Below are positions 1-52,522 of a stretch of 52,522 nucleotides of DNA, in pieces (the first letter of the stretch is position 1; every line of letters begins with the position of its first letter). The notes under the pieces were generated by a model. It saw only the letters and a program-made list of their open reading frames with translations, made no database searches and was not told the DNA's origin. A program made the position numbers and the translations under genes. The stretch is from assembly GCA_963170185.1 (NCBI GenBank), contig CAUJGS010000018.1, forward strand, positions 1 to 52,522, written 5' to 3'. The DNA is from Bdellovibrionota bacterium (GTDB lineage: Bacteria; Bdellovibrionota; Bdellovibrionia; Bdellovibrionales; JAMPXM01).

Positions 1-1
1 G

Positions 2-625
2 CCAAAAAAAGACGGGCAGAACGTAAAGAAAAAAGAGGATCTGGAGAACTGGAATCTCGCCATGCAATTAGCCATCAAAATGGCGCAAAACAAACGCGAC
101 CTTACGAAAGAAGACCTCGCTCACTTCGCCGTCGTCCTTCAGGGGTACACGCAAAACCCATCGGCAACGCCGCAATACCCTTACGGCCATTTGGCTAGAT
201 ACCTCGTACATGATGATTTGAACTTCATGTACACCAAAACTCCAAGCGGGCGCCGCACGCTCGACCCCTTAAACACATTCATCTCGGGAACCGACAAATA
301 CGCGGCCCTTGAGTTCTTCATCGGATGGCTTCGCAAGAGCCGAACGACTATGCACCCGGTGATCGCAGCCGCTCGCGCTAGACAGTTCATCGTCTCGGTT
401 CATCCGCTGTGGGATTCCAATGGCCGCCTCGCACGAATCGTTGCCAACTACGTCTTGATGCGTGCTGGCTACCCGCCGGCTTATATTCCCAGAGGAACGG
501 AAACCGAAAATGTCTCTGTCGCGCTCTTCCCCCTTCGTGACTTTAAGGATCAGATCTCCCCGGAAGAATCGATACAAATCATGCTCGAGGGCGTCCTACG
601 TTCGCAGCGCGCCCTCCTAGAGTAA
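2..625 (+). CDS. Fic-domain protein, 5' end outside window
   Basis: Fic proteins usually transfer AMP or another phosphate-containing group to a target protein. The family motif HPLWDSNGRLAR is seen about 74 residues before the C-terminus; it is a variant of HPFx(D/E)GNGRxxR that keeps the catalytic His, the Asp, Asn-Gly-Arg and the final Arg, with Phe and Gly replaced by Leu and Ser. The frame is already open at the first bases of the window. The first internal ATG (62) has no well-spaced Shine-Dalgarno sequence, so the true start probably lies upstream and the N-terminal part, where an inhibitory helix often sits, cannot be judged. It converges on the next gene with 6 bp between them. The target is unknown. 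Confidence 0.8.
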   Translation, partial: PKKDGQNVKKKEDLENWNLAMQLAIKMAQNKRDLTKEDLAHFAVVLQGYTQNPSATPQYPYGHLARYLVHDDLNFMYTKTPSGRRTLDPLNTFISGTDKYAALEFFIGWLRKSRTTMHPVIAAARARQFIVSVHPLWDSNGRLARIVANYVLMRAGYPPAYIPRGTETENVSVALFPLRDFKDQISPEESIQIMLEGVLRSQRALLE

Positions 626-631
626 CTCCAC

Positions 632-1600
632 CTAGGGAAACAGTGTCTCAAGCAGCTTCAGAGTATTCTCAATAAGGCCGGCCTTCTTTTCGACTTCGGC
701 CTGATAAACCGGAATCGAGGTCACGATCTCCTCACGTTCCGCGTGCGACGTGTGAGGATAGGCACCGGCCGTCCTCATGAAACTCTGCTTTAACTCATCC
801 CAGAGATGCATGCGGCGACTTACCTCGACCCGCGCCCCGCGAATATTGCCCAAGGCGTACGTGCGACCGGCCGCCACTCGCTTTTCCTGATAGTAGGGGG
901 TGGCGGGCTTGATCCGCGCAAGCAGCATGGATTCGATAATCACTTCCTCCGCCACAAACCAGTGAACGCGCTGAACTTCGATATCGAGATCCGCCATCAG
1001 CGTGTCGAGGAGATTCTCTCGCTTGTAGACATCCGAGGACTCAAAATAACGAAGTCCGTACTCAAACTGCAACGCGAGACTTCGACTGGCTCTGTACGCC
1101 TTTTCCTGTAGCAGGTACTTGTCAGCGCGAGTGCGCGGGAGCTCGGTCGAGTAAAACAAGAAGTGAGTGAACTCGTGCAAAAGGGTGTAGGAGTTCGCCG
1201 ATTCTGCCAAGACGATGAAGGTGCCGTACTTCCCGAGATCGGAATCTTCTTTTGGAATAAACATGCCGAGATCGGCGATTGTCGAACCGCCTCCACTGTC
1301 TTCGAAGAAGTGACGAAGCATAGCCTCGTTGCGAAGTTCCGTCGATATCATCGTTCCCTTCGCGAAGTCTGGATTGCGCTTGGCTCGAGAGGGATAGAGG
1401 TAAACCTTCAACCCCTGGCTTTCGATGTAAGGGATCAGCTCCGTCGGAGAGACTCGCAAAGCTTCGTCCAACAAACTCGAATCAAGGTTTCGTCCCAAGA
1501 CAAATGTCTCGCGCGAGGAAGCCTGCGCCTCACCCGTTAGACCGAGCACCATCATAAGAGAAACTGTCAGGCTCCATAAGAGCGAACGTGGAAATAACAT
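632..1600 (-). CDS. Secreted protein with HExxH zinc-protease-like motif
   Basis: The 322-residue product starts with a clear signal peptide (hydrophobic residues 7-22, likely cleavage after AQA at about 27). The segment LLHEFTHFLFY at about 141-150 contains HEFTH, the HExxH zinc-binding signature of zincin metallopeptidases. A Glu pair in a helix about 73 residues later (AEEVIIES) could supply the third zinc ligand, but that is inference. I do not recognise a named family. The rest is helical and charged and ends in a coiled-coil-like stretch. It probably acts in the periplasm or outside the cell. No function beyond possible peptidase activity can be assigned. It is transcribed leftward toward the Fic gene. 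Confidence 0.7.
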   Translation of the reverse strand: MLFPRSLLWSLTVSLMMVLGLTGEAQASSRETFVLGRNLDSSLLDEALRVSPTELIPYIESQGLKVYLYPSRAKRNPDFAKGTMISTELRNEAMLRHFFEDSGGGSTIADLGMFIPKEDSDLGKYGTFIVLAESANSYTLLHEFTHFLFYSTELPRTRADKYLLQEKAYRASRSLALQFEYGLRYFESSDVYKRENLLDTLMADLDIEVQRVHWFVAEEVIIESMLLARIKPATPYYQEKRVAAGRTYALGNIRGARVEVSRRMHLWDELKQSFMRTAGAYPHTSHAEREEIVTSIPVYQAEVEKKAGLIENTLKLLETLFP

Positions 1601-1811
1601 TCTGTAACCCCCTAGCGAATTTTCGAACCGCTATAGGGACATACAGTGTTCGTGCCGAACCTCTCGTAAGACGAATCCGCTTCTCAAACTAGCTGGACAC
1701 GTTTTCAACTTCTGACGCGTGACTTCGTCTGAACTCCGTTCACACGAAGCACCGACGAAATACTCGGCAAAAAAGACCGAACGCTGAAGGAAGCTTCCGC
1801 CCAAATTTTAC

Positions 1812-3023
1812 TTACGCCCAACCTCTCAACATAACCTGCCAATAAAGGTGAGGCAGAATATCTTTTTTAAGATGCCACATCATCTTGCGAGGAACCGCGG
1901 GATCCAGCGGGAAGGTCGGCATCAGCTTTCCGTCATATCCAAACTCGGCCAGCATGACCTTTCCGATCTCGGTGATTAGCGGACAAGAAGAATAGCCGTT
2001 GTAACTTGCGGTTGGTTTTTTCCCGGACATCACCGCTAAAAGATTTTCGGCCACCACTGGGTACTGCGACCGAACAGCCGCGCCTGTCTTGGAATTTGGA
2101 ACGCCAGTGACATCGCCGATACCGAAGATCTCGGGATACTTCAGATGCTGAAGCGTGTGTTTGTCGACTTCAAGCCAGCCCTTTTGATCGCCCGCCTCAA
2201 ACGCCAGACCAGACTCCGCCACATAGCTATGCGCTGTCATGGGCGGCACGACATGCAAGAGATCAAATTTTAACGATTGCTTCGTGACCTTGCCGTCGGC
2301 ATCGGTGACGTCGAAGATCGCTTCTTTTTTCTCGGCATCAACACCCGATATCTTGTGCATGTACTTGGGCTCGATGCCTTTTTCTTTTACGATCTCCGCG
2401 AGAGCGTTTGAGAATGTCGGAATCCCGAACATCGCCTTTCCCGCGGTCGCAAATATGACCTTGCTCTTGTGCCTCACGCCGTTTAGCCGAAACACATTTT
2501 CTGCGAGATACATGATTTTCTGAGGAGCGCCAGCGCACTTAATCGGAACCGGCGGCATAACAAAGATCGCCGTCCCGCCTTGAAAACGCTGAATCTGCTG
2601 AGCTGTATAATCGACCTGATTGTAGTCGTACACGGTGCAGATGCCGTTCTTCCCGAGATTCCCTTCAAGTCCCTCGATCTTCTCCCAAGCCAGCCGCAAT
2701 CCCGTTGCGACGACCAAGTAGTCGTACTCGATAGACAGATCATGACTGAGTTTTACCTTCTTGTTTCCGGGATCGACGGAAATGACGGTTTCGCGAAGCC
2801 ATGTCACGCCATGAGGAATCAAAGTGCTTTGCTTTTTCCGAGTCGTTTCTTTGGGGACCAAGCCGGCTCCAGCAATGGTCCACATTGGCTGGTAGAAATG
2901 GCTTTCCGCTGGATCGACAATCGCGATCTGATCGGGAGAAACACTGCGCGCAAGTCGAGCCGCCAAAGATATGCCGCCGGCTCCGCCTCCGAGAATGAGA
3001 ATTCGATACTTGGATTTTTCCAT
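1812..3023 (-). CDS. sqr: Sulfide:quinone oxidoreductase, type II-like
   Basis: This membrane-associated flavoprotein oxidises sulfide, passes electrons to quinone and forms a persulfide or polysulfide. The N-terminal FAD-binding GxGxxG is seen as LGGGAGG at residues 11-17, and the GIGDVTG segment near 301-307 is the second FAD contact typical of the family. Two Cys in the expected places, C163 (PIKCAGAP) and C347 (YSSCPLI), fit the redox-active pair. The hydrophobic, Pro-rich C-terminus (PHLYWQVMLRGWA) fits membrane attachment. The sequence resembles mitochondrial-type (type II) SQR more than bacterial type I. It is the last gene of the leftward sulfur operon, 34 bp after the TauE-like exporter. 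Confidence 0.93.
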   Translation of the reverse strand: MEKSKYRILILGGGAGGISLAARLARSVSPDQIAIVDPAESHFYQPMWTIAGAGLVPKETTRKKQSTLIPHGVTWLRETVISVDPGNKKVKLSHDLSIEYDYLVVATGLRLAWEKIEGLEGNLGKNGICTVYDYNQVDYTAQQIQRFQGGTAIFVMPPVPIKCAGAPQKIMYLAENVFRLNGVRHKSKVIFATAGKAMFGIPTFSNALAEIVKEKGIEPKYMHKISGVDAEKKEAIFDVTDADGKVTKQSLKFDLLHVVPPMTAHSYVAESGLAFEAGDQKGWLEVDKHTLQHLKYPEIFGIGDVTGVPNSKTGAAVRSQYPVVAENLLAVMSGKKPTASYNGYSSCPLITEIGKVMLAEFGYDGKLMPTFPLDPAVPRKMMWHLKKDILPHLYWQVMLRGWA

Positions 3024-3057
3024 TGCTCCCTCTTTTCAAAATTAAATCAGGCTGGAA

Positions 3058-3867
3058 TTAAATCAGGTGGTTTATCTGATCGAACAAAATGAAGGCTCCC
3101 ATCACTAGAACGAAATATCCAAAGCCTTTTTTTAACGTCGCCTCGGAAACTTTCTTCGAAAGACTCATTCCAAGAAACAGGCCCACGATCGCGATTCCAG
3201 CGACAGTCAACATGAGCGTCCAGTCGATCATGTCGCCACGGCTTTGAAGGTCACCCGTGAAGCCGATCAGGGACTTGGCCGCGATGATGAATAACGAGGT
3301 ACCGACCGCGATTTTCATCGGCATGCCAACAAGGACCACGAGTGCCGGAATAATCAAAAACCCTCCGCCAGCACCGACAAATCCCGTGACGGTGCCGACG
3401 ACTAAACCCTCTAGTGAAATCAGCCCGAATTTCGCCGCCGGTGAGAGCTCTTTTCGCGGCTCACCGCCAGACTTCTTCTTTCGAATCATCGAAATCGAGG
3501 CGGCGACCATTAAGACTGCGAATACAAGCATCACCAATAACGCCTTGCTGATGGCAGTGCTTCCGACCGAGAACACGGGGTCCGGCAGATGGGGAACGAC
3601 AAATGCTCTGGTGAAGTACACGCCGACGAAACTCGGAACGGCAAATATGAACCCCGTCTTAAGGTCCACTTCGCCTTTTTTAAGATAGCCAAAGCCACCC
3701 ACGAGGGCCGTAAGACCCACAATGAAAAGCGAATAGGCTGTCGCGAGAATCGGGTCGATCTTAAACAAGTAGACGAGAATCGGAACCGTCAAAATACTTC
3801 CGCCACCACCTATCATGCCAAGAGACAGACCCATGAAGATCGAAGCGAAATACCCTAGCAGTTCCAT
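3058..3867 (-). CDS. TauE/SafE-family membrane exporter
   Basis: The 269-residue protein has about eight hydrophobic helices in two halves. Each half begins with the Gly-rich loop characteristic of the TauE/SafE (DUF81) family: GMIGGGGSILTVPIL near the N-terminus and TGFVGAGGGFLIIPAL in the middle. Members export sulfite, sulfoacetate or related anions across the inner membrane. Flanked by sulfide oxidation enzymes and YeeE/YedE proteins, it most likely removes sulfite or thiosulfate made by persulfide dioxygenase; the substrate is inferred from context only. It follows the upstream gene by 7 bp and is co-transcribed with the sulfur operon. Confidence 0.9.
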   Translation of the reverse strand: MELLGYFASIFMGLSLGMIGGGGSILTVPILVYLFKIDPILATAYSLFIVGLTALVGGFGYLKKGEVDLKTGFIFAVPSFVGVYFTRAFVVPHLPDPVFSVGSTAISKALLVMLVFAVLMVAASISMIRKKKSGGEPRKELSPAAKFGLISLEGLVVGTVTGFVGAGGGFLIIPALVVLVGMPMKIAVGTSLFIIAAKSLIGFTGDLQSRGDMIDWTLMLTVAGIAIVGLFLGMSLSKKVSEATLKKGFGYFVLVMGAFILFDQINHLI

Positions 3868-3874
3868 ATGGCTC

Positions 3875-4318
3875 TCATTTCTGAATTTTTAGTTTCGCAT
3901 CAACCAATTTGAAGAGATACATCCCGACAATCATACTCACGACGAACACGGCCGGGCGGCTGTCGAGGCTCGCAAGCGACGTCATCGCTGGCCCCGGGCA
4001 AAACCCGCCAAGTCCCCAACCGACACCAAACAAAAGAGACCCCGCTACAAGCGCAGGCGTGATTCGTTTATTGGTCGGAACATGCCACTCCGGCGAAAGC
4101 AATGGCGAAGCCCTACGACGAATCAGTCGATACGTAACTAGGTGAACGAGGATCGCTCCGACCATCACAAAAATCAGCGATGGGTCCCAACTTCCAAACA
4201 CATCCAAAAACCCGACGACTTTCGACGGTTGAGTCATTCCCGAGATCCCAAGCCCGAGAGCAAACACGAACCCCACTGCCAACGCTACTAGCGCATTTTT
4301 CATTTTGGCATTTCCCAT
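3875..4318 (-). CDS. YeeE/YedE-family half transporter (second subunit)
   Basis: The 147-residue membrane protein has four hydrophobic segments. It carries the motif GVGWGLGGFCPGPA, the form seen in the C-terminal half of YeeE/YedE (DUF6691-type) sulfur transporters, where the conserved Cys is thought to handle the sulfur ligand. The known full-length family imports thiosulfate; split pairs are common next to sulfide or rhodanese genes. Its partner lies just upstream (4326-4757), 7 bp away, and the two together would make one functional pore. Substrate (thiosulfate, polysulfide or sulfite) and direction are not visible from sequence. Confidence 0.88.
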   Translation of the reverse strand: MGNAKMKNALVALAVGFVFALGLGISGMTQPSKVVGFLDVFGSWDPSLIFVMVGAILVHLVTYRLIRRRASPLLSPEWHVPTNKRITPALVAGSLLFGVGWGLGGFCPGPAMTSLASLDSRPAVFVVSMIVGMYLFKLVDAKLKIQK

Positions 4319-4325
4319 AGTTTCC

Positions 4326-4757
4326 TCAGTTTAAAATTCCAAATTGACGAAACAACGCCACAGCGCCGACACCGGCCGCTATGAACACCATCGTCGCGAC
4401 CAGGGAGCGAACAGACATTCGGCTGATTCCGCACACGCCGTGTCCACTCGTGCATCCACTTCCTAAAATCGTTCCGAACCCGACCAAGAGTCCCGCTGCA
4501 ATGGTCGTCCAACTTTCGGTCCCCAAGTCGCCCTTAAACACATCGGGGCTCAGGGCCCGCATGGCGAATCCGCCAAGCACAAGACCTACTATAAAGAGCA
4601 CTCTCCAAAGCGTGTCGCCCTTCACCGGGCTCAGTGCTCCGTTCAAAATTCCGCTGATCCCTGTCACACGGCCGTTAAACATCAGCATCATGGAAACTGC
4701 GATCCCGATAAGAACCCCGCCCAAAAGGGCGTTGACCCATTCCACTGGCATGATCAC
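4326..4757 (-). CDS. YeeE/YedE-family half transporter (first subunit)
   Basis: The 143-residue membrane protein carries GFGTILGSGCTSGHGVCGI in its middle, the signature GxxxxxGCTSGHG loop of YeeE/YedE sulfur transporters. The Cys in GCTSGHG is the family's sulfur-relay residue. Hydrophobic helices flank it. Its ATG overlaps the stop of the upstream MBL-rhodanese gene by 4 bp, so translation is probably coupled. It pairs with the shorter-loop YeeE/YedE half directly downstream. The pair is the usual companion of sulfide oxidation genes in Proteobacteria. Confidence 0.9.
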   Translation of the reverse strand: MIMPVEWVNALLGGVLIGIAVSMMLMFNGRVTGISGILNGALSPVKGDTLWRVLFIVGLVLGGFAMRALSPDVFKGDLGTESWTTIAAGLLVGFGTILGSGCTSGHGVCGISRMSVRSLVATMVFIAAGVGAVALFRQFGILN

Positions 4758-6232
4758 TTCCTCTCCACTTCAAATTTCTTTTCATTCCAACGAATCATTC
4801 CGCCGACCATGTTGATGGTCTTTTTGTAGCCAAGCTGAATGCTCTCGGCTGTCGCGGAACCAGAGCGTCCGCCGCTACGACACAAAAAGACGATCTCTTG
4901 GTCGCGGTCCGAGTTTTTTAAAAACTCCGTCAACTCGGGCCCCAGTGTCACCAAACGAGCACCGGGAACATGACCAAGCTCATTGTTAAACTCGTCGGGG
5001 CGACGGACGTCGATCAGCTGAATCCTGCCGGCCTTCGCATCGGACAGATGCCTTAGCAGATCCTCACAACTGATTTCTGGAATCCCATCCACGATCTGCG
5101 GGTGCAGCACGCGGTTATCGCGAGTTTGCCCGCACGCGAGATTCGCAGGCACAGCCTCTTGAATCTTCTTCGGGTGTGCGAGTTTGAGTTCCGACATGAT
5201 TCGCTTAAAATCTTCACGCGAGTTTTTAACACCAAGCCGAGGATTGAACGCTTTCTCCAGGCCAATTGTCGACGAGGTTAGTCCTCGGTAGTCGTGTCCT
5301 GGATAAACCACGGTGTCATCCGGCAGCGTGAAGAGTTTCTCGCGCACACTCTCAAACAAGGTATCAGACGAACCTTGCTGAAAGTCGGTTCGCCCACAGC
5401 CGCGAATCAAAAGCGCATCGCCCGTAAATACCATTCCCTCGAACGCGAACGTCATGCAGGTGTCCGTATGCCCGGGCGTCGAAATGGCTCGGATGGTTTT
5501 GGTTCCTAGCTTAAGCTCTTGCCCATCTTCGAGGCCGGTGTCCACGCAACTCACGCCAGCCAATTTACTGACGGCGGTCTTTGCGCCAGTTCGTTTCCGA
5601 ATTTCCGATGCACCCGTGATATGGTCCGCATGAATGTGCGTGTCCAACACGTAAACGAGATTCAAACCCAGCTCTTCTATCAACTTGAGATCGCGATCCA
5701 CGGTTTCAATGACAGGGTCGATAATGGCGGCTTCCTTGGAAGCTCGGTCCGCTATGATATACGTGTAGGTCGAAGACTCCGCCTCAAACAGCTGATGGAA
5801 GATCGTGCCGTTCTCCAGCAAAACTCTTGAAGCTGATCCAGATGTCTTTTCATCGCTTGTTCGATTCACCATGCTTTTCTCCCGCCGCTTGAATTCCAAT
5901 AATGTCGTCTTCAGCCCATCACCCGCAACTGGGTGATTCATCTCCAGCCACTGATGGCAATGGCTCATGAGGACCACATTCTCGCGGTCGACCACATCCT
6001 CCGCCACCGCTTCCGTTTCCAAAGAAACAATCACCGCCAATTTTTCGCCTAAACGATCTAGCTCGCCGGACAACTCTTGGGGTGAAACCGAAATCGCCCC
6101 AGGAATATGCGCGGCCAAAAACATCTCTTTGGGCCGAATATCGAGCACCGCTATCAGATGAGGATCGGTACACCACACCTTGTACACTTGCTCGCAGCTT
6201 AAGTAGGTCGCAGTTTTCCGCATCCGTTCCAT
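4754..6232 (-). CDS. Pseudo-rhodanese / persulfide dioxygenase / rhodanese fusion
   Basis: The 492 residues hold three domains. Residues of about 10-115 look like a rhodanese fold (VLDIRPKEMFLAAHIPGAI), but the active-site loop reads SLETEAVA with no Cys, so it is probably inactive. A metallo-beta-lactamase fold follows, with THIHADH, STPGHTDT, a GD in FTGDALL and YPGHDYRG, matching ETHE1-like persulfide dioxygenases that turn glutathione persulfide into sulfite. The C-terminal domain (IDVRRPDEF, then CRSGGRSG) is a rhodanese with its catalytic Cys. The parts resemble staphylococcal CstB but in a different order, with the pseudo-rhodanese first. Two starts are possible, ATG 6232 or ATG 6223; the second has GGA at better spacing. 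It is the first enzyme gene of the operon. Confidence 0.88.
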   Translation of the reverse strand: MERMRKTATYLSCEQVYKVWCTDPHLIAVLDIRPKEMFLAAHIPGAISVSPQELSGELDRLGEKLAVIVSLETEAVAEDVVDRENVVLMSHCHQWLEMNHPVAGDGLKTTLLEFKRREKSMVNRTSDEKTSGSASRVLLENGTIFHQLFEAESSTYTYIIADRASKEAAIIDPVIETVDRDLKLIEELGLNLVYVLDTHIHADHITGASEIRKRTGAKTAVSKLAGVSCVDTGLEDGQELKLGTKTIRAISTPGHTDTCMTFAFEGMVFTGDALLIRGCGRTDFQQGSSDTLFESVREKLFTLPDDTVVYPGHDYRGLTSSTIGLEKAFNPRLGVKNSREDFKRIMSELKLAHPKKIQEAVPANLACGQTRDNRVLHPQIVDGIPEISCEDLLRHLSDAKAGRIQLIDVRRPDEFNNELGHVPGARLVTLGPELTEFLKNSDRDQEIVFLCRSGGRSGSATAESIQLGYKKTINMVGGMIRWNEKKFEVERK

Positions 6233-6330
6233 GTCACAAAGATCCCACGGCTTTAGGTCACGTGATTATGTGCTGGGACATGATTTTGAGACTTTTTGCC
6301 GCATCTCGCGCCACATCTTACAACGAGAGG

Positions 6331-7047
6331 TTAGATCGCATCGTTTTCAACCAGGGCCAAAAGCCCGTCGCGATCCAAAAGGCGTACCGAGCGCCCCTCT
6401 TGCTCAATCAGGCCCATCTCTTCTAATTTCGCCATGCCTTTGATGACCGTGGAAACCGTGCTCGCGCAAAAGTTGGCGATCTCTTGCCGTGTCCAGTTGT
6501 GATCCGGGTGAATGTCCTTCAGGTAAACCAGACTTTGCGCGATTCGCCCCAGAATCTGGTTTTCCAAAATCATCACTTGATGAGTTTCGCAGCGACGAAG
6601 CTCTTTCGATAAGACCTGAATGACCTCGCGATAAAGCTCCGGATGTTTACTTAGCGCATTCAAGATCACGTCGCGAGGAACGAATCGAATATCAGTGGCC
6701 TCAAGAGCGATCGTGCTCCCGTGGTAGCCTTCCTCCGAAAACAAAGCCCTATGACCAAAGAACTGCCCTTCCCGAAAAAAACGCAGCAGATGCTCTTTGC
6801 CTGATTGAGCGGCCACGATAACAAGCCCCACCAAGCCTCGTTTGACGAAGTACATTCCACTTGGCGAGTCGCCCTGTCGATAGATTGCGTCACCACGCTT
6901 AAACGTCAGAGACTGCGCCTGAGATTCAAAACTCCAACGCACGTCACTGGGCAGTTCCGACCAAAGTTCTTTGCCAAATATGCTCACCGACTCTCGACCT
7001 TCCCAATTTGGGTCAAAATACCCCAAGCGTTTTGTGTGCTGGAACAT
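6331..7047 (-). CDS. Crp/Fnr-family transcriptional regulator
   Basis: The 238-residue protein has an N-terminal cyclic-nucleotide-binding-like fold (FKRGDAIYRQGDSPSGMYFV, then GQFFGHRALFSEEGY) and a C-terminal Crp-type helix-turn-helix (TRQEIANFCASTVSTVIKGM). The N-terminal Fe-S Cys cluster of true Fnr is absent. Cys is present at about residue 168 (RRCETH) and in the recognition region (NFCAST), which could in principle sense sulfur species, but this is speculation. AAGGA precedes the ATG. The gene lies 98 bp upstream of the sulfur operon on the same strand and 52 bp from the divergent persulfide dioxygenase, so it is the likely local regulator. Confidence 0.9.
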   Translation of the reverse strand: MFQHTKRLGYFDPNWEGRESVSIFGKELWSELPSDVRWSFESQAQSLTFKRGDAIYRQGDSPSGMYFVKRGLVGLVIVAAQSGKEHLLRFFREGQFFGHRALFSEEGYHGSTIALEATDIRFVPRDVILNALSKHPELYREVIQVLSKELRRCETHQVMILENQILGRIAQSLVYLKDIHPDHNWTRQEIANFCASTVSTVIKGMAKLEEMGLIEQEGRSVRLLDRDGLLALVENDAI

Positions 7048-7099
7048 CTATCCTTAGCCCATCTCAATTTATATTAAAACTATAAGAAAGGGGTCGAAA
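7048..7099. promoter_or_regulatory. Divergent promoter region of the sulfur island
   Basis: Only 52 bp separate the regulator's start codon (leftward) from the persulfide dioxygenase start codon (rightward), so both promoters must lie largely within this AT-rich stretch or overlap coding sequence. An inverted repeat TTATA-N7-TATAA occupies 7069-7085 and is a plausible operator, though its spacing is not the standard Crp/Fnr one. Shine-Dalgarno sequences are visible on both sides: AAGGA for the regulator and AAAGGGG for the dioxygenase. Autoregulation is inferred, not shown. Confidence 0.5.
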
Positions 7100-7972
7100 A
7101 TGAAATCTACCTTGAAACCCATTGTTAAAGAATTCTTCGATAAAGCCACTTGGACTCTGACATACGTCGTCTACGACGAGAAAACCAACGACGCCATCAT
7201 CATCGATCCGGTTTGGGATTACGATCCGGCCGCATCCAAAATGTCGACAACATCCGCCGAGGCGGTACTTGGCTTCGTGGAGTTGCATGATCTCAATGTG
7301 CGTTACATTCTTGAGACCCATGCCCATGCGGACCATGTGTCGGGCTCACAGGTTCTTAAGCAGAAACTGCCAAATGCGAAAGTCGGCATCGGCGCGAAGA
7401 TCACCGACGTTCAAAATGTTTTTAAAGGCGTTTTCCATCTCGATCCCGAATTTAAGACCGACGGCAGCCAGTTCGATCTCTTGCTGACGGAAGGCCAAGC
7501 GCTTCAAGCGGGCTCTCTCACCATCGAGACTCTCTACACACCAGGCCACACGCCCGCCTGCGCGAGCTATGTCATTGGCGATACGGTTTTCACGGGGGAC
7601 GCGCTTTTTATGCCGGACTATGGAACTGGGCGCTGTGACTTCCCGGCCGGCAGCGCAGACGATCTCTACACCTCGATTCAAAAGCTCTATAAACTGCCCG
7701 ATGCAACCAGAGTTTTTGTCGGACACGACTATCTCCCAAACGGTCGCACCCTAGCCTTTGAATCGACAATCGGTGAAGAGAAACGAAACAACATTCAGGT
7801 CAATGCCGAGACGTCGCGCTCGGAGTTCGTCCACTTTCGCACGAACCGCGACAAGACATTGGCGGCGCCGCGGCTTTTGCTTCCAAGCGTTCAGGTCAAC
7901 ATTGCCGCCGGTTGCTTGCCAAAGGCTGAGAAAAATGGGGTAAGCTACCTCAAAATTCCAGTTCGCAAATAA
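7100..7972 (+). CDS. Persulfide dioxygenase-like MBL-fold hydrolase
   Basis: The 290-residue single-domain metallo-beta-lactamase-fold protein belongs to the ETHE1/Blh group that oxidises glutathione persulfide to sulfite. Metal ligands are seen in ETHAHADHVSG, YTPGHTPACA, FTGDALFMPDYG and VFVGHDYLPNG. The motif DYGTGRCDFPAGSA is typical of the bacterial Blh-like subgroup. It starts at an ATG preceded by AAAGGGG and is followed after 15 bp by a rhodanese gene with its own AGGAG. It diverges from the Crp-like regulator. This is the second persulfide dioxygenase in the island, besides the fused one on the opposite strand. Confidence 0.9.
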   Translation: MKSTLKPIVKEFFDKATWTLTYVVYDEKTNDAIIIDPVWDYDPAASKMSTTSAEAVLGFVELHDLNVRYILETHAHADHVSGSQVLKQKLPNAKVGIGAKITDVQNVFKGVFHLDPEFKTDGSQFDLLLTEGQALQAGSLTIETLYTPGHTPACASYVIGDTVFTGDALFMPDYGTGRCDFPAGSADDLYTSIQKLYKLPDATRVFVGHDYLPNGRTLAFESTIGEEKRNNIQVNAETSRSEFVHFRTNRDKTLAAPRLLLPSVQVNIAAGCLPKAEKNGVSYLKIPVRK

Positions 7973-7987
7973 GGATTAGGAGACTTT

Positions 7988-8368
7988 ATGCCACGATTTG
8001 CCATTCTTGCGCTGTTTCTTATGGCTGTACTGATTCCCGGCATTTCTGTGGCGAAAACTTCGGGGGCGAAAACTTCGGAGTCAAAAGCGGCGGACGTCGT
8101 GATTCTCGACGTCCGCACACCACAAGAGTTTCGTGATCAAGCTGTCGAGGGAGCGGTGAATATCGATGTCACCGATTCACGCTTCATCGCGCGCGTGAAT
8201 GAACTCGATAAAACAAAAACCTACAAACTCTACTGTCGCAGTGGAAATCGGTCGTCGATGGCAGAAAGCCTGATGAAAGCCGAGGGCTTCAAACATCTGG
8301 AAAACCTCGGTTCAACCAAAGAGGCGGCCAAAAAGCTTGGCCGCAAATGTCTTCCGAAAAACTGTTAA
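7988..8368 (+). CDS. Exported single-domain rhodanese
   Basis: The 126-residue protein begins with a signal peptide (hydrophobic 5-20, PGISVAKTS) followed by a rhodanese domain: VVILDVRTPQEFRDQAVEGA, then YKLYCRSGNRSSMA with the catalytic Cys and the CxxxxR active-site loop. It probably moves sulfane sulfur in the periplasm, perhaps receiving polysulfide from the quinone oxidoreductase reaction. A second Cys pair near the C-terminus (KCLPKNC) is unusual and might form a disulfide. AGGAG precedes the ATG. Its stop codon overlaps the stop of the convergent CheR-CheB gene in GTTAAC, so there is no terminator between them. Confidence 0.9.
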   Translation: MPRFAILALFLMAVLIPGISVAKTSGAKTSESKAADVVILDVRTPQEFRDQAVEGAVNIDVTDSRFIARVNELDKTKTYKLYCRSGNRSSMAESLMKAEGFKHLENLGSTKEAAKKLGRKCLPKNC

Positions 8369-10332
8369 CTTGCTTGCGCCTTCAAACGAAGCTGAAAGGC
8401 TTCCAGCATCAGCGCGCGAATCTCGTCCGAGCTTCCAACGAAGTGAGCCGCTCCAAGGTTGATCGCCTCGCGCGGCATGCCAAAGACTATGCAGTCTTGC
8501 TGGCTTTGCGCGATACAAAAGTCTCCTCGCGAATGTAGCGACTTCAGGCCAACAGCGCCGTCACGGCCCATGCCCGTCAGCAAAATCGCCATGACACTGG
8601 CATGAGTCTGAGCAACCGATTTGAAAAGATAATCCACGCTCGGGCGGTGACGATTGATCGCCGCCTCGTCGGAAACCTTGAGCACAAATTTGCCGCGCAC
8701 GGGCTCCTGAATGCCGATGTGATAGTCATCCAGCGCCGTGTACAAATGCCCTGGCTTCAAAGCTTCGCCCTCTTGAATCTTGCCCATCTGCAGACTCGAA
8801 ACCGTCTCTAGCCGCTCGGCAAAGGCTGTCGCGAACTTCGCCGAAATATGCTGAGTGACAAGAATCGGCGGACAATCCGGCGGCATCCGAGACAAGAGGC
8901 GCGCCAAGGTTTGCGGCCCCCCTGTGCTGGCGCCGATCACGACAAGGTCCGGTCGGAACGACGGTTTTTCACGCAGATTTTCGACGGAGCGCCCACCGCT
9001 TTCGCCTTGGCTGACACGCAAAAGCTCCTGAAAAGTGTCGCGAATCTCGTTAGCTCGATGCAAGAGATCCGACTTTTCGATGTACTCTTGCGCGGATCTA
9101 CCCAAAAGGCTGACGAGGCTCTGCGCGTCTTCACGACGAACATCACTTACGATCACCACAGGCAGCTTGAGGCCCTTGGTGCGTTCACCATGAAGCCATG
9201 CACCGCCTTCCATTCCCGGCATCTGAAGATCCAACGTGATCAAGTCATACTTGCCGGTCTTCAGTGCCTGAGTCGCTTCGTCCGTGGTTTCCACGGCATC
9301 GCATTCAAACCCGAGGTCCTGAAATACTTTGCTCAGCAATTGCCGCGATGCCCGCGTGTCGTCGACCGCAAGAATTCGCGGCTTGCTTGTCGCAGGCCGC
9401 GCGGCGCCCTGAGGCGGGCTCGCGGCAAGCGTTGAGATACGAAACATACCTGTTTTGGGTGGCTGATTTTCCGAGCTTTCAAAATGATTCAGCGGAAGCA
9501 CCGCCGACGACGCCGGTCTCGCTTTCATGTAAACCGAGTGCCCTCGCGAAGTTACTCCAAAGTCGGGGCCGATTACCGACTCACTGTGCCCGAGCATCAG
9601 ATGCCCGTCCGGCTTCAAGTTTTGCAGAATGTTTTCGACCACTCGCTTCACGCCGTCGGCAGAAAAATAGATCAGAACGTTTCGACAGATGACGACATCA
9701 AACGGTCCGCCGGGATGACGAAGCTGGCTTCGCAGATCGTGCACGCGGAACTGACATCGCGAGCGCACATCCTTGGAGAGAGTGAATAGGTCCTCTGTCT
9801 TACCCGAGCCATAAAGCAAGTGATGCTTGTAGCGGTCGAGATTGAAATTGATCGTGCGCTGATTGTAGATCGCGGTCTCCGCGACTTCGATCGAAATCGG
9901 ATCCACATCCGAACCATATATCCGATAGTCAAATACGGGATGGATTTTGCGAAACTCCTCCATCACAAGCGCAAACGAATACACCTCTTCACCGGTCGAA
10001 CATGCCGCGCACCAAACCTGAAACGGCTCACGACGCCCCGACTCCATCCGTCCAAGCGCCTGCAGCAGCAACTCCTGAAACATGACAAAGTGCGGCCCCT
10101 CGCGAAACCACGCCGTCGTGTGAATCGTCAGCGCCGAGATCAGATTCTTTTTCTCCTCGGGATCCGACTTCACTCGCTCGTAGTACTCATCCCATGTGTC
10201 GCATTCACAGTCCCGCATGCGACGCTCGACATTCGAAAGAATCGAGCCAGAGCGATTGTCGCCCGTTTGCGAAGCGCCCGTCAGCTCTTCGGCAAGTTTT
10301 AAGACTGCGAGTTTTTCTGGTTCGCTGAGCAT
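8365..10332 (-). CDS. CheR-receiver-CheB fusion protein
   Basis: One 655-residue polypeptide carries both chemotaxis adaptation activities. Residues 1-275 form a CheR methyltransferase, with VWCAACSTGEEVYS as the S-adenosylmethionine loop and VICRNVLIYF. A receiver domain spans about 318-437 (ILAVDD, phosphoacceptor D368 in TLDLQMPG, K420). Residues 461-650 form the CheB methylesterase with the catalytic triad S469 (GASTGG), H495 and D591 (GMGRDGA). It should methylate and demethylate receptor glutamates, with the esterase controlled by phosphorylation from CheA. In most genomes CheR and CheB are separate. Its ATG follows the upstream receptor's TAG without a gap, so the two are co-expressed. 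Confidence 0.93.
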   Translation of the reverse strand: MLSEPEKLAVLKLAEELTGASQTGDNRSGSILSNVERRMRDCECDTWDEYYERVKSDPEEKKNLISALTIHTTAWFREGPHFVMFQELLLQALGRMESGRREPFQVWCAACSTGEEVYSFALVMEEFRKIHPVFDYRIYGSDVDPISIEVAETAIYNQRTINFNLDRYKHHLLYGSGKTEDLFTLSKDVRSRCQFRVHDLRSQLRHPGGPFDVVICRNVLIYFSADGVKRVVENILQNLKPDGHLMLGHSESVIGPDFGVTSRGHSVYMKARPASSAVLPLNHFESSENQPPKTGMFRISTLAASPPQGAARPATSKPRILAVDDTRASRQLLSKVFQDLGFECDAVETTDEATQALKTGKYDLITLDLQMPGMEGGAWLHGERTKGLKLPVVIVSDVRREDAQSLVSLLGRSAQEYIEKSDLLHRANEIRDTFQELLRVSQGESGGRSVENLREKPSFRPDLVVIGASTGGPQTLARLLSRMPPDCPPILVTQHISAKFATAFAERLETVSSLQMGKIQEGEALKPGHLYTALDDYHIGIQEPVRGKFVLKVSDEAAINRHRPSVDYLFKSVAQTHASVMAILLTGMGRDGAVGLKSLHSRGDFCIAQSQQDCIVFGMPREAINLGAAHFVGSSDEIRALMLEAFQLRLKAQAS

Positions 10333-12045
10333 CTAGTTACCGGCCTTTTTGAAAGACGGATCATCCGCAGAAATCGCACGCGTTGGACGCTGCCCCCCAA
10401 CAGAGATCACTTTCTCGGCCTCTCCGGCCTCCACCTTCTGGAACTTTCGTTTGTCGGAAAGCTTCGTGGTTTTGCGTTCGATAGTTACGACTTTGTTTAA
10501 AATCTCGCTGCCAGCGGCGGCGGTTCCCGATCCGCTTCGACCAATAGCCCCATCACGTCGATCTTCTCGAACGAATCGCCGGATTCCCGTGGTCACTTCA
10601 CGGATCTTCGCGCTCAACTCAAAAACCAAGTCCGCGATTTGGTGAACCTCATCCGAACCACGTTTGTTTTCGATGGCCCCGAGATTCACCTGCTCCATCG
10701 CACGCGCCGTCTGCTCAATGCCGCCGGCCTGTTCCGTGGTCGCGTGAGCGACTTGATCCACTTTCGAAGAAATCACTCCAAGCTTCGTCGCAAGGTCACT
10801 GAACTTGGAAAGCGCATCTTGACTGACGTCTTTTCCATCCCGAACTTTTTCGTTCACCGAACCGACGATCCGCGAAACACGCTCGGCGCTCTGCCCAAGC
10901 AGTTGGTCGATTTCACGAGCGGCATCACCGCTCATCATCGCAAGCTTTCCGACCTCTTCCGCAACGACCGAGAAACCGCGGCCGTACTGCCCGGCGCGAG
11001 CTGCCTCGATCGACGCATTGAAGGAAAGAAGCTGGGTTTTAAAGACGATATCGTTGATAACTTGAGTTTTGCCTTGGATCTGACCCAAGATCTCCTCGAA
11101 GCTCTCGATCTGGCGATTGGTTTCTTCAATCGTTTGCATCGAACGCTCAAGCTTTTGCATGATCTCACGACCGCTGCTTGCCTCGACATCCATTTCCGAT
11201 GTCAGCACCTGCACTTCACGAACGCGCTTTTCTGTTTCCGCGAGCATCGATCGAATCTGGGTGATCGACGACGACGTCTGTTGGATCGCGGCGGATTGTT
11301 GACTTGATGCCGTCGACATCAGTTCAGACGCCGTTCTCAAGCGCTCCGAACTCTTCTCGTTTTGCTCGGAAAGCGAATAGAGACTGTGGATATACCCGAT
11401 GAGATCGCGATTGATGCGTCTCGCCGCAGCCCAAAAGACAGAAATCGGAATCACCAGAAGCGCGATGATGATCGGAACAAACAAAAGCGCAAGCCCCTGC
11501 AAACGATGCAGAAGCTCACGCTCGGACTGCGCCAAAACACGGCTACGAATTTCGCCGTAGCCCTTGCTGTGCTCTTGGAACTCGGCCGTGAAGCTTGAGA
11601 TCGCTTCACCTGCGTGTTTCACTTTGCCGGCGACGTGCATCTCGGCGTGCGCGCGTGCGCGCGTCTCTGACTCTTGAAGCTTGTCACGGAATAGGCCGAT
11701 CTCAGCGGCGACTCCCGCCCGATTGAGCTTTCGCTGCTGGTTGTACATGGTCTCAAGGTTCTTAGAAACCCGCCCCGAGAGTTCTACGATCTCTTCCAAG
11801 TACGTTTTCGCCTTGTCCGTTTTGTCGATGTACAAGAGACGATAGTTCGCATCGATCCGCTCGAGAAGCACACGTGTTTCATATAGCGCTTCGCGATTGA
11901 CGTTGTATTCTTGAATGCTCGTACCCAATGGATCCTTCGCATCAAAGATCACGTAAAACCCGATGCCGATGAGAACAAACATCGAAACACCGAGCAGCAA
12001 CAATGTTTTAACAATTTGCGCTCGAATAGAACCCTTTGCCTGCAT
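10333..12045 (-). CDS. Methyl-accepting chemotaxis protein, transmembrane
   Basis: This is a membrane chemoreceptor. After a short cytoplasmic head come a first membrane helix (TLLLLGVSMFVLIGIGFYVI), a helical periplasmic region of about 150 residues like a four-helix-bundle sensor, a second membrane helix (LALLFVPIIIALLVIPI) and a long cytoplasmic coiled coil. The signalling tip is FNASIEAARAGQYGRGFSVV. No convincing HAMP domain is visible. The chosen ATG (12045) is preceded by AAAGG at 7 bases; an ATG at 12075 has AGGA only 2 bases away. The Lys/Arg-rich C-terminal tail has no pentapeptide for CheR/CheB docking. The ligand is unknown. Confidence 0.92.
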   Translation of the reverse strand: MQAKGSIRAQIVKTLLLLGVSMFVLIGIGFYVIFDAKDPLGTSIQEYNVNREALYETRVLLERIDANYRLLYIDKTDKAKTYLEEIVELSGRVSKNLETMYNQQRKLNRAGVAAEIGLFRDKLQESETRARAHAEMHVAGKVKHAGEAISSFTAEFQEHSKGYGEIRSRVLAQSERELLHRLQGLALLFVPIIIALLVIPISVFWAAARRINRDLIGYIHSLYSLSEQNEKSSERLRTASELMSTASSQQSAAIQQTSSSITQIRSMLAETEKRVREVQVLTSEMDVEASSGREIMQKLERSMQTIEETNRQIESFEEILGQIQGKTQVINDIVFKTQLLSFNASIEAARAGQYGRGFSVVAEEVGKLAMMSGDAAREIDQLLGQSAERVSRIVGSVNEKVRDGKDVSQDALSKFSDLATKLGVISSKVDQVAHATTEQAGGIEQTARAMEQVNLGAIENKRGSDEVHQIADLVFELSAKIREVTTGIRRFVREDRRDGAIGRSGSGTAAAGSEILNKVVTIERKTTKLSDKRKFQKVEAGEAEKVISVGGQRPTRAISADDPSFKKAGN

Positions 12046-12237
12046 GATCGGACCTTTCATGGCGTACACACTCATTTCCTAATCGGAATCTGTTAGAGGT
12101 TTTGTGAGACACCGACGCTGAAACTCGACCCTCTCAACCTGGTCTTTAGCCCCACTCCCTCGGGCTTCGACGCGGTTATGAAAACCTGAAAAATTTCGTT
12201 TGAGTCCGCGCCCTAGAGGAAACACTCTATGCTTGAG

Positions 12238-12274
12238 CCCGACCAACTTGGGGAGCCCCGACCAACTTGAGGAG
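12238..12274 (+). repeat. Two 18-bp direct repeats with the receptor's RBS
   Basis: CCCGACCAACTTGGGGAG (12238-12255) recurs as CCCGACCAACTTGAGGAG (12257-12274), with one mismatch and a 19-bp period. The second copy ends in AGGAG, the Shine-Dalgarno sequence for the GTG start at 12282. The first copy carries GGGGAG. It looks like a tandem duplication of the ribosome-binding region. Confidence 0.75.
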
Positions 12275-12281
12275 TTTTGAC

Positions 12282-14384
12282 GTGCGTCTTTCAAAGATTT
12301 TCATCGCGTATTTGATCGCATTTCCCATCACGCTTTTTGCGGCGAGCCAGACCTTGGCTCAGGCCTCAACCGAAGGAATCAATCTCGACCAAGTCAATCT
12401 GACGGATCTTCTCGATATTCAAATCGAGTCCGCGTCGAAGCAGGCCGAGCCGCTTTCCGAAGCGCCGGTGCCGATGACCGTCATCACGGCCGACATGATC
12501 AAACAAAGCGGCGTGCGCACTTTAAAGGACGCGCTTATTCTTTTTGTTCCCGGCTACACGGAGAGCGAAGACCGCAACGAGGTCGTATTCTCAACTCGCG
12601 GGATCTACGCGACGTCGCAACAAAAAGTTCTGGTGATGGTCAACGGTCACCGCTTGAACTCTCGGTCCTACCTCACAGCGGTACCGGGATTTGGCATCGC
12701 TCTTCACAACATCGATCGCATCGAAATTCTTCGCGGCCCCGGTTCCTCTCTCTATGGAAACGTCGCACTCTCCGGCGTCGTGAATCTCATCACCAAAAAA
12801 GGTAAAGACTTTAACGCGAACTCCATCGAGTACGGCGCCGGCAACAATGGACAAAATCGTCTACGCATGATGACCGGTTCCGGGGGACAAGACTGGGACG
12901 TCCTTGCTTGGGGCCAATACTACAATGCCACTGGCCAAATCCACACTCTCAACGGCTCGGAACCTTACAACCCTGGGAAAACCGGCGAAATCCGCATCGA
13001 TGGCGCCAACAACCGTAGCTCGCACGACTTCGGTTTCACCTACAGAAAAGACAAATGGACCTTCTTCGGCGCCTCTCGCCAAGGTTACGATATCGAACCT
13101 TATGGCGGAGCCGGCGCGACTTACGACTACAACCGCTTCCGTACCTTTCTCGGAGCCGGCCCCGGACTCGGACTTGCTCAACAGCATCTCGGGGTGAAGT
13201 TCGAAGACGGCAACGGCGCGAGCGGCTGGAGCTACAGCTTCAACCCATACTTCGATCGCACGGAAGTGGCTGGCATTCTCGCAGGCGCTGGCAACAACGG
13301 AACTATCATCTCTTGGCAGGATCAGAACATCGGGTTCGTCGCTCAAGCAGGTCGCGACTATCAGAGTGCGTGGGGAACTGGGCACGTTTTGTTTGGCGCA
13401 CAGGCCGATGTTTTTGATCTCACGGAAAGCGCGATGATCGCGATCACCGCTGGTGAAATCGGCGCACCTGCCGACACGACGGCCAATCGTCTCCTGCGAC
13501 TCGGTGGCGAAGGCATCTACTCGCTCTTCATTCAGGACAAACACAAGTTCAATTCTCAGTGGATCCTCAACGGCGGTGGTCGCTACGACTACAAAACTCG
13601 CCTCAAAGGAGACAAACAGGAAAAGTTCAGCCCTCGCCTTGCTCTGATCCACTTGCCCAACGACACCTGGGAGTACAAGGCCTCTTACTCGCAATCTTTC
13701 GTCGACGGGCCTTACTGGTATCGCTACAACCAAGGCCTTCCCGCGTTTGGCGGTTCAGAAAATCTTCAGCCAGAAATTCTCGAAGCCTTCCAGCTTCAAA
13801 CAGTGTGGAAGTCGTCCGACAAGCGCATCCGAAACGCCACGACGCTCTACTACCAAATCGGAACCAACCTAGTTGTAAACAAGGCGACCGCCGCGGGGAC
13901 TCCGGCAGATCCGAAGTATATCAACTCAGGAAAAATCGAGTCCGCCGGTTTGGAAAACGAGTTCCAATGGAACGACAACCACTATCAACTGGTATGGACG
14001 CTCCAATATGCAAATGCGATCGCGACAGCTGACTACCAACGCTTCGACGGCAAGTTTGCACACGTTCCACAACTCACGTCGACATTCGTCTTCAACTACC
14101 TCTTCTCGAAAACTCTGACGGCCAACCTGTCGGTGGTTCATATCGGCGAACAGGTGTTTAACAAAGGCACACCGGCAGCCCCGAACGCCGAAACAGTTGA
14201 AGCCGCGACCTTGATTCACCTTGGCGGGAGAATGGAAAACATCCTAGGCAGCGGTGTCTTCCTCGATGGACGAGTCTACAACGTGCTCGACACGCAGCAC
14301 TTCCAGGGTGGACAAAGCGCCACACAGATTCCGTTCCGTCAGCCAGGCCGCTGGTTCCTCGCGAGCCTCGGAGCTGAGTTCTAA
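12282..14384 (+). CDS. TonB-dependent outer-membrane receptor
   Basis: The product of about 700 residues has a signal peptide (hydrophobic, ending near SQTLAQA) and a plug domain: VPMTVITADMI, FVPGYTESED, and the IEILRGPGSSLYGNVALSG motif. A long aromatic-rich beta barrel follows and ends in Phe. Such receptors import scarce ligands (siderophores, cobalamin, oligosaccharides) using TonB energy. The ligand cannot be told; the plug is of the general BtuB/FepA type. The GTG start at 12282 is chosen because AGGAG lies 7 bases before it; an in-frame TTG at 12267 overlaps that site. Receptors of this type are uncommon inside chemotaxis clusters, and a sensing role is possible but unproven. Confidence 0.93.
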   Translation: MRLSKIFIAYLIAFPITLFAASQTLAQASTEGINLDQVNLTDLLDIQIESASKQAEPLSEAPVPMTVITADMIKQSGVRTLKDALILFVPGYTESEDRNEVVFSTRGIYATSQQKVLVMVNGHRLNSRSYLTAVPGFGIALHNIDRIEILRGPGSSLYGNVALSGVVNLITKKGKDFNANSIEYGAGNNGQNRLRMMTGSGGQDWDVLAWGQYYNATGQIHTLNGSEPYNPGKTGEIRIDGANNRSSHDFGFTYRKDKWTFFGASRQGYDIEPYGGAGATYDYNRFRTFLGAGPGLGLAQQHLGVKFEDGNGASGWSYSFNPYFDRTEVAGILAGAGNNGTIISWQDQNIGFVAQAGRDYQSAWGTGHVLFGAQADVFDLTESAMIAITAGEIGAPADTTANRLLRLGGEGIYSLFIQDKHKFNSQWILNGGGRYDYKTRLKGDKQEKFSPRLALIHLPNDTWEYKASYSQSFVDGPYWYRYNQGLPAFGGSENLQPEILEAFQLQTVWKSSDKRIRNATTLYYQIGTNLVVNKATAAGTPADPKYINSGKIESAGLENEFQWNDNHYQLVWTLQYANAIATADYQRFDGKFAHVPQLTSTFVFNYLFSKTLTANLSVVHIGEQVFNKGTPAAPNAETVEAATLIHLGGRMENILGSGVFLDGRVYNVLDTQHFQGGQSATQIPFRQPGRWFLASLGAEF

Positions 14385-14407
14385 GACTGCTCTCGAAACG
14401 ATCTTGG

Positions 14408-14442
14408 AAAAAAAAGCGCGGGATAAAACCCGCGCTTTTTTT
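14408..14442. terminator. Bidirectional rho-independent terminator
   Basis: A perfect 7-bp GC stem (GCGCGGG 14416-14422 with CCCGCGC 14429-14435) and 6-base loop ATAAAA is flanked by an A-run on the left and a T-run on the right. It can therefore stop both the TonB receptor transcript and the convergent ankyrin/receptor transcript. Confidence 0.92.
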
Positions 14443-14452
14443 ATATTTAGAA

Positions 14453-15127
14453 TTATTGAGCGCCTTTGGATTTCAACAAGTCGATGACCGTGGCATGCCC
14501 CTTAAGGCTCGCCATTCCCATGGCCGTCAGGCCATTTGCCGCTTTCAAGTTCAGGTTTGCACCGCGGCTCACAAGCAAGTTCACAACGTCCATATGACCA
14601 TCCATCGCAGCCATAGCAAGCGCTGTCATACCTTGCTCGGACTGATTGTCGAGCTTGGCATCCGCCTCAAGAAGCAATCGGACGATTTCGATATGTCCTC
14701 GTTTGGCAGCCGCCATCAACGATGTCGTGCCAGTGATGTCTTTGGCATTCACATCCACTTTCTTGGATGCCAGCAGAAGCTTCACTACCTCGACGTGCCC
14801 TTGCAGCGAAGCCAACATTAAAGAGGTCAACCCCTTCTCTGTCGCCGCATTCAGATTCACGCCGGCATCAGCCAAAGTTCGAACCTGGCCGATATCCCCT
14901 TGCATGGAAAACTTAATGAGTTCCTTTTCTCGAGCCTTGGACTCATCCGCCAGAAGCGTCGCTGGAGTTAGAACGACTTGGCCGACAACGACCGCTCCGG
15001 ACAGTGCGCTAAGAAAGAACCGTTTATAATAAACCAATGTTGTAGGTCTCAACCCTCTGCTCCTGGACGCAATAACTGTCGTCTCCCCGAAGATTAAAGA
15101 TGAGAGCGCCTTTCGGCAATCTCTCAT
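14453..15127 (-). CDS. Exported ankyrin-repeat protein
   Basis: The 224-residue protein has an N-terminal hydrophobic segment (FFLSALSGAVVVGQVVL, about 37-53) that looks like a signal peptide, then five ankyrin repeats with the usual GLTSLMLASLQGHVEVVKLL pattern. Ankyrin repeats bind partner proteins. The ATG overlaps the stop of the upstream chemoreceptor (ATGA), which suggests coupled translation and joint work with that receptor. The signal segment is preceded by an unusually long stretch of about 35 residues; a TTG nearer to it (codon before VYYKRFF) could be the true start, but its Shine-Dalgarno is weak. If exported, it may contact the receptor's periplasmic domain; this is inference. 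Confidence 0.87.
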   Translation of the reverse strand: MRDCRKALSSLIFGETTVIASRSRGLRPTTLVYYKRFFLSALSGAVVVGQVVLTPATLLADESKAREKELIKFSMQGDIGQVRTLADAGVNLNAATEKGLTSLMLASLQGHVEVVKLLLASKKVDVNAKDITGTTSLMAAAKRGHIEIVRLLLEADAKLDNQSEQGMTALAMAAMDGHMDVVNLLVSRGANLNLKAANGLTAMGMASLKGHATVIDLLKSKGAQ

Positions 15128-16704
15128 GCGGAGTTCCGACGCGATTCTCTCTTAATATGCTTTACTGATCCGGAATTACCCTGGATAGCCGTCTTAATTT
15201 CCTTGAAGCCGACCTCACCATTTAACAATACGTCTAGGCTCTGAATAGTCGTGGCGAGACTTCTCGACTGGTCCTGAAGCGAGTCCGAAAGCTTTTGGAT
15301 GTTGTGAGCCATCATATCCGTCTGGTTCGACGAGTCCTTCATTTCCGACATCGCCCGGCTAACCTGCTGAATTCCGGCTTCCTGTTCGGCCGCCGCACTC
15401 GTGATCGAATCCACCATCGTACGCGCTTCGCCAGTACGATGCGTGATGCTTTCAAACACGCTCGCACACTTCAACGACATCTGGTTGGCCGAATCGACCT
15501 TGTACTTGGTCGATTCCACGATTTGGGCCACCTTGCGAGTACTCTGATCAAGGAGCTTCCCGATCTCGTGAGCCGCCACGCCACTGACTTCCGCAAGCTT
15601 CCCGACCTCCGCAGCGACAACCGAGAACCCTCGACCGTGCTGCCCCGCCCGCGCCGCTTCGATCGAAGCGTTGAACGAAAGGAGCTGTGTCTTAAACACG
15701 ATATCGTTAATGACGTTTGTTTTATTACGGATCATCGAAACGACCCGATTCACTTCTTCCAGCTCCCCATACGCGCGATCGATATCCAACATCGCGACAC
15801 GGAGCTCATCGATAACCTTTTGCCCACTGGAAGCTTCGTTATAACTCTCTTCCGACGATCGCAGAGCGGCTGACGAGTTCTCGACCGTGTGACCAAGCAT
15901 GCTCTTGATTTCATCCATGCTGCTAACCGTCTCGGTGACGGCGGCCGCCTGTTCGGTCGATGCCGATGCCAACCGCGACGAAGAGTCCGATGCCGCCGAC
16001 GAAATGTCCAAAACCTGGGTCATCGCAAGGTTGAGTTTCGTGGAAACCTCTTTCAGGCGATAAATCACCCGACGCATCATCGCGAAAAACATGCCGACAA
16101 ACGGAATGCCCAACAAGATCATAACAAAACCGGCCATCACAAGACTCTCGCCGCCTTTATTGACGACTAGAACCGAATTACCCAATTGCTCGTGCTTTTT
16201 GACTTTTAATGCGGCCGACTCGTCTGACACTTTCGCAAGTTCCGTCAGGTTCTTCTGCAACTTGGTTTGCACGGACGTCGCACTCTCAAGACCGGCGACC
16301 ACGCTGCTTAGCGACTCAAACATCACGCCATAGGCCGCGCTGTAACGTTTCTTCGCTTCGGCGATTTGCACACTCTCCGCCTCAGTTAAAGTCGGAGAGG
16401 CTTCGACCCCTGCGAATGCCGCCTGCACATTTTTGTTGGCACTTTCAAGATCGGAGATTCCTTCCATACCTGCGGAGATCCCGTTATGCGCCCCAACTTC
16501 CTGCACTCGAGCAATGGCCAACGTTAACTTTTCGATACTCGCAATGACAGGTATCTGATTCTCCACGATGTTGAGCATCGTTTTTTCGTTCTGTCTCGAT
16601 ATCATGAGAATGACGGCGAAGTAGATCAGGAATCCGAAAAAGCCGATACCCAGCATGGAATACAGCTGCTTATCGACACTCAATTTCGCAAAGATTCGTC
16701 TCAC
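15124..16704 (-). CDS. Methyl-accepting chemotaxis protein, transmembrane
   Basis: This 526-residue chemoreceptor has one membrane helix near the N-terminus (LGIGFFGFLIYFAVILMI), a helical periplasmic region, a second membrane helix (SLVMAGFVMILLGIPFVGMFF) and a cytoplasmic signalling domain with tip FNASIEAARAGQHGRGFSVV. The tip and the preceding VINDIVFKTQLLS are nearly identical to those of the receptor at 10333-12045, so the two probably share one signalling array. Translation starts at GTG 16704, with GGGAG 7 bases upstream. It lies 89 bp after the STAS-CheX gene and overlaps the ankyrin gene by 4 bp. The ligand is unknown. Confidence 0.92.
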   Translation of the reverse strand: MRRIFAKLSVDKQLYSMLGIGFFGFLIYFAVILMISRQNEKTMLNIVENQIPVIASIEKLTLAIARVQEVGAHNGISAGMEGISDLESANKNVQAAFAGVEASPTLTEAESVQIAEAKKRYSAAYGVMFESLSSVVAGLESATSVQTKLQKNLTELAKVSDESAALKVKKHEQLGNSVLVVNKGGESLVMAGFVMILLGIPFVGMFFAMMRRVIYRLKEVSTKLNLAMTQVLDISSAASDSSSRLASASTEQAAAVTETVSSMDEIKSMLGHTVENSSAALRSSEESYNEASSGQKVIDELRVAMLDIDRAYGELEEVNRVVSMIRNKTNVINDIVFKTQLLSFNASIEAARAGQHGRGFSVVAAEVGKLAEVSGVAAHEIGKLLDQSTRKVAQIVESTKYKVDSANQMSLKCASVFESITHRTGEARTMVDSITSAAAEQEAGIQQVSRAMSEMKDSSNQTDMMAHNIQKLSDSLQDQSRSLATTIQSLDVLLNGEVGFKEIKTAIQGNSGSVKHIKRESRRNSA

Positions 16705-16793
16705 GTTAGACTCCCGGAATCAGATGATAGCTCTAAGAAAATATTAGAGTTTCCTAGAAACATTTCGGCTGATTCTGAGACTGACTTAACGGC

Positions 16794-17651
16794 TTAGACC
16801 CCGAAGTCGACTTCTATGACGAAGGTCCCGAGGGGAGTCACCATCGGCATCAACGTGATATTGCTCGACGTCGATCGCTTGATCTGACCAAAGCCTGGCT
16901 TACGAATGACTTTGGGAATCGCTCCCGGCAGACGAAACTCTTCTTCGTCGTTAAGGGCCGATTTGGCTTGGGTATAAATCATGTTGAGAAGCTCGGATGC
17001 CATACTCTCGCGCATCTCATCATCCACGTCGACGTCCTTGCCGAGCATCGTCTGCGCAAAGCGATCCAGGACCTTAAACGAGGACAAAAGACGAAAATCC
17101 GCCTTAAGAAACTCGTTGTTCGCCGAAATCACGCAGATCAAATCGACCTTGTCGTAAGGAATCTGCTCGACTTTCGTCAGGTAGTTTTCGTCACATGAAA
17201 CGGTGGAATGCAGCGTGACCTCAACCGACTTATGCGCCGCCTGAACGAGATGTTTGAACAACATCTTTTTCATGGTCCCTTGAGTCATCCACTTCTTTTT
17301 GGGATTCGCCTTTTCTTCTTCCTGCAGGCGATTGAATGTCGACTCCAGTCGAAGCTGTTCGATCGCATTGTTCACGGCATCCGGAACATTGATCGAAAGC
17401 ATCTTCATGTTTCTTAGCTTCAACAAGACTTCGAAACCCTGAATGGCACGAAACAAATCTTCCGACGCCTTTTCCAGACGGCCGAAGTCTAAGATATGCA
17501 CCTGGACTTCCATCTTTGCCCATTCGCGAAAATCTTCTATCAGCTTTGGGATCGCACCATCCGTCACCTCTGTGGGGAACTTGATGTAGTGCACACCCTG
17601 AACCGTCTTACTGCCTATGACGTTCAAATCAGTGTCCATATTCCCCGTCAC
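16794..17651 (-). CDS. STAS-CheX fusion protein
   Basis: The 285-residue protein has an N-terminal STAS-like domain (about 15-110: VHYIKFPTEVTDGAI, VQVHILDFGRLEKAS, SINVPDAVNNAIEQL). The C-terminal domain resembles CheX, a phosphatase of phospho-CheY; MRESMASELLNMIY fits the family's ExxN active-site helix. STAS domains act as antagonists or scaffolds. Its GTG start overlaps the cheY stop by 4 bp, tying it to CheY; an in-frame ATG at 17639 preceded by GGGGA is an alternative start. It would quench the CheY signal under control of the STAS part. The CheX call rests on motif and length, not on a database match. Confidence 0.7.
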   Translation of the reverse strand: MTGNMDTDLNVIGSKTVQGVHYIKFPTEVTDGAIPKLIEDFREWAKMEVQVHILDFGRLEKASEDLFRAIQGFEVLLKLRNMKMLSINVPDAVNNAIEQLRLESTFNRLQEEEKANPKKKWMTQGTMKKMLFKHLVQAAHKSVEVTLHSTVSCDENYLTKVEQIPYDKVDLICVISANNEFLKADFRLLSSFKVLDRFAQTMLGKDVDVDDEMRESMASELLNMIYTQAKSALNDEEEFRLPGAIPKVIRKPGFGQIKRSTSSNITLMPMVTPLGTFVIEVDFGV

Positions 17652-18040
17652 TGTGGAGTTTCTACGTTAAGTGCGGAACAGATCTTCGACTTCACGTTTT
17701 CGTCGTTGAATGGCTTAAGGATATAATCCGCAACGCCAAACTCGAGAGACTTAATGATCGAGTTTTTCTCGGCTTCTGCCGTGATGAAGATCACTGGAAT
17801 AGTCGAATACGACGGGTTCTCACGAATCTTTTGGATAAGCTCGATACCGGAAATATTCGGCATGTTCCAGTCCGACAAGATCAGATCCGGCTTCGCCTGC
17901 TCGAGAATCTCAAGTGCCTGAGCGCCATCCACAGCTTCGCTTATATTTTTGATGCCAAGGTCGGTGCAAATCTTGCGAAGTTTCATGCGTGTCATACGCA
18001 TGTCATCAACAATAAGAACGGACTTCGATTGGATAGACAT
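17648..18040 (-). CDS. cheY: CheY-like response regulator
   Basis: This is a stand-alone receiver domain of 130 residues: VLIVDD with the acidic pair, phosphoacceptor Asp in LILSDWNMPNISG, Thr in FITAEAE and Lys in ILKPFND. It receives phosphate from CheA and would act on the flagellar motor or another output. The ATG at 18040 is chosen because AAGGAA stands 6 bases before it; longer in-frame starts would add a non-homologous stretch. It heads a leftward unit (cheY, STAS-CheX, receptor, ankyrin) and diverges from cheA across 165 bp. Confidence 0.95.
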   Translation of the reverse strand: MSIQSKSVLIVDDMRMTRMKLRKICTDLGIKNISEAVDGAQALEILEQAKPDLILSDWNMPNISGIELIQKIRENPSYSTIPVIFITAEAEKNSIIKSLEFGVADYILKPFNDENVKSKICSALNVETPQ

Positions 18041-18205
18041 GGTGTTCCTTGGCTGAGCTACATGGTCGAAATACTGATTTCTAACTATTCTAACTGGAAA
18101 AAAAACCCAGTGTAAACGTCGCACTTAGGCTCGCTCTTGGTCGAGCTTCCCATACATCCTCTCTCAAGACCTAGCGCCCTCGACCCATTTTGATAAACTA
18201 CCAAC

Positions 18206-19948
18206 GTGGCAAACAATATGATCGATGCTGAAACACTAGGCGTCTTTATTGAAGACGCTTTTGATGTTCTCGGCCAATGGGAAAAATTTTGTTTCGATTT
18301 GAAGCCGACGGACAACGCCGATGCGTTTGTCGTCTTGATGAGATGCGCTCACAACCTTAAAGGTAGTGCCGGACTCGCGGGCTTCGACAACCTTCACAAC
18401 CGCATGCATGTCATCGAAGACTACCTTCTTCGCATCAAAGACAGCTATGGCTCGACGGAGGTTTCGTTCAACGAAGTTGTTACGACTTTGTTAGAAGTCG
18501 AGCGCGAGATCCGCAGATGGATTCTCAAACTCAAAGACGACCCTATCACAGAAAAAGACATCTCATCGGAGTCGATCGAAACGGCCCTAAAAGTCCTGGT
18601 CGGCGACCTACCTGCGGATCTCCTCACCTCAAGCTCGGAAGAACGTCCGGTGCATGAGCACAACAAAGAAAAAGCCCAGCGAGACCCACACTTTGCTCCA
18701 TCCGGAGACAACGCGCGACGCGAACCCGCCAAGGCCGATGACACCTTGCGCGTGAGTGCCAGTAAAATCGACCGCCTTATCCAACTCGTGGGCGAAATCT
18801 CACTCAATCAGTCGATCCTCGCTCGGGCCGCCGTCGAAAACACGCTCGAGTCTCGCACCAGTCGCACGATCATCGATCTCAATTCCAAACTCGTGCAGGA
18901 TCTTCAGGATGCGACGTTGGCCGTTCGCATGATTCCGGTCGAAGGACTCTTTCAGAAAATCGAACGCATGGTTCGCGACACCGCGATGAAGCTAGGCAAA
19001 CAAGTGAGTGTCGAACGCCACGGCCAAGAGGTCACACTCGACAAGCTGATCGTCGAAAGCATGGTCGAGCCACTGATCCACATCGCGAGAAACGCCATCG
19101 ATCACGGCATCGAGGAAATCGAAGTCAGACGCTCTAGCGGGAAAAATGCCACTGGGCTTATCAAACTCACCGCGGAAAACACGAGTACCGGCGTCAGTAT
19201 CATTTTCGAAGATGACGGCAAAGGCATCGACGGCGATCGCGTTTATCGCAAAGCCGTTGAAAAGGGACTCGTCGACTCCGGCCAAGAACTTACCAACAAC
19301 GGAAAGCTTCAGCTGATATTCCTCCCCGGTCTTTCGACTGCGGAAAAAGTGACCGAACTCAGCGGACGAGGCGTCGGCATGGACGTCGTCGCCGCCGAAG
19401 TCCAGCGCCTTGCTGGCCAAATTGAAATTCAAAGCGTTGTGGGCAAAGGCACCCGCATGCATATCTCACTTCCCACCAATCTCTCGATCATCGACGCGAT
19501 CGTCGTTCGCTCCGTCGGAGGCCTGTACGCGGTTCCGAATCGAGACATTGTCGAGGTCATCGACCTTCGTGACTTTCCGCCGAATTCCGTCGACGGCGAT
19601 CATGAGCAAGTTTTTGATTTGCGTGGACGAATCATCCCGCTTGCGGAAGTGGACTCATTTCTGAAAGCGCCGGTTACTCCACAACCGCAAACACCACGAG
19701 AGTTTCGAGTCAACGATGCGCCGCTGATCGAAAAACCAAGACCTTGTCTCATAGTGCGCCATCACGACGATCTTCTGGGCCTTTCGTTTGATGCCGTGGT
19801 GGGACAGCAGCAAGTTTTCGTTCGGCCCTTGCTTGGCCACCTAAGTCCTGTGACATTCTATAGCGGAACCACAATTCTCTCGGATGGTGAGCCTTGCATC
19901 ATTCTCAATCTTTCCGAGATGGCGCGAAGATACTTCACGTCGAACTAA
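18206..19948 (+). CDS. cheA: CheA histidine kinase, short form
   Basis: This chemotaxis kinase phosphorylates CheY and the CheB receiver. The 580 residues hold a P1 phosphotransfer domain with the phosphorylated His near 49 (AHNLKGSAG), a charged linker of about 60 residues with no recognisable P2 domain, a P3 dimerisation helix (IDRLIQLVGEISLNQS), a P4 ATPase (N box HIARNAIDHGIE, G1 DDGKGID, G2 GRGVGMD) and a C-terminal CheW-like P5. Typical CheA proteins are longer because they carry P2 for docking CheY. Neither the GTG start (18206) nor the ATG at 18218 has a strong Shine-Dalgarno. cheW follows 12 bp after the stop. Confidence 0.95.
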   Translation: MANNMIDAETLGVFIEDAFDVLGQWEKFCFDLKPTDNADAFVVLMRCAHNLKGSAGLAGFDNLHNRMHVIEDYLLRIKDSYGSTEVSFNEVVTTLLEVEREIRRWILKLKDDPITEKDISSESIETALKVLVGDLPADLLTSSSEERPVHEHNKEKAQRDPHFAPSGDNARREPAKADDTLRVSASKIDRLIQLVGEISLNQSILARAAVENTLESRTSRTIIDLNSKLVQDLQDATLAVRMIPVEGLFQKIERMVRDTAMKLGKQVSVERHGQEVTLDKLIVESMVEPLIHIARNAIDHGIEEIEVRRSSGKNATGLIKLTAENTSTGVSIIFEDDGKGIDGDRVYRKAVEKGLVDSGQELTNNGKLQLIFLPGLSTAEKVTELSGRGVGMDVVAAEVQRLAGQIEIQSVVGKGTRMHISLPTNLSIIDAIVVRSVGGLYAVPNRDIVEVIDLRDFPPNSVDGDHEQVFDLRGRIIPLAEVDSFLKAPVTPQPQTPREFRVNDAPLIEKPRPCLIVRHHDDLLGLSFDAVVGQQQVFVRPLLGHLSPVTFYSGTTILSDGEPCIILNLSEMARRYFTSN

Positions 19949-19960
19949 GGAGTTTAACCA

Positions 19961-20422
19961 ATGGCAAACCCCAACAACCCTGACGACTCATCAGACAAGT
20001 ACATCGTTTTCCAAATGGGGGCCGAACTTTTCGCGGCCTCGCTCCTTGAAGTCCGTGAAGTGATCGAAACGCAAACGCCGAAGCCAATTCCAAACATGGC
20101 TCCGTATTTTAAAGGCGTGATCAATATCCGCGGAGAAATCATCGGCGTCATCGACCTTCGCGAACGACTCGGCATCAACGACAAATCACCGTCGCTTTGC
20201 CAGCTCGTATTTGAGACTGCATCAGGACCGCTTGCGGCGATCGTCGACAAAGTTCTCTCCGTCATCGTCATGGATATTTCGACTCTCGAACGACGTCCGA
20301 ATATTTCTCAAGGCTCGGACCGCGCCTATTTTATCGGCGTCGGAAAAGTGGGCGAACGCATCGTCACCTTCATCAATCTTCCCAAAATCGTCTCAGGTGA
20401 ATCGATGACCGTCTCGCCATGA
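19961..20422 (+). CDS. cheW: CheW coupling protein
   Basis: The 153-residue protein matches CheW, the adaptor that links chemoreceptors to CheA. It has the domain start YIVFQMGAELFAASLLEVREV, the conserved FKGVINIRGEIIGVIDLRERLG and the closing segment GVGKVGERIVTFINLPKIV. AAGGAG precedes the ATG, and the gene lies 12 bp after cheA, so the two form one operon. It completes a signalling set in which only a separate CheR is missing, because that activity is fused to CheB. Confidence 0.96.
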   Translation: MANPNNPDDSSDKYIVFQMGAELFAASLLEVREVIETQTPKPIPNMAPYFKGVINIRGEIIGVIDLRERLGINDKSPSLCQLVFETASGPLAAIVDKVLSVIVMDISTLERRPNISQGSDRAYFIGVGKVGERIVTFINLPKIVSGESMTVSP

Positions 20423-20487
20423 GACAAATCGAGTGAAGATTCGCGTTTCTCGCCCCGCCCTAGCCCAAAAGCTGCGAAAATTATCGA

Positions 20488-21411
20488 ATGTTTCGTCAGC
20501 TCTCGCAAACATGGGCCAACCATCCGGTTAACCACCCGCTGTCTCGCGCGATCCTCCTGGTCCTGCTGGGAGTCATGGGAGTCGTTTGGCATTTGCTGAC
20601 GAGCCCCAAAGACTTCCAACGCAGCTCATGGATCCAAGAAGTAAATTCCGAACGCAAAGATCTCGCTCTCAAAATTCACGAGGCGATTCTAAGTTCCTCT
20701 CACCAATTCGAATCCGGAAAACCGGATGCTCCTTGGGTGGAGGCCTCAAAGGTTGACCTCCAACTGGCCAACGACATGAGACACACAAAAAATCGACTCC
20801 TGGCGCTCATCTCGGAAGCCGAACGCCAACTCTGGTTTGCCCAAACGGGAAACCTTCCGCCTGAAAAACTTCCCGATGCCGAGCTCCTTCAAGATCTTCG
20901 AGAGCTCACGCGACTGCTTACCTTGAGCGAACGGGTGCACCGCTTGCGAGCCGCCCTGCTTGAAGCCGACCGACGCTCACATGTCGCCATTCACGCCATT
21001 CACAATGCAAGCGATGACGAGCTCTCATTGTTTTGGAACCAAGAACTACCATGGCTGGAAACCGAGCTTCGTCACATCAAAGATCTCGGCGACTCCAAAC
21101 AAAAGGAAAACGAGAACGCCGACTTAAAAACTCGAGCCTTTGCTCGCGCACTCAACATCGACGTCGAGCGCCTCACGCAAACCGCTTTGGATATTGAAAT
21201 TCACCGAGTCGATGTGTGGATGGACTGGGCCGCCGCCCAACCTTCTCGCCATCTCGAAGAGCTCAAAGTTCAAGCCTCACACCAGGTCGCTCGCCTCGAA
21301 TCACTCTCGTTGATGACAAAAGCCATGCGCTCCAAACCAGATCCTCGCCTCCAGTCTCTGCAAAAGAGCCTGCGCCGCATGGCATCGGTCTCCAATCTCG
21401 ACAACTGGTAA
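20488..21411 (+). CDS. Unknown membrane-anchored helical protein
   Basis: I do not recognise this 307-residue protein. It has a short cytoplasmic N-terminus, one membrane helix (AILLVLLGVMGVVWHLL, about 21-37), then an almost entirely helical, charged, Leu-rich region with coiled-coil character. That region contains no Cys and is likely periplasmic. The shape resembles the sensor half of a chemoreceptor without a signalling half, but no homology is claimed. It follows cheW by 65 bp on the same strand and could belong to the chemotaxis operon. No good Shine-Dalgarno sits before the ATG. Confidence 0.7.
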   Translation: MFRQLSQTWANHPVNHPLSRAILLVLLGVMGVVWHLLTSPKDFQRSSWIQEVNSERKDLALKIHEAILSSSHQFESGKPDAPWVEASKVDLQLANDMRHTKNRLLALISEAERQLWFAQTGNLPPEKLPDAELLQDLRELTRLLTLSERVHRLRAALLEADRRSHVAIHAIHNASDDELSLFWNQELPWLETELRHIKDLGDSKQKENENADLKTRAFARALNIDVERLTQTALDIEIHRVDVWMDWAAAQPSRHLEELKVQASHQVARLESLSLMTKAMRSKPDPRLQSLQKSLRRMASVSNLDNW

Positions 21412-21433
21412 CTTCGCTCGTTAGATTTTTCTC

Positions 21434-21787
21434 ATGAGCAATTCGCAAGCGACTATTTTCAGCAAGATCATCGCCAAAGAAATCCCGGCCAAAATCGTTC
21501 ACGAAGACGAGCACTGCCTGGCGTTTCACGACATCCAGCCGCAAGCTCCCGTGCACGTGCTCCTTATTCCCAAAAAACCGATTCGTTCGATGGCCGAAGT
21601 TCAACCTGAAGACGCTTCGCTGATGGGCCATCTCATGGTCGCCGCGGGCAAAATCGCCAAGGACCTCGGGCTTGCGGAAAATGGATACCGCGTTGTCGCC
21701 AACACCAACGATCACGGCGGCCAAACCGTCTACCACTTGCACTTTCACATCTTGGGCGGTCGCCCAATGAGCTGGCCACCAGGCTGA
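21434..21787 (+). CDS. HIT-family nucleotide hydrolase (HINT-like)
   Basis: The 117-residue protein carries the histidine triad HLHFHILGG near the C-terminus and the N-terminal [20 protein letters not shown] typical of HINT/PKCI proteins. These hydrolyse phosphoramidates of AMP, such as adenosine 5'-phosphoramidate and aminoacyl-AMP by-products, in the cytosol. Its length matches the family. It lies 22 bp after the unknown helical protein and converges on pdxH with 18 bp between. Confidence 0.95.
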
Positions 21788-21805
21788 TCGAACTTCGGCT
21801 GTGCC

Positions 21806-22429
21806 TTAAGGCGCCAAGCGCTGCACATGCCAAGCGCCATTGGCGAATCGACACTCTTTGCGCTCATGCAAGCGATGCGGACGTTCTTCCCAAAACTCGA
21901 TCCGCTCGGGAACAAGACGCCACCCGCCCCAAAACTGCGGACAAGGTATCAAGCCGCTAGCAAACTTCGCCTGATTCGCACGCACCAAGGACTCAAGTTC
22001 CTCGCGCGACCCAATTGGTTTTGATTGTGGCGATGACCACGCGCCGATCTGGCTTTCGCGGGCACGACTTTGAAAATACTGATTGGACTCTTCCGGAGTC
22101 ACTTTTTCAACCCGGCCTTCAATACGAACCTGCCGACGCATCGTCGTCCAATGAAAAACCAATGCCGCCTGAGGGTTGTCCTCTAGCTGTTTGGACTTTC
22201 GACTCTCATAATTCGTGTAAAATTCAAGCCCACGTCTTTCCATGGACGAGCCCGAAAGCCCTTTGAACAAAACAATTCTCGCACTGGGAAACCCATCCCG
22301 AGTCGCCGTCGCAAGCGTCATGGCCGTCGGTTCGGGAAGACCTGCCACTTTCGCCTCGTCCAACCAGGCAAGAAGCGTTTCCAAAGGGTCTCCTGCAACC
22401 ACCAGTTCACCTTCGCGCATTTTCAACAT
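21806..22429 (-). CDS. pdxH: Pyridoxamine/pyridoxine 5'-phosphate oxidase
   Basis: This FMN enzyme makes pyridoxal 5'-phosphate, the last step of vitamin B6 synthesis and salvage. Conserved blocks seen are AMTLATATRDGFPSARIVLF, GLEFYTNYESRKSKQLEDNP, IGAWSSPQS and the C-terminal FWGGWRLVPERIEFWEERPHRLHER, split here by family position only. ATG 22429 is preferred because GAGGG lies about 8 bases upstream; a TTG at 22450 is also in frame. Length (207 residues) is near the usual 215-220. It diverges from thiL, so two cofactor genes share a promoter region. Confidence 0.95.
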   Translation of the reverse strand: MLKMREGELVVAGDPLETLLAWLDEAKVAGLPEPTAMTLATATRDGFPSARIVLFKGLSGSSMERRGLEFYTNYESRKSKQLEDNPQAALVFHWTTMRRQVRIEGRVEKVTPEESNQYFQSRARESQIGAWSSPQSKPIGSREELESLVRANQAKFASGLIPCPQFWGGWRLVPERIEFWEERPHRLHERKECRFANGAWHVQRLAP

Positions 22430-22483
22430 TTTTTTGCCCTCACGATTCAAGCGCTATCGTCTTCGATCTAACCCATCTAACAG

Positions 22484-23437
22484 TTGACGTCCACCCAAGA
22501 GACCGATGAACTGAACTCCGTCGTGGATATTCAATTCGAAAAATCTCTGGTGAAAAGACTTAAAGCATGGTGCCAGCCCACGCTGCGTCCAACTTCGATG
22601 ATCGGCATCGGCGACGACGCAGGAGCCATTTACACATCGGGACGTCCTGTCACAATTTGCTCGGACCTCATGATCGAAGGCACACATTTCGATACGCTGT
22701 TCTTTGATCAACAATCTGGCTGGAAAGATGTCGGGCATAAAGGCCTCGCCCGTGTTCTCAGTGATCTGGCGGCCATGGCCTCCTTGCCGCTCGCCTGCAC
22801 GGTCTCTTTGGCGCTTCCAAAAAATTGGAGCGAAACCGAAATCGAAAACAATCTCGAGGCTCTCTTTGCCGGCATTACCGAGCTAGCGTCGCGGCACGAT
22901 TGCACGGTCATCGGCGGCGATCTTTCGCGCACGCGAGGCGCGTTCGTAGCGGACTTTGCGGCAATCGGCGAAGTTCGCCCAGCAAGCTCGCTTTGGCGAC
23001 GCGACGAAGTTCGGCCTGGCGACCAGATCTACGTGACCGGCCCGCTCGGCGGAGCCGCCATGGCACTAGAAAACCTGCAAGCCGGTAAACGCGCCGAAAC
23101 GCCTCTCGAAAACCTCAAGCGACACTGGCGACCAGAACCACGATTTGACGTCGCCTCACGACTCGCCTCGGCCCCGGTTTCCGGAGCCATCGACATCAGC
23201 GATGGGCTTGTTAACGATCTCACCCGCGTCTGCCAAGCTTCGCACTTAAGCTTTGAACTCGACGAGGCGTCGGTTCCGCTAGCTGAAGGAGCTTCGCTTC
23301 AACACGCCCTTCATGGCGGCGACGACTACGAGCTCTTACTTTTCTTGCCGGACTCCTGGCACGGCTGCGACTTCGCTCAGAGCGAACTCAAGGCGGTAGG
23401 TGCCTCACGCATCGGCCGCGTCCTTTCGCGGACATAG
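22484..23437 (+). CDS. thiL: Thiamine-monophosphate kinase
   Basis: ThiL phosphorylates thiamine monophosphate to the active cofactor thiamine diphosphate. The Asp-rich ATP/Mg site IGIGDDAGAI, the TICSDLMIEGTHF block, VIGGDLSRT, SGAIDISDGLVNDL and GGDDYELL near the C-terminus identify the family. Length (about 317) is normal. The start is unsure: TTG 22484 or GTG 22523 are both in frame and neither has a clear Shine-Dalgarno. No thiamine riboswitch is seen before it. The PilZ gene follows after 31 bp. Confidence 0.94.
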   Translation: MTSTQETDELNSVVDIQFEKSLVKRLKAWCQPTLRPTSMIGIGDDAGAIYTSGRPVTICSDLMIEGTHFDTLFFDQQSGWKDVGHKGLARVLSDLAAMASLPLACTVSLALPKNWSETEIENNLEALFAGITELASRHDCTVIGGDLSRTRGAFVADFAAIGEVRPASSLWRRDEVRPGDQIYVTGPLGGAAMALENLQAGKRAETPLENLKRHWRPEPRFDVASRLASAPVSGAIDISDGLVNDLTRVCQASHLSFELDEASVPLAEGASLQHALHGGDDYELLLFLPDSWHGCDFAQSELKAVGASRIGRVLSRT

Positions 23438-23468
23438 CCGCCTCTTCCAACACCCGCCCTACCAAACC

Positions 23469-24158
23469 ATGAGTTTTTCGTTTCAAACCGAGACGAGACC
23501 TCAAACTCGCGCCCAGAAACACCGACTAGAAAGGGTCATGTCGCAAGCCTCACGCACCCGCCAAGCCGAATCAAACTCGCCTCACGCAGCGACGCTCGAA
23601 CTAGCGCCTCGCGTACCACGCTATGAACTCGTCGCCTCCGACGACGGCCGCGTCCGCCTGGCGGAAGGCCGAATTGACGACGGGCCAATCCTACAAGGGC
23701 ACATGCAAAACCTCTCGGCCTCAGGTGCCTTGATCGAAATCCAAACCTCCACCGCGAGACTTCGATTTCTAGATGAAGGGGAAATGATCAAAGTCGAACT
23801 CGCAATTCCTGACCGTGGTCGCTTCGCTTTTTTTGCAACGGTCGTGCGCCTAGATCCCTCGCCCAAGAGCGATGACCTATGGGAACTTGGCCTGGCTTTT
23901 CGAAACTTGCCAAAGTCACTCTCCGAAGCTCTCGATCGCGCCGTCACAACACGCTCCCGCGATTATTCGCATCCCCACAACTTCGACTTCGCCGCCAGTC
24001 GTGGCTTCCGTCATGCCGGCTACCGCCTGACGCCGACACGCCTCATGGCGCTTTTGCAATCGACAGCCAATCAGCCGCTCTGGTGGATGGCCCTGCTCTC
24101 GTTTACGGCGATGACAGTACTTCCGCTTTTGCTAGCGAAAATCGTTCAGCTTCTTTAG
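23469..24158 (+). CDS. PilZ-domain protein with C-terminal membrane helix
   Basis: The protein of about 229 residues has a central PilZ-like domain. RVPRYEL begins it (a variant of the RxxxR motif) and NLSASGALIEI supplies (D/N)xSxxG, the second part of the cyclic-di-GMP site. FATVVRLDPS and WELGLAFRNLP follow as later strands. One hydrophobic helix (WWMALLSFTAMTVLPLLLA) anchors the C-terminus in the membrane. It may respond to cyclic di-GMP at the inner membrane; binding is not certain because the Arg spacing is RxxR. The start at 23469 avoids overlap with thiL, and an ATG at 23538 is also possible. Confidence 0.8.
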   Translation: MSFSFQTETRPQTRAQKHRLERVMSQASRTRQAESNSPHAATLELAPRVPRYELVASDDGRVRLAEGRIDDGPILQGHMQNLSASGALIEIQTSTARLRFLDEGEMIKVELAIPDRGRFAFFATVVRLDPSPKSDDLWELGLAFRNLPKSLSEALDRAVTTRSRDYSHPHNFDFAASRGFRHAGYRLTPTRLMALLQSTANQPLWWMALLSFTAMTVLPLLLAKIVQLL

Positions 24159-24191
24159 ATAAAACCGACAGATGTTCAAACGGATGTTCAA

Positions 24192-24701
24192 TCAGTGAAG
24201 AATGCGGCCGGTCGGTGTGCCTTCGTCCTCATCCAGGCCTGAGTCGCCATCATCGGGCGCCGTTGCGGCCGGTTCGACTTTGAGAACTTTGAGATCGATT
24301 TCGATATCAACGCCCGCCAAGGGATGGTTGCCATCCACCGTGGCTTCGTTTTCCAGAACTTCCACCACTCGCACGGCAATCTCTTCGCCATTTGGGCCAC
24401 GAGTCGTGAATTTCATCCCGACCTGGACGGCATCTGGATCAGGAAATGTCGAAAGCGGAACCGTCGCCACCAGCTGATCGTCAAATTCGCCGTAGGCCTC
24501 TTTCGCAGCGATCCCAAGCGAAGCTTCAAACCCTTCGGTCTTTCCGCGAATCACATTCTCAATAGCGGGCAGAGTCGCGCCTGTCCCGAATTCAAAGACG
24601 AACGGCACTTCGGGTGTCCGGACTTCTAGGACATCTCCACGTTCAGTTTGGAGGCGATACGCGAGAGTGACACGGGTCCCCTCGCCCACTCGTAACGACA
24701 T
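24192..24701 (-). CDS. SlyD-like FKBP peptidyl-prolyl isomerase
   Basis: The protein is of the SlyD type, a prolyl isomerase and chaperone with an inserted flap domain. Visible pieces are VTLAYRLQTERGDVLE, FGTGATLPAIENVIRGKTEG, the flap start AAKEAYGEFDDQLVATVP and DGNHPLAGVDIEIDLKVLKV. The C-terminal tail is acidic and lacks the His/Cys-rich nickel-binding tail of E. coli SlyD. ATG 24701 is chosen because GGGAG lies 8 bases before it; ATG 24716 is the alternative. The 5' part overlaps the end of aat by 76 bp in another frame, a long overlap for a bacterial gene pair. Confidence 0.92.
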   Translation of the reverse strand: MSLRVGEGTRVTLAYRLQTERGDVLEVRTPEVPFVFEFGTGATLPAIENVIRGKTEGFEASLGIAAKEAYGEFDDQLVATVPLSTFPDPDAVQVGMKFTTRGPNGEEIAVRVVEVLENEATVDGNHPLAGVDIEIDLKVLKVEPAATAPDDGDSGLDEDEGTPTGRILH

Positions 24702-25450
24702 ACCCCACGCTCCCATCGCTTTTGCGCAAGTTCAAGTCGCATCAAGTAATCTTCACGTGAAATCAAAACTCCGCCAAAGTTCGCCACCACAGGCGTCACC
24801 ATCTGGACGTCAAGAAATCCAAGACCCGCGCTCTTCATCTCTTCGATCAAATAGGCCAACGCCACTTTGCCAGCATCGGTTTCACGATGAAACATACTCT
24901 CGCCGCTGAACACGCCCTTGATGAAAACGCCGTACAGACCGCCGGCAAGCTTACCGTCCAAAAAAACTTCGACCGAGTGAGCAAACCCCAAACGATGCAT
25001 CTCGATATATGCGGCTTCCATTTCATCAAGAATCCATGTGCCATCTTGCCCTTTTCGGCTGGCCTCTTTGCAGGAACGAATCACCTCGGCAAAACACGTG
25101 TTCGTCGCGATTTCCAATCGCCCCAGACGTATCCACTTGCGAAATTCGCGAGAAAACCGCGACGGCCATTCGATGCTCTTTTCCAAATCGATGATCCCGC
25201 GCTGAACCGGAGAAAACCACAACAGCGGTAGCCCCTCTTGCGGCCACGGAAAGATTCCCGTTTCGTAAGCCTCGCAAAGCATCTTGACGTCAAGATTCCC
25301 ACCGACCGCCAAAAGACCATCGGCCTCCGTCATTCGCGGATCCGGAAATCGCCGAGACCGAGGCGCCGCCTGCCCACTAAGTTTTTCCAAACCTTTTTGC
25401 CCTGCCACCACCCCATGTTGGCAGAAGAACGCCTTAAACAGCAAGGCCAT
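24626..25450 (-). CDS. aat: Leucyl/phenylalanyl-tRNA-protein transferase
   Basis: Aat adds Leu or Phe from aminoacyl-tRNA to proteins starting with Lys or Arg, marking them for ClpAP degradation (N-end rule). Seen are FPDPRMTEADGLLAVGGNL, GIFPWPQEGLPLLWFSPVQRG, the middle GTWILDEMEAAYIEMHRLG, HSVEVFLDGKLAGGLYGV and GESMFHRE, all typical of the family. The 274 residues exceed the usual 230-240 because of an N-terminal extension of about 25 and a longer C-terminus, part of which is coded by the stretch shared with the slyD-like gene. The true start may be further in. Confidence 0.95.
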   Translation of the reverse strand: MALLFKAFFCQHGVVAGQKGLEKLSGQAAPRSRRFPDPRMTEADGLLAVGGNLDVKMLCEAYETGIFPWPQEGLPLLWFSPVQRGIIDLEKSIEWPSRFSREFRKWIRLGRLEIATNTCFAEVIRSCKEASRKGQDGTWILDEMEAAYIEMHRLGFAHSVEVFLDGKLAGGLYGVFIKGVFSGESMFHRETDAGKVALAYLIEEMKSAGLGFLDVQMVTPVVANFGGVLISREDYLMRLELAQKRWERGVCRYEWARGPVSLSRIASKLNVEMS

Positions 25451-25536
25451 CGCCCCGTTTCACAATTGGAGCAGAGATAACCTCACCACAAGACCACCAT
25501 TTGCCTGTGCCCCCAGCCAAACGATAAATTGAGTCC

Positions 25537-26730
25537 ATGAAACACACCCTCAAGCTTGTATCTCTAAGCCTCAGCCTTTTTCTACTTCTGCCGGTAAGCG
25601 CTTTGCTTATTGCCAATCTCAAGGACGAGGCTCTCGACCAACGCACCCAAAACCTCCTCGAGAAAGCGGCAACAACGCCTCATCAGTCGGAGGCTTTCCG
25701 TGCGCCTTATTCTGTCCTCATCGGACTTTTCGCGACAAACGGTCAAGACCCAGAGGCGACCGGCCGAGCCCACCTCGACGCCCACACCAATCTGAAGTTC
25801 TGGCAGGTGAGAAGTTGTCGCGATCAAGAAACCCCAGAGCGCGACCGTTGCGTACCCAAACTGCCAAACGCCTCTTCTCCTGCACACCACCCTCCGGCTG
25901 AGTGCCGATCTCTCGCGTTCTGCAAAGAGCTGACGCCAGAGGCTCTTTCTTTTGAAGCGGCAACAGCTCACATCACGCTACGCCTTCGCGCACTTCTCAA
26001 TTTCGATTCAATCGGAGGCGCTTCGCTTCCGATCCCCTCCGGTGTTGCGGCGATGTCTCTGCACAAAGCCTGGGAGATTCAACGCATCTCCTGGTCAATC
26101 CGACTCGCCAAGGCCTCACAGCAAAGTCCGGAAGCTCTTCAAGAAACGGTTGCCAGCATTCTGCGCGACTGGATCCGCTTTCAAAGCGTCTTCTCCCGTT
26201 CGCTCAGCGAGCCTCGCCCAGCTATCGAAACCTCGGTTCTGACTATGCTCCTCGAGCAAAATCGAAAATTTCTTCAGCTGGTGGCAGAGCAATATCCGAC
26301 TCACGTTAAAGCCGTGCGCACGGCGGCCGACGCTTCCACTCTCGCACTGGATGCCGAGACCATCCTCGAAAGCATGAAAGTCTATGAACTCCAGGCCCTT
26401 CAAACCATCGTGGGCGGACTCGCAAATTCGCCCGAAGCCAGGCAGCGCTTCTCTATGGGCCTTTCAAAAATCGACGACGATCCAACTCAAGAAATCAAAG
26501 CCGGTCCGTTCGAACGTTTCCTTGTGAGCTGCTGCCTCTTGCCAAACGCCACCTTAAACGAGGCGGTTCGCGCCATGAACGCTCCGCCAACAGAAGAGGC
26601 AAGCACAGGCTTCCGCCTCGTCAACCCCGTTGGCTCTCGATTAGTTGGCTTCCTTTCCCAATTGCAAAGCACGGCGAACCGAGTCAGCGAGAAGATTCGC
26701 TCACTCAATCAACCGCTTGATCTCGACTAG
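25537..26730 (+). CDS. Unknown exported or membrane-anchored protein
   Basis: I do not recognise this 397-residue protein. It starts with a strongly hydrophobic segment (LVSLSLSLFLLLPVSALLIA, about 7-26) that is a signal peptide or anchor. The rest is helical with a Cys-containing stretch near 92-130 (SCRDQ, DRCVPK, ECRSLAFCKE) that could form disulfides in the periplasm, plus a CC pair near 330. It converges on recQ with 24 bp between and no visible terminator. Codon use is like its neighbours, so nothing suggests transfer. No function is offered. Confidence 0.7.
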   Translation: MKHTLKLVSLSLSLFLLLPVSALLIANLKDEALDQRTQNLLEKAATTPHQSEAFRAPYSVLIGLFATNGQDPEATGRAHLDAHTNLKFWQVRSCRDQETPERDRCVPKLPNASSPAHHPPAECRSLAFCKELTPEALSFEAATAHITLRLRALLNFDSIGGASLPIPSGVAAMSLHKAWEIQRISWSIRLAKASQQSPEALQETVASILRDWIRFQSVFSRSLSEPRPAIETSVLTMLLEQNRKFLQLVAEQYPTHVKAVRTAADASTLALDAETILESMKVYELQALQTIVGGLANSPEARQRFSMGLSKIDDDPTQEIKAGPFERFLVSCCLLPNATLNEAVRAMNAPPTEEASTGFRLVNPVGSRLVGFLSQLQSTANRVSEKIRSLNQPLDLD

Positions 26731-26754
26731 CGGCTTCGTTTTGAGGAAGTGAAC

Positions 26755-28329
26755 TCATTTTTTAGAATGGCAGACATCGCAAACGCCGCAGCGACGGCCC
26801 GCGACGTCTTCGCCAAAACTTGCTGCGACCATCGCCAGTCGACAGGGACTATCGGCTTCAACAGGCGACTCAAAGAATTGCACGAGGCGATAGAGCTTTT
26901 CTTCGCGATGCTTAAGGCTTCGCTTGTAGCGATCTTGATCGAGATACTCTTCCGGAATTTCGCCAACGGCCTTCCATTCGCGCGGCTCGCGGCCCTCTAG
27001 GGCGCCCCATCGCTCGAGAAGCGCCACGCTGGTTTCGACTCGGAAGTCGCGGCGGTTGTAGAAGTTCATCTGGCTTCTTAAGTAGTCAAAGCCCTCTTGC
27101 CGTGCGCGCATCTCGTTTCTCGCGATCAGGTTCAACACACTCTGAATAAACCCAGGGTCCGGTGTCGACCATTTCACGAAGTCCGATTGAATCGAAACAT
27201 CGTCTCGGTCGTAGAGCACAACACAGTTTGAAGCAGCGCCGTCTCGTCCCGCGCGTCCGATCTCCTGGTAGTACGCCTCCATCGACCCCGGAAGTTCCAC
27301 GTGCATAAGAAGCCTGACATCCGGCTTGTCGATCCCAAGGCCAAACGCCGGTGTCGCAAGCATCAAATCGGTTTGGCCACTTAAGAACTCCTCTTGCTCG
27401 CGCTTGCGGTTTTTATCCGCGAGCTGACCGTGATACACCGAATGCACAAATCCCAAACGCGCGATCTCATCGCTGAACTTCTTCAAGGTCTGAATCAACG
27501 AGAAGTAAACGATCGCCGGCCCGGGATGTAGATGGCGATTCATCACAAAGGCTTGGATCTTTTCGTCGATCCCTGAGGTCTCCAAAACTTCGATCGCTAG
27601 GTTCGGACGCCAAATGCTGGAAACTATCGTCTCGCCATTTTCGATACGAAGCTCGCGAAGGATGTCTTCCTGCGTGGGCCTAGTCGCTGTCGCCGTGAGC
27701 GCCAGGGTCTGCGGATTCCCGAGACGCGCGCGATGATCCCCGAGGCGCGAATAATCCAAGCGAAAGTCATGACCCCATGTCGAAATACAGTGCGCTTCGT
27801 CGACCGTGAGAAGCTTGATCGGATGACCGTTTTGCTCGGCACTCTTGATCGCTTCCCAAAACGTCTCCTGACGAAAGCGCTCCGGTGTCGCGTACAAAAT
27901 TTGAAGCGGCCCTTGGCTTTGAGCGGACCCACGACCGTCGGCGCGGCTGCTAGCCAGAGCCCCTTCCGCCAACCAGCGGAGTGTACGTTCGCGTTCTTCA
28001 CGCGGCATCGCCGAGTGAACGGCCGCCGCCCGTAAGCCCTTCTGACGCGCAGAATCGACTTGGTCCTTCATCAGGGCAATCAGTGGGGAAATGACCAAAA
28101 CAAAACCGGGAATCTTCTCCATCCCCGCTGGCACCTGGTAACAGAGGCTTTTCCCCATCCCAGTCGGCATCACCGCCAGGGCATCGCGGCCCTGAAAGAG
28201 GGACTCCAAAACCCGCTCTTGCTCGCCTCTCCAAGCCTCAAAGCCGAAGACTCGCCTGCGGACCTCGGAAGCGGCCTCCATCTTCGTCGTGAAGGCCTGC
28301 GCTTCGCTCCCTAAAAGACGATTCGACAC
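26755..28329 (-). CDS. recQ: RecQ-family ATP-dependent DNA helicase
   Basis: The 524-residue superfamily 2 helicase carries Walker [24 protein letters not shown], the RecQ aromatic-rich loop ([15 protein letters not shown]), ALTATAT and the C-terminal helicase motif [10 protein letters not shown]. The zinc-binding RecQ-Ct region ends the protein with [11 protein letters not shown]. The winged-helix and HRDC domains of longer RecQ proteins appear absent, so it is a short form. The GTG start is supported by AAGGAGG about 8 bases upstream. It unwinds DNA 3' to 5' in repair and recombination, and diverges from fusA. Confidence 0.95.
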
Positions 28330-28512
28330 GATTCAAGCCTCCTTCAAGCTGCCAAAACTGCCCATTTTTCGGGCTTCAAGCGCTCCCACCCAACCCCGAC
28401 AAACCAACACCAATATAAGAGGTCCAAGGCCGAAACGACACCCCTAGACGCGTCAATATCTCCATGCTACACCCATCAGCTCAGCATTCATGATCAAGAG
28501 GAAATGGAGCAC

Positions 28513-30633
28513 ATGGCACAGAACAAGTGGGTTCTAGAAAAGGTCCGGAACTTCGGTATTTCGGCACACATCGATTCAGGTAAAACGACTTTGTCAGAGC
28601 GTATCTTGTTCTACACAGGTCGTATTCACGCGATTCACGAAGTCCGCGGTAAAGACGGTGTCGGTGCGACAATGGACTCGATGGATCTCGAACGCGAAAA
28701 AGGGATCACGATCCAGTCGGCAGCGACGTTCGGAAACTGGAAAGACATTTCGTTCAACCTGATCGACACCCCCGGGCACGTCGACTTCACAGTTGAAGTT
28801 GAACGCTCGCTCCGAGTTCTCGACGGCGCGATCCTCGTTCTTTGCGGTGTTGCTGGCGTTCAATCGCAGTCAATCACCGTCGATCGCCAGATGAAGCGTT
28901 ACAACGTTCCACGTTTGGCATTCGTTAACAAACTCGATCGTTCGGGTGCCAACCCATTCCGCGTTATGGAAGGTCTTCGCGAGAAGCTTCGCCTCAACGC
29001 CGTTATGGTTCAAATCCCAATCGGTCTTGAAGACAAACTCGCGGGTGTCGTTGATCTCGTGGGCATGAGAGCCTACTACAACGAGGGCGAAAGCGGCGAA
29101 AACGTTGTCGAAAAAGACATCCCAGCTGATCTCATGGACCAGGCGAAGGAATACCGCAACGAGCTGATCGCGCGTCTTGCTGACGTTGACGAAGGCATCG
29201 CGGAAAAGTTCTTGATGGAAGAAGAGCCCACGCAAGAAGAAATCAAAGCCGCGATCCGCAAAGCAACTCTCGCCTTGAAGTTCGTTGCTGTCTTCTGCGG
29301 TTCGGCGTTCAAAAACCGCGGTGTTCAAAAGCTTCTTGACGGTGTTTCCGACTACCTTCCGTCACCAGGCGAGCGCGAGAACATCGGTCTCGATCTCGAC
29401 AAGGGCGAAGAAAAAGTCGTTATGGAAACCGACCCAAGCAAGCCGTTGGTTGCGTACGCGTTCAAACTCGACGACGGCCGTTACGGTCAGCTCACGTACA
29501 TGCGGATTTACCAAGGTACGATGAAAAAAGGCGACTTCATCATCAACACGACCAACCAGAAGAAGGTGAAAATCCCTCGTATGGTGCGCATGCACTCTAG
29601 CGAAATGGTTGATATCGAAGAAGCGTCGGCTGGCGACATCGTCGCTCTGTTTGGTGTTGATTGCGCGTCGGGTGACACATTCACAGATGGAACAACAAAC
29701 GTTGCGATGTCTTCGATGTTCATCCCTGAAGCGGTGATCTCGCTTGCGGTTGCGCCGAAGTCGAAAGATGCGGCAAGCAACTTCTCGAAAGCGCTTCAAA
29801 AGTTCCGCAAAGAAGATCCGACGTTCCGTGTGTCGCGCGACGAAGAGTCAAACGAGACTATCATCGCGGGGATGGGCGAACTTCACTTGGAAATCTACAT
29901 CGAGCGTATGAAGCGCGAGTTCAACTGCGAAGTCATCGCAGGTAAACCGCAGGTTGCATACCGCGAAACGATCTCTCGCTTGACGGACTTCGACTACACC
30001 CACAAAAAACAAACGGGTGGTTCGGGTCAGTACGCGAAAGTTGTTGGAACTATCGAGCCTCTTCAAGTTGAAGAGGGCAAAGATCCCAAGGCTTACGAGT
30101 TCGAAGACAAAGTCGTCGGTGGACGTATTCCGAAGGAATTCATCCCAGCTGTTGACGAAGGTTTCCAAGAACAAATGGTCAAAGGGCCTCTCATCGGGTT
30201 CCCGATCGTCGGCATGAAAGTCACCCTCAAAGACGGTGCCTACCATGACGTCGACTCGTCGTACTTGGCGTTCAAAATCGCGTCGATGGCGGCTCTGCGT
30301 GAGATCTACATGCAGGCGGGTCCAGTAGCGCTTGAGCCGATCATGAAGCTCGAAGCTGTTGCTCCTGAAGAGTACCAAGGTGCGGTCATGGGCGGAATCA
30401 ACCAACGTCGCGGTATGATCCAAGGTACGCAGACGATGGAAGGTTCGGTCACGATCACGGCCGAAGTTCCGCTCACAGAGATGTTCGGCTACTCGACAGA
30501 TCTGCGTTCGGCGACTCAAGGTAAAGGTGAGTTCACAATGGAATTCTCGAAGTACGCTCCAGTACCTCGCACGATCCAAGACGAACTTCACAAGAAGTAT
30601 CTCGAGAAGCGCGCGGCGGAAGCAAAAGGCTAA
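28513..30633 (+). CDS. fusA: Translation elongation factor G
   Basis: This GTPase drives ribosomal translocation. GTP-binding motifs [18 protein letters not shown] and NKLDRSG are seen, followed by domains II-V over about 700 residues, as usual. The variants [20 protein letters not shown] and [18 protein letters not shown] resemble mitochondrial EFG1 and the spdEFG1 group of spirochaetes and deltaproteobacteria rather than classical EF-G; this is from memory of the families. Codon choice differs from neighbours (more GGT, CGT and GTT), as expected for very high expression. ATG 28513 is chosen over ATG 28504, which has AGAGG only 2 bases before it. No ribosomal protein genes adjoin it. Confidence 0.96.
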
Positions 30634-30636
30634 GTC

Positions 30637-30759
30637 GCTCGGGGCTGCGTCTCGCGACACGTGCATCGTGCACTCGCGAGACTGGCTCGGGCATCCTGCC
30701 CTCGGCTCTCGAAATACGAGAGCTTCCCAGTCTCGAGGTCGCGTGACGCAGACCCGAGC
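30637..30759. other. Self-complementary 123-bp element after fusA
   Basis: By hand pairing, 30637-30658 matches the reverse complement of 30738-30759 at 20 of 22 positions (mismatches 30644/30752 and 30652/30744). Inside lie GTGCA-TCG-TGCAC (30661-30673), a 9-bp stem 30677-30685 with 30727-30735, and, enclosed by it, GGGCA-TCC-TGCCC (30689-30701) and GCTCTCG-AAATA-CGAGAGC (30705-30723). The result is a branched, cloverleaf-like fold. An alternative hairpin pairs 30649-30657 with 30674-30682. It begins 4 bases after the fusA stop and precedes the terminator. It may be an RNA in the fusA 3' UTR, a processed small RNA, or a mobile palindromic repeat; strand and role are unknown. Confidence 0.75.
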
Positions 30760-30787
30760 TCTGGTGGCAGCAGTGGGACGCAAAATG

Positions 30788-30823
30788 AAACCCCGAGGTT
30801 TAGGCCTTGGGGTTTTGTTTTTT
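30788..30823 (+). terminator. Rho-independent terminator of fusA
   Basis: An 11-bp stem (30788-30798 with 30805-30815, one G-T pair) built around AAACCCC and GGGGTTT closes a 6-base loop and is followed by a T-rich run broken by one G. It would end the fusA transcript after the structured element. The A-rich left flank is weaker in the other direction. Confidence 0.85.
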
Positions 30824-30833
30824 GGCGGGGGTT

Positions 30834-32057
30834 TTAGATGTTGTACTTGAGGCAGTCGACGATTTTCATTTTTAGTGCTCGGCGAGCTGCGAAGTATGAG
30901 GCGCAGATGGCGGCTAAAACCGTCGCGAACAAGGCCGTGAAGAAGGCGCTCTCGACGTAGAGAATCTTGATCGGAATTGGCTCACTTGCTCCCGGTAAAA
31001 CAATTGGGATACTCGCCCGATTGATCATGGCCATTGCGATCACCGCCAAGACCACTCCGACCAACGAACCAAGAAACCCCAGTATTCCGCCTTCCATCAC
31101 AAACAGTCGCAAGACATCTTCGCGCCTTCGCCCAATGGCACGAAGAGTTCCGATTTCGCCTGTGCGCTCGGCCACCGCCATGCTGACGGCACTCATCGTC
31201 GAAAGGAAAATCAAACTGAAAATAATGGCGGCGACGACCTTGTTTTGCGAAGCAAAGAAGGCTTCGGTTTGGTTGTACAAACGAGCAAGCTCCTTCCAAA
31301 CTCTGGCGCGCTCGCCCTCTCCTAAAACAGCGCGCACTTTTGGAACGGCCAAGTCGACCATGCCGTGTTCTTTAAGCTTCACGATCACTCGTTCGGCCGT
31401 CGTCGTATCCAAGAGCTTCTGTGCCGTTTCGATCGGGACAAAGACCGTGGTGTCGTCGATTTCTTGAATGACCGTCCGAAAGACCGAGATCACCTCCGTG
31501 TCGATGGCATTAATCCCGCCATCGGCGGTCTGCCCGATCAACGTCAATGTCTGTCCAGGCTTCGCGCCGATCGACTTCGCAAGCCCCTCGCCAACCGCCG
31601 CGATCATTCGATTTTCAGAATCCGTGTGTTTAAGGAACGACTCGCCTTCGATGATGGTGGTCTCGTTTAAGATTTCCTTTTCGATTTCGGGTTCGTAGCC
31701 AACAATTTGCGCAGCGACCGAACGATCACCCGTCGATACCAATCCGTAAAACGATTGGCGCTGCGAAACCGAGCGCACACCTTCTATCGAAGCGATTTTT
31801 TTCTTAAGCTCTCCTGGATCCTTTAGCTGTCGTTCAAGAAACGAATCTTCGCTATCTCGGTCCCAAAGCTTTTGATTCCCAATCTGAATGTGGCCGTATT
31901 GGCTTTCAACAGCCCCCCAACGAGTCGCTTCTAGAATATTGGCGGCAAAACCATGAAAGATCACAACCGCCGAATACCCTCCGGCCATAATCATCAGGTT
32001 CAAAGCCGTTCGCCGTGAATTGCGAAACAGATTTCTCAACGCAAGTTTCAAAGTCAT
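30834..32057 (-). CDS. FtsX/MacB-type ABC transporter permease
   Basis: The 407-residue permease has an N-terminal membrane helix (LNLMIMAGGYSAVVIFHGFA), a large periplasmic domain of about 200 residues and three C-terminal helices ending in YFAARRALKMKIVDCLKYNI. The cytoplasmic coupling segment GEIGTLRAIGRRREDVLRLF is characteristic of the LolC/LolE/MacB family, which extracts lipoproteins or pushes substrates mechanically from the periplasmic side. It overlaps the ATPase gene by 4 bp and is the last gene of a four-gene operon. Only one permease is present, so it probably works as a homodimer. Confidence 0.92.
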   Translation of the reverse strand: MTLKLALRNLFRNSRRTALNLMIMAGGYSAVVIFHGFAANILEATRWGAVESQYGHIQIGNQKLWDRDSEDSFLERQLKDPGELKKKIASIEGVRSVSQRQSFYGLVSTGDRSVAAQIVGYEPEIEKEILNETTIIEGESFLKHTDSENRMIAAVGEGLAKSIGAKPGQTLTLIGQTADGGINAIDTEVISVFRTVIQEIDDTTVFVPIETAQKLLDTTTAERVIVKLKEHGMVDLAVPKVRAVLGEGERARVWKELARLYNQTEAFFASQNKVVAAIIFSLIFLSTMSAVSMAVAERTGEIGTLRAIGRRREDVLRLFVMEGGILGFLGSLVGVVLAVIAMAMINRASIPIVLPGASEPIPIKILYVESAFFTALFATVLAAICASYFAARRALKMKIVDCLKYNI

Positions 32058-32770
32058 TTTGCACCTCGGCCCGCATCGTCTTGCACTTTCCCATCCGAGA
32101 GATGCACGACTCTATCGACCTTTGAAAGTACAAGCGGATCGTGACTAGCCATGATCACCGTCACGTCCATCTCGCGACGGATCGCCTGCAAGAGATCCAG
32201 AATCTCTCCCGCCGTCTGTTTGTCCAAAGCGGCCGTTGGTTCGTCCGCAATTATCAAAGATGGTTTGTGAACAATCGCGCGTGCGATGGCCACGCGTTGG
32301 CGTTGTCCGCCGGATAGCTCATCAGGGCGGTGATCCGTGCGGTCTCCAAGGCCGACTCTTGCCAGAGCCTGCTTGGCACTTTCGGTGCGTTCACGTGCTC
32401 CCATCGAACGGTCGATCAGAGCATACTCCACATTTTCAAGCGCAGTTAAAACCGGAATCAAGTTGAAGTTCTGAAAGATAAATCCAATGCGATCCGCACG
32501 CATCTGTGAGAGCGCTTGGTCCGAAGCCCCCGCGGTCGCCACGCCAAAAACTTGAACCATGCCTTCCGACGGTTCATCTAGACACCCCAACAAATTCAAG
32601 AGCGTGCTCTTTCCGCTACCCGAAGTCCCAGCAAGCGCGACCACCTCGCCCTTTCGGATTGAAAGACTCACTCCGCGAAGCGCGAACACGTCTTTACGTC
32701 CCAGAAGATAGGTCTTTTTCACGTCACGAACTTCGGCCACGATTTCCGAGCCTTTTTTTTCCTCAGCCAC
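32054..32770 (-). CDS. LolD/MacB-like ABC transporter ATPase
   Basis: This 238-residue ATPase has Walker A GTSGSGKST, Q loop IFQNFNLIPVLTA, signature LSGGQRQRVAIARAIV, Walker B LIIADEPTAALD and switch His in ASHDPL. The pattern is that of the LolD/MacB/FtsE group that energises FtsX-type permeases. Translation starts at GTG 32770, with AAAGGAG 7-8 bases upstream. The gene overlaps the upstream barrel gene by 8 bp and the permease gene by 4 bp. Confidence 0.95.
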   Translation of the reverse strand: MAEEKKGSEIVAEVRDVKKTYLLGRKDVFALRGVSLSIRKGEVVALAGTSGSGKSTLLNLLGCLDEPSEGMVQVFGVATAGASDQALSQMRADRIGFIFQNFNLIPVLTALENVEYALIDRSMGARERTESAKQALARVGLGDRTDHRPDELSGGQRQRVAIARAIVHKPSLIIADEPTAALDKQTAGEILDLLQAIRREMDVTVIMASHDPLVLSKVDRVVHLSDGKVQDDAGRGAK

Positions 32771-34085
32771 TGAACACTCCTTTGATCACCCACATCACGC
32801 GACTGGATTTCTTTAAAGAACCAAACTGCGAGTCGCGCTCACCACCAAAGAGCCACGTTTCCCAACCCATTTCAAAATTTCGCCCATAAGGACTCATCGC
32901 CGAGGCCTGAAAGAGCCACGAACCATCGGCCCCGGAGAGCGCACCAAAAAACTTGTACCGAGTTCCCGCCTCTGGATCCTTAAAGAGCTGCGCTCCAATT
33001 GACCACTCTGTTTCACGTCGCCCGAAAACTTGCGGAATCGAAACTCGGTCATATGAGGCCTGCACGCCCGCTTGCCACCCTTTCAACCGACCGCTATTCC
33101 ATGGCCAATCAAGACCGAGCACAAATATGTCCTGCTCACCTTCGAGTTCTCCCAATGGATTCAATAAAGAATTCTGCAAGACATTGAACGTTCGATTGAT
33201 GTTTTTCAGGATTTCACCACGAACGACAAACCGATCACCGGCCCAGGTCATCGTCCCGCCATAGGTTTGCAGCCTCGAACTTTTGGTTCGAATCCGTGCC
33301 TGCATTAAACTCGTCGGTGTCACCAGGAAAATCGGCTGGCGGTCCGTTTGCGAAAATCCAAAAAACGCGACGTCAAAAGCTCCCAGCTGCACACGTGCAC
33401 GCAGTCCCAAATCACCATCGTTGTTCGTCGGATTTTCCGACTGGTCGAAGTCGATCGTCATTCCGCGGAAACGGTCCGCCAGCGCCAGCGGAAAAAAGTC
33501 GGACGACGGATACGGTAGCTTATTCGCTCTGTAAAACGGCAAGTACACCGCCTGCAGGGACCACTCGGATTGCGCATAGATCAGGTTCACAGCTTCCACC
33601 GGGTCACTCAAATCGCGAATCTCGCCAAACCCCGCCTCACGAAAGTCCTTGGGGTTCACCACATCGGCAAAAAACGACCCAAAGGCTTCGCCCCAAGTAA
33701 ACACCTGTGAGCCTATTCGCAGGATCCAATCGCCCGTTCGATATTCAAGGTTCGCTTCGCGCAGCAACACTTCCGGAGGATCTTGTTTTTCAAGCTCGGC
33801 AAAATGGTGCTTGGCAACGGTGTAAGCGCCGTCGCCGCGAATCCGAGCTCCAAGCTGAAACGACCACGAGTCACCGATCGGCCCTTCCGAAAGCATGGCT
33901 GCTTGATGCTGCAAAGTCGCAAGACCCATGGGTTCGCCGACCCGAAGACCGTATCGAAAACGAGAGTCTAAACGCCACGAAACATCAGCGAGTGCGTGCT
34001 GAGCACCACTTGACCAAGTCAGTGCGAAAATCGCGAGATGCACTCCGAATACGAGCCATCCCGACCGCATCGCCCCAAACCTCAT
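32763..34085 (-). CDS. Outer-membrane beta-barrel protein (DUF1302-like)
   Basis: The 440-residue protein has a signal peptide ending near QHALA and a body of alternating short amphipathic strands rich in Trp, Tyr and Phe. The passage LREANLEYRTGDWILRIGSQ followed by FTWGEAF and FADVVNPKDFREA resembles DUF1302-type outer-membrane proteins, where WGE and DVVNPxDxR recur. In other bacteria such barrels sit beside LolA-like proteins and RND exporters. Here an ABC ATPase and permease take that place. It is probably the outer-membrane part of the exporter. The start overlaps the LolA-like gene's stop by 4 bp. Confidence 0.75.
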   Translation of the reverse strand: MRFGAMRSGWLVFGVHLAIFALTWSSGAQHALADVSWRLDSRFRYGLRVGEPMGLATLQHQAAMLSEGPIGDSWSFQLGARIRGDGAYTVAKHHFAELEKQDPPEVLLREANLEYRTGDWILRIGSQVFTWGEAFGSFFADVVNPKDFREAGFGEIRDLSDPVEAVNLIYAQSEWSLQAVYLPFYRANKLPYPSSDFFPLALADRFRGMTIDFDQSENPTNNDGDLGLRARVQLGAFDVAFFGFSQTDRQPIFLVTPTSLMQARIRTKSSRLQTYGGTMTWAGDRFVVRGEILKNINRTFNVLQNSLLNPLGELEGEQDIFVLGLDWPWNSGRLKGWQAGVQASYDRVSIPQVFGRRETEWSIGAQLFKDPEAGTRYKFFGALSGADGSWLFQASAMSPYGRNFEMGWETWLFGGERDSQFGSLKKSSRVMWVIKGVFSG

Positions 34086-34840
34086 CGCCCAATGGATTCT
34101 TTAGAAAAAGTCGCCGCGGAAATCGCCTCGCGACTAAATTCCGAATAGTGCAAAACGGAAACACGACTTTTTTCGATCGCATCTTCGACCTTCATTTGCA
34201 CGAGACGGTTTTTACCGAGAACCGCGCCGTACTTTTCAAAGTACCCGCGCTTCATGATCTTACCGGACGTCGAAAGAAAGTGTGCCCGCACCGGCGCACC
34301 CGTATCGGTGTCGATCCAGTAGTCGACGGCCGCGTACGTCGCGGATTTGGACTTCGCCTTAAGCTTCAACAGGGTCAGCTTCTTGCCTCCGCTGACTTCC
34401 GTGCCGCTCACGGTCGCCGTGTAGTCACCGGCGAAATTGGTATTGGCCAAATCCCCGTTTGCGACTTCGCCAGTAAGCTTTTGCTGCAAACTCACCCGCA
34501 CGGGTTTTCGAATATCTGGCGAATAAAACCAGAGCTCGGATTGCACCATCAAAAGCTTTCGCCCTTTTTGCCGCTCGGGCTTCATCGTCTCAACCAAAGA
34601 GCGGCCTTTCCCATCACTGAGAACACGATACTCGCTCTCGCGCTGCTGTTTTCCTTTTTTGAAGTCGACGACCTTCACACGAAAGCGTACGTCGCCACTG
34701 GGAAACCGGAAATCGTCCGCCGCCCTGACAAGTGCCTCGGGGTCCGCGGCAGCCGCTTGGGCCCGCGGCCCAGCCAATGGAGAAAGGAACAGAAGAAGAC
34801 AGACTAAACGACTAATACGATGCCGAACCTTAGGAGCCAT
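34082..34840 (-). CDS. LolA-like periplasmic lipoprotein-sorting protein
   Basis: The 252-residue protein has a signal peptide (VCLLLFLSPLAGPRAQA) and a beta-rich body of the outer-membrane lipoprotein-sorting type (COG2834-like). It has repeated long strands, the passages LLMVQSELWFYSPDIRKPVRVSL, split here only by position, and VDYWIDTDTGAPVRAHFL. Such proteins form an open hydrophobic half-barrel that carries a lipid or lipoprotein across the periplasm. It is the first gene of the four-gene operon and its stop overlaps the barrel gene's start by 4 bp. The cargo is unknown. Confidence 0.82.
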   Translation of the reverse strand: MAPKVRHRISRLVCLLLFLSPLAGPRAQAAAADPEALVRAADDFRFPSGDVRFRVKVVDFKKGKQQRESEYRVLSDGKGRSLVETMKPERQKGRKLLMVQSELWFYSPDIRKPVRVSLQQKLTGEVANGDLANTNFAGDYTATVSGTEVSGGKKLTLLKLKAKSKSATYAAVDYWIDTDTGAPVRAHFLSTSGKIMKRGYFEKYGAVLGKNRLVQMKVEDAIEKSRVSVLHYSEFSREAISAATFSKESIGR

Positions 34841-35046
34841 GAAGCTATCGTACCAAGAGTCTCTCTCGATTCGAAACCGAGAACGTCAACAAGTTGAACA
34901 CGCTCGACTTTTGTATCAAGCCCACCGTGCCTAGGGGAAATGTCCACTGAAACACTTATTTGTCGCCAGATATGAGTATATCGGCTCGCTTTGAGAAACA
35001 GGCCTTTTTGCCCTAAAAAATCCAGACCTAAAGCCGAGGAGAAGGT

Positions 35047-36318
35047 ATGCGCTCGCTAAGCAGGTACCTCTCCCGTTCCAAGATCCGCTCCTTCGTTATC
35101 AGTAACTTACCGAAGTGGGCGAAGCCGTACCTCTACCGCCGCATGATCAAAATCGACGACACCGAACTCGAAGGACTCGAACTCTCGATCGCCACAAGCA
35201 AAGAAGATCTCTCTGAGGCCTTTCGCCTACTTCACGAAAATTATGTTCGATCCGGTTTTATGAAGCCCCATGCCTCCGGCATGCGCATTACAAAGTATCA
35301 CACCCTGCCCAGCACGACGACGATCGTCGCCAAACTGCAAGGCAAAGTCGTTGGGACCGTGTCACTCGTCAGAAACGGCATCTTCGGAAGTCCGGTCGAA
35401 AGCATCTTCGATCTCTCGGAATACCGTAAAACAGGAGGCCGAGTTGCCGAAGTATCAAGTCTCTCGGTTTCACGCGAGTATTCGGGGCAGCACGGGAAAA
35501 TTCTGTTCCCACTATTAAACTATCTCTATCAATATTCCGTGCGAAGTTTCGGAGTCGACTACCTGGCGATCGCGGTGAACCCGACTTGGTGGGATTTTTA
35601 TGAATACATCCTTCACTTCAAGCGTCTTAAATCCGAAGTCGTCTCAAATTATTCATTTGTAAATGGCGCTCCGGCGGTCGGCGGCATTCTCGATCTGCGA
35701 ACAGCACCCGACGTTTACTTTCGAGCCTACGGGCATCTACCGAAAAACCAAAATCTCCACGAGTTCCTGGGCGAACGCGTTCTGCCCGGAGCACGGTTCC
35801 CAAAGCGCTCTTTCGGAGAAGTGTCCGATCCGGTGATGACTCCAGACCTCTTCCGTCACTTCTTCATCGAACTCTCGACCGTCCTAGAGGACCTCGACAA
35901 CCACGAGCGTCGAGCGCTTCATAATCTTTATCGAAGCACGAAGTTTCGAGAACTTATTCCGACCCCATTGTTTTACACAAATCGCGAGATCCTTCGTCCC
36001 GGCGGCGCTCGTCACGACGCCGAGTTCCCAGCGAAAATCACGCTCCACAACGGCGTCGAAATCTCCTGCAAAATTAAGAACGTCAGCCCTCAAGGCGTAC
36101 TCATCGTCGCCACACGTGGCTTTCGCCATGGTGAGGAGCTCACACTCGACATCCATCCCACTCCAAGCTCGCCTCTTAAGCTTATGACGAGAATCGCTTG
36201 GACCACGAAGGACGGACTTAGCGGACTCGAAATTTCGCGTCCACCTGGCGAATGGCTGGACTTCGTTCGACGCTTCGAAGAATCCCTCTTGAATCCCGCA
36301 ACAAAGTCCGTCGGCTAG
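35047..36318 (+). CDS. FeeM-like N-acyltransferase fused to PilZ-like domain
   Basis: In the 423-residue protein, residues of about 45-240 resemble the GNAT-fold catalytic domain of FeeM and related N-acyl amino acid synthases, close to homoserine-lactone synthases. Seen are AFRLLHENYVRSGFM, STTTIVAKLQGKVVGTVSLV and RVAEVSSLSVSREY. These enzymes join a fatty acyl chain from acyl carrier protein to an amino acid. Residues of about 325-410 look like PilZ (ARHDAEFPAKI, then NVSPQGVLIVA and the strand LMTRIAW), but the first motif lacks its second Arg, so cyclic-di-GMP binding is doubtful. GAGGAG precedes the ATG. The FAD oxidase gene follows after 21 bp. Confidence 0.75.
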   Translation: MRSLSRYLSRSKIRSFVISNLPKWAKPYLYRRMIKIDDTELEGLELSIATSKEDLSEAFRLLHENYVRSGFMKPHASGMRITKYHTLPSTTTIVAKLQGKVVGTVSLVRNGIFGSPVESIFDLSEYRKTGGRVAEVSSLSVSREYSGQHGKILFPLLNYLYQYSVRSFGVDYLAIAVNPTWWDFYEYILHFKRLKSEVVSNYSFVNGAPAVGGILDLRTAPDVYFRAYGHLPKNQNLHEFLGERVLPGARFPKRSFGEVSDPVMTPDLFRHFFIELSTVLEDLDNHERRALHNLYRSTKFRELIPTPLFYTNREILRPGGARHDAEFPAKITLHNGVEISCKIKNVSPQGVLIVATRGFRHGEELTLDIHPTPSSPLKLMTRIAWTTKDGLSGLEISRPPGEWLDFVRRFEESLLNPATKSVG

Positions 36319-36339
36319 ATAAATTGATAGGTCACCCTG

Positions 36340-37875
36340 ATGAGCTCCGTTAGTTTTCTCGACACACTAAAGTCTCACCATATTCCCGCCAAACAAGAGG
36401 TCTCTCTTCTAAAAAAGGATGCCTCGCTCTTTGAGCGGGAAGTCTGCGGCGTGATCTCCCCGACTTCGCAAGAAGAGGTGTATCGCATCGTCAAACTGGC
36501 TAAGGAGCAAGGTGTTTCGCTTTATCCTATAAGCGGAGGGAAAAACTGGGGTTATGGCACGGCACTACCGGTCGCCGACTCCGCATGGATTCTCGATCTA
36601 TCGGGCCTTTCACGCATCGTCCATTACGACGCCGATCAGATGGCGATCACGATCGAGCCCGGTGTTACACAAGCCATGCTTGATCGCTATCTCATGGATC
36701 ACGGTATCGATGCCATGACACCCAATACAGGCATCGGCGCGCACGGAAATATTCTCGGCAATATCCTAGAACGTGGCTTCGGCGTGGCCCCTCTACAGGA
36801 CCATGCCTCGTCACTGATGTCGCTCAAAGCTTGTCTGGCGAACGGCCAAGAGTTTCAAAGTTTTTTTCGCGGTCTCCCGCAGGCCCTCGATGCCGGATAC
36901 AAGTGGGGCCTCGGTCCGTCATTGGAACCTCTGTTCTTCCAATCCGGTTTAGGTATCGTCACAGAGGCCACGATCAAACTCATGAAACGGCCGAAACACA
37001 TTGAGCTTGCGGTTCTCTCCATAGACGACGACCACCAGCTTCGTCACGCGATTCAGTACGGGCGCGAGCTCAACTCGGAGTTCCCTGGTCAGGTTCAAGC
37101 CTTCAAGGTGTTTGATGCACCCCAAGTGAAAAAGACCCTTGGTAACGAATCGGACCGGCTATTGGGAGTCAAGGTCGCTTCCGCACGAATCTGCATTGCC
37201 GTGCTGTACTCAAACCCCGTCCAAATCCGCTCGTTGCGAAAGTCTGTCACTCGCACCGCTTCACGGAATCGGCTGCGAGGTATAAAGTTTTTTTCAAGAG
37301 CCAAGATCAATCGTCTGAGAAAGAGTCTAACGAGATGGCCGCTTTCCGCTCTCTTAAAAGATCAGGCTCGCCCGCTCGAAAGCCTGCACGAGTACATGCG
37401 TCTAGCCGAAGGCCATCCGAGCTCGCTCGGCCTCAATCTGCTGTATCCCGATCTGGACAACAAATCGCTTGAAACGGTGAATCCAGCTCACGACGAAAAA
37501 GGAATTATCTGGTACGCCCCCATCGTCCCGATGAAGCCGGAGCTGCTCTTAAAGGCAATGACCCACATCTCGGCTCTATCCGAAAAGCGAGGGCTTCCAA
37601 AACCCTCAATGACCATCACCTGCGTCAGCGAAGCGACAGCCGCCATCACCGTTCCGTTGCTTTTTGACCGACAGACCCGAGACAACGCTTACGGACTTTA
37701 TCGCGAATTACTACAGCTGGGGGCACAAGAAGGCTTTTTCCCGTACCGGATTCCAATCGAGTTCATGAAAGATCTCCTGCAATTCCATCCGGACTATTGG
37801 AACCATGTTCGGAGCCTGCAACAGGCCCTTGATCCCAAACAAACATTGGCTTCCGGTCGATACAACCCGGCCTGA
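36340..37875 (+). CDS. FAD-linked oxidase, PCMH/vanillyl-alcohol-oxidase type
   Basis: The 511-residue flavoprotein has an N-terminal FAD-binding domain of the p-cresol methylhydroxylase fold (YPISGGKNWGYGTAL, AITIEPGVTQAMLDRYL, then NTGIGAHGNILGN) and a C-terminal substrate domain ending in LDPKQTLASGRYN, as in vanillyl-alcohol oxidase and 4-cresol dehydrogenase. Such enzymes oxidise phenols, alcohols, amines or amino-acid-derived groups. No signal peptide is seen. Placed between an N-acyl amino acid synthase and an E1-like enzyme, it may modify the acylated product; this is inference. It lies 21 bp after the FeeM-like gene. Confidence 0.85.
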   Translation: MSSVSFLDTLKSHHIPAKQEVSLLKKDASLFEREVCGVISPTSQEEVYRIVKLAKEQGVSLYPISGGKNWGYGTALPVADSAWILDLSGLSRIVHYDADQMAITIEPGVTQAMLDRYLMDHGIDAMTPNTGIGAHGNILGNILERGFGVAPLQDHASSLMSLKACLANGQEFQSFFRGLPQALDAGYKWGLGPSLEPLFFQSGLGIVTEATIKLMKRPKHIELAVLSIDDDHQLRHAIQYGRELNSEFPGQVQAFKVFDAPQVKKTLGNESDRLLGVKVASARICIAVLYSNPVQIRSLRKSVTRTASRNRLRGIKFFSRAKINRLRKSLTRWPLSALLKDQARPLESLHEYMRLAEGHPSSLGLNLLYPDLDNKSLETVNPAHDEKGIIWYAPIVPMKPELLLKAMTHISALSEKRGLPKPSMTITCVSEATAAITVPLLFDRQTRDNAYGLYRELLQLGAQEGFFPYRIPIEFMKDLLQFHPDYWNHVRSLQQALDPKQTLASGRYNPA

Positions 37876-37964
37876 TTCCAGATTTGAACAACGAAGTTCC
37901 AAAGATGGAAACATCCTTGTTTTCCCTATGACTCGCAGGTTTACGCATTCGATCATAATCCAGT

Positions 37965-38852
37965 ATGCCAGATCATGATCGCTTCTCCCCCAATCTTGCT
38001 TTTTCACGTAACATCGGATGGCTCACCGCCAAGGAGCAGGAGCGGATCGCGCAAGTCCGGGTCGGTATACTCGGCGCTGGCGGCGTCGGCGGTCAGTATG
38101 CCGAGATTCTCGCTCGGCTTGGCGTCAGTCACTTCGTGATCTGGGATCCAGACGAGTTCTCGATCGAAAACACAAATCGCCAAAATCAGTGCCAAGCTTC
38201 CACTTACGGTAAAAAAAAGGTGGAGGTCATCGCGGAACTCATTCGCGACATCAACCCACTTGCTGTCATTCACTCTTATCCGAAGGCTATGACAGACGAA
38301 AAGCTAGACGAGTTCTGCCAGGCCATCGATTTTTACTTCGACGGTCTTGATTTTTTTGAAACCGATATTCGAATCTCCGTATTTCGCGCCCTACGACGAC
38401 ACCGGCGCCCGGCGATCACGGTCGCACCGGTCGGAACTGGCGCCTCGGCTCTTCTTTTTACCAGCGAGTCGATGTCTTTTGACGACTACTTCGGGCTTCA
38501 TTTGGCGAAAGACCACGTCACCCGCTCTATCTATTTTCTGACCGGCCTAACGCCCACTCTCATGCAGCGGCGCTATCTCGTCGATCAATCGCGCACCGAT
38601 CTCGCCAAAAAACAAGTGCCCTCATTGGGAATCGGCGTCTACACGGCCGCCTCTTTGGCGGCGACAACGTTTCTCAAAGTGATTCTCCAACGAGGCACGG
38701 TGAAGCTCGCACCCTGGTCGCTGCACTTTGATCCCTATCTCGGTACACTCAAGTCGCGATACACATTTGGCGGATACAAGAACCCCGTCCAGCGTCTTAA
38801 GCGCTGGATCGCGATGCAGGTTCTAAAAATCTCTTCGCGATCCGCCTCATGA
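37965..38852 (+). CDS. ThiF/MoeB/E1-like adenylyltransferase
   Basis: The 295-residue protein has the nucleotide-binding start GILGAGGVGGQYAEILARLG, then FVIWDPDEFSIENTNRQNQC and a Lys soon after (GKKKVEV), the ATP-binding pattern of ThiF/MoeB/HesA and eukaryotic E1 enzymes. These adenylate the C-terminus of a small carrier protein or a peptide. The zinc-binding CxxC pairs of MoeB/ThiF are not seen, and no ubiquitin-like partner lies nearby, so the substrate may be a small molecule or peptide instead. It follows the oxidase by 89 bp and overlaps the convergent methyltransferase gene by 6 bp at the stop codons. Confidence 0.85.
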   Translation: MPDHDRFSPNLAFSRNIGWLTAKEQERIAQVRVGILGAGGVGGQYAEILARLGVSHFVIWDPDEFSIENTNRQNQCQASTYGKKKVEVIAELIRDINPLAVIHSYPKAMTDEKLDEFCQAIDFYFDGLDFFETDIRISVFRALRRHRRPAITVAPVGTGASALLFTSESMSFDDYFGLHLAKDHVTRSIYFLTGLTPTLMQRRYLVDQSRTDLAKKQVPSLGIGVYTAASLAATTFLKVILQRGTVKLAPWSLHFDPYLGTLKSRYTFGGYKNPVQRLKRWIAMQVLKISSRSAS

Positions 38853-39518
38853 GGCGGGACGTTTCAAAACCAAGAACAATCCGTTACCCTGAATCTCATC
38901 CACCACCACCAAGTAGCCAGCCTGTTTGACGAGCGTTAAAAACTCCTCGGCCTCATAGGTCCGATACAAAATCCCCTTCTTTTGCCCCCAGCGATTGATC
39001 CGATTGGCCAGCCACCTCTGAACACGCAAACCTCTTGGGTTTAGCAGCACATTGGTCGCAAGCAGACCTCCAGGCTGCAAAACCCGAAAGATCTCGCTTA
39101 GTGCCTCTTCGATTCTCGAAAAACAATGAATCGCATTTGCGACGTTGGCGGTCTGGAAGCTACCGTCTGCAAACGGGAGCTTGTGTACATCGGCCGCGAG
39201 CAAGCGAATCCGCGCATCTTTGCCAAACCTGCGCAAAGCCCCTTGCAACATCTGATCGGCATAGTCGAAACCGACAATTTCCTTAACGGCGCGGCGCCGA
39301 TGCCCCAAAGCGAACAGCACCATCGAAAACAATGTCCCCGAACCAATTGCGGCCTCCAGATGAGCCCCGCCTCGATTCGATTCCATGTTTTTTTTAAAGA
39401 AGCTCACCTGCTTCCAAAGCGAACCCCGATACGCAAGCTTCAATATGAAGAACCCGCGAATGTCATACCACCAAGAAGGCGACTCATATCCCGTTCGATG
39501 CTCAGGCTTTTCTTCCAT
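38847..39518 (-). CDS. Class I SAM-dependent methyltransferase
   Basis: The 223-residue enzyme has motif I as EAAIGSGTLFSMVLFALG, a weaker form of ExGxGxG, motif II acidic residue in IVGFDYADQML, then RLLAADVHKLPFADGSF and VLQPGGLLATNVLL. This is the UbiE/methyltransf_11 pattern that methylates small molecules such as quinone precursors or lipids. It is tail-to-tail with the ThiF-like gene, sharing 6 bp, and may modify the same product or be unrelated. The substrate cannot be deduced. Confidence 0.88.
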   Translation of the reverse strand: MEEKPEHRTGYESPSWWYDIRGFFILKLAYRGSLWKQVSFFKKNMESNRGGAHLEAAIGSGTLFSMVLFALGHRRRAVKEIVGFDYADQMLQGALRRFGKDARIRLLAADVHKLPFADGSFQTANVANAIHCFSRIEEALSEIFRVLQPGGLLATNVLLNPRGLRVQRWLANRINRWGQKKGILYRTYEAEEFLTLVKQAGYLVVVDEIQGNGLFLVLKRPAS

Positions 39519-39603
39519 GACGAGAGGATATGAGACAGATAGCCGGCTCTCCTAGAAAATCGCGACCGTGAGACCGATTCGACCAGGTCGAGTGTTTTTT
39601 CAG

Positions 39604-40638
39604 TTACGGCTGTTCATCGGCGCTGAAGTGGTGACCGATGACAATGCGAATCTCCTCGGCCGGCTCATTGTCATTGTCCAAGATCTTAGAGATCTCGTTG
39701 TGACACTTTACAAGCGCCTCGGTAATCGCCATCGTGGCCTGACGCGAAACCGGAGCCACTCGGAACAAAATGGCATTGGGGTTTCCACGCTTCGTGACAG
39801 GAAGTCCCGTCGGAGTTTGAAATCGCCGCAAAGCCTGCTCCGTCCAATACCTTGTCAACCGGGCAAGCCCCTCTCGGCTCCCGCCTTGTACGTTCACAAA
39901 CGAGGGGTTCACTTCGTACTTGTCGCCAACTCTCTTGAGTCTCTGAACGCTTTCAAGAATTGGCAGCATGCGATCCACGACTTCAACCGCAAGGCCAGTC
40001 ACCTCCGCCATCCAATTCGAATCGTGACGAGGTAGCTTTTTGTAGGCTTCCAACTGAACGGCCGCCTCAAGGCCAGCGGCGTACGGAAAAGACAAATAGA
40101 CCGAACGCTCCGACTCGCCTTGCGCCGCAAACGGAATCACAGACGGAAGCTGAGCAATCGGTACGGCGTTTGAAAGCCACGAGAAAAAACCCTGTCCCGT
40201 GAATTGGTAAAGTGCATGACACACCTCCGGAAAGGTCATCTCGGTGCGTCCATACACCCAGCGGTCCACACGTTCGCTGTCGACACAAAGACGCTCCGCA
40301 AGTTCTCGGTGCGCCAGTGGTCCGCCAATTTGTTGAAAGAGGTCGCGCGCGAATCTTTCTGTCTCCAAAGCCGCCGGCAGAAATCCATACGTCTGAAAAA
40401 ACGCGGACCTTAGATCGATCGAACAAGCCTGACAGACCTTCTCAAATGCCGACCAACGGAGCCGCACGTCACCGCGCTCCCAGCGTCCGTACTGATCAAA
40501 TGAGAATCCCAGAAACGCGCTCATCTCACGCGAGGAGCGCTCTCCTCGCAGGGCTCGCAAAACTTCCGTTTGCAGCACGTCATACGGCAAACTTGTACCA
40601 TTGACGGGGGGGCGATCTGCTGATGTGTTGATCTCCAT
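39604..40638 (-). CDS. HTH regulator with DUF4423-like C-terminus (paralogue 1)
   Basis: The N-terminal helix-turn-helix of Xre type reads EMSAFLGFSFDQYGRWERGD. The C-terminal half, with HDSNWMAEVTGLAVEVVDRML and a final helix VSRQATMAITEALVKCHNEI, resembles the DUF4423/TIGR02147 family, known mostly from Bdellovibrio and Fibrobacter. Its function there is presumed transcriptional. The protein is clearly related to the divergent neighbour (40707-41804) along its length. ATG 40638 is preferred because an earlier start would overlap the neighbour's coding region; it gives about 344 residues. The regulated genes are unknown. Confidence 0.72.
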   Translation of the reverse strand: MEINTSADRPPVNGTSLPYDVLQTEVLRALRGERSSREMSAFLGFSFDQYGRWERGDVRLRWSAFEKVCQACSIDLRSAFFQTYGFLPAALETERFARDLFQQIGGPLAHRELAERLCVDSERVDRWVYGRTEMTFPEVCHALYQFTGQGFFSWLSNAVPIAQLPSVIPFAAQGESERSVYLSFPYAAGLEAAVQLEAYKKLPRHDSNWMAEVTGLAVEVVDRMLPILESVQRLKRVGDKYEVNPSFVNVQGGSREGLARLTRYWTEQALRRFQTPTGLPVTKRGNPNAILFRVAPVSRQATMAITEALVKCHNEISKILDNDNEPAEEIRIVIGHHFSADEQP

Positions 40639-40706
40639 AGCGTCATCGGTAGCGAGGACGGACGACGCTAGCAACCATTTGACCCATGAGTCATCTCGGA
40701 GGGCCC
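40639..40706. promoter_or_regulatory. Divergent promoter between paralogous regulators
   Basis: Sixty-eight bases separate the chosen start codons of two divergent, related regulator genes. GGAGG at 40698-40702 serves the rightward gene. No clear operator palindrome is seen. Mutual or autoregulation from this short region is likely by analogy, not shown. Confidence 0.4.
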
Positions 40707-41804
40707 ATGCTTCCAGCACCCGATTACACCAAGCTAAGCCGCGAGATCATTGTGGAACTTCGCCTCATGGCCGGAAAGAGCGACGAAAGCACCAGTCAAA
40801 GAGAGTTTAGCTCAAAACTTGGCTACTCGTTCAATCAGGCCGGCAAATGGGAATCGGGCACCACGCAGTTTTACTGGCAAGACTTCACGAAAGTTTGCGA
40901 CACACTTCAGATCTCGTGGCGAAAACACACCGAGGACGCTCTTCTCTTTCGCACGACCGATCCGAATGAACCCCTTCACATCTTTCGCGTTCTCACACAA
41001 TTTCTCGGTCCCATTGAAACCGACAAACTCGCAAGCATTCTGAAACGAAGCCGCTCAAGCGTTCAGCGCCTAGCTCACAAACAAGCCAAACTCGACTTCG
41101 TCGACTTTCTTCGGCTCATAGATGTAAGGCCCTACGTTCTCCAAAGCTGGCTCGGCCGCTTTTTTGATCTCAATAAATTCAGTTCTTTCGCGGAAAAGTT
41201 TCGCTCGGAACAACTGATGTTCAAAGGAATCCTCTCGGTGCCATGGGCCTCTAGCGTCAACGCCGCTTTAGGCCTTCAAGGCTATCAAGAACTCCCGATG
41301 CATTCCGATGATTGGGTCGCGCAACAAGTTGGCCTCCGGGCCGAAGACGTGCACATCGCCTTAGAGAAACTCATGGAAGCAAGCGCCATTTACTTCAACG
41401 GCACGAAGTACGTCGGACACTTTCAGGAAATCACGATGCTCAAATCACCTGAGTTTCGACGAGTCACGCAGTACCTCAACGAAGCCGTTGCTAAAAGTTT
41501 TAAGGCCGATCGACAAACGCGACCCGACCCAAGCCGGCCTTCGCTTTCTTCGACAAGAATCTATCCCGTCTCGGCGGACGCTAGCCGCGAGATCGCCGAT
41601 GCGTTTGTCGAGTTCCACCATCGAATCGCACGAATCATCAAAAATGACTCGGGCCCAAAAGACCACGTGCGCGCCATTCTTTTTCATTGTCTCGATATGT
41701 CTCTTCTCGGAGAACGGCTGGCGGCACCCGAAAAATCGCCCGAAAACTCGTCCAAGAACTCGCCCAAAAACTTACCAGATAAGCAGGCTCAACCTTCGTC
41801 ATAG
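40707..41804 (+). CDS. HTH regulator with DUF4423-like C-terminus (paralogue 2)
   Basis: The protein of about 365 residues has an Xre-type helix-turn-helix (EFSSKLGYSFNQAGKWESGT) followed by a helical middle and a DUF4423-like C-terminus (HSDDWVAQQVGLRAEDVHIAL, then VSADASREIADAFVEFHHRI). The same landmarks occur in the same order in the divergent gene, so the two arose by duplication. The C-terminus adds a Ser/Pro/Lys/Asn-rich tail (EKSPENSSKNSPKN). ATG 40707 is chosen because GGAGG lies 4 bases before it; ATG 40686 is also in frame. Target genes are unknown. Confidence 0.72.
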   Translation: MLPAPDYTKLSREIIVELRLMAGKSDESTSQREFSSKLGYSFNQAGKWESGTTQFYWQDFTKVCDTLQISWRKHTEDALLFRTTDPNEPLHIFRVLTQFLGPIETDKLASILKRSRSSVQRLAHKQAKLDFVDFLRLIDVRPYVLQSWLGRFFDLNKFSSFAEKFRSEQLMFKGILSVPWASSVNAALGLQGYQELPMHSDDWVAQQVGLRAEDVHIALEKLMEASAIYFNGTKYVGHFQEITMLKSPEFRRVTQYLNEAVAKSFKADRQTRPDPSRPSLSSTRIYPVSADASREIADAFVEFHHRIARIIKNDSGPKDHVRAILFHCLDMSLLGERLAAPEKSPENSSKNSPKNLPDKQAQPSS

Positions 41805-41903
41805 GACACCGTCGCTCGGCAGCCCTATATGCACAGCATCATCAAAGGAAGATAGACTCGGATCGTTGCGAATCGGTCAAAGAAACTCTAGGTTCGAGCC
41901 CCT

Positions 41904-42443
41904 ATGATTCTTTCGGACAAAACCCTGCAAAGCATGATCAAAACTGGCGACTTGGTTGTTGAACCACTGACACCAGAGAGTATTCAACCTGCTTCCGTCG
42001 ACTGCCGACTCGGCACACACTTCCTCGTCGTCGAAGACTTCAACATGACATCGATCGACATGGACTCCGAAGTAAAATACCGCGAGTTCGAAGGCGACAC
42101 GATCACGATCCCACCGCATACATTCCTGCTCGCGACCACCATGGAATGGGTCAAGCTTCCAAACGATCTCACAGCATTTGTCGAAGGCCGAAGCTCCATC
42201 GGACGCCTTGGTCTTTTCATTCAAAACGCTGGCTGGGTCGACCCAGGCTTTGAGGGCAACATCACGCTCGAGCTCTACAACGCGAACTCACTTCCTATCA
42301 CGCTCAAAGCTGGCCGCCGTATTTGCCAATTGGTCTTCTGCAAAATGGATCAAGAGGCCCTCAACCCGTACCGCGGAAAATACCAAGGGCAAAAGCGGTC
42401 TGTCGGAAGTCGCGTCTTCAAGGACTCCGAATCCGGCAAATGA
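41904..42443 (+). CDS. dcd: dCTP deaminase
   Basis: The 179-residue protein shows the dCTP deaminase/dUTPase fold: [16 protein letters not shown] at the start, [23 protein letters not shown] and [16 protein letters not shown]. It converts dCTP to dUTP (or directly to dUMP in bifunctional forms) for thymidylate synthesis. Length is typical (about 180-190). The stop overlaps the ATG of cutA (ATGA), so the two are co-translated. It lies 99 bp after the regulator gene. Confidence 0.95.
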
Positions 42444-42784
42444 CCCAAGGTACCGCCTTGTTTTCTGATTTGCACAGCGTCGTATACACGGTCTTCCCCG
42501 ACAAGAAGACCGCCGAAGCCGTCGCGACGGAGATCATCGACCAGCAACTCGCGGCATGCGCCAATATCTTTCAAGAACACACGGCGATCTACCTTTGGGA
42601 AGGAAAGCGCGAGAGGGCTGCTGAAGTCGCCGTTCTATTTAAGACCACGACAACCGCCGTAAGCCGCCTCATCGGCGAGATCAAATCGCGGCATCCTTAC
42701 GAAACACCTGCGATTCTTTCGTGGTCGATCGCAAACTGCGATCCTGACTACGCAAAATGGATTTCCGAGTCCGTTAGACTTTAA
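42440..42784 (+). CDS. cutA: CutA1-family divalent-cation tolerance protein
   Basis: The 114-residue protein matches CutA1, a small trimeric protein linked to copper and other divalent cation tolerance. Seen are [36 protein letters not shown] and the signature [13 protein letters not shown] 42440 overlaps the dcd stop by 4 bp. A longer in-frame start at 42323 lies wholly within dcd and would add unrelated sequence. It converges on the next gene with 18 bp between. Confidence 0.95.
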
Positions 42785-42802
42785 GTTGGCGCGAGCTGAT
42801 TG

Positions 42803-43180
42803 CTAGACGATCCAACGTGCCGCGACCACCATCGCCACCGTTAGCGCCGTCAAGATCACGAAAATCTTGAGCGCCTCGAGGTCAATAAAAAAGCCGCTGC
42901 GACGCGACTCTCGGTTATCCGAGTGCGCCACGTGCCTCTCGTCCCGACGACGAAATAAGCGCGACGATTCCTTGGACTCCTGCTGGGCCTTCGACTTAGG
43001 ACCCACCAGTGGAGCCTCTTTTCCGACCAGTAGATCCGCACTGGGAACGCTGCGAGAGTTTTCCAGCAAGACTTTGGCATCGTGCGAGGCAGTCTCCTCG
43101 GAAACACGCGGCCCACCGCCGCCGCCACCGATTCCGTGCGACTGAGTCGATCTCATTTTGTCGTCTCCGCCTGGGCTCAT
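42803..43180 (-). CDS. Small unknown protein with C-terminal membrane anchor
   Basis: I do not recognise this 125-residue protein. The first 100 residues are polar, Ser/Arg/Glu-rich and probably disordered, with a run of six Gly (GIGGGGGGP). The end is one membrane helix (IFVILTALTVAMVVAARWIV), so it is tail-anchored. GAGGAAG stands about 8 bases before the ATG, which supports it being a real gene. It diverges from pyrE across 203 bp in which I see no RNA or clear operator. Confidence 0.7.
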   Translation of the reverse strand: MSPGGDDKMRSTQSHGIGGGGGGPRVSEETASHDAKVLLENSRSVPSADLLVGKEAPLVGPKSKAQQESKESSRLFRRRDERHVAHSDNRESRRSGFFIDLEALKIFVILTALTVAMVVAARWIV

Positions 43181-43383
43181 TTCGCTACTTCCTCATATTT
43201 GCTTGGACTCGTTGCCCGTGCGCACCGAACACGCTAAGAGCAACTGTCTCTGGTCGCCGACAGCCCGACGGCGAGGTCTTTCGCCTTCAGGCACTGCACC
43301 AGACATGCCATTTGATTTGATGGTATTTGGAGCCAAAACGCCCACTGAACAAACCCGCTGAACACGCCCTAGAGGAGGACCCC

Positions 43384-43920
43384 GTGTCGACAAAAACTGA
43401 ACTCGCAAAAGCCGTTTTCAAACTGGCGCATCGCACCGGCACTTTCAAACTCCGAAGCGGCCAAACCTCCAATGAGTACTTCGACAAATACCAATTCGAA
43501 AGTCGCCCAGAGGTTCTTCGGCAGATCGCTAAACAGCTCGTTCCCATGATCCCCAAGGACACCGAACTGCTGGGAGCCCTCGAAATGGGTGGAATCCCAA
43601 TCGCAACGGCCATCGCACTAGAAACTGGTCATGAAGTGGTCTTCGTCCGCAAACAACCAAAAGACTATGGCACCTGCCGATTTGCCGAAGGTCCCGACAT
43701 CAAGGGCAAAAAAATCACTCTGATTGAGGATGTCATCACTACTGGCGGACAAGTCGTGATCAGCGCAGGCGACCTACGAAACGACGGAGCCGTTATCACG
43801 GACGTCGTGGCTGTGATTGATCGCAGTGAAGGCAAAACAGACAAGATCACCGGCGCGAACCTGAAACTGCATGCGCTCTTCACTATGGCAGAACTCAAAA
43901 CCGCGGGTCTTGGCGGCTAA
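43384..43920 (+). CDS. pyrE: Orotate phosphoribosyltransferase
   Basis: PyrE joins orotate to PRPP in pyrimidine synthesis. The start KAVFKLAHRTGTFKLRSGQ, VFVRKQPKDYGT and the PRPP loop ITLIEDVITTGGQV identify it. GTG 43384 is chosen: AGAGGAGG ends 5 bases before it and the resulting 178-residue protein has the usual length. An upstream in-frame TTG would add 19 residues of poor similarity. It converges on the SGNH gene with 9 bp between. Together with dcd it places two pyrimidine genes close by, but in separate units. Confidence 0.95.
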   Translation: MSTKTELAKAVFKLAHRTGTFKLRSGQTSNEYFDKYQFESRPEVLRQIAKQLVPMIPKDTELLGALEMGGIPIATAIALETGHEVVFVRKQPKDYGTCRFAEGPDIKGKKITLIEDVITTGGQVVISAGDLRNDGAVITDVVAVIDRSEGKTDKITGANLKLHALFTMAELKTAGLGG

Positions 43921-43929
43921 TTGATAAAG

Positions 43930-45171
43930 CTACGGCGAGGTCTCTGGCTTCGGAGGCCTTAGCCGCCATTGGCGAATCGCGAGTTCCACAATAGCCCGTG
44001 AGGCTTTTTTATGACCGTAGTGGCCGGCTTCATCTTCTTTGAAATGAACACGGTCCAAATAGACAGCACGATCGGAATCGTCAGCAAAGATATCCAGAAG
44101 TGAATACGTCGCCTCTCCCCTCGTCTCAGCCAAGACGTCATCGACAAATGCTCGGTAGCGCTTTCCCGAAGACTCATCGCGAAGCTCCGTCTCGGAATCA
44201 ACCAACGTTTTTCCCACGAATGCCACCGGCTGAAGAACGTGTAGGGATCTCTTTCCAATCGCCTTCGACGTCGCATGCAGCATCTTTGAGTATTTCGCAA
44301 ACCGAGTGACCAAGTCTTGGCTTCGTGCCTCTTCTGGCAACTCCGCTTCGCCTGTCGGATACCCGTAGACATTCGCCATAGCCAATGCCTCGCTAGCTCG
44401 ACTCGCTTCCAAAAAGTGGCCTTCTAGAGATCGACGCCAGACATGGACCAAGGCCTGAAACGCGACGCTGTTTCGAAATCCAAAGCGCCATCGCCACGGC
44501 TCGACCAATCGATACAGCTGGTGAAGCGGTCCCCACAACCAAGAGTCATAACGCACATGCGGAGCCAAGAAGAAGGTGTTCGGCGCCAGAACTCCGCCAG
44601 GAGAATCGAGCAAGAAAAACTCGTTATGGCCATCTAACGCAATCACCGCATCGAACTGCGTGATAAACCGATTGAATGCAATTTCTTGATTCGGAAGACG
44701 CCAACCACCGACGGCACCGCTATAGACTTCGATGTCCTCTCCTCGCGGACCTCGAGCAAGCTCCCGAAATGCATTTTCTAAAAACGAGTTCGGTGAATAA
44801 GAGGCCAGCAAATCGGCCACCGATGCGCCAAGAACGAGGATACGAAACTTTCCTTGCTCGGGAGCCAGCGGGTACTCACGACTTCGAAACCCAAGACGAT
44901 TAACGCCTGGCAGAGCACAAGGACCAGACGGTCGGTAAACACTGTCGAACAGCGGATGCGGAACATAGATATCGTCGTTGCTACAGCCATTTTCACGGAG
45001 GCGAAAAAACTCGCGATACTCGAATCGATTGAGCTCCCTACGAAACATCTCCGTCGGCGCCAAGCCCTCTCGACCGGCGCGAAACACGAGGCGTGATCCG
45101 ACTTCTAGGAAAATCAGGCTAAGAGCCGTCGACAGCAGAAGTATTCCGCCCCGAACGACAGCTTTACGCAT
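43930..45171 (-). CDS. Membrane-anchored SGNH-hydrolase-like protein
   Basis: The 413-residue protein has an N-terminal membrane helix (GGILLLSTALSLIFLEVGSRL), then a likely SGNH fold. The nucleophile block reads ILVLGASVADLL (GAS in place of GDS), GAVGGW may be the Gly block, ALDGHNEFF supplies the Asn block, and YLDRVHFKEDEAGH the Asp-x-x-His block. Such proteins act as esterases or acetyl-polysaccharide modifiers in the periplasm. Substrate is unknown. It follows the methyltransferase by 2 bp and ends the long leftward run. Confidence 0.78.
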   Translation of the reverse strand: MRKAVVRGGILLLSTALSLIFLEVGSRLVFRAGREGLAPTEMFRRELNRFEYREFFRLRENGCSNDDIYVPHPLFDSVYRPSGPCALPGVNRLGFRSREYPLAPEQGKFRILVLGASVADLLASYSPNSFLENAFRELARGPRGEDIEVYSGAVGGWRLPNQEIAFNRFITQFDAVIALDGHNEFFLLDSPGGVLAPNTFFLAPHVRYDSWLWGPLHQLYRLVEPWRWRFGFRNSVAFQALVHVWRRSLEGHFLEASRASEALAMANVYGYPTGEAELPEEARSQDLVTRFAKYSKMLHATSKAIGKRSLHVLQPVAFVGKTLVDSETELRDESSGKRYRAFVDDVLAETRGEATYSLLDIFADDSDRAVYLDRVHFKEDEAGHYGHKKASRAIVELAIRQWRLRPPKPETSP

Positions 45172-45173
45172 CC

Positions 45174-46007
45174 TTACTTCTCACCCACGACGTAAGCGAC
45201 CCAGGCCTCACACTCTTCACCACGCTCGACGCGACTAAAGATTCCGTCGCCTTCGCCATTGCGAGTGGTGCCTTCCCAGTAAACGTAGGTCTTGCGGAAA
45301 CCTGTTTCCATCATCATCTCACGCAGCTCAGGAATCGACCACATTCTCCAGTCATAGGTGAACGCATTGTTGTGTCGAACCATTCTCCCCGAGGCGTCTT
45401 TGACTTTGAAATGAATATGAAACAACGCCTCGCTAGACACTGGGTCGTACGAAACCTGCTCCCAGATATAGGTGAAACCTTTGTGAGGCGTTTCTTCGCG
45501 ACTTTCCTTTTCGCAAGCCGGCCCACCAAAACAATCGATGATAAACAATCCGCCCACATTCAATGTCGCATGAGCGTTGTGGAAGTAGGACTTCATCAGG
45601 CTTCGCTCTTTGAACACGTAGTGCGAAAAGTTCATCGCCGAAACAATGTCCGCTTTCGGAAGGCCTGGATTCAAAACATTGTCCTGCTGAACCTTCACGC
45701 GGTCGCGAACAGACTTCGGAAGCACCGCTAGGTTATGCGTGAGACCGTAAAGAATCGGCTCATTGTCGATATCGACTCCGTAGGCACGATACTTCGGCGA
45801 AAGCTTCGCCCACTCGCAGGAAATCGCGAAAGTCCCGCAGAAATCCTCGCGCAAACTTACCGGCTCTCGGCTGGTGATCTCGCGATATGTGTCACGCAGA
45901 AAACGAACATCCACTTCCGGCGACTGCACGGCGCGCCGATAGTAGTCATACCGATCAAACTTCGCTTCCGACTTCTCAGCCGACTTTCCAGATAATGCTT
46001 TTGCCAC
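45174..46007 (-). CDS. Class I SAM-dependent methyltransferase
   Basis: The 277-residue enzyme has REDFCGTFAISCEWAK as the S-adenosylmethionine loop region, AYGVDIDNEP for the acidic binding residue, and ADIVSAMNFSHYVFKERSLM with GGLFIIDCFGG later. The pattern is of a methyltransf_25/11-type small-molecule enzyme. The RxDFCGT form of motif I is distinctive. GTG 46007 is the start, with GAGGG about 10 bases upstream. It lies 26 bp after the E1 beta gene and 2 bp before the SGNH gene, so it is probably co-transcribed with both; its substrate is unknown. Confidence 0.87.
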   Translation of the reverse strand: MAKALSGKSAEKSEAKFDRYDYYRRAVQSPEVDVRFLRDTYREITSREPVSLREDFCGTFAISCEWAKLSPKYRAYGVDIDNEPILYGLTHNLAVLPKSVRDRVKVQQDNVLNPGLPKADIVSAMNFSHYVFKERSLMKSYFHNAHATLNVGGLFIIDCFGGPACEKESREETPHKGFTYIWEQVSYDPVSSEALFHIHFKVKDASGRMVRHNNAFTYDWRMWSIPELREMMMETGFRKTYVYWEGTTRNGEGDGIFSRVERGEECEAWVAYVVGEK

Positions 46008-46033
46008 GTTCAGCCGCCCTCAAGATTCTTCGC

Positions 46034-47089
46034 TTACGGAACTTCCATCAAAACTTCGCGCGCTTCGTGCACGATGTCTTCGAGGTGCGGTACCGACGCT
46101 TCTTCCAAGTTCGGGTGCAGCCCAATGCCAGGCAAATTCTTTCCTGCCAAAACTCGCGGACGAGCCATCAGTTCGTAGAAGAGCTCCTGCGTCACGCGAT
46201 AGCTTAAATGTTCACCGAAGTTCGTGACCTCAGTATCCTCATTCACAAACAAAACACGACCCGTTTTGCGAACCGAATCACGAATCATTCCCCAGTCGTA
46301 CGGATAGAGCGAACGCAGGTCGATCACCTCAACCGAAACACCCTCTTGCGCAAGCTCCACTGCCGCTTTCGAGCAAAGAGGCAACGTGCGACCGTAGCTC
46401 ACGATCGTGAGATCAGTTCCTTCGCGAACAATCTTTCCTTTTCCAATTGGGATTTCGAACTCTTCAAGCTTGGGCCAACGCGCTTTCCATTTCGAACGAT
46501 CACCGATCGGCGCATCGATCATGCCCTTCAGCTCTTTTTCGTCGGACGGCTCACCAGGAATCAACTCTTCGCCACGCACACGAAGAAGGGCCTTCGGTTT
46601 CAAGAAAAGAACCGGGTTCGGATCCTTGATCGCCGAAATCATGAGGCCGTACGCATCAAGCGGTGTCGAAGGCATCACGACTTTCCAACCCGGCAAGCGT
46701 GTCGCCCAAGCATCAAACGAATGCGAGTGATAAATCGAGCCGCGTATACCAGCACCCACCGGAGTCATGACGACGATCGGCATATTGTACTGACCGTTTG
46801 AGCACCAAAGTGTGTTGCCGCCGATTTTCAAAAGATCGATGGTGTTAAAGATGTAATCGCAGAACTGAATTTCAGCCACGCAGCGATCACCGGCCAAACC
46901 TAGGCCAAGCGCCGTCGAGATAATTCCGCGCTCATCAAGCGGCGAGTTCCAAGCTGTTTCCAAGCCTTGCGTCGCAGTGAAAACGCCACCGAGCGGCGCG
47001 CCAACGTCTTCACCAAAGATATCCGTTACTCCAAGGTTCTTCTCACCGTAGTGAAGTGCCATGCGAATGGCTTGAGCCATGTTTGCCAT
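46034..47089 (-). CDS. 2-oxoacid dehydrogenase E1 component, beta subunit
   Basis: The 351-residue subunit pairs with the alpha subunit upstream to decarboxylate pyruvate or a branched-chain 2-oxo acid using thiamine diphosphate. Seen are the N-terminal IRMALHYGEKNLGVTDIFGEDVG, AEIQFCDYIFNTIDLL, SHSFDAWATRLPGWKVVMPS and the C-terminal transketolase domain (TIVSYGRTLPLCSKAA, VEVIDLRSLYPYD). The blocks resemble branched-chain types slightly more than pyruvate types, but substrate is open. The ATG overlaps the alpha gene's stop by one base (TAATG). No E2 or E3 gene lies in the window. Confidence 0.92.
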   Translation of the reverse strand: MANMAQAIRMALHYGEKNLGVTDIFGEDVGAPLGGVFTATQGLETAWNSPLDERGIISTALGLGLAGDRCVAEIQFCDYIFNTIDLLKIGGNTLWCSNGQYNMPIVVMTPVGAGIRGSIYHSHSFDAWATRLPGWKVVMPSTPLDAYGLMISAIKDPNPVLFLKPKALLRVRGEELIPGEPSDEKELKGMIDAPIGDRSKWKARWPKLEEFEIPIGKGKIVREGTDLTIVSYGRTLPLCSKAAVELAQEGVSVEVIDLRSLYPYDWGMIRDSVRKTGRVLFVNEDTEVTNFGEHLSYRVTQELFYELMARPRVLAGKNLPGIGLHPNLEEASVPHLEDIVHEAREVLMEVP

Positions 47090-48252
47090 TAGAACTTCCT
47101 CCAGTCGCCATTTTCACTTCCGACGTAAACATGCTCCCAGATGCTCTCGCGAGTCGGAACAGGCTCTTTACGTACGATCTCAGCCGCCTCGCGCGATTCC
47201 GCGTCGTACTTCGCCCAAAGCTCTTTTACAAAACCAGGGGCCACATACTTCGAATCCACAAGACGCTTTTCAAACAAATCGATCGGACAGTCACCGGCTT
47301 CTCGATTCGCGCCCGAAGCCGACGAGTGACCATACAGGCGCGACACCATGAACTCCGTCAAAACAGGCTTTGTGTTTTTACGGATGTATTCCAAATCCTG
47401 GCTGATCGCGAAGTAAGACTCGATCGGGTCATTACCGTTTACGACGTTCGTGCGAATGCCAAACGCCTTGCCGCGATCTGCGATGTGCTTTTCACCGTGC
47501 TGATCATCAAACGACGTCGAAATGCCCCACTTGTTGTTCTGAACCGTGATGTAAAGCGGGACTTCTTTTCCAGGGCGAGACGCCCAAATCAAACAGCTCG
47601 CAAAATCCCCTTCGGCCGTACCAGCGTCCCCGCCCGTGACGATGGTGACTCCGCTCGCCTCTTTGTTCATCTTGCGTCGGCGCTGAGCCATCGCGGTTCC
47701 GACAGCCATTCCGTACTGAACCTCAATCGGCGAGCCCACTGGAACGACATTCCATTCTGGGAAACAGTAGTGATTGGCGAAATTGCGACCGCCGGTGCAA
47801 ACGTCCGTCGAGCGATTCATGATCAAACGAATCGACTCGATCATCGGCATACCCATTGCGATCAAAGTCGGCGTACCGCGATAGTGAAGATGAAGATAGT
47901 CATGCGCGGGGCCTTGCCCTTTGTTAACCAAAAGGCCAAGCGGAACGCCAAAGGCTTCTTCGCCTGGTCCACCGATCCAAAAGAAAGCGTCGCCGGTTTT
48001 GTAAACCTTGATGAGGCGCTCTTCAAGAACGCGCGACTTCACCATCATATCCAGCATCTGAATAACAAGCTGCTTCGGGAGAAGCCCCAGCGAGCGATCT
48101 TTCGCTCCTTTAGCGGTTTTTGCCGAAGTCTTCGCCGAGATCTTCGCGGCGGCCTTGGTCCCAGCTTTGATCGCAGACTTGGTCGAACCTTTTCCCATCG
48201 GCTTCTTTCTGGAAACGCTCCCAGAAACACGTTTAGAAGGCGTCGGACTCAT
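47089..48252 (-). CDS. 2-oxoacid dehydrogenase E1 component, alpha subunit
   Basis: The 387-residue subunit carries the thiamine diphosphate motif GDAGTAEGDFASC ending with QNN (GDG-x-N pattern), RGTPTLIAMGM and the phosphorylation-loop region with YGHSSASGANRE. About 50 residues at the N-terminus form a Lys/Ala-rich low-complexity stretch (SAIKAGTKAAAKISAKTSAK), absent from usual E1 alpha proteins. AGGGGGAT precedes the ATG. It forms an operon with the beta subunit. The two CGATATCG palindromes at 48353-48391 lie about 100-140 bp before its start and may regulate it. Confidence 0.93.
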   Translation of the reverse strand: MSPTPSKRVSGSVSRKKPMGKGSTKSAIKAGTKAAAKISAKTSAKTAKGAKDRSLGLLPKQLVIQMLDMMVKSRVLEERLIKVYKTGDAFFWIGGPGEEAFGVPLGLLVNKGQGPAHDYLHLHYRGTPTLIAMGMPMIESIRLIMNRSTDVCTGGRNFANHYCFPEWNVVPVGSPIEVQYGMAVGTAMAQRRRKMNKEASGVTIVTGGDAGTAEGDFASCLIWASRPGKEVPLYITVQNNKWGISTSFDDQHGEKHIADRGKAFGIRTNVVNGNDPIESYFAISQDLEYIRKNTKPVLTEFMVSRLYGHSSASGANREAGDCPIDLFEKRLVDSKYVAPGFVKELWAKYDAESREAAEIVRKEPVPTRESIWEHVYVGSENGDWRKF

Positions 48253-48313
48253 GCATCCCCCTGACTTAAAACAGACCCCAAATGGGTTAACGAAGGGCGT
48301 CTATAAAGTCAAA

Positions 48314-48341
48314 CGGGCCGCCCGTTTTACCGGGTGGCCCG
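48314..48341 (-). terminator. Terminator-like hairpin between prc and E1 genes
   Basis: Arms 48314-48324 (CGGGCCGCCCG) and 48331-48341 (CGGGTGGCCCG) pair at 10 of 11 positions around a 6-base loop. On the leftward strand TTTGACTTT follows, a weak T-run. It would end the prc transcript before the E1 operon starts, though the imperfect T-run makes it a moderate call. Confidence 0.6.
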
Positions 48342-48352
48342 CCTCGAACTTC

Positions 48353-48391
48353 GTCAGATATCCGATATCGGATACCTGACATCCGATATCG
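48353..48391. promoter_or_regulatory. Tandem CGATATCG palindromes, probable operator
   Basis: Positions 48353-48380 form a near-perfect 28-bp palindrome: 13 of 14 base pairs match, with a single A/C mismatch at 48358/48375, centred on CGATATCG. The core ATCCGATATCG at 48360 recurs at 48381, exactly 21 bp on, which is two helical turns. This is the layout of a dimeric regulator binding two sites on one face of DNA. It lies right after the prc stop and upstream of the E1 operon. No regulator gene is nearby. Confidence 0.65.
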
Positions 48392-48402
48392 AAATTTTTC
48401 TC

Positions 48403-50649
48403 TTACGGTGTGGCAGTGCCGCCTTCACCCTCACGTTTAATTGTGCCCTGAACATCGTTCGCCGCGGGCGTCCCAGGGGCCTCACCTGTCTTGGCGTTGG
48501 GGGCCGCCGCAGCCACCTTCGTAGGCGCCGGTGGCGGGATAACGACCTTGTTCAAAGGAACACGGTTTTGAAGAGCGAAGAGATCCGCCGCAATATTGAG
48601 CGACTCCTGGACATCCGCACGATTGAGGTACTCTTTCATACGCTCTTCTTTTGTCCAATTTTTCTTCTGATCATTTTCGTCTTTGCGCTCTTTGGATTCC
48701 TTCAAAGACTCCGCAAGTTTGATCGTCTTGCCACGAGCTTTGGCCTTCTTGATCTCATCCTGGATCTTTTTAAACTCCGGGTTCTTCGCGATCCGTACGG
48801 TGCTGCGGGTCTTCAGTGTCTGAAGCTCGCCCTTGCCGACTTCCGCCCAAGCATCTGGCCCTTCTTTCACGCGAGCCTCTTTCGAACGGAACTCTTCCAT
48901 CTTCTGTGGCTTCAACGAGTAATCAAGCCCCTTCTCGCCAACGTCATCGCGAGCAAACGCGCTAGGGAACACGATATCGGAATCCACACCACGCCACTGC
49001 GTCGAGTACCCGCTTGGCGTAAAGAACCAACCGACAGTCGTTTTCACCGCGCCAAGCCCCGGCGGAAGCTCCTGTACCGATTGGACACTTCCTTTACCGA
49101 AGGTATGATCCGCGCCCACTACAACCGCACGGCTGTAATCCTTCAGCGTACCAGCCACGATCTCGCTTGCCGAAGCCGACAGACGACTTGTCAGAACAAC
49201 CAACGGTCCGTTCCAATCAACCGCCGAGTCGCGATCCGCCAACGTCATCGCCGGACCGCCAGCGTCGCGGCTCGACTGTTTCACGACATTGCCCGTTTTA
49301 AAGAACAGGCCCGCAATTCGAACCGCATCCTCTAGCGAACCACCGCCGTTTGTCGAAAGATCAAGAACAAGACCCTTCGCGCCTTTCTCACGAGCCTCCG
49401 CAATCAAACGCTTCATATCGCTAGCTGCCGAGCGACCACCGCGGCGACCGTCCGAATAGAACGACGGCAGATTCAATACACCGATCTGAACTTGCTTGCC
49501 GTCGACTTCGCGTGTCTGCATCGAAAGCTGAGCGGCATCGTCTTCCAGTTTGATTTTTTCACGCACCAACGTGACGATCATGCGCTCTTTTGAGCCATCC
49601 GTTTTTTGACGAAGAAGCTGTAAGCGCACCTTCGTGCCCTTGGGACCACGAATGCGGCGAACCACATCGCGAAGATCCATTTCCACAACGTTCTCGAGCT
49701 GCTCTTCCGTGCCATCCGGCTTCACTTGACCAACGGCGACGATTTTATCCTGAGGCACGACAAGGCCCGAGGCCTTTGCACTACCACCATCCAATAGCTG
49801 CTCGACGACGGTGAACCCGTCTTGCGACGAGAGCGACGCTCCGATCCCTTCCAAAGAGAGCGACATCTGAACTTCAAAATCTTCCAGAGTGTCTTTTGAG
49901 AAGTACGACGTGTGCGGATCAAGAGCGCGACCAAACGCCTCCAAAAATTCCGCCAAGCGATACTCTTTGGTCTGTTCAACCACGCGCTTCATGCCACGTT
50001 CGTAGGTGCGAATCACCTGCGCCACGGCTTCATCTTGTTTCAACCCCGTCGCCAATTGGTTCGAAAGCTGAAACTGCATGTACTTTTTCTGATAGGCGTT
50101 TTGCTCGGCAACTGTCCCAGGAAATTTGCGAGAATCCGGGTCCAAAATCAAAGTCGTCGTCTGATCGAATTTGAAGTTCTTGTCGGTCAATGTCTTCTTG
50201 GCAAACTCCACGCGCTCGGAAACACGTTTTTCAACAAGAGCGTAAGCATCGAAGATCGAGGCGCAATTGTCGTTCTCAAGAGCTTTGAACAAACCCTTCA
50301 TCGACTTTTTCACCTGATCAACATCCGTCTGGCGCAGGTAGATCTTCGCGCCATCGATGCGCTTAATGAACTGCTCGATCGTGCGCCCTTCGATCTCCGG
50401 AGTCGGCGCCTTATGCAAAATGTGCTGATCAAAGAACTTGTCCTGAATACGACGAATGTTCTGACAAGAAAGCGCGACGCCAGCAAAACGCTGTGGAATC
50501 TCGCTCATCTGGGCGACATCCCGTGCCGCATCTTGCACGATCGAGCGTGAGGCCACTGCCTGGCCTGTGATGAGCCCAGCCACTGCACCTGCAGCGAGAA
50601 CTCCAATAACAACCACTGGGGCTACTTTTGTACGGGGACTGAAGATCAT
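48403..50649 (-). CDS. prc: Tail-specific (Prc/CtpA-type) periplasmic protease
   Basis: The protein of about 748 residues is an S41 serine protease with a signal segment (VVVIGVLAAGAVAGLITG). An N-terminal helical domain includes LDPHTSYFS and a PDZ domain starts near MSLSLEGIGASL. In the catalytic domain, LVLDLSTNGGGSLEDAV, the nucleophile Ser in SRLSASASEIVAG and the general-base Lys in FGKGSVQ are seen. It trims C-termini of exported or outer-membrane proteins. The C-terminus is a Pro/Ala-rich, probably disordered tail. ATG 50649 has AAAGGAAG 6 bases before it; an upstream in-frame start adds a poorly supported stretch. Confidence 0.95.
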   Translation of the reverse strand: MIFSPRTKVAPVVVIGVLAAGAVAGLITGQAVASRSIVQDAARDVAQMSEIPQRFAGVALSCQNIRRIQDKFFDQHILHKAPTPEIEGRTIEQFIKRIDGAKIYLRQTDVDQVKKSMKGLFKALENDNCASIFDAYALVEKRVSERVEFAKKTLTDKNFKFDQTTTLILDPDSRKFPGTVAEQNAYQKKYMQFQLSNQLATGLKQDEAVAQVIRTYERGMKRVVEQTKEYRLAEFLEAFGRALDPHTSYFSKDTLEDFEVQMSLSLEGIGASLSSQDGFTVVEQLLDGGSAKASGLVVPQDKIVAVGQVKPDGTEEQLENVVEMDLRDVVRRIRGPKGTKVRLQLLRQKTDGSKERMIVTLVREKIKLEDDAAQLSMQTREVDGKQVQIGVLNLPSFYSDGRRGGRSAASDMKRLIAEAREKGAKGLVLDLSTNGGGSLEDAVRIAGLFFKTGNVVKQSSRDAGGPAMTLADRDSAVDWNGPLVVLTSRLSASASEIVAGTLKDYSRAVVVGADHTFGKGSVQSVQELPPGLGAVKTTVGWFFTPSGYSTQWRGVDSDIVFPSAFARDDVGEKGLDYSLKPQKMEEFRSKEARVKEGPDAWAEVGKGELQTLKTRSTVRIAKNPEFKKIQDEIKKAKARGKTIKLAESLKESKERKDENDQKKNWTKEERMKEYLNRADVQESLNIAADLFALQNRVPLNKVVIPPPAPTKVAAAAPNAKTGEAPGTPAANDVQGTIKREGEGGTATP

Positions 50650-50720
50650 GACGCTTCCTTTCAGAAGACAAAACGCCAGCCGGGCACCAACCCGTCTAGG
50701 CAAGTCCCTCAACTTTATAC

Positions 50721-51626
50721 CTAAGGAGGGAGGAGCGTCAGCTGCTCAAAAGACTGGAAATCGGCATTCGTTGAACAGACCGTCGCTTCGGTATGGTCGG
50801 GGTAAACTTCCCACTTCACGAAGCGGCCCGCCTGGGTTTCGATCACGAAGAAAGACATCGCCGGGTACTTGGCCTTCAAGTCCTTCATTTCAGCGGTGAT
50901 CAGCTCCACATTGTGCGGGTCGTCATCCGACATCCCAAAGCGATGGTAATCACTTTTGCCGTACACCTGAATCGCACGCTCAACTGACTCGCGAATCGCC
51001 GCCCGCTTCAACGCCGCGACCGAAGTCGAGCCATCGTCGCAGCCAAGCTCTTTACGAATCGACGGATTCGTTACGGGAAAAATACTCAAGTAGTTTGGTT
51101 CATTCGGCAGAAACTGACGATCCACCAAGAGCTTTACACCTTCACGGATCGTGGTCGGCGAGTGACCGCGCGCCGTGATCACGCTCATCGGGCGCTTATT
51201 GAGTGTCGCATGATAAAAGCAGCTCCAAGAAGGTCCCTTCCACTGCACGTCAGGCAAACCCAACGCCGCCGCGAGGTCTTGCACAAACATCTGCCTTTTA
51301 CCCAAGAGTCTATCGAGCAGCCCCATATCGCGGTCGCGGAAACAACGAAACGATCCGATACGATCGTCATTGATCAATTCGTAATTTTCGTAGGGGCCGG
51401 ATTTCCCCACAAGCCTATGAATCTGCGCGTACTCACCGCTGGTGACCTTGAGTTCGCGCTTCGTGTCTTTCTCGAAAAGAATAATCGGAGTGGTAAGAAA
51501 CGCGACGTTGTCATCGAAATCGAAGAAATAAAAGCTACGGCCGCCACGATCCGCGTTACGATCCTTGGCGACTTCTCGCCCGATCGGGAGCTCCAATTGA
51601 CCACGGAAATCAGGGGACTTCGTCAT
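50721..51626 (-). CDS. HAD-like phosphatase-type protein, unknown target
   Basis: Residues near 35-41 read FDFDDNV, the DxDx(T/V) motif I of haloacid-dehalogenase (HAD) hydrolases. SVITARGHSPTTIREG matches motif II, and FGMSDDDPHN near 220 resembles the acidic motif IV. The protein of about 300 residues lacks a signal peptide, so it is cytosolic. The start is uncertain: ATG 51626 or TTG 51659, neither with a clear Shine-Dalgarno. It sits between topA and prc on the same strand. I do not recognise a named subfamily. Confidence 0.75.
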   Translation of the reverse strand: MTKSPDFRGQLELPIGREVAKDRNADRGGRSFYFFDFDDNVAFLTTPIILFEKDTKRELKVTSGEYAQIHRLVGKSGPYENYELINDDRIGSFRCFRDRDMGLLDRLLGKRQMFVQDLAAALGLPDVQWKGPSWSCFYHATLNKRPMSVITARGHSPTTIREGVKLLVDRQFLPNEPNYLSIFPVTNPSIRKELGCDDGSTSVAALKRAAIRESVERAIQVYGKSDYHRFGMSDDDPHNVELITAEMKDLKAKYPAMSFFVIETQAGRFVKWEVYPDHTEATVCSTNADFQSFEQLTLLPP

Positions 51627-51694
51627 CCGCTTAAGCGAGTAGCCTGATGCGGCGAACAATTCAACTGAAGAATTGCCAGTTTCGCCCCAAGTTC

Positions 51695-52522
51695 CTAGGT
51701 GGACTTCCTGACGATCGTCTTCGGAGCAGATTTTTTTGCACCAGAGGCCACGGCCGGAGGGAGTTTTTCACTCTTGCTAGCCGCTTTGGCCCCTTTGGCC
51801 TTACCTTTTCCAGCCTTTGAGGCCGTCTTTTTGGCTGACGCCTTGGTCGTCGCACCCTTGCCGGCAATCTCGTCCTCGCCGCCCTCGCGAGCTCGGATGA
51901 GATCCAATGCTTGCTCAAGCGTTACGTCCTCAGGCTTCATTCCCTCAGGCAAAGATGCATTGATCTTTCCAAGCTTCACATAAGGACCGTAGCGCCCCGA
52001 GAAAAGCTGAATCTTGTCCTCGCGATCAGGAACCGCGATCTCACGAAGCGCAGCCGCTCGACCGCGCCCTTGCTTGGGTTTCGAGAAAAGCTCCAACGCG
52101 CGATCCAGGCCGATTTCAAAAAGGCTCTCGCCTTTTGGAATCGAACGGAAGTCGCCGTCGTGGACCACGTATGGTCCAAAGCGTCCAAGCCCCGCTTTGA
52201 TCTCTTTACCGGTGCCAGGGTGATTGCCCAAAAGCTTCGGTAGCTCGATCAGCTGCAGAGCTTTTTCCATCGTCACCTGCTCTGGCTCCATTCCCGCCGG
52301 AAGCGAAACGCGTTTTGGTTTCGCATCTTCGCCTTCCGATTCGCCAAGCTGCACGTACGGTCCGTAGCGACCGCTTAGAACGTAAATCGGAAGCCCCGTC
52401 TTTGGATCTTTGCCAAGTGCATCCGACCCATTGAGTTTTTGATCGATCAGTTTGTTTACGATCTCAGCCGTGATCTCACTTGGCGCCTGAGCATCCGGAA
52501 TCGACGCGCACTGTTCGCCTTC
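51695..52522 (-). CDS. topA: DNA topoisomerase I, C-terminal part (gene continues beyond window)
   Basis: The frame is open to the last base of the window, so only the C-terminal part of about 275 residues is present. It shows three copies of the topoisomerase I C-terminal repeat, marked by SGRYGPYVQLG, LGRFGPYVVHDG and SGRYGPYVKLG. The repeats LPAGMEPEQVTMEKALQLIE and LPEGMKPEDVTLEQALDLI match the same module. A Lys/Ala-rich tail (KASAKKTASKAGKGKAKGAK) closes the protein and probably binds DNA. The catalytic Toprim and Tyr domains lie outside. The HAD-like gene follows on the same strand. Confidence 0.93.
   Translation of the reverse strand, partial: EGEQCASIPDAQAPSEITAEIVNKLIDQKLNGSDALGKDPKTGLPIYVLSGRYGPYVQLGESEGEDAKPKRVSLPAGMEPEQVTMEKALQLIELPKLLGNHPGTGKEIKAGLGRFGPYVVHDGDFRSIPKGESLFEIGLDRALELFSKPKQGRGRAAALREIAVPDREDKIQLFSGRYGPYVKLGKINASLPEGMKPEDVTLEQALDLIRAREGGEDEIAGKGATTKASAKKTASKAGKGKAKGAKAASKSEKLPPAVASGAKKSAPKTIVRKST

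Follow-up and report, generated by a model that had tools for sequence, protein, structure and literature searches.

A branched palindromic element downstream of fusA belongs to a dispersed and apparently undescribed DNA repeat family of Bdellovibrionales

Introduction

The terminal repeats of MITEs are common to the copies of a family, and integron attC sites, which fold as single strands, are imperfect palindromes with conserved unpaired features. Palindromic repeats that carry a GTAG or CGTC tag are known as REP/BIME sequences (PMC3733652). In E. coli, it is well established that quasipalindromes become more perfect through template switching (PMC7202029), a process able to create as well as to maintain stems (PMC8794818).

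The folded sequence found after fusA in the genome studied here is a member of a dispersed DNA-palindrome family in Bdellovibrio-type bacteria, which is apparently undescribed, no published description having been found in the open-access literature. We regard the element as probably a palindromic DNA repeat of the non-autonomous kind, in which fold-back copying of the 5' flank generates the 3' arm and later matches it to the 5' arm again. It is filed as a variant among dispersed palindromic repeats; it fails the REP and MITE tests that could be run.

Structure of the element downstream of fusA

The window, a stretch of 52,522 nucleotides from a Bdellovibrionota genome, carries fusA (28504..30633, + strand), which encodes elongation factor G, as seen by its open reading frame and Pfam EF-G domains. 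On the same strand, the entire branched element spans 30637..30759, as defined by its fold and by a covariance-model match with an E-value of 2.6e-23, the window copy itself being among the sequences used to build the model. It had been placed directly after the fusA stop in the initial annotation; it does adjoin the end of the gene, but starts three bases past the stop codon (30631-30633). The separate terminator reported 3' of the element was recovered in the fold as an intrinsic terminator at about 30784..30822 (+ strand), and the 3' neighbor is a convergent FtsX/MacB-type permease gene (30834..32057, − strand; open reading frame and domain search).

The element consists of an outer stem, a three-way junction and an inner stem that holds two of three small hairpins, all on the + strand; the two stems and the three hairpins are as initially annotated. 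The outer stem (P1) is 22 nt long with two mismatches, and the limits given initially are exact to the base: the 5' arm (30637..30658; sequence, fold and paired changes across copies) ends with a conserved GAC, and the 3' arm (30738..30759; sequence and covariation alignment) starts with a conserved GTC. Between them lie the unpaired junction RC (30659..30660), which is AC in the window copy and whose second base is invariant in 25 copies, hairpin 1 (GTGC-ATCGT-GCAC, 30661..30673), with a covarying stem, and the unpaired junction TCG (30674..30676), where T is invariant and C is found in at least 90% of the 25 copies. The inner stem (P2) has 9 bp, pairing 30677..30685 with 30727..30735, and encloses hairpin 2 (GGGC-ATCCT-GCCC, 30689..30701), with CTC and TCG on its flanks, these features being supported by the fold and the covariation alignment, as well as hairpin 3 (GCTCTCG-AAATA-CGAGAGC, 30705..30723), whose stem covaries. 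The unpaired AG that precedes the outer 3' arm (30736..30737) is invariant in 25 copies.

Regarding its stability, the region 30630-30830 folds at -111.2 kcal/mol, compared to a mean of -78.0 (sd 4.7) for dinucleotide shuffles, of which none in 200 was as low (z = -7.1), the low energy being due in part to the contribution of the separate terminator. The initial observation is confirmed. A local sequence accident without relatives, a reading in whose favor the genome itself offers just a single further and weaker copy, is refuted by the family and has a practically negligible probability, given this z value, the covariance-model score (window copy in the model) and the occurrence of the same core in 25 genera. 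An alternative hairpin between 30649-30657 and 30674-30682, proposed as the basis of a switch, is indeed a perfect 9-bp complement; it is confined to the window copy (3-6 bp in the 24 others), so that a structural switch is not supported. A known Rfam RNA was also rejected, as the window had no match at gathering scores and an E-value search returned matches at chance level only.

Distribution and copy number

When the window element was searched by BLAST, its own genome (G000) returned one copy, while the congener G003 returned ten obvious relatives, all distant from fusA. A first covariance model, built after aligning these ten relatives with the window copy, detected at least about 40 copies in G003, a number supported by consensus BLAST, at least eight in G002, at least one in G004 and none in G001, as well as at least three in G028, from another family. 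A second model of wider scope, for which 25 copies from several families were used, placed the element in 51 of 141 genomes and in 25 of 66 genera of Bdellovibrionales (E up to 0.001), with 1 to at least about 41 copies per carrier genome and 0 to at least about 41 within a single genus. In a search of 369 genomes (E up to 0.0001), a single genome among the 228 of the phylum outside this order gave matches (G328, at least eight copies), so the family is almost confined to Bdellovibrionales, the order of the window. The G328 copies (L318-L321) have long outer flanks that are common to the copies along with the arms, unlike the remaining family. A phage or plasmid origin was rejected, with no matches in viral contigs, searched with the exact order-wide core pattern, or in plasmids and phages.

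The window genome holds at least two copies, after fusA and after murD. The second and weaker one (G000:C114:50903-50978) lies directly after murD and is followed by a terminator, the same layout as at fusA. At the end of fusA itself, the element is present in G000, G002, G003 and G004 and lacking in G001; in a further six genomes inspected within the taxonomic family, fusA is followed by an ordinary terminator without the element. The link to fusA claimed in the initial annotation therefore holds for four of five congeners and is local to the genus. A fusA-specific RNA was rejected, because the copies are dispersed and fusA in those six genomes lacks the element; the search proposed for further copies, by BLAST and by covariance model, found them dispersed and covarying in relatives, the outcome that had been named as pointing to a repeat element rather than to a fusA-linked RNA. 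The fusA copy would then be an old insertion, retained in most of the genus.

Conserved core and private arms

The core follows the consensus GAC-RC-[hairpin]-TCG-[inner stem]-AG-GTC. Its invariant or near-invariant letters (n = 25) are the GAC/GTC closing the outer stem, the second junction C, the TC past hairpin 1 and the AG before GTC, the middle pair of GAC/GTC being variable in 3 of the 25 diverse copies. Element length ranges from 84 to 190 nt across copies. In copies from outside the genus, outer-arm length is 26-89 bp (median 41.5) with about 90% pairing, and segments taken from the arms of different copies have an identity of 28%, as expected by chance; in G003, the arms are partly common to its copies. 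Three Pseudobdellovibrio copies (L171, L175 and L164) have, in addition to long private arms, an AT-rich private stretch of about 60-70 nt at the tip of the inner stem.

These features separate the element from the nearest repeat classes. It resembles MITEs in being small, non-coding and dispersed with inverted repeats at the ends; however, its arms are locus-specific and its middle is conserved, terminal repeats common to copies being absent outside the genus at the arm identity given above, and no parent transposase was found. Similar to REP/BIME, the copies are short, dispersed, non-coding intergenic palindromes, often near gene ends and with a very uneven copy number, whereas the core is a three-way junction instead of a simple hairpin of 20-40 bp, the arms are private to each copy and, on inspection, vary at their ends without a common GTAG or CGTC tag. 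As a link to RAYT was not found either, the element differs from REP sequences in size and tag, and from the GTAG REPs also in RAYT association.

The stems are strongly supported by paired changes. In the alignment of the window copy with the ten G003 relatives, comprising 49 pairs, 94% of the cells are paired and 28 pairs have changed on both sides, and none of 500 shuffles equaled the real alignment on any measure. The pairing is Watson-Crick only, and G.T is no commoner than other departures: 25 diverse copies have 563 Watson-Crick pairs, 1 G.T, 4 A.C and 51 others, and 54 copies from the genus and its allies have 2338, 14, 48 and 117, respectively. Under selection on RNA, G.U should be the commonest departure, and it is among the rarest here, so covariation that tolerates G.U, as in a structured RNA, is not what is observed (1/564; 14 G.T against 48 A.C in the 54 copies). 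The initial interpretation is partly supported: of its three guesses (structured RNA, protein-binding 3' UTR and repeated mobile palindrome), it is the third that agrees best with the data, and the RNA reading loses weight, as G.U is accepted in the stems no more readily than any other mismatch. On the sense strand of the 54 copies, A.C exceeds G.T (48 against 14), perhaps reflecting a strand-biased mutation pattern or the non-independence of copies.

Paired changes could also be followed at single loci. Between two sister Bdellovibrio genomes, 4 of 4 arm differences at one locus are matched on the opposite arm, and the same pair of genomes retains an internal mismatch that is conserved close to the junction; at the locus L256/L309, arm changes are only partly matched on the other arm. 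Arm differences matched without G.U, as known from template-switch quasipalindromes, are thus found in full at one locus and incompletely at L256/L309.

Origin of the arms

Copying of an arm is seen most clearly at L335 (G131:C4:91900-93100), where the arms form a perfect inverted repeat of 83 bp. Its left arm includes the final codons and the stop of the upstream gene (..GLRDAFDPKMKK*), whose tail, judged by eye, we take to be peptide-permease-like, and its right arm is the inverted copy, starting just past the stop of the convergent gene. In five other copies (L171, L164, L170, L079 and L084), the left arm or a wider inverted repeat extends into the complete terminator hairpin of the upstream gene, and the right side holds a lone inverted half of that hairpin, as if copying had halted at a folded template.

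Beyond the element, complementarity between left and right flanks is commoner in G003 than in swapped flanks, with 16 of 39 copies above the 95% level. Among these 16, the complementarity reaches upstream coding sequence in 12 and downstream coding sequence in 3, a count biased by the upstream gene being nearer than the downstream one. Of the two complementary sequences, the coding one is presumably older and the non-coding one derived from it by inverted copying, and one G003 copy (L149) suggests copying in the opposite direction. A first reading of the flank complementarity, as insertion into the loops of host terminators, was dropped, given that part of the upstream gene's coding sequence lies within the outer arms. 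Several copies support that the 3' arm is an inverted copy of host sequence located 5' of the core, and by analogy with them, the 3' arm is probably the copied one in the window element too.

Among the orthologs examined, neither a clean insertion event nor a clean empty site was found. The site in G069 orthologous to a G067 copy (L298 and L253, respectively) keeps the left arm without the core and the inner right arm, apparently by deletion between short repeats.

The element is also similar to template-switch quasipalindromes (PMC7202029, PMC8794818), in that one arm would be made perfect by copying from the other and double changes occur without intermediates; those, however, are single unrelated hairpins, whereas the core of the element recurs across loci and genera.

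Genomic position

In G003, the best-sampled genome, the copies lie mostly just 3' of stop codons, the upstream gene being mostly in sense and ending at a median of 22 nt before the start of the model. The unambiguous cases comprise 12 sense and 4 antisense copies (p = 0.08), so this bias is suggestive only, and the upstream genes are diverse. In Bdellovibrio, one copy (L257) adjoins the SRP RNA, according to an Rfam match, others are downstream of what is presumably rplL, named by eye from its C-terminus, and another is near a sequence that, by eye, we take to be tRNA-like. One or two copies past rplL, where rpoB is expected next, are seen in several Bdellovibrio genomes (L248-L251 and L101), and where there are two, they are inverted relative to each other with about 230 bp between them.

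Another palindromic repeat, unrelated to the first and about 60 bp long (AATTTCGCTGCCGCC...GGCAGCGAAATT), was noticed at G003:C4:113158, C24:59213, C40:27530 and C34:38699 and at G002:C23:11575 (L141, L148, L043 and L108). At the four of these five places that were read, all but C34:38699, it is nested within hairpins of the branched element.

Such positions bear on the main rival, an effect of the copies on transcript ends, which is possible. The element would then function as RNA at the 3' end of the mRNA (a stabilizer, an RNase III site or a protein-binding hairpin), duplicated and kept for the upstream gene. The short distance past stop codons and the mostly sense orientation relative to the nearer gene in G003 are in agreement with it, as are the strong covariation and the persistence after fusA, with a conserved unpaired core, in most congeners. 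It is weighed down by the pairing, in which G.U has no advantage over other departures, by the change from no copy to at least about 41 within one genus, by the variety of upstream genes and by a sense ratio that does not reach significance, so that we consider this function unlikely.

Candidates for mobilization

The dispersal and the jumps in copy number also invite a strict mobile element, whose folded single strand would be read by a DNA-processing enzyme (an HUH nuclease, a tyrosine recombinase or similar) and whose arms would be produced by the transposition reaction itself. Such a substrate would be consistent with the branched, conserved tip and its invariant unpaired bases, and Watson-Crick-only pairing fits a DNA fold. 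Nonetheless, no enzyme of the class tested, the Y1/RAYT transposases, is linked to it by adjacency or association: the element is absent at 25 Y1/RAYT loci, and the presence of these transposases and that of the element show no association in 141 genomes (38 and 13 against 58 and 32, p = 0.26). RAYT mobilization was rejected for lack of both linkage and association, and no mobilizing enzyme was identified. Since G003 also showed no longer, autonomous version with a gene inside, such a strict mobile element appears rather improbable, slightly more so than the RNA function.

Integron attC sites offer a further parallel, being likewise imperfect palindromes folding as single strands with conserved unpaired features. 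In contrast, the element has a three-way junction, is found outside cassette arrays and has no RYYYAAC / GTTRRRY boxes at its arm ends, conservation in the arms being limited, on inspection, to the junction GAC/GTC.

Proposed mechanism

The favored explanation remains fold-back copying. During replication or insertion, the core may fold back on single-stranded DNA, and its 3' end (..AG-GTC) would pair with GAC, extension along the 5' flank then generating the second arm before synthesis goes back to the normal template. Later template switches could re-match arms that have diverged, giving paired changes without G.U intermediates, while the core would spread into the 3' flanks of genes; any effect of the fusA copy on the end of the fusA mRNA would be secondary.

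Fold-back copying accounts for the long, perfect and private arms, the paired changes without G.U and the host sequence in the arms. Template switching alone leaves unexplained the conserved unpaired junction residues and the conserved internal mismatches, and these imply that there has been either selection or a recent spread. As for the arrival of the core at new sites and the conservation of the junction, they would be due to spread by some activity or to selection on the folded core.

More tentatively, the family may represent selfish DNA of a new kind, with a branched core of about 50-80 nt that encodes no protein and moves to the ends of genes. Wherever it arrives, the second arm could, just as tentatively, be built by copying the host flank through fold-back, with the consequence that each copy would have unique, near-perfect arms and that its surroundings would be turned into a long palindrome.

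Significance

If true, fold-back copying at these loci would provide a natural and replicated case of inverted duplication and arm re-matching at the DNA level, in dozens of genomes and well over 100 copies, of a process usually studied mutation by mutation. It would also show that RNA selection is not needed for strong covariation to arise, which is a caution for covariation-based RNA discovery, the absence of G.U being the tell-tale that separates DNA-level covariation from RNA selection here. For the bacteria themselves, the analysis adds an apparently undescribed repeat family to an order that includes predators, with copies next to the 3' ends of fusA, rplL and murD, among other genes.
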